Shown here: positions 1-64,000 of the stretch, one piece after another
Numbering within the stretch: the first letter of the stretch is position 1
Layout: the number at the start of each line of letters is the position of its first letter
NCBI RefSeq assembly: GCF_013185185.1
Contig: NZ_JAAZWE010000002.1
Span: 1,119,595-1,183,594 of the forward strand
DNA length: 64,000 nucleotides
Direction of reading: 5' to 3'
Origin: Saccharibacillus endophyticus
GTDB lineage: Bacteria > Bacillota > Bacilli > Paenibacillales > Paenibacillaceae
Notes under the pieces: model-generated
What the model was told of the DNA's origin: nothing
What the model saw: the letters and a program-made list of their open reading frames with translations, nothing else
The model's database searches: none
Made by a program: the position numbers and the translations under genes

Positions 1-369
1 CATATCAATTACGCCCGAAGCAAGCAGGAGTCCGCCGGTCAGCAATGCGCGCCGCGTCAAACTTTTCCGGGTTACGGTCCAAAGCGCGATAAACGAAACA
101 AAAATCGGCACGACCATGGAGAGAATGACGAGCGGGATGTTATAGGTCATTTGCATCGGCAGTTGAAGCGCCAACATGCCGACAAAGTGCATCGACCAAA
201 TCCCGATTCCCATCGAAACCGCACCGCCGGCCAGCCAGAAGACCCGTAATCTGCCGTTCGCCAAATGAATCCTGCCCGCCAAATTGAGCGCCGAGTATGA
301 AGCGAGTACCGAGATGATGCAGGAGACGATGACAAGCCCGATATTATATGTGCCTTGTACGGTTTCCAT
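1..369 (-). CDS. MHYT-domain membrane signalling protein, N-terminal part (cut by window edge)
   Basis: The reverse strand from the ATG at 369 reads 123 codons into the left edge without a stop. The visible part is almost wholly hydrophobic, with at least four membrane helices. It carries the MHYT-domain signature: an early ASYSAL stretch and the motif GIWSMHFVGML, in which MHFV stands where the family usually has MHYT. In this family the motif residues are proposed to bind a metal such as copper and to sense a diatomic gas. The domain usually precedes a cytoplasmic output such as GGDEF/EAL or a histidine kinase, which lies outside the window. A GGAGGA ribosome site sits just upstream of the ATG. 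The fold assignment is secure; the output domain and signal are unknown. Confidence 0.85.
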   Translation of the reverse strand, partial: METVQGTYNIGLVIVSCIISVLASYSALNLAGRIHLANGRLRVFWLAGGAVSMGIGIWSMHFVGMLALQLPMQMTYNIPLVILSMVVPIFVSFIALWTVTRKSLTRRALLTGGLLLASGVIDM

Positions 370-530
370 GTTCTCCTCCTTTCATGCCTTTCGTTTTAAA
401 AGCGTTTATTTTGAACAATATGAAGCTATCCAATATATCGGTAGCTCAAGACTTTTTCTACAGCACATAACCAATAAATCCCACTTTAAGGATGTTGATT
501 CGGGCGAACGGGAAAAAGGCGCGGGTATTC
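370..530. other. Intergenic stretch between the MHYT gene and the first palindromic repeat
   Basis: This 160-base AT-richer stretch holds the leader of the MHYT gene and no credible coding frame. I see no strong terminator. It runs directly into the repeat copy at 531-646. Confidence 0.5.
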
Positions 531-646
531 AGCCAGCTAGTATCCTTTCAACTCTTAATCAGAGGATTACGTTTCCCTGAAACGCACACGCTTCAAGTGC
601 GATTCAGGGGAGCGTAACCTTACTTTTAGTGTTGACAAGGTACCAG
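531..646 (-). repeat. Palindromic intergenic repeat R, copy 1 (inverted relative to copy 2)
   Basis: Read on the minus strand this matches 1260-1372 at roughly 87% over about 103 bases (my count). Each copy is itself an imperfect palindrome: an outer arm CCTTGTCAAC pairs with GTTGAAAGG, a middle arm GGTTACG pairs with CGTAATCC, and an inner stem ends in CGCAC/GTGCG. Part of the difference between the copies preserves pairing (inner stem CGCAC/GTGCG here, CCAC/GTGG in copy 2). The copy reaches into the 3' end of the glycosylase gene and supplies its last codons and stop. Confidence 0.8.
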
Positions 647-1156
647 CTCATCCTCCAGATAGAAGCGAAGTTCCGTGTAGATGCCGATGATCTCCCGCAT
701 CGGCATGCGAACCAATCCGCTGGAAGACGGTGCGACGAAATCGATAACGCCGTCGACTGCGGATTCCGGTTGAAATCCCCAGTTCGCTTGTTTGCGTCCC
801 GTAAACTCCGTATAGACGCCTTTGCCCACATAGCAGGCTACTTTGGGTAGATACTCAGTCAGCTTGGCACGCAAAATTTTGCGGCCTTCCCGATATTCCT
901 CGCGGTCGATATCCTCGACGCCGCGTGTCGGACGGGATACGATATTGGTAAAGCCGAATCCGAGTTTCAATAGATCGCGATCCTCGGTCGGCGAGTAGCG
1001 GCGCGAGGTCAGCTTGGAGTCTTCGAGGATACGCCAGAAGTTGTTGCGCGGGTTCGCATAATGATGTCCGGTTTCACCCGAACGCAAGCTTGGATTGAAA
1101 CCAATGAACAATACGGACAATCCGTAATCCAAATGATCTTCGATTTCCGGCATGGC
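626..1156 (-). CDS. mug: G/U mismatch-specific DNA glycosylase (Mug/uracil-DNA glycosylase fold)
   Basis: A 176-residue protein of the Mug/TDG branch of uracil-DNA glycosylases, which remove uracil or thymine mispaired with guanine to start base-excision repair. The N-terminal motif GFNPSLRSG matches the family's GINPG active-site loop with its catalytic Asn. HHYANPRNNFW is the conserved second motif. I prefer the ATG at 1156, with AAAGGG about 12 bases upstream; an ATG at 1165 and a TTG at 1207 are in frame but badly spaced. The last residues (LVPCQH) and the stop are read from the repeat copy at 531-646, so the native C-terminus may have been replaced. The gene is single and flanked by inverted repeats. 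Confidence 0.9.
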   Translation of the reverse strand, partial: AMPEIEDHLDYGLSVLFIGFNPSLRSGETGHHYANPRNNFWRILEDSKLTSRRYSPTEDRDLLKLGFGFTNIVSRPTRGVEDIDREEYREGRKILRAKLTEYLPKVACYVGKGVYTEFTGRKQANWGFQPESAVDGVIDFVAPSSSGLVRMPMREIIGIYTELRFYLEDELVPCQH

Positions 1157-1259
1157 AGCCATACGCCCTTTCGTCGTTAAAAGTGGGTCAAAAATATTCG
1201 GCCGCAACGGCCTTCATGCGATTCGGAAAGTCACGTATGCGGGAGAGGCCGGAAAGCTT

Positions 1260-1372
1260 CTGGTACCTTGTCAACGCTAAAAGCAAGGTTACGCCCGTCT
1301 GAAATCCACCTAAAGCGTGTGGGTTTCAGCCAAACGTAATCCTCTGATTAAGAGTTGAAAGGCTTCTGGCTG
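1260..1372 (+). repeat. Palindromic intergenic repeat R, copy 2
   Basis: Inverted partner of 531-646. Both copies start CTGGTACCTTGTCAAC and end with TGATTAAGAGTTGAAAGG, followed by a related CTGGCTG. The inner stem CTGAAATCCAC/GTGGGTTTCAG remains paired although its sequence differs from copy 1. It lies between the glycosylase and mqnB, and contains no open frame. Confidence 0.8.
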
Positions 1373-1530
1373 CGTCGGACTTTCTCGGGCATGCTTTGCA
1401 AGCCTTCTATTTCGTATAACGCGGCACGGGGCTCTGCGGTTCACTTTACTTTCGTTATTTTTAGAGTTACCGTTAAAGAATGAATGGCTTCAAATAAATG
1501 AACCTACCTATCATACAAGGAGTCGATCGA

Positions 1531-2232
1531 ATGCACCAGCCGGATCAACCGCTTCACGACTTTTCCGTTGAAGGCGATGCCTCTTTGGCAAAAGTTCTTA
1601 TCGTAACCGCCGTCGAGGCGGAACGGGACGCTGTATTGGCAGGCCTGGGAGGCGATGAACGCTTCGTTGTCGTCGCGGGCGGCGTAGGTCCGGCGGCAGT
1701 CGCTGCCGGGACGGCGCGCGCGCTCATGAACGGCGTTTACAGCCGCGTGATCAGCGCAGGCATAGCCGGCGGCTTCGCGGGCCTCGCCGCGGTCGGCTCG
1801 CTCGTCGTCGCGAGCCGAATGGTTGCGGCCGATCTGGGCTCGGATAGCCCGGAAGGCTTTATTTCCGTAGACGAGCTGGGATTCGGCTCGTCGATCATTC
1901 CGGCCGAGGACACGGTCTCGGCCTCTCTTGCAGGCGCGCTGGAGCGCGCGGGGCTTCAAGCGTGCCTGGCCCCGATCGTGACGGTGTCCACGACGACCGG
2001 AACGCTTGCAGGCGCGCAAGCTCTTGCCGCGCGCGTGCCCGGCGCGGCGGCGGAAGGCATGGAAGGCTTCGGCGTGGCGGAAGCCGCCCGGCAGTTCGGT
2101 CTGCCCGCACTGGAACTGCGGGCGATCTCGAACGCGGTCGGCCCGCGCGATCGCGGTGCCTGGAAGATCGGCGAAGCGCTCGGTGCGCTTCGTCAGGCAA
2201 GCTCAATTTTACCGGAGGTGTTTTTCGCTTGA
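1531..2232 (+). CDS. mqnB: Futalosine hydrolase
   Basis: Removes hypoxanthine from futalosine to give dehypoxanthinyl futalosine in the futalosine route to menaquinone. It is a cytoplasmic nucleoside-phosphorylase-fold enzyme of 233 residues. Family features seen are the early VTAVEAERDAV strand, the glycine-rich GGVGPAAVAAGTA and ISAGIAGGF loops, TVSTTTGT, and the C-terminal GMEGFGVAEAA motif. The ATG at 1531 is chosen because AAGGAG sits 8 bases upstream; an earlier in-frame ATG at 1498 has no ribosome site. The stop overlaps the start of mqnD and the two form an operon. MqnA and MqnC are not in the window. Confidence 0.92.
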   Translation: MHQPDQPLHDFSVEGDASLAKVLIVTAVEAERDAVLAGLGGDERFVVVAGGVGPAAVAAGTARALMNGVYSRVISAGIAGGFAGLAAVGSLVVASRMVAADLGSDSPEGFISVDELGFGSSIIPAEDTVSASLAGALERAGLQACLAPIVTVSTTTGTLAGAQALAARVPGAAAEGMEGFGVAEAARQFGLPALELRAISNAVGPRDRGAWKIGEALGALRQASSILPEVFFA

Positions 2233-3065
2233 AGATTGCATTTTCCCCTTGTCCCAATGATACATTCGTGTTCCACGCTCTTGCTCATGGTCTTATCGAC
2301 GGTGCCCCGGAACTTGAAGTCACCTACGCCGACATCGACGTTACCAACAACTGGGCGGCGGCCGGCGAAGGTCCGGAAGTCATGAAGATTTCCTACGCCG
2401 CTCTGCCTTGGGTGCTGAACGATTACGCATTGATTCCTTGCGGCGGCGCACTGGGTCGCGGCTGCGGTCCGCTGGTGCTGACGAAAGAAGCCGCAGCTCC
2501 GAGCGAACTGTCCGGCAAACGCATCGCGGTCCCGAGCGAACGTTCAACGGCTTATCTGCTTTTCCGTCTCTGGGCAGCGCAAAGTATTCCGGGCGGCATC
2601 GGCGAAGTCGTCGTCATGCCGTTCGACAAGATCATGCCTGCCGTGCAAAACGGCGAAATCGACGCGGGTCTCGTGATCCACGAAGCTCGTTTTACTTACC
2701 AAAATTACGGATTGCATAAGCTTGCCGACATGGGCGACTGGTGGGAATCCGATACGGGACTTCCGATTCCGCTCGGCGCGATTATCGCCAAACGCGGCGC
2801 GGTCGATCCGAAACCCGTCGCGCAATGGGTTCGCGCTTCCGTCGAGTATGCGTGGGCGAATCCGGAGGCTTCGCGCGATTATGTGCTCGAACATGCGCAG
2901 GAAATGGATTCGGCCGTTGCCGATTCCCATATCGCGTTATATGTCAACGAGTTCACGGCCGATCTCGGCGAAGACGGTTATGCCGCGATTCGCTCGCTGC
3001 TGACGCGCGCCGCTCGCGAAGGCCTGGTACCGGAATTTGACGAAAAGTTGCTGGATTTCGTTTGA
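2229..3065 (+). CDS. mqnD: 1,4-dihydroxy-6-naphthoate synthase
   Basis: Cleaves cyclic dehypoxanthinyl futalosine to 1,4-dihydroxy-6-naphthoate, the step after MqnC in futalosine-dependent menaquinone synthesis. The 278-residue product has the MqnA/MqnD periplasmic-binding-like fold and opens with KIAFSPCPNDTFVFHAL, the MqnD signature. Other conserved parts are SYAALPW, GCGPL and the VIHEARFTY region. The start is a TTG at 2229 overlapping the mqnB stop codon, with GGAGGTG 9 bases upstream, which implies translational coupling. The frame is open upstream inside mqnB, but that part is an overlap shadow. Length is normal for the family. Confidence 0.93.
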   Translation: MKIAFSPCPNDTFVFHALAHGLIDGAPELEVTYADIDVTNNWAAAGEGPEVMKISYAALPWVLNDYALIPCGGALGRGCGPLVLTKEAAAPSELSGKRIAVPSERSTAYLLFRLWAAQSIPGGIGEVVVMPFDKIMPAVQNGEIDAGLVIHEARFTYQNYGLHKLADMGDWWESDTGLPIPLGAIIAKRGAVDPKPVAQWVRASVEYAWANPEASRDYVLEHAQEMDSAVADSHIALYVNEFTADLGEDGYAAIRSLLTRAAREGLVPEFDEKLLDFV

Positions 3066-3083
3066 TTATTACAAGTTCAAATG

Positions 3084-3126
3084 AAAAGACATACGCTCTC
3101 CCTAGGAGATTGCGTAGGTCTTTTTT
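3084..3126 (+). terminator. Intrinsic terminator after mqnD
   Basis: Imperfect hairpin with arms AGACATACGC...GCGTAGGTCT around CTCCCTAGGAG, followed directly by TTTTTT. It ends the mqnB-mqnD operon. Confidence 0.85.
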
Positions 3127-3310
3127 CAATAAAAGGAATTTTAAGGGTTGAGTAAATCAAGCAGCGTTTATTTATAAGTAGATCCATTTTTATCGAATCC
3201 CGCGGGGTGCGAAAGGAGGCAACGCCTCAATCACGATCGTTTCGAAGTCAATCGACACTTGATCCAAGACGGATGTCGTTCAACTTTACCAAGAAACGGA
3301 GGCGTTTATC

Positions 3311-4024
3311 ATTCCTGTCCCTATCATCCGAAATCGGCGAAAACAAATACGATTCATTAGCTTTTGCGCGCTTTTTTCGCTAGTCTCTGTCGGATTCCCC
3401 TTATCTTCCGTTCAAGCAGCCGACTCAGCTCCCGCTGAGCAACAAGCGAGCGGTTCGAAAACTTACGTTGCGTACATGCAAGGTTATCCCGACGGTATGT
3501 TTCGACCGGAAAAAGGACTCATGCGATCCGAAATCGCATCCATCTTGCACCGTACTCTTATCAGCCCGACCGCAGCCGATGACATACGATTTAACGACGT
3601 ACCCGCTACGAATTGGGCATTCAAAGATATTGCTTTAGTCGTTTCGAACGGCTGGATGGAAGGAACGAGTCGTTCGACTTTTTCTCCCGACCAAGAGGTT
3701 ACGCGAGCAGAGATGGCTCAGATTTTGATGAATGTTTACGATTGGACATCTGCTTCAACGAAAACTTTCGATGACGTCAGCGGTCACTGGGCCGAAAAAG
3801 CTATCGGCGCAGCGGCCGCACAAGGTGTGCTTCTCGGCTATGAGGACGGTTCGTTTCGTCCGGATCAGCCGATCTCCCGCGTTGAGACCGCTAAACTTTT
3901 CAACCGTTTGACGCAGCGTCCGGCCGATCCGCAGTTACCGATGACCTGGAGCGACGTCCCGGTATCCACGCCGGATTACGGAGAGATCATGGCTGCTTCG
4001 ATCGACCATCTGTCAGCCGAATGA
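3311..4024 (+). CDS. Secreted S-layer-homology (SLH) protein with apparent ATT start
   Basis: The mature part is essentially three SLH modules. The first is partial and begins near QGYPDGMFRPEKG; the second contains FNDVPATNWAF and TFSPDQEVTRAEMA; the third contains FDDVSGHWAEKA and SFRPDQPISRVETA. SLH modules bind pyruvylated secondary wall polymer and hold proteins on the envelope. The ATG at 3476 would cut off the leader. Upstream, the frame stays open to 3263 and encodes a classic signal peptide (RNRRKQIR, then a hydrophobic run, then VQA-AD). That stretch contains no ATG, GTG, TTG or CTG. GGAGG at 3298-3302 is 8 bases before ATT at 3311 (5 before ATC at 3308), so ATT is the best start, giving 237 residues. 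A sequencing error or 5' decay is the alternative. Nothing beyond SLH modules is present. Confidence 0.75.
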   Translation: MPVPIIRNRRKQIRFISFCALFSLVSVGFPLSSVQAADSAPAEQQASGSKTYVAYMQGYPDGMFRPEKGLMRSEIASILHRTLISPTAADDIRFNDVPATNWAFKDIALVVSNGWMEGTSRSTFSPDQEVTRAEMAQILMNVYDWTSASTKTFDDVSGHWAEKAIGAAAAQGVLLGYEDGSFRPDQPISRVETAKLFNRLTQRPADPQLPMTWSDVPVSTPDYGEIMAASIDHLSAE

Positions 4025-4086
4025 ATCAGTGCCCATGCCTAACGTTCGATACAAAAATCATGTCGTTATTTGAAACAGCTCCACTC

Positions 4087-4114
4087 AAGCCGATCCCGTA
4101 AGAGATCGGCTTTT
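4087..4114. terminator. Terminator between convergent SLH and mtnU genes
   Basis: Arms AAGCCGATC and GATCGGCTT with a short loop, followed by TTTT on the plus strand. It probably serves the SLH gene and may also stop minus-strand transcription. Confidence 0.7.
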
Positions 4115-4142
4115 GATATACCTTTTTAAAAAGTATTTCCGT

Positions 4143-4931
4143 TTACTCATACAATTCGGGCCTGCGATCTTCAAACACCGGAATTCTTCCCCGCGCTTTG
4201 ATCACTTCCGCCATATCGATATCCGCGGTGAGGAATTCATCGCTCTCGCCGGCTTCCGCAATGACCTCTCCCCAAGGCCCGACCACCATGGAATGTCCCG
4301 CGAAAACATTCGAAGGATCGCTGCCGCTCCGGTTGCAAGCGATCACCCAGCATTGGTTCTCGATCGCTCTGGCGATCAGCAGCGCGCGCCAATGTTCCAG
4401 ACGCGCCAGCGGCCACTGGGCGACCACGAACAACGTTTCCGCTCCCGACGATATATGCGTCCGTATCCATTCGGGAAAACGGATATCGTAACAAACCACG
4501 CCTGCGCTTCGGATACTGCCCAACTCGAACAACCCTTTTCCGCTGCCGGAACGCAAATAGAGATGTTCGTCCATCAGCTTGAACAAATGGGCTTTGTCGT
4601 ATTCGCTGATTGGCTGTCCTTCGCGGTCGTAAACGAGCAAGGTGTTATACACGCCGTCTCTTGTGCGCTTGGCGGTAGAACCTCCCACCAGATATACGCC
4701 GTAGCGCCTAGCCGCCTCTGACAAAAATGCTTTGGTACGCCCGGCTCCTTCCTCCGCGATCTCGTCCAGCCGCGTAAGGTCATAACCGATCGTCCATAAT
4801 TCGGGGAGCACGATCACGTCCGGCGTATCCTTCATCGCGCGTTCCAGCAATTTTTCCATTTTCGCATAATTGGCTTCCGGATTTCCGAATATGACATCAT
4901 GTTGAATACAGGTGACTTTCCATTTATTCAT
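4143..4931 (-). CDS. mtnU: Carbon-nitrogen hydrolase, MtnU/omega-amidase type
   Basis: A 262-residue nitrilase-superfamily amidase. The Glu-Lys-Cys triad is visible in PELWT, YDKAHLF and GVVCYDIRFPEW. Relatives such as Bacillus subtilis MtnU (YkrU) and omega-amidases hydrolyse alpha-keto acid amides. In methionine salvage this removes the amide left after glutamine-dependent transamination of ketomethylthiobutyrate. The ATG at 4931 is chosen because GGAGG lies 7 bases upstream; an upstream ATG at 4952 lacks a site. The gene faces away from a SAM-I riboswitch at 5121. That context supports a methionine-salvage role, although no other mtn gene is present here. Deaminated-glutathione amidase activity cannot be excluded. 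Confidence 0.8.
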   Translation of the reverse strand: MNKWKVTCIQHDVIFGNPEANYAKMEKLLERAMKDTPDVIVLPELWTIGYDLTRLDEIAEEGAGRTKAFLSEAARRYGVYLVGGSTAKRTRDGVYNTLLVYDREGQPISEYDKAHLFKLMDEHLYLRSGSGKGLFELGSIRSAGVVCYDIRFPEWIRTHISSGAETLFVVAQWPLARLEHWRALLIARAIENQCWVIACNRSGSDPSNVFAGHSMVVGPWGEVIAEAGESDEFLTADIDMAEVIKARGRIPVFEDRRPELYE

Positions 4932-5051
4932 GACGTTTCCTCCGTTTCGCATCAGGCTTTACTTTTACGGCTGCAGCCTATATGATCTGGGGCTGCTTGA
5001 AGCCCTGCGTCGGATCGGCCGATTGGACTTGTTCCGACGTTGACCGGGCCG

Positions 5052-5081
5052 TTGACAGCTGCAGGTCAAGCATGGCATAAT
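5052..5081 (+). promoter_or_regulatory. Sigma-A promoter of the SAM riboswitch transcript
   Basis: TTGACA at 5052-5057 and CATAAT at 5076-5081 with an 18-base spacer. The expected transcription start is about 5088, some 30 bases before the aptamer. Confidence 0.7.
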
Positions 5082-5120
5082 TCAGTCATATGCTTTACTT
5101 ATACGTGATGAATAGAACAT

Positions 5121-5306
5121 CTTATCAAGAGCAGGCGGAGGGAAAAGCCCGATGAAGCCCGGCAACCGACCCTTTATGGGGCACGGTGCTAATTCTTGCT
5201 CGTTCATTCGAATCCTGCTTGTTTTTTGCGCGGACGAATGAACGGAGAGATAAGAAGAGACCTTCGCCCATTCGAGCCTCTTCTTGATGATAAGAAGAGG
5301 CTTTTT
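5121..5306 (+). ncRNA. SAM-I riboswitch (S box) with expression-platform terminator
   Basis: The aptamer at 5121-5254 has the P1 arms CTTATC and GATAAG and the conserved core AGAGCAGGCGGAGGGA, GCCCGATGAAGCCCGGCAACC-type P2/P3 strand and GGTGCTAATTCTTGC. A long hairpin, CGTTCATTCG...CGAATGAACG, precedes the closing strand. The platform at 5276-5306 is a terminator, GCCTCTTCTT with AAGAAGAGGC and TTTTT. Its 5' arm can pair instead with AAGAAGAG just after P1, the usual antiterminator arrangement. S-adenosylmethionine binding should therefore stop transcription. No credible gene follows within 320 bases. Confidence 0.95.
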
Positions 5307-5573
5307 GATGTCTTTTTTTCAAAGGGTCAAGCCTCTGCAATCCGCGTAAGCCCGGCATTGCCGGTTCTTATATCGGGAAAAGCACGCGGTCCCTGCCGCA
5401 GACTTTTCTCCGCGAACGCGTTCGGCTTATGCCGAATGCGTCCAGCTTGCCGAAATGTCACTCCGTCCCTTCACCGACGCGCATCCGGATCGGTCGCTCC
5501 GATCCCGGCTGCAAAAAACGACTGATTCCATCCTCAAATGCAATCATCCGGACCGTCGGTGCTTTCGGAATAG
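5307..5573 (+). other. Hairpin-rich gene-free stretch behind the SAM riboswitch
   Basis: There is no coding frame with a ribosome site on the plus strand. The only ATG near the terminator (5308) gives a 13-codon frame without a site. The stretch instead holds stable hairpins: CGCGTTCGGC/GCCGAATGCG at 5417-5440 and GGATCGG/CCGATCC at 5487-5505. It then reaches the terminator at 5574-5625. It is either the remains of a deleted methionine-salvage operon leader region or a SAM-controlled non-coding RNA. Confidence 0.5.
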
Positions 5574-5625
5574 AGGCCTGCCCTGAATACGAGCTTTCCC
5601 GGCTCGTTCCAAGGCAGGCCTTTTT
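5574..5625. terminator. Strong terminator hairpin between the riboswitch region and gntK
   Basis: Arms AGGCCTGCC and GGCAGGCCT enclose a second small hairpin CGAGC/GCTCG. On the plus strand TTTTT follows, so it is oriented to end the riboswitch transcript. It also lies just after the gntK stop codon and may end that operon. Confidence 0.8.
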
Positions 5626-5629
5626 CCGT

Positions 5630-7177
5630 TTAAACTTCCCCCGCCATCTCCCGCTGGAACTTGGCAATGGCTTCGTATTCGTTCTCCAGGCTGCGCGAAA
5701 CGGAAATGAAGATCGGCAGCAGATGCTTATATACCCTCGCATGCTCGTCGACCGGCTCATGCCGATGCGTGCCGCCGATCATCGACTCGACCACATCGAG
5801 CGACGGCACGCGGCCAAGCGCATACAGGCCCAGCACCGCCGCGCCCAAACACGAGCTTTCGAAGCTTTCCGGCACCATGACTTCCTGATCGAAAATGTCG
5901 GCCATCATCTGACGCCACAGCGGCGATCGGGCAAACCCTCCGGTCGCATGAATCTTTTGCGGACGTCCGATCTGTTCTTCCATGGCCAACATGACCGTAT
6001 ACAGGTTGAAAATGACGCCTTCGAGCACGGAACGGATCATATGCTCCTTCTTATGATTCATCGTCAGCCCGAAAAACGACCCTCTCGCATCCGGATTCCA
6101 TAACGGCGCTCTCTCGCCTGTCAGATACGGATGGAACAACAACCCTTCCGATCCCGGACGAACCTGCTCGGCAATACGAGTTAGCACATCATAAGGATCA
6201 ATACCGAGCCGTTTGGCCGTTTCCACTTCCGAAGCCGCGAACTCGTCCCGCACCCAACGGAACAGCATCCCTCCGTTATTGACCGGGCCGCCGATGACCC
6301 AGAGTCCCGGAGCCAAGGCGTAACAGAAAAAGCGCCCTTTCGGATCGGTTACCGGACGGTCGACCACGGTTCGGATCGCGCCGCTCGTGCCGATCGTGGC
6401 AGCAATCACGCCGGGACGGATTGCGCCTACGCCGAGGTTCGACAGCACGCCGTCGCTTGCGCCCACGACGAACGGCGTCTCCACGCCCAAACCCAGCTCG
6501 CTCGCGACCGCCGGCTGCAGGCCGCTGACCGCGTGCGTCGTCGGCACGGGTTTCGACAACCGCTCCGGCGTCACGCCTGCAAGCGCAATGGCTTCCTCGT
6601 CCCAATCCAGTTTTTCCAGATTGAACAGTCCCGTCGCCGATGCGATGGAATGATCAACCACATATTCGCCGAACAAACGGAAAAAGACGTACTCTTTAAT
6701 CGAAATGAACTTATCGCACTGCTCAAACAGTTCCGTACGATCATGCCGCAGCCAAAGCAGTTTCGCCAGAGGAGACATCGGGTGAATCGGCGTGCCTGTG
6801 CGCAAATAAATCTCATGTCCGTTCAGCTCCGACTTCAGTTTTTTCGTCCAAGCCGCGCTCCGATTGTCCGCCCAAGTGATGCATGCCGTTAGCGGATTGC
6901 CCGTCTCATCGACGCCGATCAGACTGTGCATCGCCGAGCTGAAAGAAACGAGCAATATTTGGTCAGGTTTGGCTTTCGCGCCGCGTACCGCTCCCGCAAC
7001 CGCTTGCACGACCGCGCGATAAATTTCGTCCGGATCTTGTTCGGCAACCGAGGGCGACGGCGTATGCAGCGGATAACCGACCGTTTCCTGCGCAATGACC
7101 TCCCCGTTTTCCTTGAAAAGTACCGCCTTCGTGCTTGTCGTTCCGATATCCACGCCGATCATCCATTGTTCGCTCAT
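5630..7177 (-). CDS. gntK: Gluconokinase (FGGY family)
   Basis: Phosphorylates gluconate to 6-phosphogluconate with ATP in the cytoplasm. The 515-residue protein has the FGGY layout: an N-terminal GVDIGTTSTKAVLF phosphate-loop motif, the substrate-side SFSSAMHSLIGVD and TWADNRS motifs, and a C-terminal ATP-binding half with GTSGAIR and HATGGFARSPLWRQMMADIF. Length matches GntK of Bacillus subtilis (about 513). It is the third gene of gnd-gntR-gntK, 76 bases after gntR, and should respond to the GntR operator at 8960. Xylulokinase-type activity is unlikely given this neighbourhood. Confidence 0.94.
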   Translation of the reverse strand: MSEQWMIGVDIGTTSTKAVLFKENGEVIAQETVGYPLHTPSPSVAEQDPDEIYRAVVQAVAGAVRGAKAKPDQILLVSFSSAMHSLIGVDETGNPLTACITWADNRSAAWTKKLKSELNGHEIYLRTGTPIHPMSPLAKLLWLRHDRTELFEQCDKFISIKEYVFFRLFGEYVVDHSIASATGLFNLEKLDWDEEAIALAGVTPERLSKPVPTTHAVSGLQPAVASELGLGVETPFVVGASDGVLSNLGVGAIRPGVIAATIGTSGAIRTVVDRPVTDPKGRFFCYALAPGLWVIGGPVNNGGMLFRWVRDEFAASEVETAKRLGIDPYDVLTRIAEQVRPGSEGLLFHPYLTGERAPLWNPDARGSFFGLTMNHKKEHMIRSVLEGVIFNLYTVMLAMEEQIGRPQKIHATGGFARSPLWRQMMADIFDQEVMVPESFESSCLGAAVLGLYALGRVPSLDVVESMIGGTHRHEPVDEHARVYKHLLPIFISVSRSLENEYEAIAKFQREMAGEV

Positions 7178-7253
7178 GCTTCAGTCTTCATCCTTTCCTA
7201 TGCGGCAGGACCGCTTTTTTGAGGTATGCAAAAAGCCGCAACATGCCTTTTTC

Positions 7254-7928
7254 TCAAGACAAGCTACGACCCAATGTTTCGTCCGAATCGTCGAAATAAG
7301 CGCGAACGATCTGCCCGATTTGCTCTTCGTCGCCCGAACGCAGTCCTTCGATCACGGTCCGGTGCTTGTCCGCGATCCACTCCATTCGTTCGTTTCCCTG
7401 CTTAAAACCATTATCCGTCGTCAGCAAAATCACCGTCATGACGATCGGACGGATATTGTTCCATAGATGCAAAATTCGGGTATGACCCGCTTCCTGCACG
7501 ATGCGTTCATGAAACGAAAAATCCTGATAAGCAAATTCCACGCGGTCGCCGTGCTTGATCGCCAGTTTCATCCGATCGATACCCTGCTCCAGACGCATGA
7601 TCAACGTTTTGTTATCCCGTTCGGCCAACCGCTGCTGCGCAAAGCTTTCGATCAGATAACGCACGTCGTAAAGTTCCTTGATCGCCGCAAGGTCCAAGCC
7701 GATCACGACCGCGCCCATGCGTTCCAAACGGATCAAGCCCTCGCCCGACAGCATTTTAAGCGCTTCCCGAACAGGCGAACGGCTGGCGCCGAACAGTTCC
7801 GCTACTTTGTTTTCCGAAATAACTTCTCCAGGCCGGATCTCTTCGTTGATAATTTGCAGTCGCAGCCGACTCGCGATCGATTCGCCGAGCGAAGCTCCCT
7901 GAAGCCAAGCCGAAGGATATTGCATCAT
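7254..7928 (-). CDS. gntR: GntR-family transcriptional repressor of the gluconate operon
   Basis: A 224-residue FadR-subfamily GntR regulator. The N-terminal winged helix-turn-helix covers about residues 20-85, with GEVISENKVAELFGASRSPVREALK as the recognition region. An all-helical FCD ligand domain follows, with conserved acidic/His positions near LYDVRYLIE and FHERIVQEAGHTR. The ATG at 7928 has AAGGAG 7 bases upstream; a TTG at 7955 is in frame but precedes the ribosome site. It lies between gnd and gntK. The perfect palindrome at 8960-8977 upstream of gnd closely resembles the known GntR operator, so autoregulation with gluconate or 6-phosphogluconate as inducer is likely. Confidence 0.93.
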   Translation of the reverse strand: MMQYPSAWLQGASLGESIASRLRLQIINEEIRPGEVISENKVAELFGASRSPVREALKMLSGEGLIRLERMGAVVIGLDLAAIKELYDVRYLIESFAQQRLAERDNKTLIMRLEQGIDRMKLAIKHGDRVEFAYQDFSFHERIVQEAGHTRILHLWNNIRPIVMTVILLTTDNGFKQGNERMEWIADKHRTVIEGLRSGDEEQIGQIVRAYFDDSDETLGRSLS

Positions 7929-7948
7929 TAAACGACTCCTTGTGAACG

Positions 7949-7994
7949 GAATCAATCCGGCGCGCGATGTGCAGCCATCGACGCCGGATTCCGT
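7949..7994 (-). other. Stem-loop between gnd and gntR
   Basis: Arms GGAATC...CCGGCG and CGCCGGATTCC can pair across about 20 bases. A T-run exists only on the plus strand (CCGTTTTT). For the minus-strand operon it is best read as an RNA-processing or stability hairpin that sets gnd expression apart from the two downstream genes. Confidence 0.5.
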
Positions 7995-8028
7995 TTTTCG
8001 GTTGTTCCCGCTTGGTGCCCGGTGCGGA

Positions 8029-8928
8029 TCAGTCTTCTTTGACTACCGCATGGCCGCCGAATTCGTTGCGCAGCGCCGCCACGACTTTGCCGTGGAACGT
8101 ATCGTTTTCCAACGAACGGTAACGCATCAACAGCGACAGCGCGATAACCGGAGTGCTGACTTCGAGGTCGAGCGCTTCCTGCACGGTCCATTTGCCTTCG
8201 CCGGAGCTTTGCATCACGCCGCGGATTTCGTCCAGGTTGGGGTCTTTGGAAAAAGCATTTTGCGTCAGTTCCATCAGCCAGCTGCGGATCACCGAACCGT
8301 TCGACCAAACGCGGGCCACGGCTTCGTGGTCATAGTCGAACGCGCTTTTTTCCAACACTTCAAAGCCTTCGCCGATCGCTTGCATCATGCCGTACTCGAT
8401 GCCGTTGTGCACCATTTTCAAATAATGCCCGCTTCCGCTCGGTCCGGTATACAGGTAGCCGTTCTCGACCGCCAGGTCTTTGAACAACGGCTCGATGACC
8501 GCGAACGCGTCTTTGTCGCCGCCGATCATGAAACAGCCGCCGTTTTGCGCACCCGACATGCCGCCGCTCGTACCGGCGTCGAAAAAGAAGATGCCTTTGC
8601 GTCCCAGCGTTTCCGAACGGCGGATCGAATCTTTGTACTGCGAGTTGCCGCCGTCGATAATGATATCTCCTTCTTCAAGCAACGAGGACAGGCCGTCCAG
8701 CACGCCGTCGACGATAGGTCCGGCGGGAACCATGACCCAGACCACGCGCGGTTTCGGCAATTGCGCAACGAGTTCCGCTACGGATTCTGCTGCTACCGCG
8801 CCTTTCTGCGCCAGTTCGCGTCCAGGCTCCGGATTGACGTCGTTCACGACCACTCCGTGTCCGTTCTCCAAAAGGTTCAACACGAGGTTGTAGCCCATTT
8901 TGCCGAGTCCGATCATGCCGATGTTCAT
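8029..8928 (-). CDS. gnd: 6-phosphogluconate dehydrogenase, short (decarboxylating) form
   Basis: Oxidatively decarboxylates 6-phosphogluconate to ribulose 5-phosphate. It has 299 residues, the short YqeC-like class, against about 470 for the classical enzyme. The N-terminal Rossmann motif is GMIGLGKMGYN. Substrate-side motifs are GGNSQYKDS, SGGMSGAQNGG and the catalytic-lysine helix YLKMVHNGIEYG. The residue after beta-2 is Asp (VVNDVNP), which in this class usually goes with NAD rather than NADP preference; that is inference. It is the first gene of gnd-gntR-gntK, with the GntR operator and a GAGGGAG ribosome site just upstream. Confidence 0.93.
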   Translation of the reverse strand: MNIGMIGLGKMGYNLVLNLLENGHGVVVNDVNPEPGRELAQKGAVAAESVAELVAQLPKPRVVWVMVPAGPIVDGVLDGLSSLLEEGDIIIDGGNSQYKDSIRRSETLGRKGIFFFDAGTSGGMSGAQNGGCFMIGGDKDAFAVIEPLFKDLAVENGYLYTGPSGSGHYLKMVHNGIEYGMMQAIGEGFEVLEKSAFDYDHEAVARVWSNGSVIRSWLMELTQNAFSKDPNLDEIRGVMQSSGEGKWTVQEALDLEVSTPVIALSLLMRYRSLENDTFHGKVVAALRNEFGGHAVVKED

Positions 8929-8950
8929 AAAAGTCCACTCCCTCTTTCGT

Positions 8951-8977
8951 TTGTATAGTTTGTATACCTGTATACAA
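8951..8977 (-). promoter_or_regulatory. GntR operator of the gluconate operon
   Basis: A perfect 18 bp palindrome, TTGTATACCTGTATACAA, at 8960-8977. An extra half site TTGTATA lies at 8951-8957, about 23 bases before the gnd start. It matches the TTGTATAC-type operator of GntR in Bacillus subtilis. Confidence 0.85.
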
Positions 8978-9041
8978 CTTTCCTGTTTATCATACTCTCT
9001 TGTTGGATAGCTGTAAAGCGTTCAGTGAAGCTTGAAAGCTG

Positions 9042-9148
9042 CGAGAGAAATTCGTTCAAAACGCTGTCTCGCTCGGAAAGTCGAATTGGATTTGAAGCAG
9101 GAATCTTTCCGAGTTCAAAGGCGTCTTTCACTGAATTTCCCTCTCCGC
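9042..9148. repeat. Large palindromic element P, copy 1
   Basis: Shares with 39242-39432 and 63619-63740 a conserved order: a left arm containing GAAATTCGTT, an inner stem, TTCAAAGGCG, then CACTGAATTTC as the right arm. Here the inner stem is CTCGGAAAG (9073-9081) with CTTTCCGAG (9106-9114). The outer arms are GAGAGAAATTC and GAATTTCCCTC. The stems differ in sequence from the other copies yet remain complementary. It occupies the gap between the gnd promoter and the protease 3' end. Confidence 0.75.
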
Positions 9149-9204
9149 TTAAAGCGTGTGCATTTCAGGTGTGCGTAAACTTCTGATTAAGGTTGGTCAA
9201 GCTA
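9149..9204 (+). repeat. Palindromic repeat R, partial copy 3
   Basis: Contains AAAGCGTGTG, TTTCAG, CGTAAAC and CTGATTAAGGTTGGTCAAG in the same order as the right half of the copy at 1260-1372. The left half is missing and is replaced by the P element that abuts it. Confidence 0.55.
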
Positions 9205-9249
9205 CTAGAATACGATTTTTATGATTATCATTATAAAAATCGATTTTTT

Positions 9250-10440
9250 CTAAGACAATTTTTCGCCTTTACCACTAAAGATTTTCATGGTGCCGTTCTC
9301 GTAGCCTACCTGATATTTCAGTCTATAGCCGGTATAGACCGTGCCGGAATCTTGGCGTTCTTCCGCGGTGATGTTCAGAGTCACCGTGACATCGCCGTCA
9401 TCGTTGCGCTTTGAAGAGATGGAGTCGACCCAGATGTCTCCGGTGTTGATGTAACCGTCGCGGAAGCCGTTGTAGTCGGTGCCGGACTGCCAACTGCTGC
9501 CGAGCAAGGCATAAGCCGCGACGTAATCTTTTGCCGAAAGACTTTCGTAATACAACGCGACCAGATATTCGGCTTCATCCGTTATGTCCCACTCGGAATC
9601 ACCGATCGATTCCGAATCGTTCGATACAAGCTCGGGCAGATCGCTTCCCGGGTTTTTGGACCATTTTTCCACGGTATCCCGAATATCGACGACCGGAATG
9701 CTGAATCCGATCGAATTCTCCTCTGTCATCTTCGCCGAGTTGATTCCCAGCACCGCTCCGGTCGTCGCATCGACAAGCGGGCCTCCGCTGTTGCCCGGCG
9801 CAATCGGCGCGGAGATTTGATACAGATTGCGATACACGTACGGATCAATCGTCAAATCGCGGCCGGTGCCGCTGATGATTCCGGTCGTGACCGTATTTTG
9901 CAGCCCCAACGGGCTGCCTAATGCCAGTACTTCATCTCCAAGCTCCGCTGTCTTTTTGGCTAATTGCAAAGGCTTCTCTCCCGCCAGATCCGGAACGCGG
10001 ACCACCGCAATATCCGTATCCGTTCCTGCGCCGATGACTTCTCCGTCCAGGATGCGAGCATCTGCTGTTCGGATTTTGACTTCGCGGGCGCCTGCCACCA
10101 CATGGGCATTCGTGATCACGTCGCCTTGCTCGTTATACAGAAAACCTGAGCCGAGCGAACCGTCCGCAAGTTCGATCATGACGACCTTTTTCTGCGTCTC
10201 GGCAATGATTTCTTTGAGCGTGAGTGTCTTGGGCTCCTCCGACTCTGTTGCTTTTTTAACGTCCGTCGTCGGCACTTTGGTTGTTGGCGTCGCTGTCGTT
10301 TTCGCTGCTGCTGTTGCGGCAAGGATCGGTGCGCCGCTCAGCTCTTGCGGAACGGCATCCAACACATACCAAGCGGCTCCGCCTGTTCCGGCTACGATTA
10401 GCAGGGAGGCCAGACCGCTGAATATCCAACCTTTTCTCAT
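9250..10440 (-). CDS. Membrane-anchored trypsin-like serine protease (HtrA-like, no PDZ)
   Basis: A 396-residue protein with an N-terminal membrane segment (about residues 7-28), a Thr/Lys linker, and an S1C/trypsin-like domain at about 75-265. The full triad is visible: His in NAHVVAG, Asp in GTDTDIAVV, and Ser in IAPGNSGGPL. Instead of PDZ domains, the last ~130 residues look like an NTF2-like domain beginning DEAEYLVALYYESL. HtrA relatives degrade misfolded exported proteins. It follows the zinc-ribbon membrane protein by 12 bases and is probably co-transcribed with it. Substrate and trigger cannot be seen. Confidence 0.85.
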   Translation of the reverse strand: MRKGWIFSGLASLLIVAGTGGAAWYVLDAVPQELSGAPILAATAAAKTTATPTTKVPTTDVKKATESEEPKTLTLKEIIAETQKKVVMIELADGSLGSGFLYNEQGDVITNAHVVAGAREVKIRTADARILDGEVIGAGTDTDIAVVRVPDLAGEKPLQLAKKTAELGDEVLALGSPLGLQNTVTTGIISGTGRDLTIDPYVYRNLYQISAPIAPGNSGGPLVDATTGAVLGINSAKMTEENSIGFSIPVVDIRDTVEKWSKNPGSDLPELVSNDSESIGDSEWDITDEAEYLVALYYESLSAKDYVAAYALLGSSWQSGTDYNGFRDGYINTGDIWVDSISSKRNDDGDVTVTLNITAEERQDSGTVYTGYRLKYQVGYENGTMKIFSGKGEKLS

Positions 10441-10452
10441 ACGAGTCCTCCT

Positions 10453-11838
10453 CTATTCCAGATACCAAGTGGCATTGTCCATCCGGATCTCCACATAGTC
10501 ATACCAACCGTAATCATAGGCCGTGAATGTCCCGCTCTCGCCCGGCGCCATATAGTACGGGGAGGTGAAGGTTGACGAAGAGAACAGATACGATCCGTCC
10601 GCATCATACGCCGAATAAGAGATTTCCACGCCGTAGATCGGGCGCGTCGCCGTATTCGTTACCGTTCCGGTCGTCGTGATGTCTCCATACTCCGAAACGG
10701 TAACTTCCATATTGCCGACGGAGACTGCAGCTGTTCGATTGTTCAGATCGTCCGCCTCCGCCTGCTGCGCCGCTCGCTCGATTCGCGCCTGCTCTGCCGC
10801 TTCGAATGCCGCTTGCTCCGACTCGATACGATCCTGAAGCGCCAGCAGACTTTCGTCCTTCTCCGCATATCGCAGTCCTTGCTTCACTTCTTCGACTGCC
10901 GCTCCGAAACTTTTATCTTTGAGCAAATCTTCGGCATCTTTCATGCTGATCGCCACGATCCGACTCACGATCAGCTTATTCACCTCATCCGCTTCTTCGG
11001 TATCCAGCTTTTCCACTTCGCGCAATTTGTACGCAAGCGCATCCACGTTATCCAAACCGTCCACTTCCTGCTTAACGCGAAGCACCGATAAACGATCCCG
11101 GTTATCGGATACCGTTTCCTTTTCCTGTTCGAACAAAGGCTCTGTCCGCTTTACCAACGAAGCTTCAAGAACGCCCAACGATTTCTCGGCCGCATCCAGC
11201 TCGTTTTTCTTCAGTTGGACGGAGACGTTGTCCAACTTCTCACGAATCCGCTGCGCCGTCTCAACTAATGTACGGTCAGTCGTGATTGCCGCAAACTCCG
11301 GACGCAACGCCGAAGCTTGGTCGAGCTTGGCCAACGCTTCGTCATAACTGCCCGCCAATGCCAATTCCCCGGCTTCGTTATGCAGCGCCGAGGCTTGTTC
11401 ATTGATTTGACTCTCCCGGTCATGCAGCATGTACACTCCGCCAGCGCCTACCCCCAGCAACAACGCAGGGACAATCCACATAAAGTGACGCGTAGCACTC
11501 TTTAGCTTTTTAGGCGGATCTCCGGCATATGGTTCATCCGGCCTCCTCTGTAAAGAAGAATAGGTCGACGGGATCATTTCGTCTGTCGGCGCTGCGTACG
11601 GCGACTCCCCTGGTGCTTTGGACAGTAGTGTGGATAACGGAACAGCTTGACTCTCCGGTCGAGCTGCCGATTCGGGAGTGGATTCCTCTCTATCTCCCTC
11701 CGGCTGTGACCCTGCCCGATTGGCGCCTTCCGGTTGATCGGGCGTCGGCGCTGTCTCGATCGGACGCAGCCGCGCTCCGCATTCTCCGCAGAACGACGCG
11801 TTCTCCGGCTGCCTCGCTCCGCAATGATTGCAATACAT
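10453..11838 (-). CDS. Zinc-ribbon, single-pass membrane protein with coiled coil and FxLYD domain
   Basis: 461 residues. A rubredoxin-like zinc ribbon (C3, C6, C17, C20 in CNHC and CGEC) lies at the N-terminus. A Pro/Glu-rich linker follows, then one membrane helix at about 119-138. Next comes a long charged, probably coiled-coil or TPR-like helical region (about 140-370), and finally an FxLYD-type beta domain (about 375-455, with GTVTNTATRPIYGVEISY). The orientation puts the zinc ribbon inside and the FxLYD outside. It is the first gene of a pair with the membrane protease, suggesting a sensor, scaffold or adaptor for it. No specific function is known. The ribosome site is GGGAGGGG. Confidence 0.8.
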   Translation of the reverse strand: MYCNHCGARQPENASFCGECGARLRPIETAPTPDQPEGANRAGSQPEGDREESTPESAARPESQAVPLSTLLSKAPGESPYAAPTDEMIPSTYSSLQRRPDEPYAGDPPKKLKSATRHFMWIVPALLLGVGAGGVYMLHDRESQINEQASALHNEAGELALAGSYDEALAKLDQASALRPEFAAITTDRTLVETAQRIREKLDNVSVQLKKNELDAAEKSLGVLEASLVKRTEPLFEQEKETVSDNRDRLSVLRVKQEVDGLDNVDALAYKLREVEKLDTEEADEVNKLIVSRIVAISMKDAEDLLKDKSFGAAVEEVKQGLRYAEKDESLLALQDRIESEQAAFEAAEQARIERAAQQAEADDLNNRTAAVSVGNMEVTVSEYGDITTTGTVTNTATRPIYGVEISYSAYDADGSYLFSSSTFTSPYYMAPGESGTFTAYDYGWYDYVEIRMDNATWYLE

Positions 11839-12004
11839 TCAGGACCCCTCCCGCAAATAGACGATTCGTTTTATTCAGGAACAGCGCTTCGATGCGTTAC
11901 AGTCTCTTTGCTTGTTCGTCTGATTCTAATGTAGCATAATTCATGATTTTTTAGGACGATTTCCCTTGTGTATCAAAAAGGTTTTAACCTTTGCCCAAAG
12001 ACAA

Positions 12005-12049
12005 AAAAGTTCTGTCCGCCCGCCGTAAACGACGGGAGAAAGAACTTTT
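12005..12049 (-). terminator. Terminator of the fructan operon
   Basis: Outer arms AAAAGTTCT/AGAACTTTT enclose CCCGCCG/CGACGGG. On the minus strand it ends AGAACTTTTTTG, placing a T-run after the large GH32 gene. Confidence 0.8.
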
Positions 12050-12126
12050 GGAAATGAGCCTTTCACTTGCAAAGCCGGTCTTTGATATTTGCCATTTCTC
12101 GTTGCAAACTTCAAGCTAGCCTCTTA

Positions 12127-15100
12127 TCAACGGTAAAGTTTCCAGGACTGCGCCGCGTTCGCCGAATCGTAAGGAGCCAGCTTCAAACCTTCTTCGCTGT
12201 CCGACGTCAAAGCCATGCCGTTGGCGACGTTCAGCACAAACGTCCGGCTGCCCTGCTTGCGCAGCAGCCAACGCTGGTTGTCGTAACCGAGATAATCGTA
12301 AAGCTGAAGCGTGCCGCGTCCGGTGTCCAGATCGAGCGTTTGTCCTTGCGGCGTTCGCAGCGAGAACGATCCGTCGCCGCTTCCGGTCGGGACGAGCGTC
12401 CAGCTCGGACGTTCGGACGCGGCGAGAAACTTCAGCCCTACCGCCGAACCGCGCTCGCTTCCGGCTGCCGCAAGCGACAGACCGGATTCGAGGTTGACGA
12501 GCGCGTAAGCGTTCGGCTTCGCGGGAGAGTCCTGTTTGACGCGAACTTGCTGAAACGAAGCTTGTCCGCCGAAAGCATGCAGGCCGAAAACGCCTTCCGC
12601 GAACGTTCCGTCCCGTACGTCGATCACCTTTTTGCCGTTCAGCCATGCCCGGATATGCGGCCCGTTCGCTTGCACGCGCAAAACGGACGTGCCGCCGGAC
12701 ACGATAGACGCGGGCGACGAAGCGATAACCTGACGTTCCGCGAAGCTTCCGTTCATTTTATAAAACAGCCGGATATCGTCCATGTTGGGGTCGAGATTGA
12801 GATAGTACCCGCTGCTGCCGGTCGGATCGGCGCGAAACAGCAAGGAAGCCGCTCCGCCGGATTCGCCGAGTTTCACGGTCGCTTCGTACACGAAATCGCC
12901 CGCGGAACGTCCGGACATAGCGGCCGTGTCGCCGGACGCGCCGCCGCGCAGGCCGTGTTCGGTCACGATCCAGGTAGCGGAAGACGGCGCGGTATCCAGC
13001 TTGCCGAGATCCGAGCGGAACGTTCCTCCGTGCACGGTCACGCGCGCGGCGGCAGACACGCCGTTCGCGTCCGAAGCCGTTACCATCGCCTTACCGGGAG
13101 ACACGGCGGTAAGCTTCGCCCGGCCGTTCGCACCCGCTTCGACTGACACGATCGACGGATCGGAACTGGTCCAGCTCGGCAAAGACGAGGACGCAGAAGT
13201 ACGCGGAGCAGCCGTCAGCGTTCGGGAATCGTTCGGCCCCAACTCGATCTCTTCCGCGCTCAGCACCAGTTCGGCACGCGATTGCGTTTTCCAGACCGAA
13301 TCCAGCGCATGCACCTCCAGCGAACGGATCTTCACTTCGCCACCTGCCGCGTAAAAGCTCATGCTTCGCTGCGGCGGATCGGGGAACACGACGTCGGAAA
13401 AGACCGTTCGGCCGTTATTCGCGAATACTTCCACCGTTGATTCGTCCACGAAAACGCGCAGTTTGACGACGCCGTTTTCCGGTGCAAACTCTGCTTCCTG
13501 GCGCAGTCCGAACAGCGGCGAAAAGTCGGTAATGCCCGAAGCCGAACGGTCGAGCGCAAGTTTCTGTTCGGCGACCGAATACCCGATCTCCGTATGTTTT
13601 CCGCCGCCTTCGCGAACGCGGAAACCGAATCTTTGCGCCGCGCCGTCCGAAGGCAGCTCCAGCTCGGCCGCGATCTCGTAAGCGCCCGCCGACAATCCGT
13701 CCAACAAATTGGGCGTTTGCCTGTTAACGACTTGATCCTTCGTTCGAAAAAGTTCGCTGCGCAGTCCTTCCAATTCGGCAACCGGACGCTGCGTCAGACG
13801 CAAGCCGTCGGGCGTTTGCGCCAGCGACAATTCGCGCGGCAGGCTGAGCACGCCTTTCCAGCTTTCCGTCGGGAACGCGAACGGATAATCCCAGTTGGTC
13901 ATCCAAGCCATTGCGATACGGCGGCCGTCCGGCGCGTCGGTGAATGAAGAAGACGCGTAAAATTCTTTGCCCCGATCGGTCTTGAGTACTTCTCCGGCAG
14001 CATTGTCGTTAATGAACTTGCCGTCGTCCGTCAGTTCGCCGACGAAATATTCCGCGTCCGAACCTTCGGTCGTCGGATTCGCTCCGGTGCTGATCATCAG
14101 TACCCACTTGCGTTGGCCCGTGCCGTCTATGGTCAACGGAAACAAATCGGGACATTCCCAAACGCCGCCCCGCACATAATCGCCGTAACCGAAATTGTCG
14201 GTCAATGTCCAGTCGGTCAGATTCTTCGATACGAAAAAGCGAATATGATCCCCGCCGGACACCACCATGATCCAGCGGTCGCGGGCTTCGTCGCGCACCA
14301 CTTTGGGATCGCGGAAATCCCAATCTCCGGGATCGTCGCCGCTTCGGCCCGGATTTTCGATTACGATCGGCCGATCCTGCGGGTAATGCCACGTACGGCC
14401 GCGATCGGAACTGTAAGCGATACCGATCCGCTGATTGCCGTTGGCCGCGTTCGGATCGTACGACGTATAATAGGCGATCAATCCGCCGCCGTCGGGAGCC
14501 GCGTCGAACAAACGGGAGACGTTGTCGGGATCGGCGACCGCCGAACCGGACCAGATATGGCCGAGCGAATTCCATTCGAGCGCCAGCGGCAAGCTTTTCC
14601 AATGCAGCATGTCCGTACTGACCGCATGTGCCCAGCGCCCTCCGTCCTGATGGAACAGATGGTACTCTCCTTGATAAAAGATCATGCCGTTCGGATCACT
14701 GGCGGAACCGCGCGGCGGCGAATAATGATACGCCGGACGATACGCTTCGCCGTAATAATCGGATTCCGGCGTCAGATACGTATCTTGGAACACGGCCGTG
14801 TCGCGCTGCACAATCAAGCCGGCCGACAATCCGCCGGTCGGCAGCCCGTCCGCTTGTATCGCGGCGTCCGCATAGCCGTCGACGAATACGCGCACGCCGC
14901 CTTTTCCGTCCGCCGATATTTCCAACCGGTGCTTGACGCCCTCCTCGCTCGAGTACGTCGCGGAGGACCGCGCGATCTCCGTGCCGTCCGGCCCGATCAG
15001 CCGAGCGATCACGCGACCCTTCTCCCGCTCCAGCAGAACGGCATAACCGCCTTTTCCGTCGGCGTCGCCGAGAAGCATCAGTCCCGCGGAAGCATCCGGC

Positions 15101-15363
15101 GTGCCTGGCGAAATATCGCCGATCCATACGAACGCTTCCGTTTGCGGAGCGCCGTGCATACGCAGCGCCGAAGTACCGCTATCCGCCTCTCCCCGAACGC
15201 CGTGTTCGTCCGCCGTCCAAGCTCCGTTCGAAATGATAACGTTCTCAAGATTGGAATTCCAAATCGGTTGCTCCGGTTCCGCAGCCTGCGGCTTCGCCGC
15301 GGGCCAGATGCCCAGCAGCAGCACCGTGCACATCAACGTCAATATGGCTTTAAGTTTTTTCAT
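12127..15363 (-). CDS. Secreted multidomain GH32 fructanase (levanase/inulinase type)
   Basis: 1078 residues with a signal peptide (about 1-27, ending KPQAA). Order: a concanavalin-like beta domain (35-200), the GH32 five-blade propeller (208-520) and its beta sandwich (to about 700), a bacterial Ig-like group 2 domain (735-800), a second concanavalin-like domain (805-965), and a ricin-type beta-trefoil (970-1078). The three GH32 acids are present: the nucleophile Asp at about 223 in ASDPNG, the RDP Asp in DFRDPKV, and the acid/base Glu in WECPDLF. The usual WMNDPNG is altered to SASDPNG. Secretion and carbohydrate-binding modules indicate attack on polymeric levan or inulin. It is last in the operon, behind a terminator-like hairpin. 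Confidence 0.92.
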   Translation of the reverse strand: MKKLKAILTLMCTVLLLGIWPAAKPQAAEPEQPIWNSNLENVIISNGAWTADEHGVRGEADSGTSALRMHGAPQTEAFVWIGDISPGTPDASAGLMLLGDADGKGGYAVLLEREKGRVIARLIGPDGTEIARSSATYSSEEGVKHRLEISADGKGGVRVFVDGYADAAIQADGLPTGGLSAGLIVQRDTAVFQDTYLTPESDYYGEAYRPAYHYSPPRGSASDPNGMIFYQGEYHLFHQDGGRWAHAVSTDMLHWKSLPLALEWNSLGHIWSGSAVADPDNVSRLFDAAPDGGGLIAYYTSYDPNAANGNQRIGIAYSSDRGRTWHYPQDRPIVIENPGRSGDDPGDWDFRDPKVVRDEARDRWIMVVSGGDHIRFFVSKNLTDWTLTDNFGYGDYVRGGVWECPDLFPLTIDGTGQRKWVLMISTGANPTTEGSDAEYFVGELTDDGKFINDNAAGEVLKTDRGKEFYASSSFTDAPDGRRIAMAWMTNWDYPFAFPTESWKGVLSLPRELSLAQTPDGLRLTQRPVAELEGLRSELFRTKDQVVNRQTPNLLDGLSAGAYEIAAELELPSDGAAQRFGFRVREGGGKHTEIGYSVAEQKLALDRSASGITDFSPLFGLRQEAEFAPENGVVKLRVFVDESTVEVFANNGRTVFSDVVFPDPPQRSMSFYAAGGEVKIRSLEVHALDSVWKTQSRAELVLSAEEIELGPNDSRTLTAAPRTSASSSLPSWTSSDPSIVSVEAGANGRAKLTAVSPGKAMVTASDANGVSAAARVTVHGGTFRSDLGKLDTAPSSATWIVTEHGLRGGASGDTAAMSGRSAGDFVYEATVKLGESGGAASLLFRADPTGSSGYYLNLDPNMDDIRLFYKMNGSFAERQVIASSPASIVSGGTSVLRVQANGPHIRAWLNGKKVIDVRDGTFAEGVFGLHAFGGQASFQQVRVKQDSPAKPNAYALVNLESGLSLAAAGSERGSAVGLKFLAASERPSWTLVPTGSGDGSFSLRTPQGQTLDLDTGRGTLQLYDYLGYDNQRWLLRKQGSRTFVLNVANGMALTSDSEEGLKLAPYDSANAAQSWKLYR

Positions 15364-15404
15364 CGGATAGGCCTCCTTTGTTTTCGATCAAAATCCGGAA
15401 CCCG

Positions 15405-15441
15405 AAAAGCCCGCCGACCTTTCTATGAAAGTCGGCAGGCT
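15405..15441 (-). terminator. Intra-operon terminator/attenuator before the secreted GH32
   Basis: Arms AAAAGCC.GCCGAC.TTTC and its complement enclose a 4-base loop. On the minus strand GGGCTTTTCGG follows. No clear promoter lies in the ~40 bases between it and the next ribosome site, so partial read-through is the likely way the secreted enzyme is expressed. Confidence 0.65.
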
Positions 15442-15500
15442 GATGCCCGGTCAAGCTGTGGTTCTCGCTTTGGCGAAAAAATGGATACCCGCACTAATTT

Positions 15501-16436
15501 TCAATATTCCGATCGAGGTTCCAGCGCCCGAATCCCCAGCGCCAACGCGCCTTTCAATCCGGATTCCGTACCCAGTCCCGGAGCGACGAGGTAGTCGTCC
15601 AGCCCTTCGGCAAGCTCCGGCGCGGCGACGTAGCCGTTCACTAGCTCGGCGACGCGGCGGCGGATCAGCGGCAGCAAATGCTTCTGCTGCATCACTCCGC
15701 CGCCCAGAATGATTTTGCGCGGCGAGAGCAGCAGGATCGTCGTCGCGACGGACTCGGCGATATAATGCGCTTCGATCTCCCAAGCCGGATGATCCGGCGC
15801 AAGCTCGTGCCCCGGGACGCCCCAGCGATCTTGGATCGCCGGACCCGAAGCCATGCCTTCCAGACAGTCGCCGTGGTAGGGGCACCGGCCCGCGAAGCCG
15901 TCGTTCGGATGGCGGCGAACCGGCACATGGCCGCCTTCGGGATGCAGAAGGCCGTGCAGCAATCGCCCTCCCGCATACACGCCCACGCCGACGCCCGTTC
16001 CGACCGTGTAATATACGCAATCTTCCAAACCTTGCGCGGCTCCCCATATCGCTTCTCCGTAAGCGGCGGCGTTCACGTCGGTATCCCAACCGCAAGGCAC
16101 GTCGAACGAACGCCGCAGCGTTCCCAAAAAGTCGAAGCCGCTCCAACCCGGCTTGGGCGTCGTGGTCACGAAACCGTACGTCTCGCTGCCGGAACGCAAG
16201 TCGATCGGGCCGAACGAGCCGATGCCGATCGCCTGTACGTTTTTGTCCGCGAAATAATCGACGACCCGGCGCAGCGTTTCTTCCGGCTGCGCGGTAGGAA
16301 AACTTATCCGGTCCGTAATATCGCCGTCCGGGGTTCCGATTCCGCAGACGAACTTCGTTCCTCCCGCTTCGATCGCGCCGATGACCGCGGAAGCGTCTGT
16401 CGGGCGCTCCGTCTTGTTCGAATCTCGATCCGTCAC
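15501..16436 (-). CDS. scrK: ROK-family fructokinase
   Basis: Phosphorylates fructose released by the GH32 enzymes. The 311-residue ROK protein has an N-terminal GAIEAGGTKFVCGIG ATP loop, GFDFLG...WDTDVNAAAYGEA for substrate binding and the catalytic Asp, and GTGVGVGVYAGG. The ROK zinc site is in HPEGGH...HPNDGFAGRCPYHGDCLEG. The start is a GTG at 16436 with AAGGAGG 8 bases upstream, just after the upstream GH32 stop codon, so the two are tightly coupled. The zinc-site spacing is that of bacterial fructokinases (GmuE/ScrK-like) rather than glucokinases. Confidence 0.9.
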   Translation of the reverse strand: MTDRDSNKTERPTDASAVIGAIEAGGTKFVCGIGTPDGDITDRISFPTAQPEETLRRVVDYFADKNVQAIGIGSFGPIDLRSGSETYGFVTTTPKPGWSGFDFLGTLRRSFDVPCGWDTDVNAAAYGEAIWGAAQGLEDCVYYTVGTGVGVGVYAGGRLLHGLLHPEGGHVPVRRHPNDGFAGRCPYHGDCLEGMASGPAIQDRWGVPGHELAPDHPAWEIEAHYIAESVATTILLLSPRKIILGGGVMQQKHLLPLIRRRVAELVNGYVAAPELAEGLDDYLVAPGLGTESGLKGALALGIRALEPRSEY

Positions 16437-16439
16437 GGG

Positions 16440-18041
16440 TCAAACCTCCTTCGAAGCCGGCTTGCCGTTGACCGTTCCGGAATCGGCACCGTTTTCCGGA
16501 CCGAATCCGGCCGAGCTTTGAATTTTCCGGATCGCGACCGTGCGGAAGACCATGCCGTCCTCGTCGCCGAATACCGATAAGCGATCCGCTTCGGGTTCCG
16601 GGAAGATCAGGTCGGTCATTGCGAGACGTCCGTCGCCTTCGAACGCTTCCACCGAAGAACGGTCGACGAAGATCCTTAGACGCGTATCGAATGCGACCGC
16701 TGCGTCTGCCTGACCGGATGCTTCTGAAGCTTCCGACTCCGGACGCGTCTTTTGCGCCGACGTCGCGAATGCGGCGGTCGAAGCGGAATGACGGTCCGCG
16801 AAATGCTCGTAAAAACCGCTCTCGCCCGCTTCGCTGCGGTCGATATACAGCTCGTCGGCATCGAACCCTACCGAGGTACCGCAGCGCTTTCCTTCGCGCA
16901 CACGGAATCCGAACGATCGTCCCGCCTGCGCTTGTACCTCCAATTCGAACGCATCCAGCCGCAGCGGCTTCAGCGCTTCGCGCAGCTCGCTCAACGATAC
17001 GTTTTCCGATTCCAATACCGGTACACGCGCCGCTTCGACTTCCCGGGCCGGACGCTGCATCAACGTTTCGACGCCGCATACCGTCTCCAGCGTCAATTCT
17101 CTCGGCAGCGTCATCGCGCCGCGCCAACCGTCGCTCGGCGTCGAATTCGCGTAGCGCCAATTGCTCATCCAGCCCACGTACAGCCGTCTGCCGTCTTCGG
17201 CCGGCATGTCCGACCAACTCACGCCTGCATAATTGTCGCGTCCGTGATCAAGCCAGCGGACTTCGCGCGACGCTTCATCCGGCATGAACGTCTCGCCGTC
17301 GAAATCGCCCGTGAAATACTGCGTCCTCGACCCTTCTTTGCCTGATCCGTTGTCGCCGATGCTGACCAGCAGCACCCAGCGGCTGTTCGACGGATCGCCG
17401 TCGACGGGCAGCTCGAACAAATCCGGGCATTCCCATACGCCGTCGTGCGAGCCGATCCCGTCGCCGAAGTCGCTGCCGAACGTCCAATTTTTCAAATCCG
17501 GCGACCGATAGAACGAAACGATTTGCCCGCAGGCGAGCACCATGATCCACTGCCGCGTTTTTTCGTGCCAAAACACCTTCGGGTCGCGGAAATCCGGCCA
17601 GCCTTCGCGTTTCAGCACGGGATTGCCTTCATATTTATTCCAAGTACGTCCTTTGTCCCGGCTGTAAGCCAGACTCTGCGTTTGCACGGTCGGCATTCCC
17701 GGACGCTCGAGATGATGGGTGAAAATCGCGACCAACCCCGGTCCGTCCGGGAAAAATCCTGTCGTATTGTTCGTATCCACTACCGCGCTGCCCGAAAAAA
17801 TCGTGCCGTGTTCGTCCGGTTCGATCGCGACCGGCAGCTCTTCCCAATCGATCAGATTGCGCGTCACCGCATGTCCCCAGTGCATGGGTCCCCATGTCGT
17901 GCCGAACGGATGATGTTGGAAAAACAAATGGTACTCCCCGTCGAAAAACACCATGCCGTTCGGATCGTTCATCCAGTGCTTTGCCGGCGAAAAGTGATAA
18001 ATGCCCCGATAATCGGGCGTTGTCGCTTGTATCGTCATCAT
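16440..18041 (-). CDS. Cytoplasmic GH32 beta-fructosidase
   Basis: 533 residues, no signal peptide. The propeller carries the complete triad: HWMNDPNGMVFF (nucleophile Asp), DFRDPKVFWHE, and VWECPDLFELP (acid/base Glu). The C-terminal beta sandwich contains LRIFVDRSSVEAFEGDGR. It should cut imported fructo-oligosaccharides or sucrose to fructose, which the adjacent fructokinase then phosphorylates. A linker rich in Ser/Glu/Ala in the sandwich domain (about 420-450) is unusual. It sits between the importer's binding protein and the kinase. There is no PTS gene nearby, so activity on unphosphorylated sugars is more likely than sucrose-6-phosphate hydrolysis. Confidence 0.9.
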   Translation of the reverse strand: MMTIQATTPDYRGIYHFSPAKHWMNDPNGMVFFDGEYHLFFQHHPFGTTWGPMHWGHAVTRNLIDWEELPVAIEPDEHGTIFSGSAVVDTNNTTGFFPDGPGLVAIFTHHLERPGMPTVQTQSLAYSRDKGRTWNKYEGNPVLKREGWPDFRDPKVFWHEKTRQWIMVLACGQIVSFYRSPDLKNWTFGSDFGDGIGSHDGVWECPDLFELPVDGDPSNSRWVLLVSIGDNGSGKEGSRTQYFTGDFDGETFMPDEASREVRWLDHGRDNYAGVSWSDMPAEDGRRLYVGWMSNWRYANSTPSDGWRGAMTLPRELTLETVCGVETLMQRPAREVEAARVPVLESENVSLSELREALKPLRLDAFELEVQAQAGRSFGFRVREGKRCGTSVGFDADELYIDRSEAGESGFYEHFADRHSASTAAFATSAQKTRPESEASEASGQADAAVAFDTRLRIFVDRSSVEAFEGDGRLAMTDLIFPEPEADRLSVFGDEDGMVFRTVAIRKIQSSAGFGPENGADSGTVNGKPASKEV

Positions 18042-18100
18042 TGATAAGCCTCCCGTGCTTTCTTGTCTTCGTATTTCACTGCGGGCTCGCCGCCGAATTT

Positions 18101-19702
18101 TTACGGCTGGGCGACGCTCCGGTCATAACCTTCCTGACGGATCTTGAGCCATTCCTGCAGTCCCAGACGATCCAACTCCTGCAGGTACTCGTTCCATTCG
18201 CTGTCGGCTTTGCCGTTCTGGTACCATTCCGTGCGTTTGCGCAGCATGTACGGGAACAGGTCGGCTTCGATCGTGGACAGCCGGTCCAGTTCGTCGATGC
18301 TGAAAAAGACGTTCGGATACGTGTTTTCGGCGGTCATATGCGGCACGAGCACTTTTTTCATCAGATCCATCCGCCATTTGGCGTCGTCCGGCATCGTCGT
18401 GTACGTGCCGAAATATTCGTCGAGGATCGCCAGCGGTCCGCCGATGCTCGTCTTTTGGCGCACTTCGACCGGAGCCGAGCCTTCGAGCGGCAAATGCTTG
18501 AGCATTTGCTTGCTTTCGTCGAATTCGAAAATGTTCTGCTGGCTCTCGTCGCCGTACGTGCCCCAGTTGTCCTGAACGGATTGAAGCGGATCGTAGAGCG
18601 CGTCTACCCATTTGGCCGTCGTTTCCAGCTGTTGGTTGGTACTGGTGACGACCATCGAACCCCGCATGAAGCCCATGCCGTTGTTGCGCGTCACGTTGAC
18701 TTCTCCTCCGGGTCCCGCGACCGGCGGCATCAGATCGTATTTGTCGTTCATGCCCGTAATGTTCGCTTTGTCCCAAGTGAAGTACAATCCGTAACGGTCG
18801 TCTTTGCCTTTGGCGACGTACGTATTCCAATCCTGCTGGAACGACTCGATGTCGATCAGTCCGTTGTCGTACAGGTCGTACACGTAATTGACCGCGTCTT
18901 TGTAGCCCGGTTCAGTGCCGGTGAAGATCACTTTGCCGTCATCGCTCACGACCAGGTGGTCCGGATTTTCGCCCAGGCCGAACGCCGCGAACAGGAACGT
19001 CAGGTTTTCGCCGCCCGGCTTGTCGATAAATGACAGCGGAATTTCGTCGGCTTCGCCGTTTCCGTTCGGGTCCTGCGTTTTGAACGCGATCAGCGTTTCT
19101 TTGAGTTCTTCCGTGGTCGTCGGCATCTCAAGTCCCAGCTTGTCCAGCCATTCGACGTTGATCCACGGCATATTGTCGACCGCTTGGATGCGTTCTTTGT
19201 CCGCTCCGAGTTCTTCGATCCACGGAAACGCGTAGATATGACCGTCCGGCGCCGTAATCATCGCCCGGTATTCGGGATTTTCGTCCAGCACCTTTTTGAG
19301 GTTCGGCATTTGCCCGTCGATCAATTCTTCCAACGGCACGATCGCTCCGTCTTTAGCCAGCTTCAGCAGATCGTAGTCGCTGTATTCCGCCGCGAAGACG
19401 GCATCCGGCAGATCGCCGCTGGCCATTGCCAGATTGCGTTTTTCCACGAATACGTCGCTCGTGTAGCTGGTCCAGTCGATATGCACGCCCGTTTTTTCTT
19501 CAAGACGCTTGACGATCAGCTTCTCGTTCGGGTCGGCAGGAGCAAGCGGCGAGCTGGAGGTCAGCAGGCGCAGGATCGGTTTGCCGTCGGCGGTCTGCTG
19601 CGGTTCGGACGATCCGCCTCCGCAGGCGGTGACCAGCAGCACGGTCGACAACGCGGATGCGGCGAGCGCTTTTTTCCAGTGGGGCAGGCGAAGCTTTTTC
19701 AT
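18101..19702 (-). CDS. Extracellular solute-binding lipoprotein of the fructan ABC importer
   Basis: 533 residues, family 1 solute-binding protein of the LplA/YtcQ kind. A lipoprotein signal ends in the lipobox LLVTAC-GGG, so it is tethered outside the membrane. It captures the oligosaccharide and delivers it to the two permeases encoded just upstream. The ATG at 19702 is chosen because GGAGG lies 9 bases upstream; a TTG at 19708 is too close to that site. No ATPase gene is present, as is usual for this class, which shares an MsmX-type ATPase encoded elsewhere. Fructan specificity is inferred from the GH32 and fructokinase neighbours. Confidence 0.9.
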   Translation of the reverse strand: MKKLRLPHWKKALAASALSTVLLVTACGGGSSEPQQTADGKPILRLLTSSSPLAPADPNEKLIVKRLEEKTGVHIDWTSYTSDVFVEKRNLAMASGDLPDAVFAAEYSDYDLLKLAKDGAIVPLEELIDGQMPNLKKVLDENPEYRAMITAPDGHIYAFPWIEELGADKERIQAVDNMPWINVEWLDKLGLEMPTTTEELKETLIAFKTQDPNGNGEADEIPLSFIDKPGGENLTFLFAAFGLGENPDHLVVSDDGKVIFTGTEPGYKDAVNYVYDLYDNGLIDIESFQQDWNTYVAKGKDDRYGLYFTWDKANITGMNDKYDLMPPVAGPGGEVNVTRNNGMGFMRGSMVVTSTNQQLETTAKWVDALYDPLQSVQDNWGTYGDESQQNIFEFDESKQMLKHLPLEGSAPVEVRQKTSIGGPLAILDEYFGTYTTMPDDAKWRMDLMKKVLVPHMTAENTYPNVFFSIDELDRLSTIEADLFPYMLRKRTEWYQNGKADSEWNEYLQELDRLGLQEWLKIRQEGYDRSVAQP

Positions 19703-19742
19703 AACCAAATTCCTCCTTCGGATGATGGATGCGCGAGCGGCC

Positions 19743-20624
19743 TTATTTCAGCGAGCCGACCATGACGCCTTTTTCGAAATACTTTTGGAAAAACGGATAC
19801 ATGATGATCAGCGGCAAGCTGGAGATGACGATCGACGAGTATTTGATCATTTCCGACAATCGTTTCAGTTCCGCCATCGCCTGCTGATCGCCGATCATGC
19901 CCGGCGCCGCCTGATTCTGGATCAAGATCGAACGCAGAACGAGTTGAAGCGGGAACAGTTTGGAATTTTCGAGATAGATCATGGCGTCGAAGTACGAATT
20001 CCACTGCCCGACGAACGCGTACAGCGCCAGCACGAACATGATGGGCTTGGACAGCGGAATGACGATGCGCATGAAGATTTTGAATTCGGACGCGCCGTCG
20101 ACGTTCGCGGCTTCTTTGAGTTCTTTGGGAATGCTTTTGAAAAAAGTTCGGGCCAAAATGATGTTCCATACGTTCACGGCGCCCGGAATGATCAACGCCC
20201 ACGGCGTATCAAGCATGCCGAGCTGGCGGATCAACAGGTAAGTCGGAATCAAGCCGCCGCCGAAAAACATCGTGATGAGGAACAGCGTCATGACCAGCTT
20301 GCGTCCTGCCAGCGTATCGTCGGCGAGCGCGTAGCCCGCGCAGATCGATACCAGCACCGTGAACACCGTGAACGCCCCGGCATACAGCAGCGAGTTGAAA
20401 AATCCGCGGATCATGGCGTCGTTGCTCAATATTTTCCGATATCCCTCCAGGCTCCAGTCGGACGGATTAAGCGACAACCCCCGGTTGAGCAGCACGGTCG
20501 GGTCCATGAACGACGCGACGATGATATACACGAACGGAACGACCACGACCAGTACGGCCAGCGTCAGGAACAATCCGTTCAGCACCAGCAGGAAGCGGTC
20601 GAACGGCGTATTTTTGACAGTCAT
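19743..20624 (-). CDS. Carbohydrate ABC permease (LplC/YtcP type)
   Basis: 293 residues with six predicted membrane helices. The BPD-transport EAA loop near the cytoplasmic face reads KELKEAANVDGASEFKIFMRIVIPLSKP. This subunit pairs with the permease at 20649-21611. It ends with the FFQKYFEKGVMVGSLK tail typical of YtcP/LplC proteins. The ribosome site is AAAGGAG. It lies 24 bases behind the first permease and 40 bases before the binding protein, in one operon. Confidence 0.92.
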   Translation of the reverse strand: MTVKNTPFDRFLLVLNGLFLTLAVLVVVVPFVYIIVASFMDPTVLLNRGLSLNPSDWSLEGYRKILSNDAMIRGFFNSLLYAGAFTVFTVLVSICAGYALADDTLAGRKLVMTLFLITMFFGGGLIPTYLLIRQLGMLDTPWALIIPGAVNVWNIILARTFFKSIPKELKEAANVDGASEFKIFMRIVIPLSKPIMFVLALYAFVGQWNSYFDAMIYLENSKLFPLQLVLRSILIQNQAAPGMIGDQQAMAELKRLSEMIKYSSIVISSLPLIIMYPFFQKYFEKGVMVGSLK

Positions 20625-20648
20625 CGGATGTTCTCCTTTCCGCTTCTT

Positions 20649-21611
20649 TTAATAAAGTCCCTGATTGTCGTTGAGCTTTTTGACCACGAAATTCACGGTA
20701 AGCAGCAGGATGACGTTGATGACCGAATTGAACAGTCCCACCGCCGCCGAGTACGAATAATCGCCCGATTGCAAACCGACTTTGTAGACGTAGGTGGCGA
20801 TGATTTCCGAAGACGGAAGGTTCATCGACGTTTGCAGCAGATACGCTTTTTCGAAGCCGATCGACATGATGCCTCCCGCCGCCAGGATGAACACGATCGC
20901 CATGATCGGCTTGATCGTCGGCAGGTCGATATGCCAGATCCGCCGCATCAGGCTCGCCCCGTCGAGGCTGGCCGCGTTATGCAGCTCGGGATCGACGCCC
21001 GCCAGCGCCGCCACGTAGATGATCGAAGCCCAGCCTGCCGTCGCCCAGATATCCGACAGGATGTACACCCAGCGGAAGTAAGCGGGATCGGTCATGAACA
21101 TGAGCGGCTGGCCGAAGATCCAAGTCGCGATGGCGTTGATCGGTCCGGTCGGCGACAGGAAGATGAACAGCATCCCCGCAATGACGACGACCGATACGAA
21201 GTTGGGCGCGTACAGAAACAGTTGGATGTTCTTTTTCGCTCCGGCTTTGCGTACCTGATTGAGCATCAGCGCGAGCAGGATCGGGATCGGGAACCCGAAC
21301 AGCAGCCCGTAAAAGCTCAATTTGAGCGTGTTCATGAAAATGACTTCGAAGTTGGGCGAGAGCAGGAATTTTTCGAAATACTTGAATCCCGCCCATTCGC
21401 TGTTCAGGATGCCCCGGATCGGGCTGAACTCCTTGAACGCGATCACCGCCCCGTACATCGGGACGTACTTGAAAATCAGGGTCAATAAAAGCGCCGGCAT
21501 CAGCAGCAGATACAAAAAACCGTTCTTTTTGAATGTTCCCCGTCCGCGGCTTGCCTTTTGTTTTTGTTTGATCAGCGGGCCGCTTTTCCCGGTTTGTGCC
21601 GAATTTTGCAT
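20649..21611 (-). CDS. Carbohydrate ABC permease (LplB/YteP type)
   Basis: 320 residues with a basic cytoplasmic N-terminus and six predicted membrane helices. It has the LplB-type opening YLLLMPALLLTLIFKYVPMYG and the EAA loop DPELHNAASLDGASLMRRIWHIDLPTIKP. It is the first gene of the minus-strand fructan operon, downstream of the promoter at 21750-21779 and divergent from the LacI-type regulator. An antisense frame of about 660 codons overlies this gene and its neighbour but has no family resemblance and is not a gene. Confidence 0.92.
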   Translation of the reverse strand: MQNSAQTGKSGPLIKQKQKASRGRGTFKKNGFLYLLLMPALLLTLIFKYVPMYGAVIAFKEFSPIRGILNSEWAGFKYFEKFLLSPNFEVIFMNTLKLSFYGLLFGFPIPILLALMLNQVRKAGAKKNIQLFLYAPNFVSVVVIAGMLFIFLSPTGPINAIATWIFGQPLMFMTDPAYFRWVYILSDIWATAGWASIIYVAALAGVDPELHNAASLDGASLMRRIWHIDLPTIKPIMAIVFILAAGGIMSIGFEKAYLLQTSMNLPSSEIIATYVYKVGLQSGDYSYSAAVGLFNSVINVILLLTVNFVVKKLNDNQGLY

Positions 21612-21749
21612 TCCCCTTCCTCCATTTCCTGCTAAGGTGCATACGCGAAACTTTCGAAGTTCATCTTCGGCGCCGCGTATAGGCCCGATTAATTTGTCGG
21701 CGGAATCAGTAAGGGCTTACATTTCACATTTGACCTATTCCGCGTTTAC

Positions 21750-21779
21750 AATTTACCAGAATAAATATTCATATGTCAA
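21750..21779 (-). promoter_or_regulatory. Predicted sigma-A promoter of the fructan operon
   Basis: On the minus strand TTGACA (21774-21779) and TAAATT (21750-21755) are 18 bases apart, about 140 bases before the permease start. The 19 bp palindrome at 21787-21805 lies immediately upstream of the -35. Confidence 0.6.
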
Positions 21780-21786
21780 TTAATTT

Positions 21787-21856
21787 TGTAAAAATAATTT
21801 TTACATTTGTTTATCCAGACGCATATAAAGACTTTTGATCGGCTTTACAAATGTAA
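21787..21856. promoter_or_regulatory. Candidate operators for the LacI-type fructan regulator
   Basis: A perfect 19 bp palindrome TGTAAAAATAATTTTTACA (21787-21805) is followed by TTACAAATGTAA (21845-21856). Both use TGTAA/TTACA half sites. They lie between the divergent regulator and transporter genes and are the best operator candidates. A weaker ATACG/CGTAT palindrome lies at 21900-21914. Confidence 0.55.
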
Positions 21857-21941
21857 CAATCAGATTGCTATTCAACACTTTTTACGATACATTTGACTAA
21901 TACGTTAAGCGTATCGAATCTAGCGTTCGACGCGGTAAAAC

Positions 21942-21962
21942 CTTCATAAAGCGTGAAGGTTT
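21942..21962 (+). other. Hairpin in the regulator leader
   Basis: AACCTTCA and TGAAGGTT arms with a 7-base loop, about 95 bases before the LacI-type start. There is no T-run, so it is not a terminator. It may be a secondary operator or an RNA structure. Confidence 0.4.
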
Positions 21963-22055
21963 CGATTCGTTCCTGAAAGGCAAGCCTTGTCTTCGCGCCG
22001 TTTTCCGGCCGAAATCCCCGTATTCAATCGAACCGATAAAGGTGGAAAACATCCC

Positions 22056-23111
22056 ATGGCCAAAGAGAAAGTCACGATTCAACATATCGCCGACGCGCTG
22101 GGCATCTCCCGCAATACGGCGTCCAAAGCGTTGAACGATACCGGGGGCATTCCTGAAGAAACCCGTGCCCGCGTGATCAAAAAGGCGATCGAGCTGAAAT
22201 ACAAACAATTCGCCTATATGGAAACCGACGGCCTGCTTCCCAAAAAGACGGGCAATATCGCGCTGCTGACCACCAATATGCCCAATACGTCGCATTTCGG
22301 CTCTCCGGTCATCAGCGGACTCGAACAGAAGATCAGCATGGAAGGCTATAACCTCTCGATCCATATCGTGCGCGACGACGAGCGCGGCGAACGGGCGCTT
22401 CCCGTCAACTTCGATGCCGCCGGCGTAGACGGCATCGTCTGCATCGAACTGTTCGACCCGGCGTACAGCCGATTGTTGACGGAGCTCGATATTCCCGTAA
22501 TTTTTATAGACTGCGCGGCCGACGCGTTCTATCCGGATTTCGGCGCCGACGTTTTATTGATGGAAAACGAGCACAGCACTTACGCCCTGACGCGCGAGCT
22601 GCTTGCCGACGGCTTGACCGAAATCGGATTCGCCGGCGACTATAACCATTGCAAAAGCTTCCGCGAACGTTGGATCGGCTACGGCCGAGCTTTGGCCGAT
22701 GCCGGCCTGGACATTCCGCGCGAACAGTCGATCCTGGAGGAAGACCGCTTTTTCCTGTTCGAGACCGATTGGATGGAACGCAAACTCGAAACGATCGGGC
22801 GGCTGCCGCAGGCTTTCGTATGCGCCAACGATTTTATCGCCGTGCGCCTGATGAAAGCGCTCAAAAAAATCGGCGCGTCCGTCCCCGGCGACGTGCGCGT
22901 CTGCGGCTTCGACGATTCGTCCGAGTCGCGGATCGTGGACCCGCATCTGACGACGGTGCATATTTACAGCAGCGATATGGGCGTCAAAGCCGGCGAAATG
23001 CTTCTGTCGCGCATCCGCAATCCAAGGCAGCCGCATCAGGTCGCGCACGTGTACACGAAGCCGATTTCCCGGGCATCGACGCAGGGTGAACGGATCGGCA
23101 ATCAGGTTTGA
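22056..23111 (+). CDS. LacI-family transcriptional regulator of the fructan locus
   Basis: 351 residues. The N-terminal LacI helix-turn-helix is VTIQHIADALGISRNTASKALN, followed by the hinge region and a periplasmic-binding-like effector domain (about 65-345) ending with the usual DDSSESRIVDPHLTTV dimer/effector segment. The ATG at 22056 has AAAGGTGG upstream; an earlier in-frame ATG at 21987 lies in the leader. It is divergent from the transporter-GH32-kinase operon and most likely represses it until fructan fragments appear. Unlike most LacI proteins, a translation-factor-like gene follows 50 bases downstream on the same strand. Confidence 0.92.
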   Translation: MAKEKVTIQHIADALGISRNTASKALNDTGGIPEETRARVIKKAIELKYKQFAYMETDGLLPKKTGNIALLTTNMPNTSHFGSPVISGLEQKISMEGYNLSIHIVRDDERGERALPVNFDAAGVDGIVCIELFDPAYSRLLTELDIPVIFIDCAADAFYPDFGADVLLMENEHSTYALTRELLADGLTEIGFAGDYNHCKSFRERWIGYGRALADAGLDIPREQSILEEDRFFLFETDWMERKLETIGRLPQAFVCANDFIAVRLMKALKKIGASVPGDVRVCGFDDSSESRIVDPHLTTVHIYSSDMGVKAGEMLLSRIRNPRQPHQVAHVYTKPISRASTQGERIGNQV

Positions 23112-23161
23112 CAAGAATTCGGATGTAATGAAAACTGTGAACAGAAACGGAGCGAATATTC

Positions 23162-23635
23162 ATGATCAAAAACGAAAAAATCAAAGCCGCCGAAGTCGAC
23201 GTGACCGGAGTGAACGGCGAGGCGCTCGGCGTCATGCCGACAAGCGAAGCGCTTAAGCTGGCAAAGGAGCTGGGCGTGGATCTCGTCTGCACCTCCCTCT
23301 ACTCCAGTCCTCCGCCGTGCACGCTGATCTCTTCCGGCAAAGCGAAAGAAGCGAAGCAGCAGGAGAAAAAAGCGGCGCGTCCGGCCAAGATCAAAGAAAT
23401 CCGGCTGACGGCAAGTATCGAAGAACATGATTACGACACGAAAAAGAACCAGGCGCAGCGCATTCTCGAAAGCGGCGATTCCGTTCAGTTCGTGGTCAAG
23501 ATATCCGGCAAAGAAGGCGCGAAAGGCAAAGAACTGCTCGAGGAGTTGCTGCGGGATTTGAAAGAAGTCGGCACGAAAAAAACGGGGATTCAAGTCAGCG
23601 GAAAGCAGGTTAACGTGCAGGTCGATCCGCTATGA
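23162..23635 (+). CDS. IF-3-like protein (second, diverged copy of translation initiation factor IF-3)
   Basis: 157 residues with both IF-3 domains. The N-terminal one (about 1-65) has NEKIKAAEVDVTGVNGEALGV; the C-terminal one (about 78-157) has KIKEIRLTASIEEHDYDTKKNQA. It differs from housekeeping IF-3: the conserved DYGKF becomes SSGKA, the ribosome-contacting RGRE region becomes ISGKEGAKG, it starts at ATG rather than the usual ATT/ATC, and rpmI and rplT do not follow. It is therefore probably a paralogue acting at or near the ribosome, not infC. The role is unknown. It is followed by a flavin-fold protein and an acetyltransferase fusion, possibly in one transcript. Confidence 0.8.
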   Translation: MIKNEKIKAAEVDVTGVNGEALGVMPTSEALKLAKELGVDLVCTSLYSSPPPCTLISSGKAKEAKQQEKKAARPAKIKEIRLTASIEEHDYDTKKNQAQRILESGDSVQFVVKISGKEGAKGKELLEELLRDLKEVGTKKTGIQVSGKQVNVQVDPL

Positions 23636-23668
23636 GCACAGCCTGACGGAAACGAAGGAGTGATGACA

Positions 23669-24139
23669 ATGAATGCTGATCAACATCCGGTTCTCGACGA
23701 TACGCTGTACGCACTGCTTGACGGCACGCGCCTGCACGAAAAAACGCAGATCGCCATGACGCTGCATACGGTCGATGAGGCAGGCTACCCGCATCAGGCG
23801 ATGGTCAGCGCGGGCGAAGTGATCGCGGAATCCCGCGGCACGCTGCGTATCTCGCTATGGCTCGGCACGAATACGACAAGCAATCTGCTGCGCGACGGCA
23901 AAGCGCTGCTCGGCGTCGTGCACGGCGGCATCTCGCATACCGTTCGCCTGCAAGCCCAGTCGCTGCCGGAACTGGACGACGTTCGGCATCCTCGCGCGCG
24001 ATTCGCGGCGAAGGTGCTGGATATTCGCGCCGACCTCGCCAAATACGCCACATTGACGAGCGGCATCACTATTGAACTGAACGACCCGCAGGCGGTAGTC
24101 GCCAGATGGGAAGAAACATTGGAGGAATTGAAACGATGA
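23669..24139 (+). CDS. Pyridoxamine 5'-phosphate oxidase-like split-barrel protein
   Basis: 156 residues resembling the FMN-binding split-barrel family (PNPOx-like). It opens with a short helix, then beta strands IAMTLHTVDEAGYPHQAMVS and LRISLWLGTNTTSNLL, followed by KALLGVVHGGISHTVRLQAQ. No catalytic assignment is possible from sequence alone. Members range from flavin reductases to heme-utilisation proteins. The ATG at 23669 has AAGGAG 8 bases upstream. Its stop overlaps the next gene's start (ATGA), indicating translational coupling to the acetyltransferase fusion. Confidence 0.65.
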   Translation: MNADQHPVLDDTLYALLDGTRLHEKTQIAMTLHTVDEAGYPHQAMVSAGEVIAESRGTLRISLWLGTNTTSNLLRDGKALLGVVHGGISHTVRLQAQSLPELDDVRHPRARFAAKVLDIRADLAKYATLTSGITIELNDPQAVVARWEETLEELKR

Positions 24140-25356
24140 CATCACTCGAAAACGAGCATCTTTCGAACGATACGGCCGCGTCGACGAACGTTCGTTCAGC
24201 GAATCCCGAAGATTCCCTAAGCCCCGTATTCGACTGGAAGGAATTCCCTAGCTTGGACACGCCTCGCCTGATCCTGCGCAAAGCGGTACCGAGCGATCGG
24301 ACCGGATTATTCGCCTTGTATGCGGACGAAGAAGTGATGCGTTACATGCCGCTCGATCCGTTCGAATCGGTAGAGGAAGCGGATGACGAAATGAGTTGGC
24401 ACGCCCGTATTTTCCGCGAGCAAACCGGTATCCGTTGGATGATCGAGGAACGCGCGACCGGCGCTTTCGTCGGTACATGCGGTTTTCTCGGCATCGAACG
24501 GCAGCATAGCCGGATGGAGATCGGTTACGATCTGGCACGTCAGCATTGGGGCAAAGGCCTGATGCCCGAAGCCGTGCGCGCCGCGCTGGATTTCGGCTTC
24601 GGCCCGCTCGCGGCGAACAAGATCGAAGCCCGCGTCGACCCGGATAATGCCGCCTCGATCCGCTTGATGGACAAGCTCGGTTTCGTTCGGGAAGGACTGC
24701 TGCGCCAGCATGAATTCGAGAAAGGGCGTTACGTGGATCTGGCGGCATACGCCTTGCTCAAAAGCGATTTCGATTCGCTGCCGCGTCCGTCAGGAGCTTT
24801 GACGGCACCGGCTTATGAAGTGCAGCTCGTCGAATCCCGCAGCGAATGGCCGAATCGCTTTCTGAAGGAAAAGGCCCGGATCGAACAAGCTTTGTCGGGA
24901 TTCGCTCCTCTGCTCGGACTCGAACATATCGGCAGCACGGCCGTTCCCGGTCTGCCGGCCAAACCGATTCTCGATATCGCCGCAGGCATCGATCGACTGG
25001 AAGGCTGCGACGATTGGATTGCTCCGCTTGCCGCGATCGGGTACGAATACATTCCCAAGAACGAAGTTCCGAATCGGCATTTTTTCCGACGGGGCGAATG
25101 GCGCAAAGGCACGCATCATCTGCACGTTTATGAATGGAACGGCGAAGCTTGGCTTGCCCATTTGCGCTTCCGCGATTATTTGCGCGCTCATCCGGAAGCC
25201 CGCGATCGATATGCGACATTGAAACGGGAGCTGGCTGCGCTTCATCCGGACGATCGGGCTGCGTATACCCGCCTCAAATCGCCTTTCATCCAAACGATGA
25301 TGCAGGAAGCGATATTATGGGAAGCTCGAACCGATAGAATAAACGAAACAGAATGA
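24136..25356 (+). CDS. GNAT N-acetyltransferase fused to a GrpB (UPF0157) domain
   Basis: 406 residues in two parts. Residues about 38-212 are a RimJ/RimL-type GNAT domain (DTPRLILRKAVPSD, then the acetyl-CoA loop near YDLARQHWGKGLMPEAV, and NAASIRLMDKLGF). Residues about 220-395 are a GrpB/UPF0157 domain of the nucleotidyltransferase fold (GLEHIGSTAVPGLPAKPILD). Each half usually stands alone, and they are continuous here with no internal stop. Another GNAT and GrpB pairing could acetylate and nucleotidylate a common small molecule, but no substrate is visible. GGAGG lies 10 bases before the ATG at 24136, inside the end of the previous gene. Confidence 0.88.
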   Translation: MTSLENEHLSNDTAASTNVRSANPEDSLSPVFDWKEFPSLDTPRLILRKAVPSDRTGLFALYADEEVMRYMPLDPFESVEEADDEMSWHARIFREQTGIRWMIEERATGAFVGTCGFLGIERQHSRMEIGYDLARQHWGKGLMPEAVRAALDFGFGPLAANKIEARVDPDNAASIRLMDKLGFVREGLLRQHEFEKGRYVDLAAYALLKSDFDSLPRPSGALTAPAYEVQLVESRSEWPNRFLKEKARIEQALSGFAPLLGLEHIGSTAVPGLPAKPILDIAAGIDRLEGCDDWIAPLAAIGYEYIPKNEVPNRHFFRRGEWRKGTHHLHVYEWNGEAWLAHLRFRDYLRAHPEARDRYATLKRELAALHPDDRAAYTRLKSPFIQTMMQEAILWEARTDRINETE

Positions 25357-25367
25357 CCTATCGTCAA

Positions 25368-25413
25368 AAAGCCGGACCTCTCGCGTAAACGAGAGTGCCC
25401 GGCTTTCTTTTTC
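25368..25413 (+). terminator. Terminator after the GNAT-GrpB gene
   Basis: AAAGCCGG...CTCTCG with CGAGAG...CCGGCTTT arms, followed by a T-rich tail (CTTTTTC). Confidence 0.85.
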
Positions 25414-25438
25414 TTCTACCCTTCTAACCCGCTGCTCC

Positions 25439-25699
25439 TTACTGCCCATACCCGTCCGTACCGCCTTTATATTTCCCGTAGGCCCCGTATGCGATGTACG
25501 CTGCGCCCAGCACGATATAGGCGTACCGTACCCAGCTGAACCAGTGCCCCGGCTCGGCAAGGATCGAAGCCGCAACGCTGACGATAATCGCCATAGCCGC
25601 ATTTTCCACCAGGTGATACTCCGCACCGTGGCGAACGAGGCGGAACGTAATGATTCCCGCCGAAATGATCATCAAGGCCAACATGATATACACGAGCAA
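25439..25699 (-). CDS. Small membrane protein of unknown function
   Basis: 86 residues with three hydrophobic segments (about 2-19, 32-48 and 58-72) and a Lys/Gly-rich tail ending GGTDGYGQ. The start is a TTG at 25699 with GGAGGAGG about 9 bases upstream. I do not recognise the family; Paenibacillaceae genomes carry many such small proteins. It stands alone between a terminator and the ABC exporter genes. Confidence 0.65.
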   Translation of the reverse strand: MLVYIMLALMIISAGIITFRLVRHGAEYHLVENAAMAIIVSVAASILAEPGHWFSWVRYAYIVLGAAYIAYGAYGKYKGGTDGYGQ

Positions 25700-25903
25700 A
25701 TCGATATTCCTCCTCCGTTTGTCTTTTCTCTCCTCATTATAGTCGATCTGACGGAGACGGGCGATCTGCTCCCTGATCGGCTACCCCGCTGCCAACCGCT
25801 CGATCCGTGCCGCCAACAGCTTCGTTCTCGTCACCAATGTACGCCGGGAAAAAAGATTCGACAAGCATACGCGAACCGGGGCGAAACATATGATTTCCCC
25901 AAA

Positions 25904-25932
25904 CAAAAAAGCCTGCCCGAAGGCAAGGCTTT
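25904..25932 (-). terminator. Terminator of the ABC exporter operon
   Basis: AAAGCCTGCC pairs with GGCAAGGCTTT across a 4-base loop. On the minus strand it ends GGCTTTTTTG. It lies 18 bases past the stop of the second exporter gene. Confidence 0.8.
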
Positions 25933-25949
25933 CAGTCGTGACGCGACAC

Positions 25950-27803
25950 TCAATCTCCGGCTTCCCCTTCGACTCCTTGACCGTGATACAGTCCGCTGTA
26001 GAATCCGCCCTGCTTCAGCAATTCGTCATGCGAACCGTGTTCCAGCAGGCCGCCGTCTTTCAAGACCAGGATCTGATCGGCTTGACGAATCGTATTCAGG
26101 CGATGGGCGATCACGAAGCTGGTGCGGCCTTTCATCAGGCGTTGAAGGCCCTGCTGAATCTTGATCTCCGTCACCGTGTCGATGCTGCTGGTCGCTTCGT
26201 CGAGCACGAGGATCGCGGGATCGGCCAGCATCGCGCGAGCGATCGCGAGCAGCTGCTTTTGTCCCTGGCTGATCCCGCTTCCTCCGTTGTTCAGCATCTT
26301 GTCGTAACCGTCCTGCAGCCGAGCGATAAACGAGTGCGCGTTCGCGAGCTTCGCCGCTTCCTCGATCTCTTCGTCCGTCGCGTCCAGCCGTCCGTACCGG
26401 ATATTCTCGCGGATCGTGCCTTCGAACAAGAACGTCTCCTGAAGCACGAACGCCATATGCGAACGCAGATTTTCCCGCTGAATGCTGCCGATCTCGCGGC
26501 CGTCGATCGTGATTTTCCCGCCGCTGGCATCGTAGAAACGGGACAGGAGCTGAATCAGCGTCGTTTTGCCCGCCCCTGTCGGACCGACCAGCGCGATCGT
26601 CTCGCCGGGCTTCGCTTCGAACGAGATGTCCGACAGCGTATTGCGGCCTTCGTCGTAACCGAACGAAACATTGTCGAACTTGACCGAGCCTTCGATCTTG
26701 TCGAGCTTGGCCGCTTTGCCTTCGTCTTTGTTCTCTACTTCTTCGTCCATGATCTCGAACACGCGCTCCGCGCCGGCGATCGCCGACAGCAGCGTGTTCC
26801 ACTGGTTCGCCAGATCGTTCAGCGGACGGGTAAACTGGCGCGCGTATTCGACGAACACGATAATGACGCCGATCGTCACTTGACCGTTGATCGCGAGAAT
26901 GCCGCCGATCCCGGCGACGAGCGCGAAGCTGAGGTTGTTCAGGCTGTTCATCAGTTTCGGAATCATGCCGGAAATGGTCTGCGCCCAGAAGCCGGACAAG
27001 CGAATGCGCTCGTTGCGGACCGCAAATTCTTTTTTGACCCGATCTTCCTGGGAAAAGGCTTTGATGATGCGTTGACCGGACAACGTTTCTTCGATGTAGC
27101 CGTTCAGGTCGCCCAGATTGCTTTGGCGTTCTTTGAACAGCGGGCCGGTGCGGCGGGTGATCCAGCGCATCCCGACTGCCATCAGCGGCACCACGATGAA
27201 CGTGAGCAGCGTCAGCAGCGGGCTGAGACTGAGCATGACGCCCAATGTCCCGAACAAGATCAAGATGCTGGAAAAAATCTGAATCGCCGAACTGTTCAGC
27301 GTGGCGCTGACGTTTTCGATATCGTTCGTCACCCGGCTCATCAGCTCGCCCTGTTGGCGTTTGCCGAAGAACGGGATCGGCAGTTTGTGCAGATGGGAAA
27401 ACAGGTCGACCCGCATCCGGTAGACCGTTTCCTGCGCGATCTCGATCATCCAGATGCTTTGCAGAAACATGGTGATCGGCCCGAGCAGATACACGACGCC
27501 CAGCACGACCAGGAACCAGACCCAACCCAGTCCCCAGAACGATCCTTCGCCGCTTAAGTAGTCGTCGACCGCGACCCCGATCATGTAAGGGCCGAGCAGC
27601 GACAGCGCCGAGCTGAGCAGCACCATGAACAACACCAGTCCTAGTTTGAGCTTGCGCTGCGCCAGGTACTTCCAAATGCGGCCCAGCGTGCCCGAGACGT
27701 TTTTGGCCCGTTTTTTCTTCTTGTATTCTCCGCTTGCTTTCGACGGATCCGCGATGACCGGAGGCCGCGGCTGGCGGAAAGCTTCGGTCCATCCATTAGG
27801 CAT
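25950..27803 (-). CDS. ABC exporter half-transporter, second subunit (YfiC-like)
   Basis: 617 residues: a cytoplasmic basic N-terminus, six membrane helices (about 60-340), and a nucleotide-binding domain. The Walker A motif is VGPTGAGKTTL, the signature is SGISQGQKQLLAIARAM, and Walker B is AILVLDEATSSID. The residue after Walker B is Glu, so this site should be catalytically competent. It overlaps the first subunit's 3' end by 8 bases and is presumably translated by coupling. The pair resembles the heterodimeric multidrug/lipid exporters YfiB-YfiC of Bacillus subtilis. The cargo is unknown. Confidence 0.9.
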   Translation of the reverse strand: MPNGWTEAFRQPRPPVIADPSKASGEYKKKKRAKNVSGTLGRIWKYLAQRKLKLGLVLFMVLLSSALSLLGPYMIGVAVDDYLSGEGSFWGLGWVWFLVVLGVVYLLGPITMFLQSIWMIEIAQETVYRMRVDLFSHLHKLPIPFFGKRQQGELMSRVTNDIENVSATLNSSAIQIFSSILILFGTLGVMLSLSPLLTLLTFIVVPLMAVGMRWITRRTGPLFKERQSNLGDLNGYIEETLSGQRIIKAFSQEDRVKKEFAVRNERIRLSGFWAQTISGMIPKLMNSLNNLSFALVAGIGGILAINGQVTIGVIIVFVEYARQFTRPLNDLANQWNTLLSAIAGAERVFEIMDEEVENKDEGKAAKLDKIEGSVKFDNVSFGYDEGRNTLSDISFEAKPGETIALVGPTGAGKTTLIQLLSRFYDASGGKITIDGREIGSIQRENLRSHMAFVLQETFLFEGTIRENIRYGRLDATDEEIEEAAKLANAHSFIARLQDGYDKMLNNGGSGISQGQKQLLAIARAMLADPAILVLDEATSSIDTVTEIKIQQGLQRLMKGRTSFVIAHRLNTIRQADQILVLKDGGLLEHGSHDELLKQGGFYSGLYHGQGVEGEAGD

Positions 27804-29592
27804 GCAGCGCTTCCCCCTGTTCGAATTGGGATTCGTAAATATGGCGGTACAATTCCGACATGCGCATCAATTCCTGATGCGTGCCGCCCGCGATCAGCCG
27901 TCCTTCGTCGAGCAGCAGGATCAGATCGGCCGCCTGCGTGGAACTGATTTTTTGCGTAATCAGGAACGTGGTGCACGAGATATCCTCCAGCGCGCCGAGC
28001 AGCCGGCTTTCGGTCGCCAGATCGAGCGCGCTCGTGCTGTCGTCCAGGATCAAAATGGACGGCTTGCGCACCAGCGCGCGAGCGATCGACAGCCGCTGCT
28101 TCTGCCCGCCGGACAGATTGACGCCGCGCTGACCGAGCTGCGTATCGTAGCCGTTCGGCAGCTTTTCCACCGTTTCGTGGATCTGGGCGATCTTCGCGGC
28201 TTCTTCGATCTCTTCGAACGTGGCATCCTCGCGTCCCCAAGCGATATTTTCGCGGATCGAGCCGGTGAACAGCAGCACTTCCTGCGGCACGTAACCGATG
28301 CTGCGGCGCAGATGCTCGGTGTCCCACTCGTCGATGCCGCGACCGTCAATGGTGATCTCGCCTTTGTCGCGGTCATACAGATGCGGGATAAGCTGCACGA
28401 GCGACGACTTGCCCGAGCCGGTGGCGCCCATGATCGCTACCCGCTTGCCCGCGCCGATCTCGAACGAAATATCTTCCAGCACTTTGATGTCGCTGGTCGG
28501 ATATTTGAAGGAAACGCCGCGGAATTCGACCGCTCCTTCGATTGCCGCACCTCCGTAATGCGCGTTTGTCTCGTCCGTGCGCGATTGTTCGAATGCGGCG
28601 GCAGACGCGCCGCTTTGATATCCGTACGCGTTCGTTTGCTTGAATTCGCCGTCCTGCGTATCCAGTACTTCCTTCACGCGCTGGGAAGAAGCCCCGGCAC
28701 GCGAGAACGTTACGGCAATCCAGGAAAAGGCGGACAGCGCGCCGATGGTGCGCAGCGCATAGTTGGCGACCGCGACCACTTCGCCGACGGTGGCGCTGCC
28801 GGACGCGATATCCGCGCGGCCGAACCACAATACGGCGATGATCGAAGCGTTCATGACGAGCATGATGAACGGCATCGTCGTTTCGGTCAACCGAAGCGCG
28901 GATACGGTGTTTTTCATCAGCTTGCCGCTGGAAGCGGCGAAGCGTCCGTTCTCGTGCTTCATGCGGACGAATACGCGGATCAGGCGGATGCCGGTCAAGT
29001 TTTCCTGAATGACGCCGTTGACCTTGTCCAGGCGCTTCTGCACGTTTTTGAACATCGCGCCCGCGCGGCGCATGATCCACAGCACGAATACGAGCAGCAG
29101 AGGCACGGTGAGCGCGAGCAGCAATCCCAGCTTGAAGTTGACGATCATCGCCATGGCGACGCTGCCGATCACGACGAGTGGCACGCGCGTCATGAAGCGC
29201 AGGCTCATGAAAATGGTATCCTGCAGCATCGTGATATCGCCCGTCATGCGCGTGATCAGCGACGATGTGGCAAACTTGCTGAACACCGAATACGAAAACG
29301 ATTGCACTTTATCGTACAACGTCTCGCGCAAGTCGCTGGCGAAGCCCTGACTGGCGTACGAGGCGAAAAACGAACTGGCAATGCCGGCCCCGAACGCGAA
29401 CAACGTTCCGATCAGCAGAACGCCGCCCCACATCCAAACGACGCTCAGGTCCGAATTGGCGATCCCGTCGTCGATGATCTTCGAGATCAGGTACGGCTGC
29501 GCCAGTTCGACCGTCAGCTCGATCACCATCATCAGCAGCGCGAGCAGGGATGCGGTGCGGTACTTCTTTAAAAAGGAAAAGACAAGCGACAT
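27796..29592 (-). CDS. ABC exporter half-transporter, first subunit (YfiB-like)
   Basis: 598 residues with six membrane helices (about 15-320) and a C-terminal ATPase domain. Walker A is MGATGSGKSSL, the signature NLSGGQKQRLSIARAL, and Walker B PSILILDDSTSALD. The catalytic Glu after Walker B is replaced by Asp (LDDS), as in the degenerate site of heterodimeric exporters, while the partner at 25950 keeps Glu. A low-complexity insert lies before the ATPase domain. The ATG at 29592 has GGAGG 7 bases upstream; the ATG at 29598 is too close to the site. Confidence 0.9.
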   Translation of the reverse strand: MSLVFSFLKKYRTASLLALLMMVIELTVELAQPYLISKIIDDGIANSDLSVVWMWGGVLLIGTLFAFGAGIASSFFASYASQGFASDLRETLYDKVQSFSYSVFSKFATSSLITRMTGDITMLQDTIFMSLRFMTRVPLVVIGSVAMAMIVNFKLGLLLALTVPLLLVFVLWIMRRAGAMFKNVQKRLDKVNGVIQENLTGIRLIRVFVRMKHENGRFAASSGKLMKNTVSALRLTETTMPFIMLVMNASIIAVLWFGRADIASGSATVGEVVAVANYALRTIGALSAFSWIAVTFSRAGASSQRVKEVLDTQDGEFKQTNAYGYQSGASAAAFEQSRTDETNAHYGGAAIEGAVEFRGVSFKYPTSDIKVLEDISFEIGAGKRVAIMGATGSGKSSLVQLIPHLYDRDKGEITIDGRGIDEWDTEHLRRSIGYVPQEVLLFTGSIRENIAWGREDATFEEIEEAAKIAQIHETVEKLPNGYDTQLGQRGVNLSGGQKQRLSIARALVRKPSILILDDSTSALDLATESRLLGALEDISCTTFLITQKISSTQAADLILLLDEGRLIAGGTHQELMRMSELYRHIYESQFEQGEALHA

Positions 29593-29668
29593 AATCATTC
29601 CTCCGAACCCTACGACCGTATTTTCATAACCTTGCAAACAGACGATATTTCCAGTATACCGGATTCTT

Positions 29669-29686
29669 CCTGACATGAGCCTGACA
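29669..29686 (-). promoter_or_regulatory. Tandem 7 bp repeats before the ABC exporter
   Basis: CCTGACA occurs at 29669-29675 and again at 29680-29686, an 11-base period typical of two-component regulator or activator sites. A minus-strand TATACT box follows at about 29653-29658. This is a site of uncertain role about 80 bases before the start codon. Confidence 0.4.
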
Positions 29687-29869
29687 GTAAGCCATAAATC
29701 GTTAACCTTTTTACAAATTGCTGCGTTTCTTCTTACCGACATGATATGTTAAAAATTATTTACCCTTCCCTTCAACGGAATAACTTGGTTTGCGCAGAGA
29801 AAGATAAAATTTCGTATATTTATGCGTGATTGGCGGAGCATCGATTGGGTAACTATACCAACGAGCGAA

Positions 29870-29902
29870 GGCGGCGCGATGTTCCGCACGTAGGCGCCGC
29901 CC
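29870..29902. other. GC-rich hairpin in the SDR leader
   Basis: GGCGGCGC pairs with GCGCCGCC across about 16 bases, 32 bases before the SDR start codon. It has no T-run. It could be a structured leader or an operator. The rest of 29600-29930 shows no gene. Confidence 0.4.
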
Positions 29903-29933
29903 CCAAACCTACTTATTCGAAGGAGTGTATCCC

Positions 29934-30734
29934 ATGTCCAATTCCCCACGAATGAACGGCAAAGTCTCGGTCGTCACCGGAGCCGGTTCCGGTATCGGCC
30001 GCGCCGCCGCGCTGCGTCTGGCCGAAGAAGGATCGAAAGTCGCCCTGATCGACCTGCACGCGGAAACGGTAGAGAAAGTCCGCGGCGAGATCCAAGCGGC
30101 GGGCGGACAAGCGCTGGCGCTGACCGTCGATATCTCCGAGCCGGCGCAGTATCGCGAAGCGTTGCAAAAGGTCGCGTCCGAATACGGAAAAATCGATACG
30201 CTGTTCGCCAACGCTGGCATTCTGGGCGTCGTCGGCCCGATCGAATCGATCGAAGACGACGATTGGGACAAAACGCTGACGAACAACGTCAAAGGCACGT
30301 TCACCAGCGTCAAGTACGCTATTCCTTACCTGAAAGAAAACGGCAAAGGCAGCATCGTGCTCACCAGCTCCCTCAGCGGCACGCGCGTCTTTTCGCAAAA
30401 AGGGTTCTCCGCTTACAGCACGTCCAAAGCGTCGATCGCCGCGTTCGGCCAGATGGCCGCGTTCGAGCTGGCGCCGTTCAATATCCGGGTCAACATCGTC
30501 GCGCCGGGCACGATCGAAACGAATATTTCGGACACCGGCGAGCAAGAACCGGAAGTCGAGAACATGAACACGAAGCCCGTCGAATTTCCGGAAGGCACCG
30601 TTCCCCTGCCCGAAGGCAGCGGCAAACCGGAGCAAGTCGCGAATCTGGTGCTGTTCCTGCTGTCGGACGAAGCGGATCACGTGAGCGGCGCGGTCGTGCA
30701 TATCGACGGGGCGGAGTCGTTGTTCGTGGGATAA
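29934..30734 (+). CDS. Short-chain dehydrogenase/reductase (SDR)
   Basis: 266 residues, classical SDR with the cofactor motif TGAGSGIGRAAAL, the NAG motif in FANAGILG, the structural Asn in NNVKGTF, and the catalytic Ser-Tyr-Lys in LTSSLSG and YSTSKAS. Asp after the second beta strand (ALIDLHAE) suggests NAD(H) preference. The ATG at 29934 is favoured by AAGGAG upstream. It is a single gene ending at a good terminator. The substrate cannot be read from sequence; relatives are often annotated as sugar or 3-oxoacyl reductases. Confidence 0.88.
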   Translation: MSNSPRMNGKVSVVTGAGSGIGRAAALRLAEEGSKVALIDLHAETVEKVRGEIQAAGGQALALTVDISEPAQYREALQKVASEYGKIDTLFANAGILGVVGPIESIEDDDWDKTLTNNVKGTFTSVKYAIPYLKENGKGSIVLTSSLSGTRVFSQKGFSAYSTSKASIAAFGQMAAFELAPFNIRVNIVAPGTIETNISDTGEQEPEVENMNTKPVEFPEGTVPLPEGSGKPEQVANLVLFLLSDEADHVSGAVVHIDGAESLFVG

Positions 30735-30773
30735 CGGACGCCGTTTCGAAAACAATCGACAAATAAAGCGCAT

Positions 30774-30806
30774 GAAGCCGCCTATCCGAAGATAAGCGGC
30801 TTTTTC
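30774..30806 (+). terminator. Terminator between SDR and convergent GH3 genes
   Basis: AAGCCGCCTATC pairs with GATAAGCGGCTT around CGAA, followed by TTTTT. Confidence 0.85.
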
Positions 30807-30828
30807 GCTTGCGCCGAACTTGCATCTT

Positions 30829-33201
30829 TTACTTCGCCGAAACGGAATTCCCGAACACCCTCCGCCCGATCTCCCACTTCCCGCCTTCGAACGCCAAGCG
30901 GAACGTCTCCTCCGCTTTAATGTCTTGCGAAGAGAAACCGAGCATGACGTCGAGTTGGACGTTTTCCAGCACCAGCTTCAGGTCGCGGTCGTGGTAGCCG
31001 ATCGAATCGAATGCGATATCGAACGACAGCGACACGCGGCCGCCCGCCGGAATGCTAATGCGCTTGTACGCTTTGAGTTCGCGTTCCGGCTGCAGCACGC
31101 TGGCGTACTTTTTCCGCACGTACACCTGCACCACTTGATCGCCTTCGCGCTCGCCCGCGTTTACCACGTCGGCCGTCACCTTGATCCCGTCTTCCGTCTG
31201 CTCGAAGCTGACGTTTTCCGCTTCGAACGTCGTGTAGCTCAAGCCGTAGCCGAACGGATACAGCGGCGCCAGATCCATCTCCAGGTATTTGCCGCGCCAG
31301 AACTGCTTGTGTCCGGTTGCGAGCTGCGAATAATGCACCGGCAGTTGGCCCAGCGCTTTCGGCAGCGTGACGGACAGCTTGCCGCCCGGGTTGTAGGCTC
31401 CAGTCAGCGTTTCCGCGATCGCGTCGGCTCCGCGCATGCCCGGCTTCCACGCTTCGAGGATCGCGTCCATCGATTGACTCTCCTCCAGCAGCTCCAGCGG
31501 ACGGGCGTTGCACAGCACCAGCACGACCGGACGGCCGGTTGCATGCAGCGCGCGCAGCAGCTTTTTCTGTTCGTGCGACAGACAGATTTCCACCCGGTCC
31601 GTCGATTCGCCGCTGTCGTTCTCGCGTCCCATGCCGCTTGTATCGCCGCAAACCGCGATAATGACGTCCGCATCCTTGGCCGCTTCGACCGCTTCTTCGA
31701 TCTGGTAAAAGTCCGCTTCGCCGTTGTAATCGGTCGTGTCCTTGATGCCTGCTTTGTAGACGACGTCGGCATTCGGCAGCGCGCTTTTCAAAGCTTCGTA
31801 GACGGTCGGCATATCCTGATGGTACAGATCTTCGTACCGCGTATCTTTCTTTTTGAAAAAGAGCGTCCGCGCCAATACTTCTTCTTCGGTCAACCCTTCG
31901 GAATGGTAGTACATGTCTTCGATATGCGCAGGATAAGAATAATCGCTGTAGCCGAATTCCTTCACATGAGCTAATGGGCCGATCACGGCGACCTTTTTCA
32001 AAGACGGATCGAGCGGCAGGATGCCGTTATCGTTTTTGAGCAGCGTCATGGTGCGCAGCGCCATTTCTTTGGACAGCTCCACCATATCCGGCGTGCAGAC
32101 CGAAGATTCGGTAGCGGCTTCGTCCACGTACGGATTGTCGAACAGTCCGAGGCGGAATTTGAGATCCAGCACTTTGCGCACGGCGGAGTCGACCAGCTCA
32201 AGCGCGACTTCGCCTTTTTCCACCAATCCTTGCAAGTATTTCTCGAACATGAAGTCCAACTCGCATTCGATGCCCGCTTCCAGCGCCAGCTTCACGGCTT
32301 CTTCCTGCGTCTCGCAATATTCCTGGAACGACTGGATCAGTTGGATGCCGTTGCCGTCGGAGACGGTCAGCCCTTCGAAGCCCAGTCGCTCTTGCAGCAA
32401 ATGCCGCAGAACATACGAAGACGCATGAACCGGAACATGGTCGATCTCGTGGTAAGCCGCCATGACCGACAGCGCGCCCGCGTCGCGAATCGCCGCTTCG
32501 AACGGTACCGCGTACTCGTCGAGCAGCTCGCGGTCCGTCACGTGCACCGGCCCGCAGTTGCGTCCGCCGTCGCTGATGCCCTGCGCCACGAAATGCTTGA
32601 GCGTCGCGATGATGCCCTGCGTCAGATCGTCGGATTGCAGCCCCCGCACATAAGCGGTTCCGTACTGGCTGACCAAGTAGGCGTCTTCGCCGAACGATTC
32701 TTCGTAACGGCCGTAGCGGTGATCGCGGATGACGTCGACGACGGGACCGAGCGCCCAACGTTCGCCGGTCGCGATCATCTCGCGCCGCATGGCGTCGGCC
32801 ATGCGGCGAATCGGTTCCTCGTCGAACATGGCGCCCGCGCCGATATTTTGCGGGAAAAGGGTATGGTTACGGCTGAGTACCCCGGATGTCGCTTCGGTCA
32901 TGAACAGCACCGGGATGCCGAGACGCGTCTCTTCCACGAAATGCTTCTGGATCGTGTTCATCGCGCGCGCCATTTCCGCCGGGAGCAAATCCGTCGCCCC
33001 GCCGATCCGGCTGATGTAGCCGCAGCCGTGCGGAACTTTCTCGCGCGTCAGTTCCGCCGAGAACACGAAATTTTGCACGTCGGAAATCATGCTTCCTGTT
33101 CGTGCCGAGGTCAGTTGAGCGACTTTTTCTTCCAACGTCATCTGCGTCAGCAGATCGTTCACGCGTTCTTGCGTCGGTCGAGATGCGTCTTTGTACGTCA
33201 T
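30829..33201 (-). CDS. GH3 beta-glucosidase (cytoplasmic)
   Basis: 790 residues without a signal peptide. The GH3 N-terminal TIM barrel (about 25-350) carries the nucleophile Asp in GLTVSDGNGIQ, and the substrate-binding KHF and RHxxxYGRYEESFGED region is conserved. The alpha/beta sandwich (about 390-610) contains the ENDSGE-type acid/base region (GMGRENDSGESTDR). A fibronectin III-like domain (about 660-760) ends the protein. It would remove terminal beta-linked glucose (or xylose) from imported oligosaccharides. The gene is single, with no transporter beside it. A weak cre-like site lies upstream. Confidence 0.92.
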   Translation of the reverse strand: MTYKDASRPTQERVNDLLTQMTLEEKVAQLTSARTGSMISDVQNFVFSAELTREKVPHGCGYISRIGGATDLLPAEMARAMNTIQKHFVEETRLGIPVLFMTEATSGVLSRNHTLFPQNIGAGAMFDEEPIRRMADAMRREMIATGERWALGPVVDVIRDHRYGRYEESFGEDAYLVSQYGTAYVRGLQSDDLTQGIIATLKHFVAQGISDGGRNCGPVHVTDRELLDEYAVPFEAAIRDAGALSVMAAYHEIDHVPVHASSYVLRHLLQERLGFEGLTVSDGNGIQLIQSFQEYCETQEEAVKLALEAGIECELDFMFEKYLQGLVEKGEVALELVDSAVRKVLDLKFRLGLFDNPYVDEAATESSVCTPDMVELSKEMALRTMTLLKNDNGILPLDPSLKKVAVIGPLAHVKEFGYSDYSYPAHIEDMYYHSEGLTEEEVLARTLFFKKKDTRYEDLYHQDMPTVYEALKSALPNADVVYKAGIKDTTDYNGEADFYQIEEAVEAAKDADVIIAVCGDTSGMGRENDSGESTDRVEICLSHEQKKLLRALHATGRPVVLVLCNARPLELLEESQSMDAILEAWKPGMRGADAIAETLTGAYNPGGKLSVTLPKALGQLPVHYSQLATGHKQFWRGKYLEMDLAPLYPFGYGLSYTTFEAENVSFEQTEDGIKVTADVVNAGEREGDQVVQVYVRKKYASVLQPERELKAYKRISIPAGGRVSLSFDIAFDSIGYHDRDLKLVLENVQLDVMLGFSSQDIKAEETFRLAFEGGKWEIGRRVFGNSVSAK

Positions 33202-33245
33202 ATCGGATAGCCCCCTTTGAGTGTGTAACGAGAAAAACCTAGATA

Positions 33246-33259
33246 TGTAACCGCTTTAT
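33246..33259 (-). promoter_or_regulatory. Weak cre-like site before the GH3 gene
   Basis: TGTAACCGCTTTAT keeps the TGNAANCG half of the CcpA consensus but not the closing CA. It lies 45 bases before the start codon. A TATAAT box on the minus strand lies near 33275, without a good -35. Confidence 0.3.
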
Positions 33260-33393
33260 TTCAACAAACTTATTATATAAAACCTTTTCGGAGAAAGCTA
33301 CCGCCATTTCCTTTAGGCTGTCTGAATTTCGCAGTTTAAAAAATTCGGCTGCTATTTCGATTCGTTAACGATTATTCGCATGCTTGTATTGAT

Positions 33394-33418
33394 AATTGTA
33401 ACTAAATAAGTTACAATT
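33394..33418 (+). promoter_or_regulatory. 25 bp operator-like palindrome before the DsbA-family gene
   Basis: AATTGTAACT and AGTTACAATT are 10-base perfect arms around AAATA, 50 bases before the start codon. GTAAC/GTTAC half sites of this form are typical of MarR or HxlR/DUF24 thiol-sensing repressors, which fits a gene for a CxxC protein. No such regulator gene is in the window. Confidence 0.6.
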
Positions 33419-33467
33419 GGTTTCGAACGATTCACTTTCCATTTCAAACTTCTAAGGAGCGTTATTC

Positions 33468-34097
33468 ATGACACGGGAAAACAACGAATTGATTTATATA
33501 TGGGATGCCTATTGCGGTTGGTGCTACGGCTTTTCCTCCACGCTGGGCAAGCTGCATGCCAACCATCCCGAGCTGCCGCTGTCCGTCTGGTCCGGCGGTT
33601 TGTTCACGGGCGAAAACGCGCAGCCGATCGGCGCTTTTCCGCATATAGCGGCGGCTAACGCACGGATCGGCGAACTGACGGGCGCGGAATTCGGTGCCGC
33701 GTACGACGAACTGCTCGAAAAAGGCGACGCCGTGATGGACTCGGAAGCGGCAGCGGCAGGATTCGCGGCGCTTCGCGCCCAGGCGCCGGAGCGTTCCGCG
33801 GAACTGGCTTCGGCGATGCAGCGCGCTTTTTACCAAGACGGAAAAAGTTTGAGCGAGCCGGATACGTACCGCGAGATTGCCGCACAATTCGGTCTTGACG
33901 CGGAAACCGCCGTAACGTTCATGAATGCGCCGGGAACGGCTGCCTCCGTCCGCAACGAGTTTATCCGCGTATCGCGGCTCGGCGTACAAGGCTATCCGAC
34001 CCTTCTGCTTCGCAAAGGCGATTCGTTGTATCAGCTCGGCGGCGGTTCGACGACGCTTGACGCATTGGAAGAGCGGTTGGCCGGCGTGCTCGGTTAA
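33468..34097 (+). CDS. DsbA-family thioredoxin-fold protein
   Basis: 209 residues, cytoplasmic (no signal peptide), of the DsbA/FrnE-like group: a short beta strand, then the redox motif YCGWCYGF, a helical insertion rich in Ala/Glu, and the cis-proline loop GVQGYPTLLL. The family includes thiol oxidoreductases and polyketide-type isomerases. The CxxC motif and cytoplasmic location suggest a role in thiol stress. AAGGAG lies 8 bases upstream of the ATG. The palindrome at 33394 implies regulation by a redox- or ligand-sensing repressor. It converges on the SLH gene across a shared terminator. Confidence 0.85.
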   Translation: MTRENNELIYIWDAYCGWCYGFSSTLGKLHANHPELPLSVWSGGLFTGENAQPIGAFPHIAAANARIGELTGAEFGAAYDELLEKGDAVMDSEAAAAGFAALRAQAPERSAELASAMQRAFYQDGKSLSEPDTYREIAAQFGLDAETAVTFMNAPGTAASVRNEFIRVSRLGVQGYPTLLLRKGDSLYQLGGGSTTLDALEERLAGVLG

Positions 34098-34101
34098 CTA
34101 A

Positions 34102-34189
34102 AAAAATGTTGCGACCATCCCTCATCTTGAATGAATTTCCGCTTTCGCGAGCGGAAATCTCAAACATGATGGACGATTGCAACATTTTT
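34102..34189. terminator. Nested bidirectional terminator
   Basis: Outer arms AAAAATGTTGC and GCAACATTTTT enclose a second, perfect hairpin TTTCCGCTTTCGCGAGCGGAAA. T-runs occur on both strands, so it can serve both convergent genes. It resembles a cruciform more than a simple terminator. Confidence 0.75.
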
Positions 34190-34268
34190 ACGTTTTGACT
34201 TATGACCTGCCTACAAATGTTGGATTTACGCAATATTTTCGCGCGTATAGGGGTCGTCGACTAAATCG

Positions 34269-35318
34269 TTAAGGCAGCGTGATATCCTCTTCGATCTTGA
34301 TCGGCGTCATGAATGCGTCCTCTTCGAGCAGAGGAGCAATCATAGCGGCCATTTCGCTGCGAGTGACCTTTTTGTTCGGATTCAACGTGCCGGTACCGGT
34401 AACTTCGATCAGACCCGCCGCGTAAGCTGCACCTACGTCATCCAAAGCCCAGATCGGAATATTGCCTACGCCGCCGAGTCCTTCCGGAAGCGGCTGCGAT
34501 TCCAGATGAGCGGCGCGCGCGACCATGGCTGCCGCTTCGGCGCGCGTTACGGGAAGCTTGGGACCGAACTTGTCTCCTTTTTCCAGATACCCTTCATATA
34601 CGCCCGCAGCAGACAATCCGCCCACGTAGCGAATCGCCCAGTCCGGAATCGGGTCGGTGAAATACACATCGAAAATGCTGCCGTTCGCTTTCATCGCGCG
34701 TCCCAAGATTACCGTAAAGTCGGCGCGGCCGATTTCGGCTTTGGGACGGAACTTGCGATCTTTCGCCGCTTTGACGATTCCTTCATTATAGAGGGTCATG
34801 ATCGCTTCGCGATTCGGGTCTTTGGCGATGTCGTAAAAAGGCTCCGGCGCTGCCGGCGTTGCGGCCGGCTTACCCGCGGCTGGCTTCGTCGCAGGCGAAG
34901 CAGCGGGCTTGGTCGGCGAGACCGCAGGTTTGGTCGGCGAATCGGCCGGCGCTGTCGCCTGTCCCGCCGCGTCGGCATCCGCTTCTCCGGAAGACGGCGA
35001 TACGCCGGGCGCTTCTTCGGCTGCCGATTCTGCCGCAGGTTCCGAAACCCCGGATACTCCGTCCGTCGCTTCGGACGTCGAAGGCACGGCTGCGCCCTGT
35101 GCTTCCGGTTCGGTCGGCGTCGAAGCCGAAGGCGTCACGCTTGGCGCAGGCGCCGCGGTCGATGTACCAGCAGCAGGCTCGGCAGCACTGCCAGTTGCAG
35201 AGACAGACGTTTGCTCCGCATGTACGGCAGGCAGACTAAACGACGGTGCCGCAAGCAGAGATGCCGCAGCCAAAATCAGAATTTTTTTGCGCGTGTTACG
35301 AGTAGTCGATTTGTGCAT
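34269..35318 (-). CDS. Secreted SLH-domain protein with Pro/Ala/Thr-rich spacer
   Basis: 349 residues. The signal peptide is about 1-34 (KKILILAAASLLAAPSF, cut near VHA-EQ). A low-complexity spacer rich in Ala, Thr, Pro, Ser and Glu (about 35-160) contains SPTKPA-type repeats. Three SLH modules make up the rest (about 165-345, each with a FRPKAEIGRADF or NPNKKVTRSEM type core). Such proteins are anchored to the wall polymer by the SLH part while the spacer crosses the wall. No catalytic domain is present. It follows the SLH 5'-nucleotidase gene but is separated by a terminator. Confidence 0.85.
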   Translation of the reverse strand: MHKSTTRNTRKKILILAAASLLAAPSFSLPAVHAEQTSVSATGSAAEPAAGTSTAAPAPSVTPSASTPTEPEAQGAAVPSTSEATDGVSGVSEPAAESAAEEAPGVSPSSGEADADAAGQATAPADSPTKPAVSPTKPAASPATKPAAGKPAATPAAPEPFYDIAKDPNREAIMTLYNEGIVKAAKDRKFRPKAEIGRADFTVILGRAMKANGSIFDVYFTDPIPDWAIRYVGGLSAAGVYEGYLEKGDKFGPKLPVTRAEAAAMVARAAHLESQPLPEGLGGVGNIPIWALDDVGAAYAAGLIEVTGTGTLNPNKKVTRSEMAAMIAPLLEEDAFMTPIKIEEDITLP

Positions 35319-35463
35319 GATTCATTTCTCCTCCTTAAAAGCCATCATTCCCTCTACTACCTTACAAAAAATCTTCTTTTGATGCAAAAGAGAGTTAAAA
35401 ACCCTCCTTTATCCAAGTTACTTAGCTAGTATATTCTTGGATCTTAAAACTCTGCTTGTAACA

Positions 35464-35503
35464 AAAAAGCGGACCGTACTCCTTAGATGGAGACGGTCCG
35501 CTT
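35464..35503 (-). terminator. Terminator after the 5'-nucleotidase gene
   Basis: AAAAGCGGACCGT.CTCC pairs with GGAGACGGTCCGCTT. It lies 45 bases past the stop and has T-rich sequence on the minus strand (CGCTTTTTTG). Confidence 0.8.
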
Positions 35504-35547
35504 CTTATCCGGCATTTGTGCCGATCCGAAATCGGCGTATTTACCTA

Positions 35548-37692
35548 TTAACCTTTTACGAGGTACTTGGCGATCAGGCCTACCAATTGACCGCGTGTTA
35601 CTTTTGCATCGGCAGCGCCTGCTTCGATCGTCGACGGCTGAACATTCGCAGCCAATGCGATCAATTCTGCGGCTTCGGCGTTCGTCACGATATATTTATC
35701 GCGGAATACTTCGTCCTCGTAGCTGCCGAGCAGCCCTTTCTCTTCCAGTCCCGTCACGTACGGTGCCGCCCATGCCGGAATCGTATTGATGTAGAACGGA
35801 TTCGCGGTATCGCCTTGCACGCCGAGCGCACGGCCCAGCATCGTAACGAATTCGGCGCGCGTCACGTTCGCCGCCGGACGGAACGTGCCGTCCGCATAAC
35901 CGTTGACGAAGCCTGCGGCGTGCAGCGCTTCGATCGAAGCCGCATTCGCGTCATTTGCGATATCGGAGAATGCGGATACCGGAGTCTCGGTCGACGGAGC
36001 TTCGGAAGCCGTTCCCGGAGCGTCGGTGATGCGGCCTTCCGTCGCTTGCTTCACCGTACCCGCGCTATCGAGGTATTCGCGGAATACTTCATAATCGACC
36101 AGGTTCAGTTCGTAGTAACGTCCGTCTTCTTTGGCTGCCGCCATCGAACGGTAGAAGTCGCCGCCGCCCGCGATGTACGAGTTCGTGGCTACGATGTAGT
36201 ACGAATTCGGCTCGATCGGCGCGTACTGGCCGTTTTCGCCCAGAATCTGAATATCGGTAATACGCGAACCTTCCTGCGTCACTTCGCCCGTTACCGAATC
36301 AATCTTCTCGCCCGGCTGCTCGGAATCATACGTGAACTTCATGCCGGATACTTGCGGGAAGCGGCCTTCGCCCGTTTCCACGCCGCTGACGCCGTTTTCC
36401 AGCGCTGCTTTGATTTCCGTGCCCGTCATTTTCAATGCGCTCAGGTTGTTGCCGAAAGGCATCGTAGTCAGCAGTGCGCCCAGCGTAACGTCGCCGGAAG
36501 GAATCGTTGCACGGATACCGCCTGCATTTTGGATCGTGACGTAGCCTTTGGCATCGTCAAGCTCTACAATGCTTTCGACTTTCGCTCTCATGCCGTCCGC
36601 CATGAAATCGCCCAGGTTCGTTTCCTTTTTCCGCACGCTGGTGCGCTCGCCGTCCAGCGTCACGTCGGACTTGCCGATGACAGTCGTTTTGAGTTCTTCC
36701 AACTTGGCTGCGTATTCTTTCAGCTTGGCTGCGGAAGCCTCGTCGCCTTTGATCACGTAGGACTCGTCTTCGTTCTTCGCGTCCACGTTGATCAGTCGGC
36801 CTTCCCATTTGGTCAGGACGCCTTTGTCGTCGAACGTCGCGTCCAGCTTGCCCAGGTTTACGCCGTACTCGCCCGTTTGTACGATCACGACCGGAGCTTC
36901 TCCGCCTTCATATACAGTAGGCTTGTCCAGCTTCGTATGCGAGTGACCGCCGACGATGATGTCGATCCCGTCAACTTCTTTCGCTACGACCTGATCTTCC
37001 GGGTAACCCAAGTGCGACAGCGCGATAATTTTGTTTACGCCTTTTGCCGTCAGTTCGTCGACTGCTTTTTGCGCGCTTTCGACGTCGTCTTTGAACTTCA
37101 CGTTTTCGCCCGGGGAAGCCAGCGCGATGGTGTCGCTTGTCGTCAGGCCGATGATGCCGACTTTTTCGCCTTTGACTTCTTTGATGATCGCCGGATAGAT
37201 TTTGCCTTCCGCTCCCGGTTCGCCGATGGTCGTGCTTGCGTAGCTGCCCAGATCTTTATCCGCCGAGAAGTCGATGTTCGAGCTTACGAACGGGAACTTC
37301 GCGTCTTTTACGAACGGAACCAGACCTGCAGGTCCTTTGTCGAACTCATGGTTGCCGAACACCATCGCGTCATATTTCAATTGGTTCATGAAATACAGGT
37401 CAGCCAAGCCGCCGTATTGGTTGAAGTAAAGCGTACCCGAGAATACGTCACCCGCGTCCAGCAGCAGCGTGTGGTCGTTGCGCTCCGCATTGATTGCCGT
37501 CACGCGGCGGTCGATGTTGTCCAGGTGAGCGTGCGTATCGTTCGTATGTAAAACGCGCAGATCAAATCCGCTTGCCGGCGTTGTTGCGGCAGCTTGAACG
37601 GATTGGCCGCCCAGGGCCGGCGACAAGCCGGTTACGAGTACCGCTGCTGCCAGTGCGACGCGGACGTTTTTCTTCGCTTTGAATCTTTTCAT
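35548..37692 (-). CDS. Surface-anchored 5'-nucleotidase/2',3'-cyclic phosphodiesterase with SLH modules
   Basis: 714 residues: a signal peptide (about 1-35), a calcineurin-like metallophosphatase domain (45-280), a 5'-nucleotidase C-terminal domain (330-520), and two SLH-like modules (590-714). Metal ligands are visible in HTNDTHAHLDN, LDAGDVFSGT, GNHEFDKG, ALSHLG and GGHSHTKL. It would release phosphate and nucleosides from extracellular nucleotides while attached to the cell wall. The ATG at 37692 has AAGGGGG 9 bases upstream; the open frame continues to 37764 but lacks a site. Two exact 18-base motifs bracket its promoter. Confidence 0.9.
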   Translation of the reverse strand: MKRFKAKKNVRVALAAAVLVTGLSPALGGQSVQAAATTPASGFDLRVLHTNDTHAHLDNIDRRVTAINAERNDHTLLLDAGDVFSGTLYFNQYGGLADLYFMNQLKYDAMVFGNHEFDKGPAGLVPFVKDAKFPFVSSNIDFSADKDLGSYASTTIGEPGAEGKIYPAIIKEVKGEKVGIIGLTTSDTIALASPGENVKFKDDVESAQKAVDELTAKGVNKIIALSHLGYPEDQVVAKEVDGIDIIVGGHSHTKLDKPTVYEGGEAPVVIVQTGEYGVNLGKLDATFDDKGVLTKWEGRLINVDAKNEDESYVIKGDEASAAKLKEYAAKLEELKTTVIGKSDVTLDGERTSVRKKETNLGDFMADGMRAKVESIVELDDAKGYVTIQNAGGIRATIPSGDVTLGALLTTMPFGNNLSALKMTGTEIKAALENGVSGVETGEGRFPQVSGMKFTYDSEQPGEKIDSVTGEVTQEGSRITDIQILGENGQYAPIEPNSYYIVATNSYIAGGGDFYRSMAAAKEDGRYYELNLVDYEVFREYLDSAGTVKQATEGRITDAPGTASEAPSTETPVSAFSDIANDANAASIEALHAAGFVNGYADGTFRPAANVTRAEFVTMLGRALGVQGDTANPFYINTIPAWAAPYVTGLEEKGLLGSYEDEVFRDKYIVTNAEAAELIALAANVQPSTIEAGAADAKVTRGQLVGLIAKYLVKG

Positions 37693-37749
37693 GAATCTTT
37701 TGCCCCCTTGAGGAAAAGTTGTGATTGTTTTCATTCTATGTCTTTCTTG

Positions 37750-37872
37750 ACAAAACCCGAACAAAACTGCTTGTTATCCTCCGTAATCATATATAAACAA
37801 GCAAGCAAAAGTAAATAGCTTTTACATAAAACGCTTTTTCGCGGTTCTTTTTTTACAAAACCCGAACAAAAC
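37750..37872 (-). promoter_or_regulatory. Promoter of the 5'-nucleotidase bracketed by an exact 18 bp repeat
   Basis: ACAAAACCCGAACAAAAC occurs at 37750-37767 and identically at 37855-37872, starts 105 bases apart. Each copy contains ACAAAA twice with an 11-base period. Between them, on the minus strand, lie TTTACT (37810-37815) and TATGAT (37786-37791), an 18-base-spaced promoter. Periodicity and target gene suggest a PhoP-like or other tandem-site regulator, but the 6-mers differ from the Bacillus TTAACA box. Confidence 0.6.
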
Positions 37873-37899
37873 CGTCTATCCGCATATTGGTGGTATACA

Positions 37900-37928
37900 T
37901 TGATTTCAGACGATTTGTGTCCCATAAT
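37900..37928 (+). promoter_or_regulatory. Sigma-A promoter of the PatB-like gene
   Basis: TTGATT (37900-37905) and CATAAT (37923-37928) with a 17-base spacer, about 40 bases before the start codon. The upstream 18 bp repeat ends 27 bases before the -35. Confidence 0.7.
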
Positions 37929-37969
37929 AGACCAGATACAGACTTACCGAATCAAGGGGGAATTTTCAA

Positions 37970-39175
37970 ATGACATTAAAAAGCCGTTTTGACTTCCATA
38001 CGCAAATCGACCGTTTGGAGAGTGCTTCCGAAAAATGGGACGGACGCGAGAAAATTTTCGGCGCGCCCAATGCTCTTCCGCTCTGGGTTGCCGATATGGA
38101 CTTTGCCGCACCGCAAGAAGTCCTCGACGCTTTGCATAAGCGCGTGGATCACGGCATTTTCGGCTACACGTTCCGTACGCCGGCGTATTTCGAAGCTGTC
38201 ATGAATTGGATGAAGGAGCACCATGATTGGGAGATTCAGTCCGAGTGGATCACGTTCACGCCGGGCGTCGTGCCCGCGCTGGCTTTTGCCGTAGAAGCAT
38301 TTACCAAGCCGGGCGACAAGATCGCGATTCAGACGCCGGTCTATCCGCCTTTCTATAACATCGTGCGCGAAAACGGACGCCAGTTGGTCACGAATCCGCT
38401 GAGCGTATCGGACGAAGGCGACTACGCGATGGACTTCGAGGATCTGGAGCGCAAACTGGCCGACGAAGTGAAAATGCTCATCCTGTGCAGCCCGCATAAT
38501 CCGGTCGGCAAAATTTGGGCGCGCGAAGACCTGGAGAAGCTGGCCGAAATCTGCCTGAAGCATGACGTGCTGGTCGTAGCGGACGAGATCCACGCCGACC
38601 TGATCTTCGAGCCGAAAACGCATATCCCGTTCGCTTCCGTGTCCGAAGCGGCACGCGACAACTGCATCGTCTGTACAGCGCCGAGCAAAACGTTCAATCT
38701 GGCGGGACTGTCGGTATCGAACATCGTCATCCCGAGCCGCAAGCTGCGCGCGACGTACGAACGCACCGTAGCCAAAATGCACGGTTTGGGCTCGATCAGC
38801 ACGATGGGAGCGACCGCGACCGAAGCGGCTTACCGCCACGGCGGCGAATGGCTCGACGAGCTGCTGGGTTACGTTCGCGGCAACATGGAATACGTGCAGA
38901 CCCAGATCGCGGAACATCTGCCTGAGCTGTCCGTGAAACTGCCGGAAGCGACGTACCTGCTGTGGATCGACTTCCGCGGGCTGAATTTGGATGCCAAGGA
39001 ATTGATGCAATTCCTGCTGCACAAAGCGGGCATCGCGCTCAATGACGGCACGATGTTCGGCGCGGAAGCGGCAGGCTTCATGCGCATGAACGTGGCTTGC
39101 TCTCGTATCGTGATCGAGCAGGCGATGGAGCAGTTGAAGACGGCGGTAGCGGAACTCCGCGGCGCGAAAGCGTAA
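37970..39175 (+). CDS. patB: PatB/MalY-family cystathionine beta-lyase (PLP C-S lyase)
   Basis: 401 residues, fold-type I aminotransferase family. The opening DFHTQIDRLESASEKWD and LPLWVADMDFAAPQEV are the MalY/PatB signature. The PLP-binding Lys is in APSKTFNLAG, the PLP-contact Asp/His in VVADEIHADL, and the carboxylate Arg near MRMNVACSR. These enzymes cleave C-S bonds of cystathionine or S-conjugates to give a thiol, pyruvate and ammonia, linking sulphur recycling with methionine synthesis. AAGGGGG lies 9 bases upstream. It is divergent from the 5'-nucleotidase and followed by a terminator. Confidence 0.92.
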   Translation: MTLKSRFDFHTQIDRLESASEKWDGREKIFGAPNALPLWVADMDFAAPQEVLDALHKRVDHGIFGYTFRTPAYFEAVMNWMKEHHDWEIQSEWITFTPGVVPALAFAVEAFTKPGDKIAIQTPVYPPFYNIVRENGRQLVTNPLSVSDEGDYAMDFEDLERKLADEVKMLILCSPHNPVGKIWAREDLEKLAEICLKHDVLVVADEIHADLIFEPKTHIPFASVSEAARDNCIVCTAPSKTFNLAGLSVSNIVIPSRKLRATYERTVAKMHGLGSISTMGATATEAAYRHGGEWLDELLGYVRGNMEYVQTQIAEHLPELSVKLPEATYLLWIDFRGLNLDAKELMQFLLHKAGIALNDGTMFGAEAAGFMRMNVACSRIVIEQAMEQLKTAVAELRGAKA

Positions 39176-39205
39176 GCCGATCCGTTTGCGGCAGTAAGCG
39201 AAAAA

Positions 39206-39235
39206 AAGAAGCCTCCCTAAATTGGGACGCTTCTT
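39206..39235 (+). terminator. Terminator after patB
   Basis: AAGAAGC.TCCC pairs with GGGA.GCTTCTT. A very similar hairpin (AGAAGCCTCCC...) recurs at 39438-39467 on the far side of the P element. Confidence 0.75.
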
Positions 39236-39241
39236 ATTAGC

Positions 39242-39432
39242 TGTCGAGAAAATCACATTGACGCGGGAAGCGAGAAAACTCCGAGAGAAATTCGTTCCGA
39301 TCGCGTGTTGAAATCGAGAAAAAGATTAAATTTTTAGAAGAATTTTCTCGATTTCAAAGGCGAACATTTCATTTCTGCACTGAATTTCTCTCTCCATTTT
39401 CTCGCTTCCAGCTACGTTCGACTTTCTCGACA
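39242..39432. repeat. Large palindromic element P, copy 2 (191 bp, complete)
   Basis: The most complete copy, a long imperfect palindrome. Pairs of arms: TGTCGAGAAAATC (39242-39254) with GACTTTCTCGACA (39420-39432), one mismatch; GGAAGCGAGAAAA with TTTTCTCGCTTCC; GAGAGAAATTC with GAATTTCTCTC; and GAAATCGAGAAAA (39310-39322) with TTTTCTCGATTTC (39343-39355). Conserved bases shared with copies 1 and 3 include AAATTCGTT, CGCGTGTTGA, TCAAAGGCGAACA and CACTGAATTT. Similar terminators flank it on both sides. Confidence 0.8.
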
Positions 39433-39437
39433 CGTTG

Positions 39438-39467
39438 AGAAGCCTCCCTTATGGAAGGCTTCTTTTT
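39438..39467 (+). terminator. Second terminator copy, between patB and fucI
   Basis: AGAAGCCT pairs with AGGCTTCT, followed by TTTT. Near-duplicate of the hairpin at 39206-39235. Confidence 0.75.
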
Positions 39468-39486
39468 CGTTCCGCGACAGGCTGGA

Positions 39487-39523
39487 AGCTTGACGCAGTT
39501 AAAAATAAAGTTGGTCAAGTTTC
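39487..39523 (+). repeat. Short relative of palindromic repeat R
   Basis: AGCTTGACGCAGTTAAAAATAA and AGTTGGTCAAG resemble the two ends of repeat R (CTTGTCAACACTAAAAGTAA and GTTGGTCAAG) joined without the middle palindrome. CTTGAC and GTCAAG can pair. Confidence 0.35.
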
Positions 39524-39556
39524 TATTGCAGCTGGCATGTTCCCGGACTCGGCCGA

Positions 39557-41347
39557 TCACTTATAAAGCGGCCCGTAAGCGGCGCAGGCCCGGTAATCCG
39601 CGTCTTCCGGATCTTTCGTTCCGAATGCGCTCCAGGCGCTCGGGCGGAAAATGCTTTCCTGATCCACGTTATGCATATTGACCGGAATGCGCAGCACGGA
39701 AGCCAGCGTGATAAGATCTGCTCCAATATGGCCATAACTGATCGCGCAATGGTTCGAGCCCCAGTTTCCCATCACGCCGTACACGTCGTCGAACACCGGA
39801 TCGCCGGGGATCAAATTCGGCACGAACCAAGTAGTCGGCCAGGTCGGCGTGGTGCGAAGATCGAGCGCGTCGTGCATGTCCGGCGGCAGTTCGACGGTCC
39901 AGCCTTCGGCCAATTGCAGCACCGGGCCGAGTCCGTCGACCAGATTGAGGCGCGACATCGTGACAGGCATGCCGCCCCGCGTCGTGAAATCGGTCGAATA
40001 TCCGCCGCCCGCGAACTGGTCCATATAAGTCGGACGCCAGGACGTCGCCGCCAGGCAGGCTTCGACTTCTCGTGCGTCGATTTCCCAATGCGGCTTCATG
40101 ACCGGTTGTCCGCCCCGCGTTTGCTCGCCCGTGCCGTCGAGCGCCGCGGGACCGGAATTGATCAGATGCAGGAAACCTTGCTTCGCGATGCCTTCCGGCC
40201 TCCGGCCCGTGACCCGTTCGACCGCTTCGGGACTCCAAAAGGCGCGGACGTCGGCGAAAATCTGCGCCGTATGCGACAAGTAGTGGTTAAGCAGCATCGA
40301 GATCGCGTTCAAATTGTCGTTTTCCGTCGCGACCATGTACGGTTCGCGGACCCCGTTCCAATCGAACGAGCTGCAAAGGATCGCTTCGAGAAAATCGGCG
40401 CTCGGATTATGGTCCGTCCATTCGCGCTGTCCCTGGAAGCCGGAAGCGATCGCGTTGTAACCGTACGCCTCCTCTTCGAAGCCAAGCTCCGCCAGTTTCG
40501 GATTGCCGATCATCAGGTCGCGCGCGATCAAGGCCATTTGAACCGAATCGGCCCAGTTCTCCTTTTTGCGCTCCGGCGCGATCCGCTCCCGTTCGTCGTT
40601 GGGATCGGGTCCTTCCCGGCAGTATTCCGTCGTCCATTCCAACGCCCGCCCGAATTCTTCGGGATCGTAAATGCCGTCTTCGATACGCCGCGTCACTTCG
40701 GTCATATCGACGTACGCGTTTTTCATGCCCAGATAACGGCGGTAAAAGCTTTCGTCGACGATGCAGCCGGCGATGCCCATCGATACCGTGCCGATCGACA
40801 GGTACGATTTGCCGCGCAGCAGCGCCGCGGCGAATCCGGCGCGGGCGAAGCGCAGCAGCTTCTCGCGCACGTCGCCGGGAATGCCGCGCTCGTCCGGTTC
40901 CTGAATATGGCGTCCGTAAATTTTGAACGCCGGAATACCTTTCTGGTTATGCGCGGCGTGCAAAGCGGCCAGATAGACGGCGCCCGGCCGCTCCGTACCG
41001 TTGAAGCCCCATACGGCATGCGGCAGCGTCGAATCGGTCTCCATCGTTTCCAGCGGGTAGCACCAGCCCGCGGCGACGGTGAGTATCACGCCCACGCCTT
41101 CCCGGCGGAATTCGTTCGCGCAGCGCGAAGCTTCCGGCATGCCGGAGATGCACGTATCGAACACGATCACTTCGGCCGGCGTGCCGTCGGGATTGCGGAT
41201 TTGCCCGGTGATCAAATCGGCGGCAGCTTGTGCCAGCTCCATAGTCATCTCGCCGATCGCGGCTTTGACGAGTTTCCTTCGGTCGACGATCGGCCGGATG
41301 CCGATTTTCGGAAATCCGCCCGCGTAACGGGGGTTGGGTTGCGTCAT
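39557..41347 (-). CDS. fucI: L-fucose/D-arabinose isomerase
   Basis: 596 residues, collinear with Escherichia coli FucI (591). Shared blocks include [66 protein letters not shown] and [12 protein letters not shown], and the Mn2+ ligands (Glu in VATENDN region, Asp and His) are kept. It interconverts L-fucose and L-fuculose, and the same enzyme converts D-arabinose to D-ribulose. It is the last gene of the minus-strand locus, 4 bases behind GH78. No kinase or aldolase for the product lies in the window, so the pathway must finish elsewhere. GGAGG lies 9 bases upstream. Confidence 0.95.
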
Positions 41348-41351
41348 GGGA

Positions 41352-44300
41352 TCATCCTCCTGCTTCGTTTGCGAAATTTGCGTAATCAGCTGAACCGGAC
41401 GTTTTCGTTAAAAGAGGCAGGGTGCTCGCCGCGCCGACCGGAAAATTGAATTCGTGCCGGCCCGGACCGATCTCGACCGTTCTTTTTTCGGATAGGGATC
41501 GGCCGGAAGCGGGACGCGAAGCTTCGGCAAGCGATCCCGGCTCCGCAGCGCTTGCCCGCAATCCGCCGGTATCGACGGGCAGCGTAACGTTCGCCGACGC
41601 GCCTTCCGGAATATCCAGTTTCAGCACCAACCGCCCTTCTTCTCTTCGCCAGCCCGAGAATATTCGGCCTGCCGGCGTATCCAGCTCCGCTTCCGCCCAT
41701 TCCAGACCGGCGGGAGCATGCGGCCGGATTCCGATCTTGGCATAACCCGGCTCCAGCGGTTCGATGCCTGCCAGGCGCGTATAGAACGAAGCGCCGATTC
41801 CGCCGAACATCGCGTGATCGTGCGAATGCATTCCGCCTTTGAAGCTCCACTGCTCCCATAACGTCGTCGCGCCCTGCGCAATCTGCCAGCCGAAACTCGG
41901 ATATTCCCTGGCGGTCAGCATTTCGTAGGCCAGATCGACGCGCCCGTGATCGGCCAAAACGTCGAGCAGATACCGCGTGCCGTAAATGCCCGTGTCCAGA
42001 CGGCGTCCGGCTTCTTCGATCGCGGCGACCAGACGGCGCACCGCGCCTTCGACGTAGTCGGCGGGCACCAATCCGAAAGCGAGCGGCAGAAGCTGCGAGG
42101 TCTGCGAACCGCTACCGTACACGCCTTCTCCCCGGTGAAAATGCCGATGGAAAGCAGCTCCGGATTTTTCGGCCAATGTCCGGAAACGCACGGCGTCTTC
42201 CGCATGACCCAGCGCTTCCGCCGCTCGGGCGGCGACTCCCGCATGCATGGCGTACAGCGCCGTGTTGACCAGCTCCGGCGCGCCGAAGTAATTCTCCCAA
42301 CCGTCGTCGTTGGGCGGGCACCAATCGCCGAAGCCTTCGGTCACGATATGTTCCGGCCAACGTTCGGCCAGATAATGAAGATAAGCTTTCATCGACGGAT
42401 AACCTTCGCGCAGCAGATCCGGATCGCCGTAATGCCGATAGAGATGCCACGGCAGCGTCACGCGGTCGCCGCTCCAATCGGGGTTGCTGTCGCTGCCGGC
42501 GATATCGTGCATCCATTTTCGGTAATAGGTTTTCATATCGAAATTACGCATGGCCGCTTCTTCCACGACGGCCGAATCCATCAGGCAGGGCGTCCGTTCG
42601 TCGCGCTGGCAGCAGTCGGTCGGAATGCTGACCAGGTTGTTCAGGATCGAGCGCCGAATATTGGCTTGAATCTGTTCCAGCAGCGGATCGGAAGAGCGGA
42701 AGCTTCCGCTTTCCTTGACATCGGCATGTACGGGAACGGCCTGAACGCGCGACAAATTGGCGGTGGTTCGCACCTGAACGTAACGGAATCCGTGGTAGGT
42801 AAAAGCAGGCTCGTACGTCTCCGTCTCCTGACCGCTCAGTATGTACAGGTCTCGGGCGTTGGCATTGCGATTGGTCCACGGGTCGAGCGCACCGCGTTCG
42901 TCGATCAATTCGCTGTAAAGCAGCTCGACCTCATCCCCGGATTTCCCCCGTACCTGAATCCGCGCCCAACCTGCGATATTTTGACCGAAATCGTACACCG
43001 TGAGTCCCGGCTCCGGCTGATACGCGCATAACGCATCGAGCGGTCGATGCGCGCGGATCGGCGGCTGGCCGTTCGGCTTCAACGCTCCTTCCGGCGCCGG
43101 GGCGATCACGACCGGCGTCCAGTCTTCGGCCGCGACCGTCTTCGCACCCGAAACCGCCGAATGCTCCGGCACATCCCAGTTTTCCGGCTTTCGGCGGGCA
43201 TCGCAGGTCTCGCCGTCGTAAATATCCTGCATCAGCAGCGGTCCGGGCGCAGAAGTCCAAGATTCGTCCGTGCCGATCGTCATCATGCCGCCGTCCGCGA
43301 ACGTCAGATCAAGCTGAAGAATCAGCGCTTTATCCCGTTTCCATTTCCAGCCCCAACGCGAGTAATTGAAGTTATAACCGTTGCCCAGCATGGCACCCAG
43401 CACGTTATCGCCTGCTTGAAGCAGTTCAAGCAGTTCATCGGCTTCGTACACGTCGAACAGCATCCGCTCCCCGTACGGCGTGTTCGCCGGAGCCAGCACG
43501 CGATCGCCGATCCGCTTCCCGTTCAAGGTCAGTTCGTACCAGCCGAGCGCGTACGCGCGAAGCCTCGCTCCCACCGGAGGCGACGGCAAAGAAAATGCGC
43601 GGCGGAACAACGGGCTGTCCACAGGCAGCGGATTTTCGCACAACGCCGTCTCTCCGGGCGAAAGACGAAGCCCGCTGCCGGACGGATCGATACCGCCCGC
43701 GGAGAAATGCAGCGTCGAAGGATCGTAAAAGCGATTGACATAAAGCGCCCGGCCTTCGGCGTCGTACAAGCGCAGCTCGCGGAACACGGCACTCGCGGCA
43801 TCGCCGGAGCGAAAGCCGACGCTTCCCGAACGCTCGACAACCCCTGCCTGCCTATCGAATTCAGCCGCGTTCGAAACCGGCATATCGGCCGCCAACGCTT
43901 CGCGGCCGTTCAAATACACATGCATACGTTCCTGCTCCTGCACGACGCGCACCGCGACTTCGCGAAGTTTGCGGTCGACCGCTTCCGCTTCGTTCGGCCC
44001 GGCCTGCCGCAGCTCCGGCATTCCGTCTTCTCCGCTGTCCGGTTCCGGCTTGCCAAGCTCCGGCGCGTTCCCTCGCGCCGCTTCCCTGCGTTCGCCGCCG
44101 CGCACGTCATGCAGCGCGACGCTGCCGTCCGCGGCGTTCAATTCCAGCGCGCGGCAGTGCTCCGTCCCCTGCACGGCCAACCGAATTTCCGCTATGCCTC
44201 CTTCTTCCAGGCTTGCGCGCACTTCCAACGTATGCACGTCCCAACTCCGATAGTCTTTCACCGGACGGGCGATCCACTGCGCGATCCACGCGTCGACATC

Positions 44301-44378
44301 TTCCGAAGGCCGGGCATTCGCCCCGAATTCGTTTTCCGCCGATGCAAGACCGCTTCGCTTTTCCGTTTCTTTCGTCAC
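41352..44378 (-). CDS. GH78 alpha-L-rhamnosidase
   Basis: 1008 residues, no signal peptide. An N-terminal region (about 30-230) has a concanavalin-like beta domain. The bacterial rhamnosidase N domain follows (about 260-430, [20 protein letters not shown]), then the Bac_rhamnosidase domain with [12 protein letters not shown]. The (alpha/alpha)6 catalytic barrel starts around [14 protein letters not shown], whose Glu in RDER is the expected acid. The C-terminal beta domain contains [16 protein letters not shown]. It should remove alpha-L-rhamnose from imported oligosaccharides. The GTG at 44378 follows the GH2 stop within 3 bases, with a GGGGGAA site. Confidence 0.9.
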
Positions 44379-44380
44379 TT

Positions 44381-47300
44381 TTATTTCCCCCGATCCGTTT
44401 GCTTTTGCTTGCCGCCGCTCATCTTCACCGCCGGCGCGTTCCAGGCTCCGATCCGTACGCCGTCCCGTATATCCGAAGCCTTCGCTTCGAACGATACGCG
44501 GCGTTCTTCGCCCGGATACAGCCCGAAATCGTTATCCTCCAAAAAGCAATCCCAATCCGCCGGGAAGCCTTCGACGATCACCCGGTAAGCCGGACGGTCG
44601 CCGATGTTGCGCACGACGATCGCGCCGCCGCGCCCGCCCGGCTCGACCGTCCATTCCAGTTCGGTTCGCGGCAGGCGCCGCAGCGGCGCGTCCGGAAGAC
44701 TGCCGTACAGTTCGAACGCGCGCTCCGCTTCTTCCCCCGGATACTCGTTGTCCGCGTGACGGCGCTCTTTTTCGAACGCCAGCAGCTCTTCCGTTTTCGG
44801 TTGCCCGTTGAACGCGTACCAACGGTCCGACAGCAGCGCTCCGCTTGCGTCGCGCAGCGATACGGCCAGCAGGAACGGCGACGATTCGACCGCGTCTTCC
44901 GGCAGGTGAAATGCTTCATGCGACAGCGCCGCCGTTTCGCCCGCAGCCAGCCCGACCTGCTCGAACGTCCGCGTCCGCATCTCTTTCAAGGAAGTACCGT
45001 ACAGCACGGCGGTCACGCTGGCGTTCGCCAACTCTTCCCGCGTGTCGTTGGCGGCATGCAGCGAGAACGCGAACGTTTCGCCCGCCGCCCAACCTTCGAT
45101 CCGCCCGCAGACCGCGAAAGCGCTCCGGGGCAAACAGGTCTGCCGCGCCCGATAATAAGACAGCTTCGGCGCGCCGTAGAAATCGACGACCCCCCACGAA
45201 TGGCCAGGGAACAGTTCGCTGAATTTGTAGTACCAGAAACCCGTTTTGCCCGAACCCGATCCCGCCCGCTGCGCGTCGCCCGTAAAAGCGATCGAATTTC
45301 CCTGCGCGCTTTGCGAGTACAGGATATAATCGTCCCAGTTCCGGATCGGTCCGTAAGCGCCGTAACGCATGACCTTAATGATGTCTTTGAGTCCGAATTG
45401 GTGAAAATGCGCTTTCCAGCCCCGGCTTTTTTCCGTCGGCGGAAACTTTTCGAGTTCTTCCGCAGGCATGTAACGCAGGCAGCTGGAGCGGTCGGGCTGG
45501 CTCGGAATGCCGTATTCGCCGTAAAAAACGGACGGCATGCCCAGCGTCGATTCCTCCAGCGGCTCGCCGCCGTGGTACACGTCCCAGTTATGCACGCTGC
45601 CTCCCCACGGATCGGTCCGGTGAAACGGCCTTGACGGATCGAGTCCCCGGCAGCGGCGTCCGACCAGGAACAATCCTTCGTCCGCGCCGCCGTGGCGTCC
45701 GTTTTCGTTGCCCCCGCCCCACATGACCAGCGACGGACGGCTGCGCAGCCGTTTCACCGAGCGCGACACCTGCCGATCCAACACGCCCAGATCGGTGTAA
45801 GGCGAGTCCGGCGGCCCCCAGCATAGAGGAAACTCCTGATACACCATGATTCCTTTTTCGTCGCAAAGATCATAAAAAGAATCCGATTCGACCAACCCGC
45901 CGCCCCAAGCGCGCAGCATTTGGACGCCGCCGCGCCGCGCCAGTTCCAGCAGCCTTTCGTACCGTTCTTCGCTTTGCTCCAGCATCGGTTCGGGCCAGCA
46001 CCAATTCGCGCCTTTGACGAACATCGGGATGCCGTTGACGACGAACTGCCAGCGGTAATGTTCGTCGGGCTTGGCTTCGGGTGCCGGAGTCATCTCGAGC
46101 GTGCGTATGCCGAAAGGAATCTGCGTACGATGAAGCGCGCGGCGTTCTTGTCGGTTCCCGTTTTCTTCGTCGGCGTAAACGCTTAAAGAGAGCATATACA
46201 GGTTGGGCTCGCCGTATCCGACAGGCCACCACAAAGCAGGATCGGGCAGCGATACTTCGGCGGCAAATCGGCTCAAGCCGTATTCGATCCGGGCTTCGGT
46301 GCGGAACCTCAATTCTTGCGAGCTGTCGAAATCAACGTCTTCCGACCGTTCTTCCGTCTTCGCCTTTCGGTCGGACAAAACTCCTCCTTGGCGTTCGGGC
46401 TCCGAGTCCGCCGGGATAGACGTTTGATCCGCAAAGCCTGCTTTTCGCCGGACACCCAGCTCTACCCATACCGCCGTTCGTTCCGGCAGCAAGCTGTCCA
46501 GCTCGTATTCGATCCGCAGCCGGGCGCTTGCCGCGTCGATCGACTGCGTGATCACATAAGGATGCCGTACCGACACGTCCGGTTCCGCCGTCACGGTCAC
46601 GTCCTGCCAGATGCCGAGCGAGATCAAATGCCCGTAATGCCAGCCGAATCCGGGACTGCCTTTGAGTTTGCCGTTCCACGATTGCGGCGCTTGATCGATA
46701 CGCACGACCAGTTCGTTGGCTTCTTCGCCGCCGAAGCGGGCAAGTCCGGAAATATCCAGGTCCGGACCGCCGAACATGCCCGCGTGATGCCCGAGCGACT
46801 GTCCGTTCAAAAAGACCGTGCCGGAATAATCCAGACCGCCGAACCGCAGCGTCAGACGGCGGCCGCTCCACGCTTCGGGCAGTTCGAAGCTTTTGGCGAA
46901 CCACCAGTCTTGACGTTCGGTTCTCGTACGCCGGAACCAGGCGGAAAACTCTTTCGGTTCGCCGTATTCCTCCAGCTCGTCGATCGTGTTCGTGTTCCAG
47001 TGCGGATCGGGCAGCTTGCCGAGATCGACCAACAATTTTTGCACGGTCGAAGGAATCCGTACTTCGTCCCAATCGCCGCGATCGAAGCCGTGCGCATACC
47101 ACCGTTCCGCCATGCCCGGACTTTCTGTTGCTTTTCGTCCGAACCATCCGGTGAAGGGAGCCGGGTCGCCGGGATCGGCAGGTTCGCAGCTTTTCATGCG
47201 CCAGATGCCGGATAACGACAACATTTGCGAGCTTTTTCCAGAGTCGGAGCGGGAGTAAGCGTCGACACGTCCAGGCTCCGTCATGCGCTTCGCAATCGCC

Positions 47301-47461
47301 GTTCGAACCGGCAGCGCGCAGTCGGCTTCGATCCGCGCATCGCCGTGCAGCGACGAGCGAAGGTAAGCTTCGTCTTCGATCTCGTCGAGATAGCGTACGG
47401 AAGCTTTCCCGGTATCGATCTCGGAAAAAACGGCATGTTTCGGATCCAATCGATTGTTCAT
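44381..47461 (-). CDS. GH2 beta-mannosidase-type glycosidase
   Basis: 1026 residues, cytoplasmic. The first ~90 residues are unusual. A GH2 sugar-binding domain (about 150-310, GLDYSGTVFLNGQSLGHHAGMF), an immunoglobulin-like domain with a charged insert (about 360-400), and a TIM barrel follow. The acid/base Glu is in MWGGGNENGR and the nucleophile Glu in VFYGEYGIPS. The domain order matches beta-mannosidase-like GH2 enzymes more than beta-galactosidases. GH2 also contains glucuronidases and arabinopyranosidases, so the specificity is uncertain. AAAGGAG lies 10 bases before the ATG at 47461; an ATG at 47494 precedes that site. Confidence 0.88.
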   Translation of the reverse strand: MNNRLDPKHAVFSEIDTGKASVRYLDEIEDEAYLRSSLHGDARIEADCALPVRTAIAKRMTEPGRVDAYSRSDSGKSSQMLSLSGIWRMKSCEPADPGDPAPFTGWFGRKATESPGMAERWYAHGFDRGDWDEVRIPSTVQKLLVDLGKLPDPHWNTNTIDELEEYGEPKEFSAWFRRTRTERQDWWFAKSFELPEAWSGRRLTLRFGGLDYSGTVFLNGQSLGHHAGMFGGPDLDISGLARFGGEEANELVVRIDQAPQSWNGKLKGSPGFGWHYGHLISLGIWQDVTVTAEPDVSVRHPYVITQSIDAASARLRIEYELDSLLPERTAVWVELGVRRKAGFADQTSIPADSEPERQGGVLSDRKAKTEERSEDVDFDSSQELRFRTEARIEYGLSRFAAEVSLPDPALWWPVGYGEPNLYMLSLSVYADEENGNRQERRALHRTQIPFGIRTLEMTPAPEAKPDEHYRWQFVVNGIPMFVKGANWCWPEPMLEQSEERYERLLELARRGGVQMLRAWGGGLVESDSFYDLCDEKGIMVYQEFPLCWGPPDSPYTDLGVLDRQVSRSVKRLRSRPSLVMWGGGNENGRHGGADEGLFLVGRRCRGLDPSRPFHRTDPWGGSVHNWDVYHGGEPLEESTLGMPSVFYGEYGIPSQPDRSSCLRYMPAEELEKFPPTEKSRGWKAHFHQFGLKDIIKVMRYGAYGPIRNWDDYILYSQSAQGNSIAFTGDAQRAGSGSGKTGFWYYKFSELFPGHSWGVVDFYGAPKLSYYRARQTCLPRSAFAVCGRIEGWAAGETFAFSLHAANDTREELANASVTAVLYGTSLKEMRTRTFEQVGLAAGETAALSHEAFHLPEDAVESSPFLLAVSLRDASGALLSDRWYAFNGQPKTEELLAFEKERRHADNEYPGEEAERAFELYGSLPDAPLRRLPRTELEWTVEPGGRGGAIVVRNIGDRPAYRVIVEGFPADWDCFLEDNDFGLYPGEERRVSFEAKASDIRDGVRIGAWNAPAVKMSGGKQKQTDRGK

Positions 47462-47495
47462 GGGCAGGATTCTCCTTTCGCTTTCCGTACACAAC

Positions 47496-47528
47496 GACGG
47501 AGCCGCAATGCGGTTCTGCGGCTCCGTC
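47496..47528 (-). other. Stable stem-loop between the binding-protein and GH2 genes
   Basis: Perfect 12-base arms GACGGAGCCGCA and TGCGGCTCCGTC around a 9-base loop, without a T-run. In such operons hairpins after the binding-protein gene usually stabilise that part of the mRNA so it is made in excess. Confidence 0.65.
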
Positions 47529-47556
47529 CTCGGTCTTGCGCTATGAATGTCGGAAC

Positions 47557-49299
47557 TTACAATCCGTGCTCGCTTCTCAGGCGCTGCACTTCGCTGTTAT
47601 AGAACTCCGTAAAGTCTTCCGCTCCGGCTTTTTTGAACGATTCCAGCGCGGTTTGCTTGGCTTTTTCGAACGACGCGTCGTCTTTCGACAAGATGATCTT
47701 CGCGGCTTCGCGGGCGGCCAGCTCTTTGAGCGACGCTTCCTGCTTTTTGCGGTCTTCCGGCAGGACGACGCCCGGCACGGTGGAGCTTTTCAGAATTTCT
47801 TCGTCCGACAGTCCTTCCATCCAGGTGGTGTACGTGTCCAGTTTGCCTTCGTCGACCATTTTTTGGAACACTTGGCCGGAGTACTTGGCTCCGTAATGCT
47901 CGGCGAAGTCTTTTTCCAGCACGGTCGCCGATTGCTCCAGCGCTTCTTCGGACGTGAACAGGTTGATCGGTTGGCCGTCGTTCGGATCGACGAAGTCGCC
48001 GCCCAAGCCGATGATGTTGCGGTCGAGCGACAGGCCCGAAGCTTCGTATTCCGCGCCGCCTTTCGCTTTGAGCGCGAGGGTCTCGGCCGTCAGCTTCGGC
48101 ACGCCGTCCTCCATCGTCCAGTGCGTGCCTTCGATGCCGTTGTACATGGTGCGCGCGCCTTCGTAGGAGTAGATGTAGTTCAGGAACTCCATCGCTTTTT
48201 CCGGATTTTTCGAGCTTTTGGAGATGCTGTACGATTTGTCCGACCAGCCGATCGGGTTGACTTGTCCGGTCCAGGCCAATTTGCCTGCCGGCACGACGAT
48301 GTAGCCGGTGCCGTCTTCGGTATGCTGCGCGTTGAAGTCGCCCATCGCCCAAGTCGCCGGTCCGACGACGATCTGGCCGGACGTCGCTTTGGCCATATAG
48401 TCGTTGTTTTTCATCGTCAGGGAATCGGGATCGAGCAGGCCGCGGCGATACGCGGCGTTATAGAAGTCCATCGCGGTCCAGAAGTTCGACGATTCGTCGG
48501 TCAGCACGCTGATAAAGTCGCTCGTGCCCACGCTGGCGGCCGTCAAATCGCTTGTGGTGCCCGCAATCTCGGTGAACGTGATCGGCGGGATCAGGTACGG
48601 CCAGATGCCCCAGTCCTGCCACATCGAGACGCCGTATACCGGCTTGCCGTCGTCGGTGGTCGGATGCTTGGCGACGATCTGCTCGACCGCGTCCAGCAGG
48701 TCGTCCATGGTGTTCAGCTCCGGCGCGCCGATTTCTTTGTACCAATCCCAACGGATCGTCGGCCCGATCGTGATCGGCTGAACCGTGGAACCCGGCTTCG
48801 GTTGAACTTGAGGAGGCAGGAAGTAAAGCGAATCGGTGCCGTTGCTCCAATTCTTTTTGCTGTAGTCCACGACGGTCGGAATATTCGCGGAAATATCTTT
48901 GCCGTGCTCGGCCAGCATATCGTCCATCGGGACGATCAAGCCGCCTTCGATCAGCTGCTTTTGATATTTGATCGGGTCGGCGCGCACGATGTCAGGCAGG
49001 TCGCCGCCCGCGAGCAGCACGTTGAATTTGTTTTCGTCCGCTTCGACGTATTCCACTTTGACGCCGACTTTCGCCGCGATTTCTTTCATTACGTCGCTGT
49101 CTTGATGCGAGTTCCATGTGGTGCCCGGCTCCATGACCAGCACGCGCAGCGTGGTCAGCTCGCCGCTCTCGCTGCCCGTTTCCGCGCTTCCCGTGTCCGT
49201 CGCCGCGGTGTTGGTCGTCGCTCCGCCCGAACAGGCGGTAGCCAGCAAAGCCGTCAGCAGCATCGGAACGGCGAAACGAAATCCGACTTTTTTTCTCAT
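47557..49299 (-). CDS. Solute-binding lipoprotein of the GH78/GH172 locus importer
   Basis: 580 residues, family 1 binding protein of the LplA type, with a lipoprotein signal (KKVGFRFAVPMLLTALLATAC, lipobox LLATAC-SGG). It presents the imported oligosaccharide to the two permeases encoded upstream. GAGGAGGG lies 7 bases before the ATG. The ATPase is not encoded here. The ligand is unknown but should carry rhamnose, and fucose or arabinose, judging by the enzymes in the same operon. Confidence 0.9.
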   Translation of the reverse strand: MRKKVGFRFAVPMLLTALLATACSGGATTNTAATDTGSAETGSESGELTTLRVLVMEPGTTWNSHQDSDVMKEIAAKVGVKVEYVEADENKFNVLLAGGDLPDIVRADPIKYQKQLIEGGLIVPMDDMLAEHGKDISANIPTVVDYSKKNWSNGTDSLYFLPPQVQPKPGSTVQPITIGPTIRWDWYKEIGAPELNTMDDLLDAVEQIVAKHPTTDDGKPVYGVSMWQDWGIWPYLIPPITFTEIAGTTSDLTAASVGTSDFISVLTDESSNFWTAMDFYNAAYRRGLLDPDSLTMKNNDYMAKATSGQIVVGPATWAMGDFNAQHTEDGTGYIVVPAGKLAWTGQVNPIGWSDKSYSISKSSKNPEKAMEFLNYIYSYEGARTMYNGIEGTHWTMEDGVPKLTAETLALKAKGGAEYEASGLSLDRNIIGLGGDFVDPNDGQPINLFTSEEALEQSATVLEKDFAEHYGAKYSGQVFQKMVDEGKLDTYTTWMEGLSDEEILKSSTVPGVVLPEDRKKQEASLKELAAREAAKIILSKDDASFEKAKQTALESFKKAGAEDFTEFYNSEVQRLRSEHGL

Positions 49300-49445
49300 A
49301 CGTTGACCCTCCTCTGGATATGAATCTTCTCGCTATGACTATCGGCCCGATCGGCCGGACAATCCTTAAGTACGAAAAACGGGCATCGTTCGAGCGTTCG
49401 CGCGGACCGTCGGCTTTCGAATTCGGGCCGGTCGACCGGCCGGAA

Positions 49446-50366
49446 TCAGCCTTTGACCGCGCCGATCATGATGCCTTTGACGAAGTAGCGCTGCAGCAGC
49501 GGGTAGACGAGCACGATCGGCAGCGTGACCAGCATGGTGATCGTCATGCGGATCGACTGCGGCGTCAGCGTTCGGACCATGTCGCCCCGCGTCAGCTGCT
49601 CCGTGCTCATATTCGACAGGCTGCTTGACTGGTTGAGGAAATTATAGAGGACCAGCTGCAGCGTTTGAAGCTTCGGATTCTCTACCAGGAAGAAGTTATC
49701 GAACCAGGTGTTCCACTGCCCCACGGCCGAGAAGATGGCGATGGTCGCGACGATCGGCATGGACAGCGGGAAGATGATGCTCGTGAATACCCGGAAATAC
49801 CCCGCGCCGTCGATCTTCGCCGATTCTTCGAGCGAAGGCGGAAGCTGCTCGATGAACGTCTTGATCAGGATAATATTGAAGCCCGAGATCGCGGTAGGCA
49901 GAATATACAGCAGGAAATTGTTCTGCAGGCCGTACGTTTTCATCGTCAGGTACCACGGAATGAAACCGGCGTTGAAATACATCGTGATCAGTACGAACCG
50001 GTAGATGAAGCGCCGGAACGGAAGCTCGTTTTTAGTGATCAGATAGGCGAAGAAGGAGCAGCTGAGTACCGTGATGATTGTGCCGAGAATGGTCCTTCCC
50101 AGCGTGACGATCGCGGCGTCGGCGATGCCGGGAAGCTGCACCGTCGTTTTGTACGCTTCGAGCGAGAAACCGGCCGGCCAGAGATAGACGCCTTTCTGCG
50201 CTTCGATCGAATCGCTGATCGAGTAGATAAAGATATAGTAGAACGGATAGATGGTCACGATGACGAGCAGGCTGAGGAACGTGTAGTTGAAGATGCTGAA
50301 CGCGACGTCTTTCCAATCGGTATGCCTGCGGGTTCGCTCCGGTTTTAGGTTGGCGGATGTGGTCAT
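49446..50366 (-). CDS. Carbohydrate ABC permease (LplC/YtcP type)
   Basis: 306 residues, six predicted membrane helices. The EAA loop is PPSLEESAKIDGAGYFRVFTSIIFPLSMP, and the protein ends LLQRYFVKGIMIGAVKG as LplC-type proteins do. It forms the channel with the next permease. The 21-base gap to that gene and AAAGGAG ribosome site show co-transcription. Confidence 0.92.
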   Translation of the reverse strand: MTTSANLKPERTRRHTDWKDVAFSIFNYTFLSLLVIVTIYPFYYIFIYSISDSIEAQKGVYLWPAGFSLEAYKTTVQLPGIADAAIVTLGRTILGTIITVLSCSFFAYLITKNELPFRRFIYRFVLITMYFNAGFIPWYLTMKTYGLQNNFLLYILPTAISGFNIILIKTFIEQLPPSLEESAKIDGAGYFRVFTSIIFPLSMPIVATIAIFSAVGQWNTWFDNFFLVENPKLQTLQLVLYNFLNQSSSLSNMSTEQLTRGDMVRTLTPQSIRMTITMLVTLPIVLVYPLLQRYFVKGIMIGAVKG

Positions 50367-50387
50367 AACGGTCTCCTTTCCGAAAAC

Positions 50388-51329
50388 TCAGATGATGCTC
50401 TGGCCGCGTACTTTTTTGGACAGGGCGTTGACGGTGAACAGAAGCAGAACGCTGATCAAAGTCTTGAAAATGCCGACGGCGGTGGAATACGAGTAGTCGC
50501 CGGTCACGAGGCCCAGCCGGTACACGTAGAGGTCGAGCACTTCGATGCGGTCGGCGATCATCACGTTGCTGAACACGAGATACTGTTCGAAGCCCGCCGA
50601 GAGCAGGTTGCTGACCGACAGCAGCAGCAGCACGATGAACGTCGGCATGATGCTAGGAAGCGTGATATGCCAGATCATCCGGAACCTTCCGGCTCCGTCG
50701 ACCTTGGCCGCGTCGTACTGTTCGGCGTCGATGCCGACGATCGCGGCCAGGTAGATGATCGCGCTCCAGCCGACCGATTTCCACAGCAGGAGCAGCGTCT
50801 GAACCGTCCATACCCGGTCAAAATTGCCGAGCACGTCGACCGGAGCTCCCGGGATGCCCATCTTCGTCATGATCGAGTTGACCGCGCCTTCCGTGCTGAA
50901 CATGCTGAACGCCAGCGAGAACACGATGATCCAGCTGATGTAGTTCGGAAGCGTGGACACGGTCTGCACGAGGCGCTTGAACCATTCGGTCTTCACCTCG
51001 GACAGCATGATCGCGAACAGCAGCGGGATCGGGGCGGTCAGAATGGACAGCAGGCTGAGCGCCAGCGTGTTGATCAGCACCGGGCCCATACGCGTGTCCG
51101 AGAGCATGTTGCGGAAATTCTCCAGTCCGATAAACGGCGTCTGGTCGAGCGGGATGCCCGGCCGGTAATCGAAGAAAGCGTAGATCCAGCCGAATAACGG
51201 CACGTAGCTGAAAGCGATCGTGAAGATCACGAAAGGCAGCGCCATCAGCAGAAGCTTGATTCCGTCTTTGCGGAACAGCTTCGTTTTTCGGGTTGCGGCC
51301 TGCTTTTTGGCGGCGTAGGTGAATGCCAT
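50388..51329 (-). CDS. Carbohydrate ABC permease (LplB/YteP type)
   Basis: 313 residues, six predicted membrane helices, with the EAA-type loop DAEQYDAAKVDGAGRFRMIWHITLPSIMP. It is the first transporter gene after the YesM terminator. A cre-like site lies about 60 bases upstream, so it probably has its own promoter, controlled by YesN and CcpA. AAGGAG is 9 bases upstream of the ATG. Confidence 0.92.
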   Translation of the reverse strand: MAFTYAAKKQAATRKTKLFRKDGIKLLLMALPFVIFTIAFSYVPLFGWIYAFFDYRPGIPLDQTPFIGLENFRNMLSDTRMGPVLINTLALSLLSILTAPIPLLFAIMLSEVKTEWFKRLVQTVSTLPNYISWIIVFSLAFSMFSTEGAVNSIMTKMGIPGAPVDVLGNFDRVWTVQTLLLLWKSVGWSAIIYLAAIVGIDAEQYDAAKVDGAGRFRMIWHITLPSIMPTFIVLLLLSVSNLLSAGFEQYLVFSNVMIADRIEVLDLYVYRLGLVTGDYSYSTAVGIFKTLISVLLLFTVNALSKKVRGQSII

Positions 51330-51387
51330 GGCGACTCTCCTTCGATAAGCGATTTTTGAATCTGTATCGGCTTTGCTCTTGACTCAA

Positions 51388-51401
51388 TGATAGCGCTTAC
51401 T
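51388..51401 (-). promoter_or_regulatory. cre (CcpA) site before the second importer
   Basis: On the minus strand AGTAAGCGCTATCA matches the consensus TGNAANCGNNNNCA except for the first base. It lies about 60 bases upstream of the permease start and overlaps the likely promoter region. Confidence 0.6.
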
Positions 51402-51550
51402 CGGACTGCCCGACCTGAAACTTCTACCGGAAAGGTTGAAAAAAAATGATGGCCCTTTACGGGAACTTGAACGATTTGACGATCGCGTTGAACGAATAGC
51501 GGACAAGCAGGCAAAACCTTTTCCGGCGTTTTCCCGACAAACGACAAACG

Positions 51551-51598
51551 AAAAGCTCCCGGCCGCGCTTCGGTCAAGAAGCGGCAGCCGGGAGCTTT
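51551..51598 (-). terminator. Terminator after yesM
   Basis: AAAAGCTCCCGGC.GC pairs with GC.GCCGGGAGCTTT. On the minus strand GGGAGCTTTTCG follows. It separates the regulator genes from the transporter genes. Confidence 0.75.
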
Positions 51599-51631
51599 CC
51601 CCGCACGGCGCGAAAAACGGACGTCCGTCCT

Positions 51632-53476
51632 TTAAGCTTCGGCCCGCGCATTCCCGCCGAATCCGTCTTCGCTTTGCAGCGCCGGCAGCGTGACGACCGC
51701 TTCCGCCCCTTTTTCCCGCGGAACGAAACGCACGCCGTAATCGTCCCCGAAATACAGCCGGATGCGTTTGTTGACGTTGTTCAGCCCCACGCCGCTGACG
51801 CTTTCTCCCGGACGCTGCGCGTCGCCCCGCTCCAGCCCGGCGTTCAGCCCTTCCACTTCTTCGGGCGTCAGTCCGGCTCCCGAATCGGTCACGCTCAGCG
51901 TCAGCACGCCGTCTTCTTCGAACGCTCCGATCTCGATCGTGATGCCCGGCGTTTCTTCCTGCCGCCCGGCGGCGATCGAATTTTCGACCAGCGGCTGCAA
52001 AATGAAGCGCGGCACCCGGCAGTCTTTCAGCTCCTCCGGCACGTCCTGCTCGAACCGGATATCGTCGCCGAAGCGCATGCCGGCGATCGTCAGATAGTTT
52101 TGCAGGTATTCCAACTCGTCGCGCAGCGCGCACATCGGGTCTTTTTTGGAAAAAACGGGACGCAGCAGGTTGCCGAGCGCCACGATCGTGCCCACGATAT
52201 TGTCCGCTTTGACGATCGCCGCCATCCAGCGGATCATGTTCAGCGTGTTGTACAGAAAATGAGGATTGATCTGGTACTGCAGCGCCTCCAGCTCAAGCTC
52301 CCGCTTTTTCTCCTGAATTTCGTTGTTTTTGTCCACCAGTTCCACTATGCTGAGCGACATTTCGTTGAACCGCCGGATCAGCGTGCCCAGCTCGTTGTTC
52401 GGGATATGGCGCATGGTAACCCCGAGTTCGCCGCGGCTCATGTCCTGCATTTTCTCCGCCAGCAGCCGCAGGGGCCGGATCATCCGCCGCAGCCAGAAGT
52501 ACGAAGCGACGAAGATCGCCAGCACGCTGAGCAGGAACACGATCGCGACCAGGCGCTGCACGGCGAAGATCTGCTCGGAATAACGGGCGAGGGGGATTTC
52601 TTTGGTCAGGTACCAGTCGGTCGCGTCCATCCGGTAATACACGATCTGCACGTCGCGGCCGCCCGAGCGTTCGTCGAAGCTGCCGTACCCGCCGGGATCG
52701 GAAGAAGCCGGGACGAACGGCGCGCGCGTGCCCACCTGCTCGGGACGGCTCGAGGACAGCACCATGCCGCTTCCGTCGACGATATACATGTCTCCTTCGT
52801 CCGGCTTGAGCGAAGCGGCGTACAAGGAAGCCAAATACCGTTCGTCGATATTGAAAATGAGCGTGGCGCTCGTGTTCGGATCGTAAATGGCGCGCGTGCC
52901 CCGCATCAGGCTGACCAGATAACCGTCGGCGTCGCCCGTCATGTACGGGTTATAAAACGATTTGCGGATGCGCGGCTCCAGAACCAATTCGGGATACCTC
53001 TGGATCGTCCGCTGAAAAGGTTCCGACGTGAAAAAGCTTTTTTTCCATTCTTCTTTATCGTAGACGAGCGTCCGGTCTTCGCTGCCGCCGACCGCGCCCA
53101 GATTGTCCGACGTGATGTAAATGGAATCGATATAGCCGTAGTTGTCGATAAAATCGGCGATCACGTTTTGCACGTCGTTTTTCGATTCCAAGAATTCGAC
53201 TTCCGTTTTGTCCGCGATGCCGTACAGCAGGTTCTGGATCCGGTCGTCCCGCAAAAACAGCATCGACAGCCGGTCCACTTCGCTCACCAGGCCGTCGATA
53301 TTGTGGTCGAGCTGTTGGAACTGCTGAAGCAGCAGGCTTTCGTTTTGTTCCCGGACCATGTTCTGCATAAAAGAATAGATAAAATACGAAAATCCGGCCA
53401 GCACGGCCAGACTGATCAGCATCACGTAAAGCAGCAGCTGCGAGCCCAGTTTGCGGAACCCCCTCAGCGGTCTCAT
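51632..53476 (-). CDS. yesM: YesM-family sensor histidine kinase
   Basis: 614 residues. One membrane helix lies at about 12-36, a large extracytoplasmic Cache-like sensor region at about 37-285, a second helix at about 290-310, and a HAMP domain at about 312-365. The HisK_5 region has the phospho-accepting His in INPHFLYNTLN, and the ATPase domain has PLVENSIAAGRQ and SGVGLNNVNKRI. It should sense an extracellular sugar or the loaded binding protein and phosphorylate the YesN partner, whose gene overlaps its start by 4 bases. Confidence 0.93.
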   Translation of the reverse strand: MRPLRGFRKLGSQLLLYVMLISLAVLAGFSYFIYSFMQNMVREQNESLLLQQFQQLDHNIDGLVSEVDRLSMLFLRDDRIQNLLYGIADKTEVEFLESKNDVQNVIADFIDNYGYIDSIYITSDNLGAVGGSEDRTLVYDKEEWKKSFFTSEPFQRTIQRYPELVLEPRIRKSFYNPYMTGDADGYLVSLMRGTRAIYDPNTSATLIFNIDERYLASLYAASLKPDEGDMYIVDGSGMVLSSSRPEQVGTRAPFVPASSDPGGYGSFDERSGGRDVQIVYYRMDATDWYLTKEIPLARYSEQIFAVQRLVAIVFLLSVLAIFVASYFWLRRMIRPLRLLAEKMQDMSRGELGVTMRHIPNNELGTLIRRFNEMSLSIVELVDKNNEIQEKKRELELEALQYQINPHFLYNTLNMIRWMAAIVKADNIVGTIVALGNLLRPVFSKKDPMCALRDELEYLQNYLTIAGMRFGDDIRFEQDVPEELKDCRVPRFILQPLVENSIAAGRQEETPGITIEIGAFEEDGVLTLSVTDSGAGLTPEEVEGLNAGLERGDAQRPGESVSGVGLNNVNKRIRLYFGDDYGVRFVPREKGAEAVVTLPALQSEDGFGGNARAEA

Positions 53477-55092
53477 GACCGCTCACCGGAGCCCGTCAGC
53501 ATCTGCTTGCGGTATTCGTTGGGGTTGAGCCCGGTCACTTTTTTGAATACTTTGCTGAAATACGTGTACTCCGGGGAAAAACCGACTTCGACCGGAATAT
53601 CGGACGGCTTGTGGCGGCCTTCGATCAGCAGTTCTTTCGCCCGCTCGATCCGGTACCGGTTCAAGTAATCGACGAACGGGGTTTGCAGCTCTTTTTTGAA
53701 CAAGTTGCTGAGGTAACCGGGGCTTAAGCCCACGTGTTCCGCGACCGTTTGCAGGCCGATATTGTCCGCGTAATGCTGCTTGATGTAATCGAGCGCGCGC
53801 TTGATCTCGTCGCTCATATGCATCCGTCCGTTTTCCTGCCGGGCCAGGTCTTCGATATAATCGGCCGCCTGATCCAGCATGTCCGGCAGATTGTCGCACT
53901 GCTCCAGGTTTTCCGTGATGCTGAGCAGCAGCGTTTTTTCGTTTTGGCCGCTGTCGTACGCGTTCGTGCCGAGCCATTGGACGAAACGCAGCAGCATGAT
54001 CTCCAGCGAACGGCGGTCGCCGCCCGCTTCGCGCTCGAAATAATCCAGCATGCCGTCGTATTCCCGCTGTTTGGCCGGCATCAGCAGTGAACGAATGCCT
54101 TCGAAGCGGCGGATGCGTCCGATGCGCTCGCGTACGCCGGACAGGTCCGCGGAGTCGGATTCGCGGTGCCGCCGTCCGGGGCCGGACGCGAATTTGCGTT
54201 CCAGCGCCCGCTGCGCTTCGGCGTAGAGCGGGTGCAGGCTGTCGTAACCGCTCGCCGTGCCGCCGATCCCGAACGAGACGGAACCGTTGAAGTACAGCCG
54301 GATAACCTCCTGCACGCGTCCGAGAATGTCTTCCGTTTCGCGCGCGATCGCCTGCTCCGATACCAGGTCGTCGAAATGCAGAATCAGCGCATAGCGCGTC
54401 TCGCTCACCTGCACCGCCTCGCCGCGCTTATGCGCCGACAGCACTTCCTCGAACAGATTGAGCAGCGTCATCTTGATCAGATGCCCGTGCTCGTCGCGGA
54501 ATTTTTCTTTGAGCCGCGCGTAGCGGTCGACCTCGGCCACGCATACGCGAAGCCTGACCGGAGACAACCGCAGCCCGCTCCGCTCGATAAAGCGGCCCAG
54601 CTCGTCCGCCGAAAAGATTTTGTAGAACAGGAAGTCTTTGAACATTTTTTCTTTGAGCAGTTCGCGGTCGGACGACGAGGCTTCGCGCTGCGCCGGAGGC
54701 TGGCGGTCGGGACGGCTTTCCAGTTCGCGCCGCACGGCGCCGAGCACGTCTTCGATCTCCTGCTCCGTCATGGTCAGCTTCAGGATGTACCCGGTGACGC
54801 CGAGCGACAGCGCTTTGCGCGCCAGCTCGAATTCTTCCAGGCAGGACAGCACGACGATGCGGGTATCGCGGTCGGCTCCGCGGATATGGGAGATCAGCGT
54901 CATGCCGTCCATTTTGGGCATGGACAGGTCGGTGATGACGACGTCGGGCTTTTCCCGTTCGTAATACGCCCAGGCGGCCTGCCCGTCGGGAAAATCGGCC
55001 GCCACTTCCATATCGAACTTGCTCCAGTCGACCGAATTTTTCAAGCCGATCCGGACCAGCATTTCGTCTTCGACGATCATGACTTTGTGCAT
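53473..55092 (-). CDS. yesN: YesN-family response regulator with AraC-type DNA-binding domain
   Basis: 539 residues. The receiver domain (1-120) has the phospho-Asp in DVVITDLSMPKMDG and the conserved Lys in ILKLTM. A helical linker domain follows. The C-terminal AraC pair of helix-turn-helix motifs spans about 440-535 (LQTVAEHVGLSPGYLSNLFKKE and FSPEYTYFSKVFKKVTG). It should activate the transporter and glycosidase genes around it. The ATG at 55092 is favoured by spacing from GGAGG; the ATG at 55098 is too close. The upstream glycosidase stop codon lies in the same GGAGGAATGA stretch, so the genes are coupled. Confidence 0.93.
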   Translation of the reverse strand: MHKVMIVEDEMLVRIGLKNSVDWSKFDMEVAADFPDGQAAWAYYEREKPDVVITDLSMPKMDGMTLISHIRGADRDTRIVVLSCLEEFELARKALSLGVTGYILKLTMTEQEIEDVLGAVRRELESRPDRQPPAQREASSSDRELLKEKMFKDFLFYKIFSADELGRFIERSGLRLSPVRLRVCVAEVDRYARLKEKFRDEHGHLIKMTLLNLFEEVLSAHKRGEAVQVSETRYALILHFDDLVSEQAIARETEDILGRVQEVIRLYFNGSVSFGIGGTASGYDSLHPLYAEAQRALERKFASGPGRRHRESDSADLSGVRERIGRIRRFEGIRSLLMPAKQREYDGMLDYFEREAGGDRRSLEIMLLRFVQWLGTNAYDSGQNEKTLLLSITENLEQCDNLPDMLDQAADYIEDLARQENGRMHMSDEIKRALDYIKQHYADNIGLQTVAEHVGLSPGYLSNLFKKELQTPFVDYLNRYRIERAKELLIEGRHKPSDIPVEVGFSPEYTYFSKVFKKVTGLNPNEYRKQMLTGSGERS

Positions 55093-55094
55093 GT

Positions 55095-56579
55095 TCATTC
55101 CTCCTCGATCGTCAGTATCCAATCGCAGCCGCGTCCGCTCGTCGGAGCGGCGTAACGGACGATGCCGCCGCCCGCGTCCGTGCCGGATGCTTTGCTGCGA
55201 GCTCCGGTTCGCGGGCAAAACCAGTTTGCGCGCCAAGCTTCGATTCCGACCCGCTTCGGATCGAGCTCGACGTACAGCCCGTTCGGAATGTAGATCCAAG
55301 CCGCTTTTTCGCCGCGCGCCGCGACGAGGCGGTTATCGCCGGAAAAAACGAAAGCGGGCAGTTCCGGCGCCGGACGGAACAACGGACCCAGATGCGGCTC
55401 GATCAGCGTCCGCAGATGAATCATCTGCTTGGCGCCGGGACGACGCAGCGCTTGCTGCCAGGACATCAGGAAAAAGGCGCCGGGGTCGCGAAAATCGGTC
55501 GAAGCGTACAATCCCGGTTCCGGCACCATCGGCCAGATTGAGTGATGCCCGTACGTATGGCCGAAAGCGCCGGACAGTACCGCGTAGTAAGCGGCGCGGC
55601 GCACGTCGGCTTCGTCGAAATAGCCGTTTTCCGGCCGGAAGCCGATCGGGATATCTTCGTAGCAGGGTTCCGCGTCGAGCGTCGGCTTGACCGGCGTTCG
55701 TCCGTAATCGGCCGCAACCCGCTTGTCGTTGGTAATATCCCGTTCGCCGTGCCCCGACTGGATCATGTTGAAATCCAGCCAGTCTTCCTCGTGCATATGA
55801 TGCGAAGACGACTCCGCTCCTTTGGGATGGAACGTCATGAGCTGCCGCGCGCCGCCGGTTTTCAGACCTCGCGCCATGGCATTCACGACCGCGAAATGCG
55901 CCGCGGTCGACAGCGGGCGGTCGCCGCCGAGCACCCAGACCAGACCGGGTCGATCGCCGTAACGCTGTCCCAACCACCGTCCGTACCCACGCGCGTTGTC
56001 CGCCGTGAAAATCTCCGGTCCCGCGCCGTGCATGCGATTGAATTTGTCGCCCCAGGTCGGCAGGAGCGCGACGTACAATCCGAGGCGCGACGCTTCGTCC
56101 AACACGGCGTCGACATGATGCCAGTACGAATCGCTTCCGTCCGTATCGGGCCGCGCCGGGTCCGGCAGTCCGCCCGCGCCGATCTTCAGCGGCAGCCGCC
56201 CTCCGGCGTTCGGCACAGTCACGCCGCCCAATTCGGCGAGCAGCACCACCTGCACGACGGTGAACCCCTGCTCCGCGCGCGTGCGCAAGTAGTAAGCCGC
56301 GTCTTCGAGGCTCAGCCGATGGAACAATTCCCAAGCCGTGTCGCCGAGCCAGAAAAACGGCTCGCCGTTTTCCGTCTCCAGATACCTGCGGTTCTCCGAG
56401 ACCCGCAGGGCAGGCAAAACGCCGGCTCCCTCCGGCCGGACGCTCGTCGAGCCGTCGACGGATTTTTCGTCCGCCGATGTTTTCGTTTCCGGACGCGAAC
56501 CGATTTTGCCGCCCGCTTCCGAAGCTTCGAAAGCCGAACCGCCTGCCGTTTCTTCATGCTGTTCATGTGTTCGCCGCAC
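55095..56579 (-). CDS. DUF4038 glycoside hydrolase (GH140-like)
   Basis: 494 residues, no signal peptide. After a charged leader, the DUF4038 TIM barrel begins at about residue 60 with RYLETENGEPFFWLGDTAWELFHRL. It continues with GFTVVQVVLLAE, GLYVALLPTWG, GDRPGLVWVLGGDRP and the C-terminal DUF5060/collagen-binding-like tail. GH140 enzymes of this family release apiose-linked chains from rhamnogalacturonan II; other DUF4038 activities are less known. The start is a GTG at 56579 with AAAGGAGG 7 bases upstream; the frame is open further up without a site. It is second in the operon. Confidence 0.82.
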   Translation of the reverse strand: MRRTHEQHEETAGGSAFEASEAGGKIGSRPETKTSADEKSVDGSTSVRPEGAGVLPALRVSENRRYLETENGEPFFWLGDTAWELFHRLSLEDAAYYLRTRAEQGFTVVQVVLLAELGGVTVPNAGGRLPLKIGAGGLPDPARPDTDGSDSYWHHVDAVLDEASRLGLYVALLPTWGDKFNRMHGAGPEIFTADNARGYGRWLGQRYGDRPGLVWVLGGDRPLSTAAHFAVVNAMARGLKTGGARQLMTFHPKGAESSSHHMHEEDWLDFNMIQSGHGERDITNDKRVAADYGRTPVKPTLDAEPCYEDIPIGFRPENGYFDEADVRRAAYYAVLSGAFGHTYGHHSIWPMVPEPGLYASTDFRDPGAFFLMSWQQALRRPGAKQMIHLRTLIEPHLGPLFRPAPELPAFVFSGDNRLVAARGEKAAWIYIPNGLYVELDPKRVGIEAWRANWFCPRTGARSKASGTDAGGGIVRYAAPTSGRGCDWILTIEEE

Positions 56580-56648
56580 GGCATGTCCTCCTTTCGTCTT
56601 CGTCGTTCGGCCGCCGACGGCTGTCGACGCGGCCGATCGCCGCAGCAA

Positions 56649-58562
56649 TTACAGGATCGAGTAGACCCAGTAATAAAATTCGTTCCAGCTTCGCGTTTCC
56701 CCGTCCTGCACGTATTCCAGCTCGATTCGCAAATCGCTTTTGCCCGCGGTGTACGAGGCGGGAATGTCGAATTCGTCTTCCAGCCATCTGCGGTACGGAT
56801 TGCGGTCCGCGAAGTACCAGCTCCGCTCCGCGACCTGTTCGCCGTCGACGTACACGTTCGCCCGCTGCCGTCCCGTAATCTGATCGGATCTTCGCCGCAG
56901 CCGCACGCCCGCATTGTCCGGCCGGACCGATACGACGAATGAACTCCGTCCTTCGATCTCGCGGCCGATGTCTTTCAAAGCGCGGTTGGTCCCGTCCTCG
57001 TAAGCCGATTCCAGCCTATACGTGCCGAGATCGCCGGTCGCCCGATACTCGTGGATGCCTTCCGAAGCCGGATCGCCGACGTTCAGCTCGTCCGTCAGCT
57101 CCATGCCGGGTTCGTCGACGCCGTAGTAAAACAAAATGCCGGAGTGGCGGATATACTGATTATTGAATTCGCCCGATTCGATGCCGAAGACCAATTCCTG
57201 CCGGAACGGGTAGACGTCGCCCGCGCACAACCGCACCATCGACCACGGATTGTCCGGCTGCCCGTCGTAAGCGCTGGACGGGTTCTGCTCCGGCGGCGTC
57301 GGAAATCCCCAGCCGTAGCAGACCCAGCTTTCCGAACCGTCGCTTTCGACCTGCGGCGTCCAATTCCCGTCGATATGCACGCGCACGTCGCCTTCGCAGC
57401 TGATAATGCCCGGACGGCGGGTGAACGCCGTGACGTGCCCCGCGACCAGATGCCCCGTTCCTTCGATCTTCCCGATCACACTGTCGCGGCCCGGCGAAGC
57501 TTGGGCTCCGTAATAGTCCGAAGTTCGGAAGTATCCCGTCTCCTTTTGCGGGTAACGGGAGTCTTCGCCGGCCAGGAATCTCGTTTCCCAAACTTCGAAT
57601 ACCGCTTCCTTATCGCCCCGGTTGACCAGTTCGATCGATGCCCCGTCCCAATACGGCATCGGGAAATAGCAGTAGCACGTTCCGTCCGCCCGTATGCCGT
57701 GGGACAGCACGCCGACATGGTTCAAGCCCAATTCGTTGGCGAAAAAAACGCCGAGCGGACAGTAGGCGTCCGGTCGTTCATGACCGTCCCATACGGCGCG
57801 AATCCAGACGTCGGACAGCCAATCGTCGCTGCCTTCGACCGGAACGGCTTCGATCGCCGATACGCTTCCCGCGCCCTGCGCTTCGAACACGCGCATGCCG
57901 CCGCCGGGAGCCAACTTCAGGCTTTTATGCTCCGCCTTTTGCTCGTTCGCTTGAGCAAGCTTCGGGTCGTAACCGACGCCGCTCCACATCTCCAGCAGCC
58001 GCCCGTACTCTTCCTCCCCGGTAAACGTGCGGAAATCGGGCTCGCCGTCCGCTTCAAGCCCGGCGTAAGCGTGATACATGACATGCCCCCAACCGCCGTC
58101 GCCTTTGGCCGCCGCTTTCAACCGGATATCGCTGGTGATTCGGCATGAGCGCGCGTACGGCATCGGCACGAAGCTGCGCACGACCCGGATCGGTCCGCGC
58201 CCTCCGTCTTCGGGACCGAGATAAGCGTCCGCCAGCGGCGAGACGAAAGGCGCTTTGCTGCCGAATTCGGAGTGACGGATCTCGAACCTCGGTTCTTTTT
58301 CCCCGTCGAAGTAAAACCGGAACGTGGGCTCCTCGCTGTCCGGGTAACGGTGCTGCACGAAGTTGTAAATGCAGCCCGGACCGTCGACGTCGAAAATGAC
58401 CCATTCGTCCCGCTCTTTGTACAACCACCAATCCCAATCGGCGTTGAATCCTTTTTTGTCGATGCTGCCTTCGTACTGCACGCGGACGCCGCGCCGAAGC
58501 CGCGGCAGCAGGTCGAAGCGTTCCATGCTCGTAAGTCCTTTGGGTCCGGCCGATGCTGTCAT
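56649..58562 (-). CDS. DUF2961 glycoside hydrolase (GH172)
   Basis: 637 residues, no signal peptide, with the GH172 double jelly-roll pattern. The family hallmark WVIFDVDGPGCIYNFVQHRYPD is near the start, followed by FYFDGEKEPRFEI, VMPYARSCRITSD-type strands and GGGWGHVMYHAYAG-like sequence. The only characterised GH172 activities are on alpha-linked furanosides: difructose dianhydride I synthase/hydrolase and exo-alpha-D-arabinofuranosidase. It is the first gene of the ten-gene locus. GGGAGG lies 8 bases before the ATG at 58562, and a cre site lies 76 bases upstream. Confidence 0.88.
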   Translation of the reverse strand: MTASAGPKGLTSMERFDLLPRLRRGVRVQYEGSIDKKGFNADWDWWLYKERDEWVIFDVDGPGCIYNFVQHRYPDSEEPTFRFYFDGEKEPRFEIRHSEFGSKAPFVSPLADAYLGPEDGGRGPIRVVRSFVPMPYARSCRITSDIRLKAAAKGDGGWGHVMYHAYAGLEADGEPDFRTFTGEEEYGRLLEMWSGVGYDPKLAQANEQKAEHKSLKLAPGGGMRVFEAQGAGSVSAIEAVPVEGSDDWLSDVWIRAVWDGHERPDAYCPLGVFFANELGLNHVGVLSHGIRADGTCYCYFPMPYWDGASIELVNRGDKEAVFEVWETRFLAGEDSRYPQKETGYFRTSDYYGAQASPGRDSVIGKIEGTGHLVAGHVTAFTRRPGIISCEGDVRVHIDGNWTPQVESDGSESWVCYGWGFPTPPEQNPSSAYDGQPDNPWSMVRLCAGDVYPFRQELVFGIESGEFNNQYIRHSGILFYYGVDEPGMELTDELNVGDPASEGIHEYRATGDLGTYRLESAYEDGTNRALKDIGREIEGRSSFVVSVRPDNAGVRLRRRSDQITGRQRANVYVDGEQVAERSWYFADRNPYRRWLEDEFDIPASYTAGKSDLRIELEYVQDGETRSWNEFYYWVYSIL

Positions 58563-58637
58563 CTGGTAGTCCTCCCGCTTGGTCGAAGTTAGGCGAATCG
58601 TTTCGATAATGGCTGACTTTACGGCTACGATTTTACA

Positions 58638-58651
58638 GGAAAGCGTTATCA
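58638..58651 (-). promoter_or_regulatory. cre (CcpA) site before the GH172 gene
   Basis: GGAAAGCGTTATCA matches TGNAANCGNNNNCA except for the first base. It lies about 76 bases before the first gene of the operon, so glucose-type repression of the whole locus is likely. Confidence 0.6.
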
Positions 58652-58701
58652 TTATCTACAAAAAACGGCGTTTGCGCACTTGAAAATAAATGTTCAAGTC
58701 G

Positions 58702-58743
58702 AAAAAGCCCCGAATGCTCCGCTAGGAAGGCATTCGGGGCTTG
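58702..58743 (-). terminator. Terminator of the P450 gene
   Basis: AAGCCCCGAATGC pairs with GCATTCGGGGCTT around a 12-base loop. On the minus strand it is followed by TTTTTCG. Confidence 0.85.
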
Positions 58744-58799
58744 CGATACGGAACCCGGACCGACGCCGGGGCGTGACCGCCTCGGCTTCGTCGGAACCT

Positions 58800-60077
58800 T
58801 TACAGATCGGCCGACACGGCTTCGTTTTTCAATCCGATATTTCTCATCTTGAACCGGCTTTCCGGCAGCGCGGGCATCCGCGACAGGCTCAAGCCCAAAT
58901 CCTGCTCCGGCACTTCGTAATCCAGCCGCTTCGCCAGGAATTCCAGGCCGACGCGCATCGCGTCGATGGTCAGCCATTCGCCGGCGCAGCGGTGTCCGTC
59001 GTATCCGCCTCCGCCCTGCGGAATCAGGTCGAACGGTCCGCCGTCCCAATGCTCGAACCGCTCCGGCCGGAAAACGTCCGGATTCTCCCACAGCTTCGGA
59101 TCGTGCGTCGTGCCGTAGATATCGAGCAGCACCATCGTGCCTTCCTCGAATTCATGCCCTTTCCATTGAAAATCGTGAATGACCGAAGCGCCGAGGAACG
59201 GAGTGAACGGGTAAAAACGGCGCGTCTCCTGCACGAACCATTGGCGGTACTTGCCTTCGTCGGCAGCCAGCTTTTCGCGGTACTGCGGATGTTCGTGCAG
59301 CGCGATCGCGCCGAATACCACGTACCGTCCGATCGCCACGATCGGGCGGACGATATTGATCAGCTCGATCGCCGCCATCCGCGCGTCGAGTTCGCGGTTT
59401 TGCAGATCCCGGTGGAACGCCATCGCGTAAGCCGCCGTGTCTTCGGGCACTTTGAACTCGCCGGCCCGCAGGTCGAGGATAAAGCCTTCCAGCCATTCCT
59501 CCGTCCGCCGGCGCGCTCTTCGGCCCGCCGCGTGACGGGGACCGACCGCGCCGAACGCTTCGACCATGTCGCCCATATCGTCGGCTTTTTGCCGCACCGT
59601 CTTTTCGTCGATCGGCACGCCGGACCAGCGGCAGGCCGCGCGATGCAGCAGCTCCTGCGACTCGCCGAACAATTCGATCTCGTCGAGCTTTTCCCACCGC
59701 CGCGCCGCCGCTTCCCATTCTTCGCGCAGCAGCTCCGCGAACGCGTCCAGACGCTCGCGCGACATCAGGGACATGAACAGCATTTTGCGGTGGCGGTGCG
59801 CGTCGCCGTCCAGCGTCTGGATCGCGTCCACGCCGAACAGCGATTTTTGGATCCGTTTCGGGATCGCGCCCGAGCGCTTAAACTTCGTCGTGTCGTAAAA
59901 CAGCTCCGCCGCGTCTTTGCCGCCCATGCAGATCGCGGGCTGCCCGAGCAGCCGCGTACGGAAGATTTCCGTATCCATTTCCCTGCGCCGCTTGAAAATG
60001 AAATCGTAGCCGTCTTTGAGCAGGGCGAGACTGTTGTCCAACGTGTGCTCCTGCGGGGTTTGTTCGTTTTGCGTCAT
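58800..60077 (-). CDS. Cytochrome P450 of the CYP152 fatty-acid peroxygenase family
   Basis: 425 residues. It uses hydrogen peroxide to hydroxylate (or decarboxylate) fatty acids without a redox partner. Visible marks are the CYP152 I-helix INIVRPIVAIGRYVVF, whose Arg-Pro replaces the usual acid-alcohol pair and binds the substrate carboxylate, ETRRFYPF (ExxR), and the heme-thiolate loop GGYDGHRCAGE. Length matches CYP152A1 of Bacillus subtilis (about 417). AAGGAGGG lies upstream of the ATG at 60077. It is a single gene with its own terminator. Confidence 0.93.
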   Translation of the reverse strand: MTQNEQTPQEHTLDNSLALLKDGYDFIFKRRREMDTEIFRTRLLGQPAICMGGKDAAELFYDTTKFKRSGAIPKRIQKSLFGVDAIQTLDGDAHRHRKMLFMSLMSRERLDAFAELLREEWEAAARRWEKLDEIELFGESQELLHRAACRWSGVPIDEKTVRQKADDMGDMVEAFGAVGPRHAAGRRARRRTEEWLEGFILDLRAGEFKVPEDTAAYAMAFHRDLQNRELDARMAAIELINIVRPIVAIGRYVVFGAIALHEHPQYREKLAADEGKYRQWFVQETRRFYPFTPFLGASVIHDFQWKGHEFEEGTMVLLDIYGTTHDPKLWENPDVFRPERFEHWDGGPFDLIPQGGGGYDGHRCAGEWLTIDAMRVGLEFLAKRLDYEVPEQDLGLSLSRMPALPESRFKMRNIGLKNEAVSADL

Positions 60078-60309
60078 GATCGAAAGCCCTCCTTCTTTCC
60101 CGGCCGGCCTGGTTTGCGCGACCGAAAGATCTCTTGTTCTATTACCTCTTCCGCGGGGAAGGCGAACCCAAAATAAAATATTGCGTAAAATAGGTTCCGA
60201 AAGGTGAACCGCGAAGGCTCGGCGTACGATAACATAGTTAGCCGCAATTTCGGCGATTCGATCTCCCGCAGTCATGCACACACCAACAAGAAAGAAGGGA
60301 CATTCGGCC

Positions 60310-61809
60310 ATGCCGACCGCATTCGAAAAGAAATCTTCGACCTTGATCTTTTACACGCTGGAATCGCTGCTGATTTCGCTGTATCCGCTGTTCGCCCTGC
60401 TTTGGCTGATCGGCATCGTGCCCTTGTCGAACACGCTCGCCGTTCTGGGCATCAACGTGCTGCTGATCGGCGGTTATTACGCGCTTTATAAATTTTCGTC
60501 GGACAAAAGCTGGGGCAAATACGCCCTCGTGCTGGGCTGCTTCGCCGCCGGCGATATTTTGTTCCTGTTCATCCCGAGCACGTTGATCTGGGTCGCGGTC
60601 TTCATCTACATGACGCTGTCGCTGATCTACCTGTCCCGCTCCGTCGTCGTGACGGGAGGCATCGCGGGCGCGGTCTCGCTGACCGTGCAGTTGTTCTTGA
60701 ATCCGTACGTGCCCGCTTACGGCGCGTTCGATTACGTGGTCATGTACGTCGTCATCGTCATGGTCGGCGTTGCCAACTACGCGGTCTGCACGGTCGGGCG
60801 GAACATGCTCGAGGAATCGGCCCGGCAAAAAGGCAGGATCGAGGAGCTTCTCGGCGAAGTCGAACGCTCCGCGACCGAACTGAAAACGTTCGGCGAGTCC
60901 GTCGCCGCGGGCACGGGCGAGACGTCCCGCATCGCGGAAGACACGGCCGCAAGCTTCGAAGAAATCTCCAAAGGCATCGAAGTGCAGGCGCAAAGCATTC
61001 AGGAAATCAACGAAGCGATGATCCGTTCCGGCGACGGGATCGAATTGATCGGCCGCGAAACGGAGCAAATGAACGAGCTGTCCCTCAGCACGACCCGGCT
61101 TACCGAAGAAGGCGGCCGCAAAGCCGAAGAACTGCGCGGCGACATGTCGCTCGTGCGCGGCAGCATGAGCGAGACGGCTTCCCAGGTGCAGCTGCTGAAC
61201 CGGTACGCGGAAGAAGCGCAGGCCATTTTGACCGCTATTTCGGAGATCGCCAACCAGACGAACCTGCTGTCGCTGAACGCCAGCATCGAAGCGGCGCGCG
61301 CCGGCGAACACGGACGGGGCTTCGCGGTCGTCGCCGGCGAAATCCGCAGCCTGTCCGGCAACGTGCAGTCTTCCGCGCAGGATATCGCCGGACTGCTTCA
61401 GCAGATCCGCAGCCAGACCGGAATCGTGTCGGACGCCGTGCGCGGCAACCAGTCCGCGCTCGAAGGATTGGAGCGCCGCACCTACGAGACGGGCGACCTG
61501 TTCGAACAGATCACGCAGGACGCGAACCACGTGCTGGACAAATCGTCGGAAATCCGGCAAAACATCGGCAAACTGCAAGAGTTCAACGGAGGCATCGCGG
61601 TCCAGGTCGGAGACTTCTCGGCCGCCAGCCAGCAGACGTCGGCATCCGTGGAGCTGGCCGTGAGCGGCGTCTACCGCCAGCGCGATTCGATCCGTGGGAT
61701 TTCCGACAGCGTGACACGGCTTGAAGCCATGATCGACGCGCTGCGCGGATTGACGGAGCGAACGGAAACGGAAGGCGGCGAAGCGCCCGACACGGAACGC
61801 ACCGCTTGA
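60310..61809 (+). CDS. Methyl-accepting chemotaxis protein with six-helix membrane sensor
   Basis: 499 residues. About six membrane helices (15-170) without an extracellular ligand domain are followed directly by the cytoplasmic signalling coiled coil (about 190-490). The highly conserved hairpin tip [20 protein letters not shown] is present. The sensor part may therefore detect something within or across the membrane (energy state, a hydrophobic compound). The ATG at 60310 is used with GAAGGGA upstream; the earlier ATG at 60274 has no site. It is divergent from the P450 gene. No che genes are nearby. Confidence 0.9.
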
Positions 61810-61874
61810 TTTTTTGAAAAAAGCGACAACTTCCCCCTATTCCTCCGCGTCTGAGAAGTAAAGGGGGAATGACG

Positions 61875-62651
61875 GTGAAGAACAAGCAGTCAGCGCGAAC
61901 GATCTTCGCGCTATCGGCGGTTTGGATGGCGGCTTTGTTGTCCGGCTGCATATCGGCTCATTCGGGAAACGATTCGGGGCAAGGCACGGCTGCGCGCGAG
62001 CTTACGATTTCCAAAAACGCCGAAAACAAAAATCGGAAGGAATGCATGCCGACCATCGATTACGTCGACGCGCTTATGCTGAACGACATCCGTTATTACA
62101 ATCGCCAAAGCTACGACGAACGAAGCCTGCCCCTGTCTCCAGAGCTGATCGGCGACGAAATTGCCGAGGTTGCCTACACGATGTCCGACGATGCCTGTAC
62201 CGATTTTGTCATGCGAAGCGGCGACGCGACTTTCGTTCCGGCCGGAACGCCTATTCATGAAATGAAAGATTACGACCCTGATTTCCGAGTCGTCGCGGAA
62301 GGACGAATCTTCGAAGTCGGCGATAATCCGCATGCGAAAACGATCGGCGATTTGTACGATATCGAGGGCAAAGTATCGAAAGTGAACCGCGTGAGCGGCA
62401 ACGACGGAAGCGTGATGCGAGAGTTCAGCCCGGAGGATACCGAAGCTTTTATCTCGGATCTGCTGTCGTTGGAGTACGTGGGCTTCGATGCGATCGATAA
62501 GGACAATCCGCCGGAATACCGCATCTCGCTGCGGGTCGACTTGAAAGACGGAACGAATATCCGACTCGGATATTGGCCGAAAGCCAACGCGATCATGGAA
62601 GGGGCTTACGGGACGGAGCGGATGTTGGAGATCGTGCAAAAGGAGCCGTAA
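61875..62651 (+). CDS. Lipoprotein of unknown function
   Basis: 258 residues starting at GTG (61875), 8 bases after AAAGGGGG; the ATG at 61869 is very close to that site. The lipobox is ALLSGC-ISA, so the mature protein is anchored on the outer face of the membrane. The rest is acidic and globular with no motif I recognise. It contains VDALMLNDIRYY, FRVVAEGRIFEVGDNPH and RISLRVDLKDGTNIRLGYW. It stands between the chemoreceptor and a terminator and may be on the chemoreceptor transcript. Confidence 0.75.
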   Translation: MKNKQSARTIFALSAVWMAALLSGCISAHSGNDSGQGTAARELTISKNAENKNRKECMPTIDYVDALMLNDIRYYNRQSYDERSLPLSPELIGDEIAEVAYTMSDDACTDFVMRSGDATFVPAGTPIHEMKDYDPDFRVVAEGRIFEVGDNPHAKTIGDLYDIEGKVSKVNRVSGNDGSVMREFSPEDTEAFISDLLSLEYVGFDAIDKDNPPEYRISLRVDLKDGTNIRLGYWPKANAIMEGAYGTERMLEIVQKEP

Positions 62652-62700
62652 CGCGGAGAAGTTTGTCGAAAACTTCCGTTTCGCGACAAATCCGTATCAA

Positions 62701-62739
62701 AAAAAGCTGCGGAACGCATCATGCGTTCCGCAGCTTTTT
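62701..62739. terminator. Perfect bidirectional terminator
   Basis: A 19-base perfect inverted repeat (AAAAAGCTGCGGAACGCAT around one C), with T-runs on both strands, between the convergent lipoprotein and HAD genes. Confidence 0.9.
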
Positions 62740-62785
62740 GACATGTTCTATCCATCAAATAAAATCAGAACACCCGCACCGAAAC

Positions 62786-63445
62786 TCACTTCTCTTCGAC
62801 TTTCCGCAAATCTTCCAAACGGATATCGCCGACTTTATTCACAATCAGGTCGGCTTGGCTCAAGTCCTGGTTGCCGGAGTTCGGATTGACGAAGCCGATG
62901 CAGTGCATGCCTGCCGCTTTGGCGGCGGCGACGCCGTGGCGGGCGTCTTCCAATACCGCGCAGCGCGCAGGATTTACCCCCAACAGCTCGGCCGCGCGCA
63001 AGTACACGTCGGGCGCAGGCTTGCCCTTGGGCACCTGCTCCCCGCTGACCACGACCTGAAACTCGCCCCGCAGTCCGAACTTCTCCAATACGGCCTCGAT
63101 GAACACGGGCGGCGAAGAAGACGCGATCGCCCGCGGAATCCCGCCTTTTTTCAACTCCGCAAGCAATTCCCGAATCCCTTCGATCGGCTCCATCTCCGCC
63201 GCGCGCAGCACTTCGATCTTATGCCCGAGCTGGTATTCGATAATCTCCTCCACCGTCTGGCTCATCCCGAATTCCTCGCGGATCGATTTCCACAGCTCCG
63301 GATTCGTCATCCCCACGTAATCCTCCAACTTCTCCTGCGTAATCGGATGCCCGTAATACTCCATCACCCGAATATCCACGTCGAAATGCATCGGCTCGCT
63401 GTCGATAATAACCCCGTCCATGTCGAAAATAAAAGCTTCGATCAT
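62786..63445 (-). CDS. HAD-superfamily phosphatase/beta-phosphoglucomutase-like
   Basis: 219 residues, HAD subfamily IA. Motif I is FDMDGVIIDSEP with nucleophile Asp and acid Asp, motif II the Ser in IASSSP, motif III the Lys in KGKPAPDVYL, and motif IV VLEDARHGVAAA. The cap domain with VGMTNPELW matches the PgmB/YhcW group. Possible roles include sugar-phosphate phosphatase or beta-phosphoglucomutase. The ATG at 63445 has GAGAGGGG 9 bases upstream; open frame continues to 63544 but that is leader. It is a single gene. Confidence 0.88.
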   Translation of the reverse strand: MIEAFIFDMDGVIIDSEPMHFDVDIRVMEYYGHPITQEKLEDYVGMTNPELWKSIREEFGMSQTVEEIIEYQLGHKIEVLRAAEMEPIEGIRELLAELKKGGIPRAIASSSPPVFIEAVLEKFGLRGEFQVVVSGEQVPKGKPAPDVYLRAAELLGVNPARCAVLEDARHGVAAAKAAGMHCIGFVNPNSGNQDLSQADLIVNKVGDIRLEDLRKVEEK

Positions 63446-63618
63446 CGTGTACAGCCCCTCTCTGTCTTTCATTATTTCCTTCACCTTAACTTGGGTAAAG
63501 GGTGTTATGCAACTTTGAAGAGACTCTCTTTCCTGTACTTGCACCTCCTACTACAAAATAAAAGCTTGAAGATAAAGCTTTCGGTTTCAGAAAAGTTCTG
63601 ATTCCGAAGAAGCACCAG

Positions 63619-63740
63619 GCGAAGGGGGAAATTCAGTGAAGGAACGGAGTGTTCGCCTTTGACTTGGGAAAGCCTCCTTGTATACATTCAATCTAGCTTT
63701 CCCAAGTCAACACGCGACCGAAACGAATTTCCCCCGCAGC
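63619..63740 (-). repeat. Large palindromic element P, copy 3
   Basis: Read on the minus strand: GGGGGAAATTCGTTTCGG, CGCGTGTTGA, inner stem GACTTGGGAAAGC with GCTTTCCCAAGTC (63661-63673 and 63696-63708), TCAAAGGCGAACA, CACTGAATTTCCCCC. The outer stem is GGGGGAAATTC/GAATTTCCCCC, where copy 2 has GAGAGAAATTC/GAATTTCTCTC. Pairing is kept while bases change. Confidence 0.75.
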
Positions 63741-63897
63741 CGCCAAGCTTCCCAAGCGAATAGGAACTTCTCTCGGTTCGAGAAAGCTTACGATGAAAGC
63801 TGACCTTAAAACGCTTTGGCAGCCTGCCTTTTTTCATCCGCACGATGGGTGATGGACCGAAAAAAAGGGCAACCATAGCCCGAGCGAACGGACGAAT

Positions 63898-63945
63898 ATT
63901 GTCATGGATTGGACAATTGCTCTTATCGGCCTGACTAAGTATAAT
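63898..63945 (+). promoter_or_regulatory. Rightward promoter with operator-like palindrome
   Basis: TTGCTC (63917-63922) and TATAAT (63940-63945) are 17 bases apart. ATTGTC and GACAAT (63898-63903 and 63912-63917) flank the -35. The gene served lies beyond the window. Confidence 0.55.
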
Positions 63946-64000
63946 ATTTCACATAGGGTATATTCCAAAATTACGTTATTCAAATTTGAAATCCGATCCG

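Follow-up and report, generated by a model that had tools for sequence, protein, structure and literature searches.

Transposable elements that recognise DNA secondary structure rather than sequence are known from the IS1182 family. IS1272, a member of this family, targets hairpins and terminators (PMC4923244, 2016; PMC5678879, 2017). The outcome reported for IS1272 is deletion of the hairpin, whereas duplication of the whole stem-loop appears as a hypothetical “pathway b” in a drawing (PMC5678879). The Saccharibacillus element described here resembles IS1272 in the transposase family involved, in the hairpin target, which is often an intrinsic terminator, in the lack of a primary sequence preference and in its insertion in both orientations. 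However, IS1272 deletes or replaces its target hairpin and does not duplicate it, whereas in Saccharibacillus the whole hairpin is duplicated. Bacterial MITEs (e.g. MITEAba12, PMC6382973; review PMC10969869) likewise are short and non-coding, carry the terminal inverted repeats of a full-length IS, generate target duplications and reach high copy numbers. In contrast to these, the Saccharibacillus element has an interior without relation to the IS, namely a palindromic core found across the order, and what is duplicated at the target is a structural unit whose length varies instead of a fixed number of bases. In the open-access full text that we searched, neither the Saccharibacillus IS nor the MITE was described in the papers found.

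Two further systems share features with the element or its core. REP/RAYT elements are intergenic palindromes, present in many copies per genome, with a short conserved motif beside variable stems, and the Saccharibacillus element is similar in all of these respects. However, a Y1 transposase gene (RAYT/IS200, Y1_Tnp, PF01797) was found in only one of 17 Saccharibacillus genomes and is absent from the other 16, and RAYT/IS200 was therefore rejected as the mover. Hairpin duplications are, to our knowledge, not a feature of REP elements. Integron attC sites are imperfect palindromes in which unpaired bases are conserved while the complementary stems vary, as in the core, but no cassette arrays were seen here and movement in Saccharibacillus goes with IS1182-type ends.

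The window, i.e. the whole stretch of DNA that was analysed, comprises 64,000 nucleotides of the Saccharibacillus endophyticus genome. A first-pass annotation made from the letters alone had described three palindromic copies sharing a set of unpaired blocks, and we find all of them in place. The covariance model R1, built from an alignment of 40 diverse Saccharibacillus cores including copy 3 (as locus L012) but leaving out copies 1 and 2, matches all three. The features are as follows:

9037..9146, + strand: core of copy 1 (R1, 54.3 bits, E = 5.3e-12), several broken pairs
39207..39235: left terminator hairpin copy AGAAGCCTCCCTAAATTGGGACGCTTCTT (diverged), direct repeat with 39438-39464 (locus L011), A-tract to the left
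39237..39437, + strand: copy 2, the complete element of about 201 bp, with terminal repeats of the IS1182 type
39242..39254 and 39420..39432: terminal repeats of copy 2, TGTCGAGAAAATC and GACTTTCTCGACA; the ends match the IS in loci L272, L273 and L274
39277..39395, + strand: palindromic core of copy 2 with P1, P2 and the conserved unpaired blocks (R1, 129.1 bits, E = 6.7e-32)
39438..39464: right terminator hairpin copy AGAAGCCTCCCTTATGGAAGGCTTCTT, followed by a T-tract
63621..63741, - strand: core of copy 3 (R1, 126.2 bits, E = 3.8e-31), outer ends diverged

The span 39242-39432 originally assigned to copy 2 has its limits exactly at the outer edges of the two terminal repeats (TGTCGAG... on the left, ...CTCGACA on the right). 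Copy 1, in which the P2 foot is changed, the small hairpin is missing and the terminal repeats are not recognisable, is a degraded or variant form of the element. Apart from the repeats, a SAM riboswitch (RF00162, 73.5 bits) is located at 5119-5256 of the window.

Read from the outside, the Saccharibacillus element starts with the terminal repeat CAGGCTGTCGAGAAAGTC, followed by a second stem and by P1 (arms, for example, GGGAGAAATTC / GAATTTCTCCC), inward of which lies the block TTCCGGTCGCGTGTTGA. Inward of P2 (arms, for example, AATCGGGAAAA / TTTTCCCGATT) comes the block TCAAAGGCGAACA, then a tiny hairpin (for example ACTATCGT, ATTTCAT or GCTGGCGC), and then the block TCCTTCACTGAA. The far end leads back outward to ...GACTTTCTCGACACGTTG. 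The inverted repeats enclosing the core in Saccharibacillus are CAGGCTGTCGAGAAAGTC / CAACGTGTCGAGAAAGTC. Most elements are 199–200 bp long; others reach 236–238 or 272–274 bp by means of extra hairpin modules of about 37–43 bp, which are possible at two junctions and beside P2. In one variant (L227, around 430-620) a small hairpin module takes the place of the whole P2 region. Folded as single-stranded DNA, positions 39240-39434 reach -48 kcal/mol in comparison to -25 kcal/mol in shuffles (z = -6.7). An autonomous version with an ORF inside the element’s own ends was not found, all real end-to-end distances being below about 310 bp. The longer end-to-end spans at L043 and L108 turned out to be chance matches inside coding genes.

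Both terminal repeats are present in 74 of 142 Saccharibacillus copies. In 57 of these 74 the complete terminator hairpin is directly duplicated on both sides of the element with an aligned length of 16–34 bp, and the borders of the duplication are the feet of the hairpin. Flank-to-flank direct repeats exceeded the 99th percentile of mismatched-flank controls in 67 of the 142 copies, where about one was expected. Of the 56 distinct hairpin pairs that entered the comparison, half consist of identical copies. Copies in S. qingshengii carry the same hairpin in direct orientation on each side, usually with an A-tract outside the left and a T-tract outside the right one. Cases with only a T-tract (17) and only an A-tract (16) are equally frequent, thus there is no preferred orientation of insertion relative to the terminator. 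Empty sites were found at two orthologous loci: the hairpin-element-hairpin arrangement of S. qingshengii corresponds there to a single hairpin in S. deserti (G005). At locus L138 (around 4050-4500) two tandem elements alternate with three near-identical terminator hairpins (hairpin-element-hairpin-element-hairpin). Gene context (divergent in 5 of 84) was taken from a crude ORF caller that misassigned strands and has no evidential weight.

A search of the genus for the IS1182 catalytic domain gave ten matches. A 1,568-bp IS is present in four copies (L272, L273, L274, L277) with 90–99% mutual identity in the genomes G003, G011 and G012, which represent three species. Its ends are CAGAGTGTCGAGAAAC (or CAGAATG...) and CAGGCTGTCGAGAAACT. 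It has the terminal 15 bp or so, CAGGCTGTCGAGAAA, in common with the element, and the similarity stops after the terminal repeat. Three of the four copies are surrounded by perfect hairpin duplications (31 bp at L273, 21 bp at L274 and 20 bp at L277; none at L272), and a second IS lineage (L279) by one of 26 bp. Hairpin duplication was not seen at the other IS1182 lineages (L282–L287), therefore the habit is confined to some lineages of the family. The transposase is encoded in two ORFs matching NF033551 (IS1182 family transposase; E = 2.7e-63 and 3.8e-85) and also PF05598 and PF13751. The ORFs are separated at an AAAAAAG run (GGAAAAAAG) with the same layout in L273 (2238-2260, - strand) and L274; this split probably reflects programmed frameshifting. 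IS and element adjoin at shared hairpins in L136 and L274.

Since the IS contains no core and only the terminal 15 bp or so are common to both, the element did not arise from the IS by simple deletion. Derivation by internal deletion is common in MITEs but not required. The matching ends together with the same hairpin duplication make the Saccharibacillus form most likely an IS1182-type MITE. The partner IS is present in G003, G011 and G012 but not clearly in G000, G001 and G005; G008 has only general IS1182-type matches. The window genome itself contains one weak IS1182 transposase match (E = 2e-4), and S. alkalitolerans (G001) shows perfect hairpin duplications but no IS1182 match. In these two genomes the partner has therefore been lost, missed or replaced.

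From the observed ends, hairpin duplications, empty sites and matching IS, as well as the lack of a wobble bias described below, we conclude with a probability of roughly 83% that the Saccharibacillus element is a non-autonomous MITE of about 200 bp which uses IS1182-family ends, inserts at terminator hairpins while duplicating them, and carries an older, order-wide core. Judging from sequence, the transposase of the IS1182-type IS may act in trans on the element. The palindromic terminator would form a hairpin as DNA, and the transposase would join the element ends to the two 5’ feet of this hairpin. As the cuts in the two strands would lie on opposite sides of the hairpin, repair should copy it as a whole (16–34 bp), giving hairpin-element-hairpin. 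Each direction of transcription would then still meet a hairpin with its T-tract, so that both termination signals would survive. With the termination signals rebuilt, insertion should do little harm and copies could therefore accumulate. A cruciform model of this kind would also permit other outcomes, e.g. deletion of the hairpin as reported for IS1272.

The first-pass annotation had favoured a structured RNA or cruciform and had named a mobile element with a partner transposase as the finding that would speak against RNA. This is largely what we find in Saccharibacillus, where the copies form complete mobile units that have terminal repeats and target duplications and for which a matching transposase exists; the partner it had suggested looking for is of the IS1182 type and not a RAYT. 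The element ends are absent from cores in other genera, and the IS1182 partner does not account for the core there.

The core itself is abundant and widespread. At least 150 copies were detected by covariance model in the window genome, which bears out the earlier expectation of many copies per genome, and again at least 150 in S. sacchari (G012), other genomes having 1–126. All loci matching the core by DNA pattern come from Saccharibacillus, and the pattern in the window genome is the same as in its genus mates. Searching related genomes with the covariance model, a check that the first-pass annotation had proposed, detected the core in 232 of the 297 Paenibacillaceae genomes (14 of 19 genera) and, at the level of the order, in 216 of 298 (29 of 49 genera). 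Beyond the genus the stems have very different sequences with complementarity kept, including the P2 foot (TCGC/GCGA, CCGC/GCGG, TTGC/GCAA, GTGC/GCAC, TTGT/ACAA). Copies within one genome form private subfamilies, from which it follows that they multiply.

Outside Saccharibacillus the outer ends differ (e.g. ATCGAT in G145). The abundance of the core does not follow that of IS1182: G037, G044 and G051 have 10–12 core matches and no IS1182 match, and G018 has IS1182 and no core. The core is therefore more widely spread than, and separate from, the IS1182 ends. In other genera, direct duplication of hairpins on both sides of the core did not exceed the control; some of these cores are instead surrounded by inverted copies of the flanking sequence. 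In other Paenibacillaceae, L207, L185, L175, L210 and L187 have cores between long inverted copies of the local flank, and L207 shows what looks like the 3’ end of a coding frame a second time, inverted, across the core (17 bp, perfect). These inverted flanks suggest that sequence was copied by templating from one side of the palindrome to the other. In G087, two oppositely oriented cores spaced by about 100 bp make up a palindrome of palindromes (L192 and L195). A reduced core is repeated seven times in tandem with a unit of 124 bp in S. sacchari (L056, 5316-6152 and 2910-3002); it lies downstream of an N gap around which the region is repeated, and an assembly artefact is possible. Elsewhere, L055 contains a match to the BsrC small RNA family (7288-7375, 77.2 bits).

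A search of Rfam with the core gave nothing at the gathering threshold and nothing credible at a relaxed threshold, in line with the earlier failure to assign it to a named RNA. It is an undescribed repeat family, with none such in Rfam or in the open-access full-text literature searched.

The compensatory changes in the stems, on which the original interpretation was built, are real. Both sides change in 18 of 33 pairs in alignment A2 and in 30 of 33 pairs in alignment A3, which covers other genera. In A2 as well as in A3 the covariation score was reached by none of 500 shuffles, although these counts are not probabilities because the copies are related. In A3, which was fitted to the covariance model, 420 cells changed on both sides in comparison to 116 in shuffles and to only 3 single-sided standard-pair changes. 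The effects are nevertheless large, and slid controls gave 0.08–0.20 against 0.77.

RNA helices are expected to tolerate G-U wobble pairs. The ratio of G-U to A-C cells is 22:26 in Saccharibacillus and 5:19 elsewhere (about 4,000 cells, about 1% each), 8 of the 19 A-C cells outside Saccharibacillus coming from one column. Each A-C mismatch turns into a G-U when the complementary strand is read, so wobble tolerance is seen on neither strand. In contrast, single differences between duplicated terminator hairpins, which are real RNA structures, comprise 14 G-T and 5 A-C; the contrast to the pooled elements gives Fisher p = 0.008, based on small numbers and non-independent copies. With G-U no commoner than A-C, the core stems thus behave as DNA palindromes. 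The covariation is genuine, but the reading as selection on RNA is not supported, given also the near absence of one-sided intermediates in other genera; the cruciform or DNA-level half of the original proposal is tenable.

The arms of the core may be kept complementary by selection on DNA folding, by copying arm from arm, or by both. One explanation for the covariation, which we rate at somewhat less than even odds, is mutational: template switching in the palindrome during replication would copy one arm onto the other and change both sides of a pair in one step. The scarcity of one-sided intermediates (3 versus 420) is consistent with this, as are the inverted flank copies around some cores such as L207 with its 17 perfect bp and three duplicated hairpin pairs (L040, L083, L108) that differ only by one compensated base pair. 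However, selection acting through G-T intermediates can also produce compensated pairs in terminators, and some of the mismatched copies resemble chimaeras of different subfamilies. To explain the conserved unpaired blocks, one would still have to invoke selection or a recent common origin.

These blocks also speak for a core that is a structural site in DNA, a cruciform or single-stranded hairpin whose unpaired bases are read by a host or mobile-element protein in an attC-like logic, and which is moved by such a protein in other genera. We consider this slightly less probable than template switching. The strand symmetry of the covariation, the proliferating subfamilies with private stems in each genome and the outer ends that differ by genus (ATCGAT in G145) argue for it, but the candidate proteins fail: besides the Y1 transposase, missing from 16 of 17 Saccharibacillus genomes, Cas1 is absent from the copy-rich G005, G008, G012 and G013. 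More tentative still is the wider picture in which order-wide folded DNA sites, tens to more than a hundred per genome, keep their unpaired bases conserved and their arms near-perfectly complementary through a strand-symmetric process, are recognised as structure by some protein, and have been captured repeatedly by transposon ends of different kinds, the captor in Saccharibacillus being an IS1182 lineage that duplicates hairpins.

We regard it as improbable that the core functions as a structured RNA, either a small RNA or a 3’ UTR element, which the transposon carries in Saccharibacillus. Such a role would agree with the conserved unpaired blocks TTCCGGTCGCTGTTG, CAAAGGCGAACG and CTCCTACA, with stems that vary freely yet stay complementary across the order, and with a location where co-transcription with 3’ ends is expected; but neither strand shows the G-U excess seen in the terminator hairpins (14:5), Rfam has no match even at the relaxed threshold, and insertion has no orientation preference relative to the terminator (17 versus 16). 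Integration by Cas1 in the manner of casposons or CRISPR likewise leads to duplication of a palindromic repeat and has the same hairpin-insert-hairpin geometry, up to the two-element, three-hairpin array at L138. It is hardly credible beside an IS1182 partner with matching ends, and as a general mechanism it is refuted by the lack of the gene in genomes with fresh copies (G005, G008).

Compensatory base changes are by themselves not sufficient proof of an RNA. The comparison of G-U with A-C separates RNA from DNA-level palindromes and could be used on other candidate RNA repeats. The Saccharibacillus element provides natural evidence, including empty sites, for a structure-directed transposition in which a hairpin is duplicated as a whole, which for IS1272 had been proposed only as a possible pathway. 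The repeat family to which its core belongs occurs in a large group of bacteria from soil and plants. By targeting terminators and rebuilding both termination signals, the element suggests a route by which a mobile element may reach high abundance with little harm.
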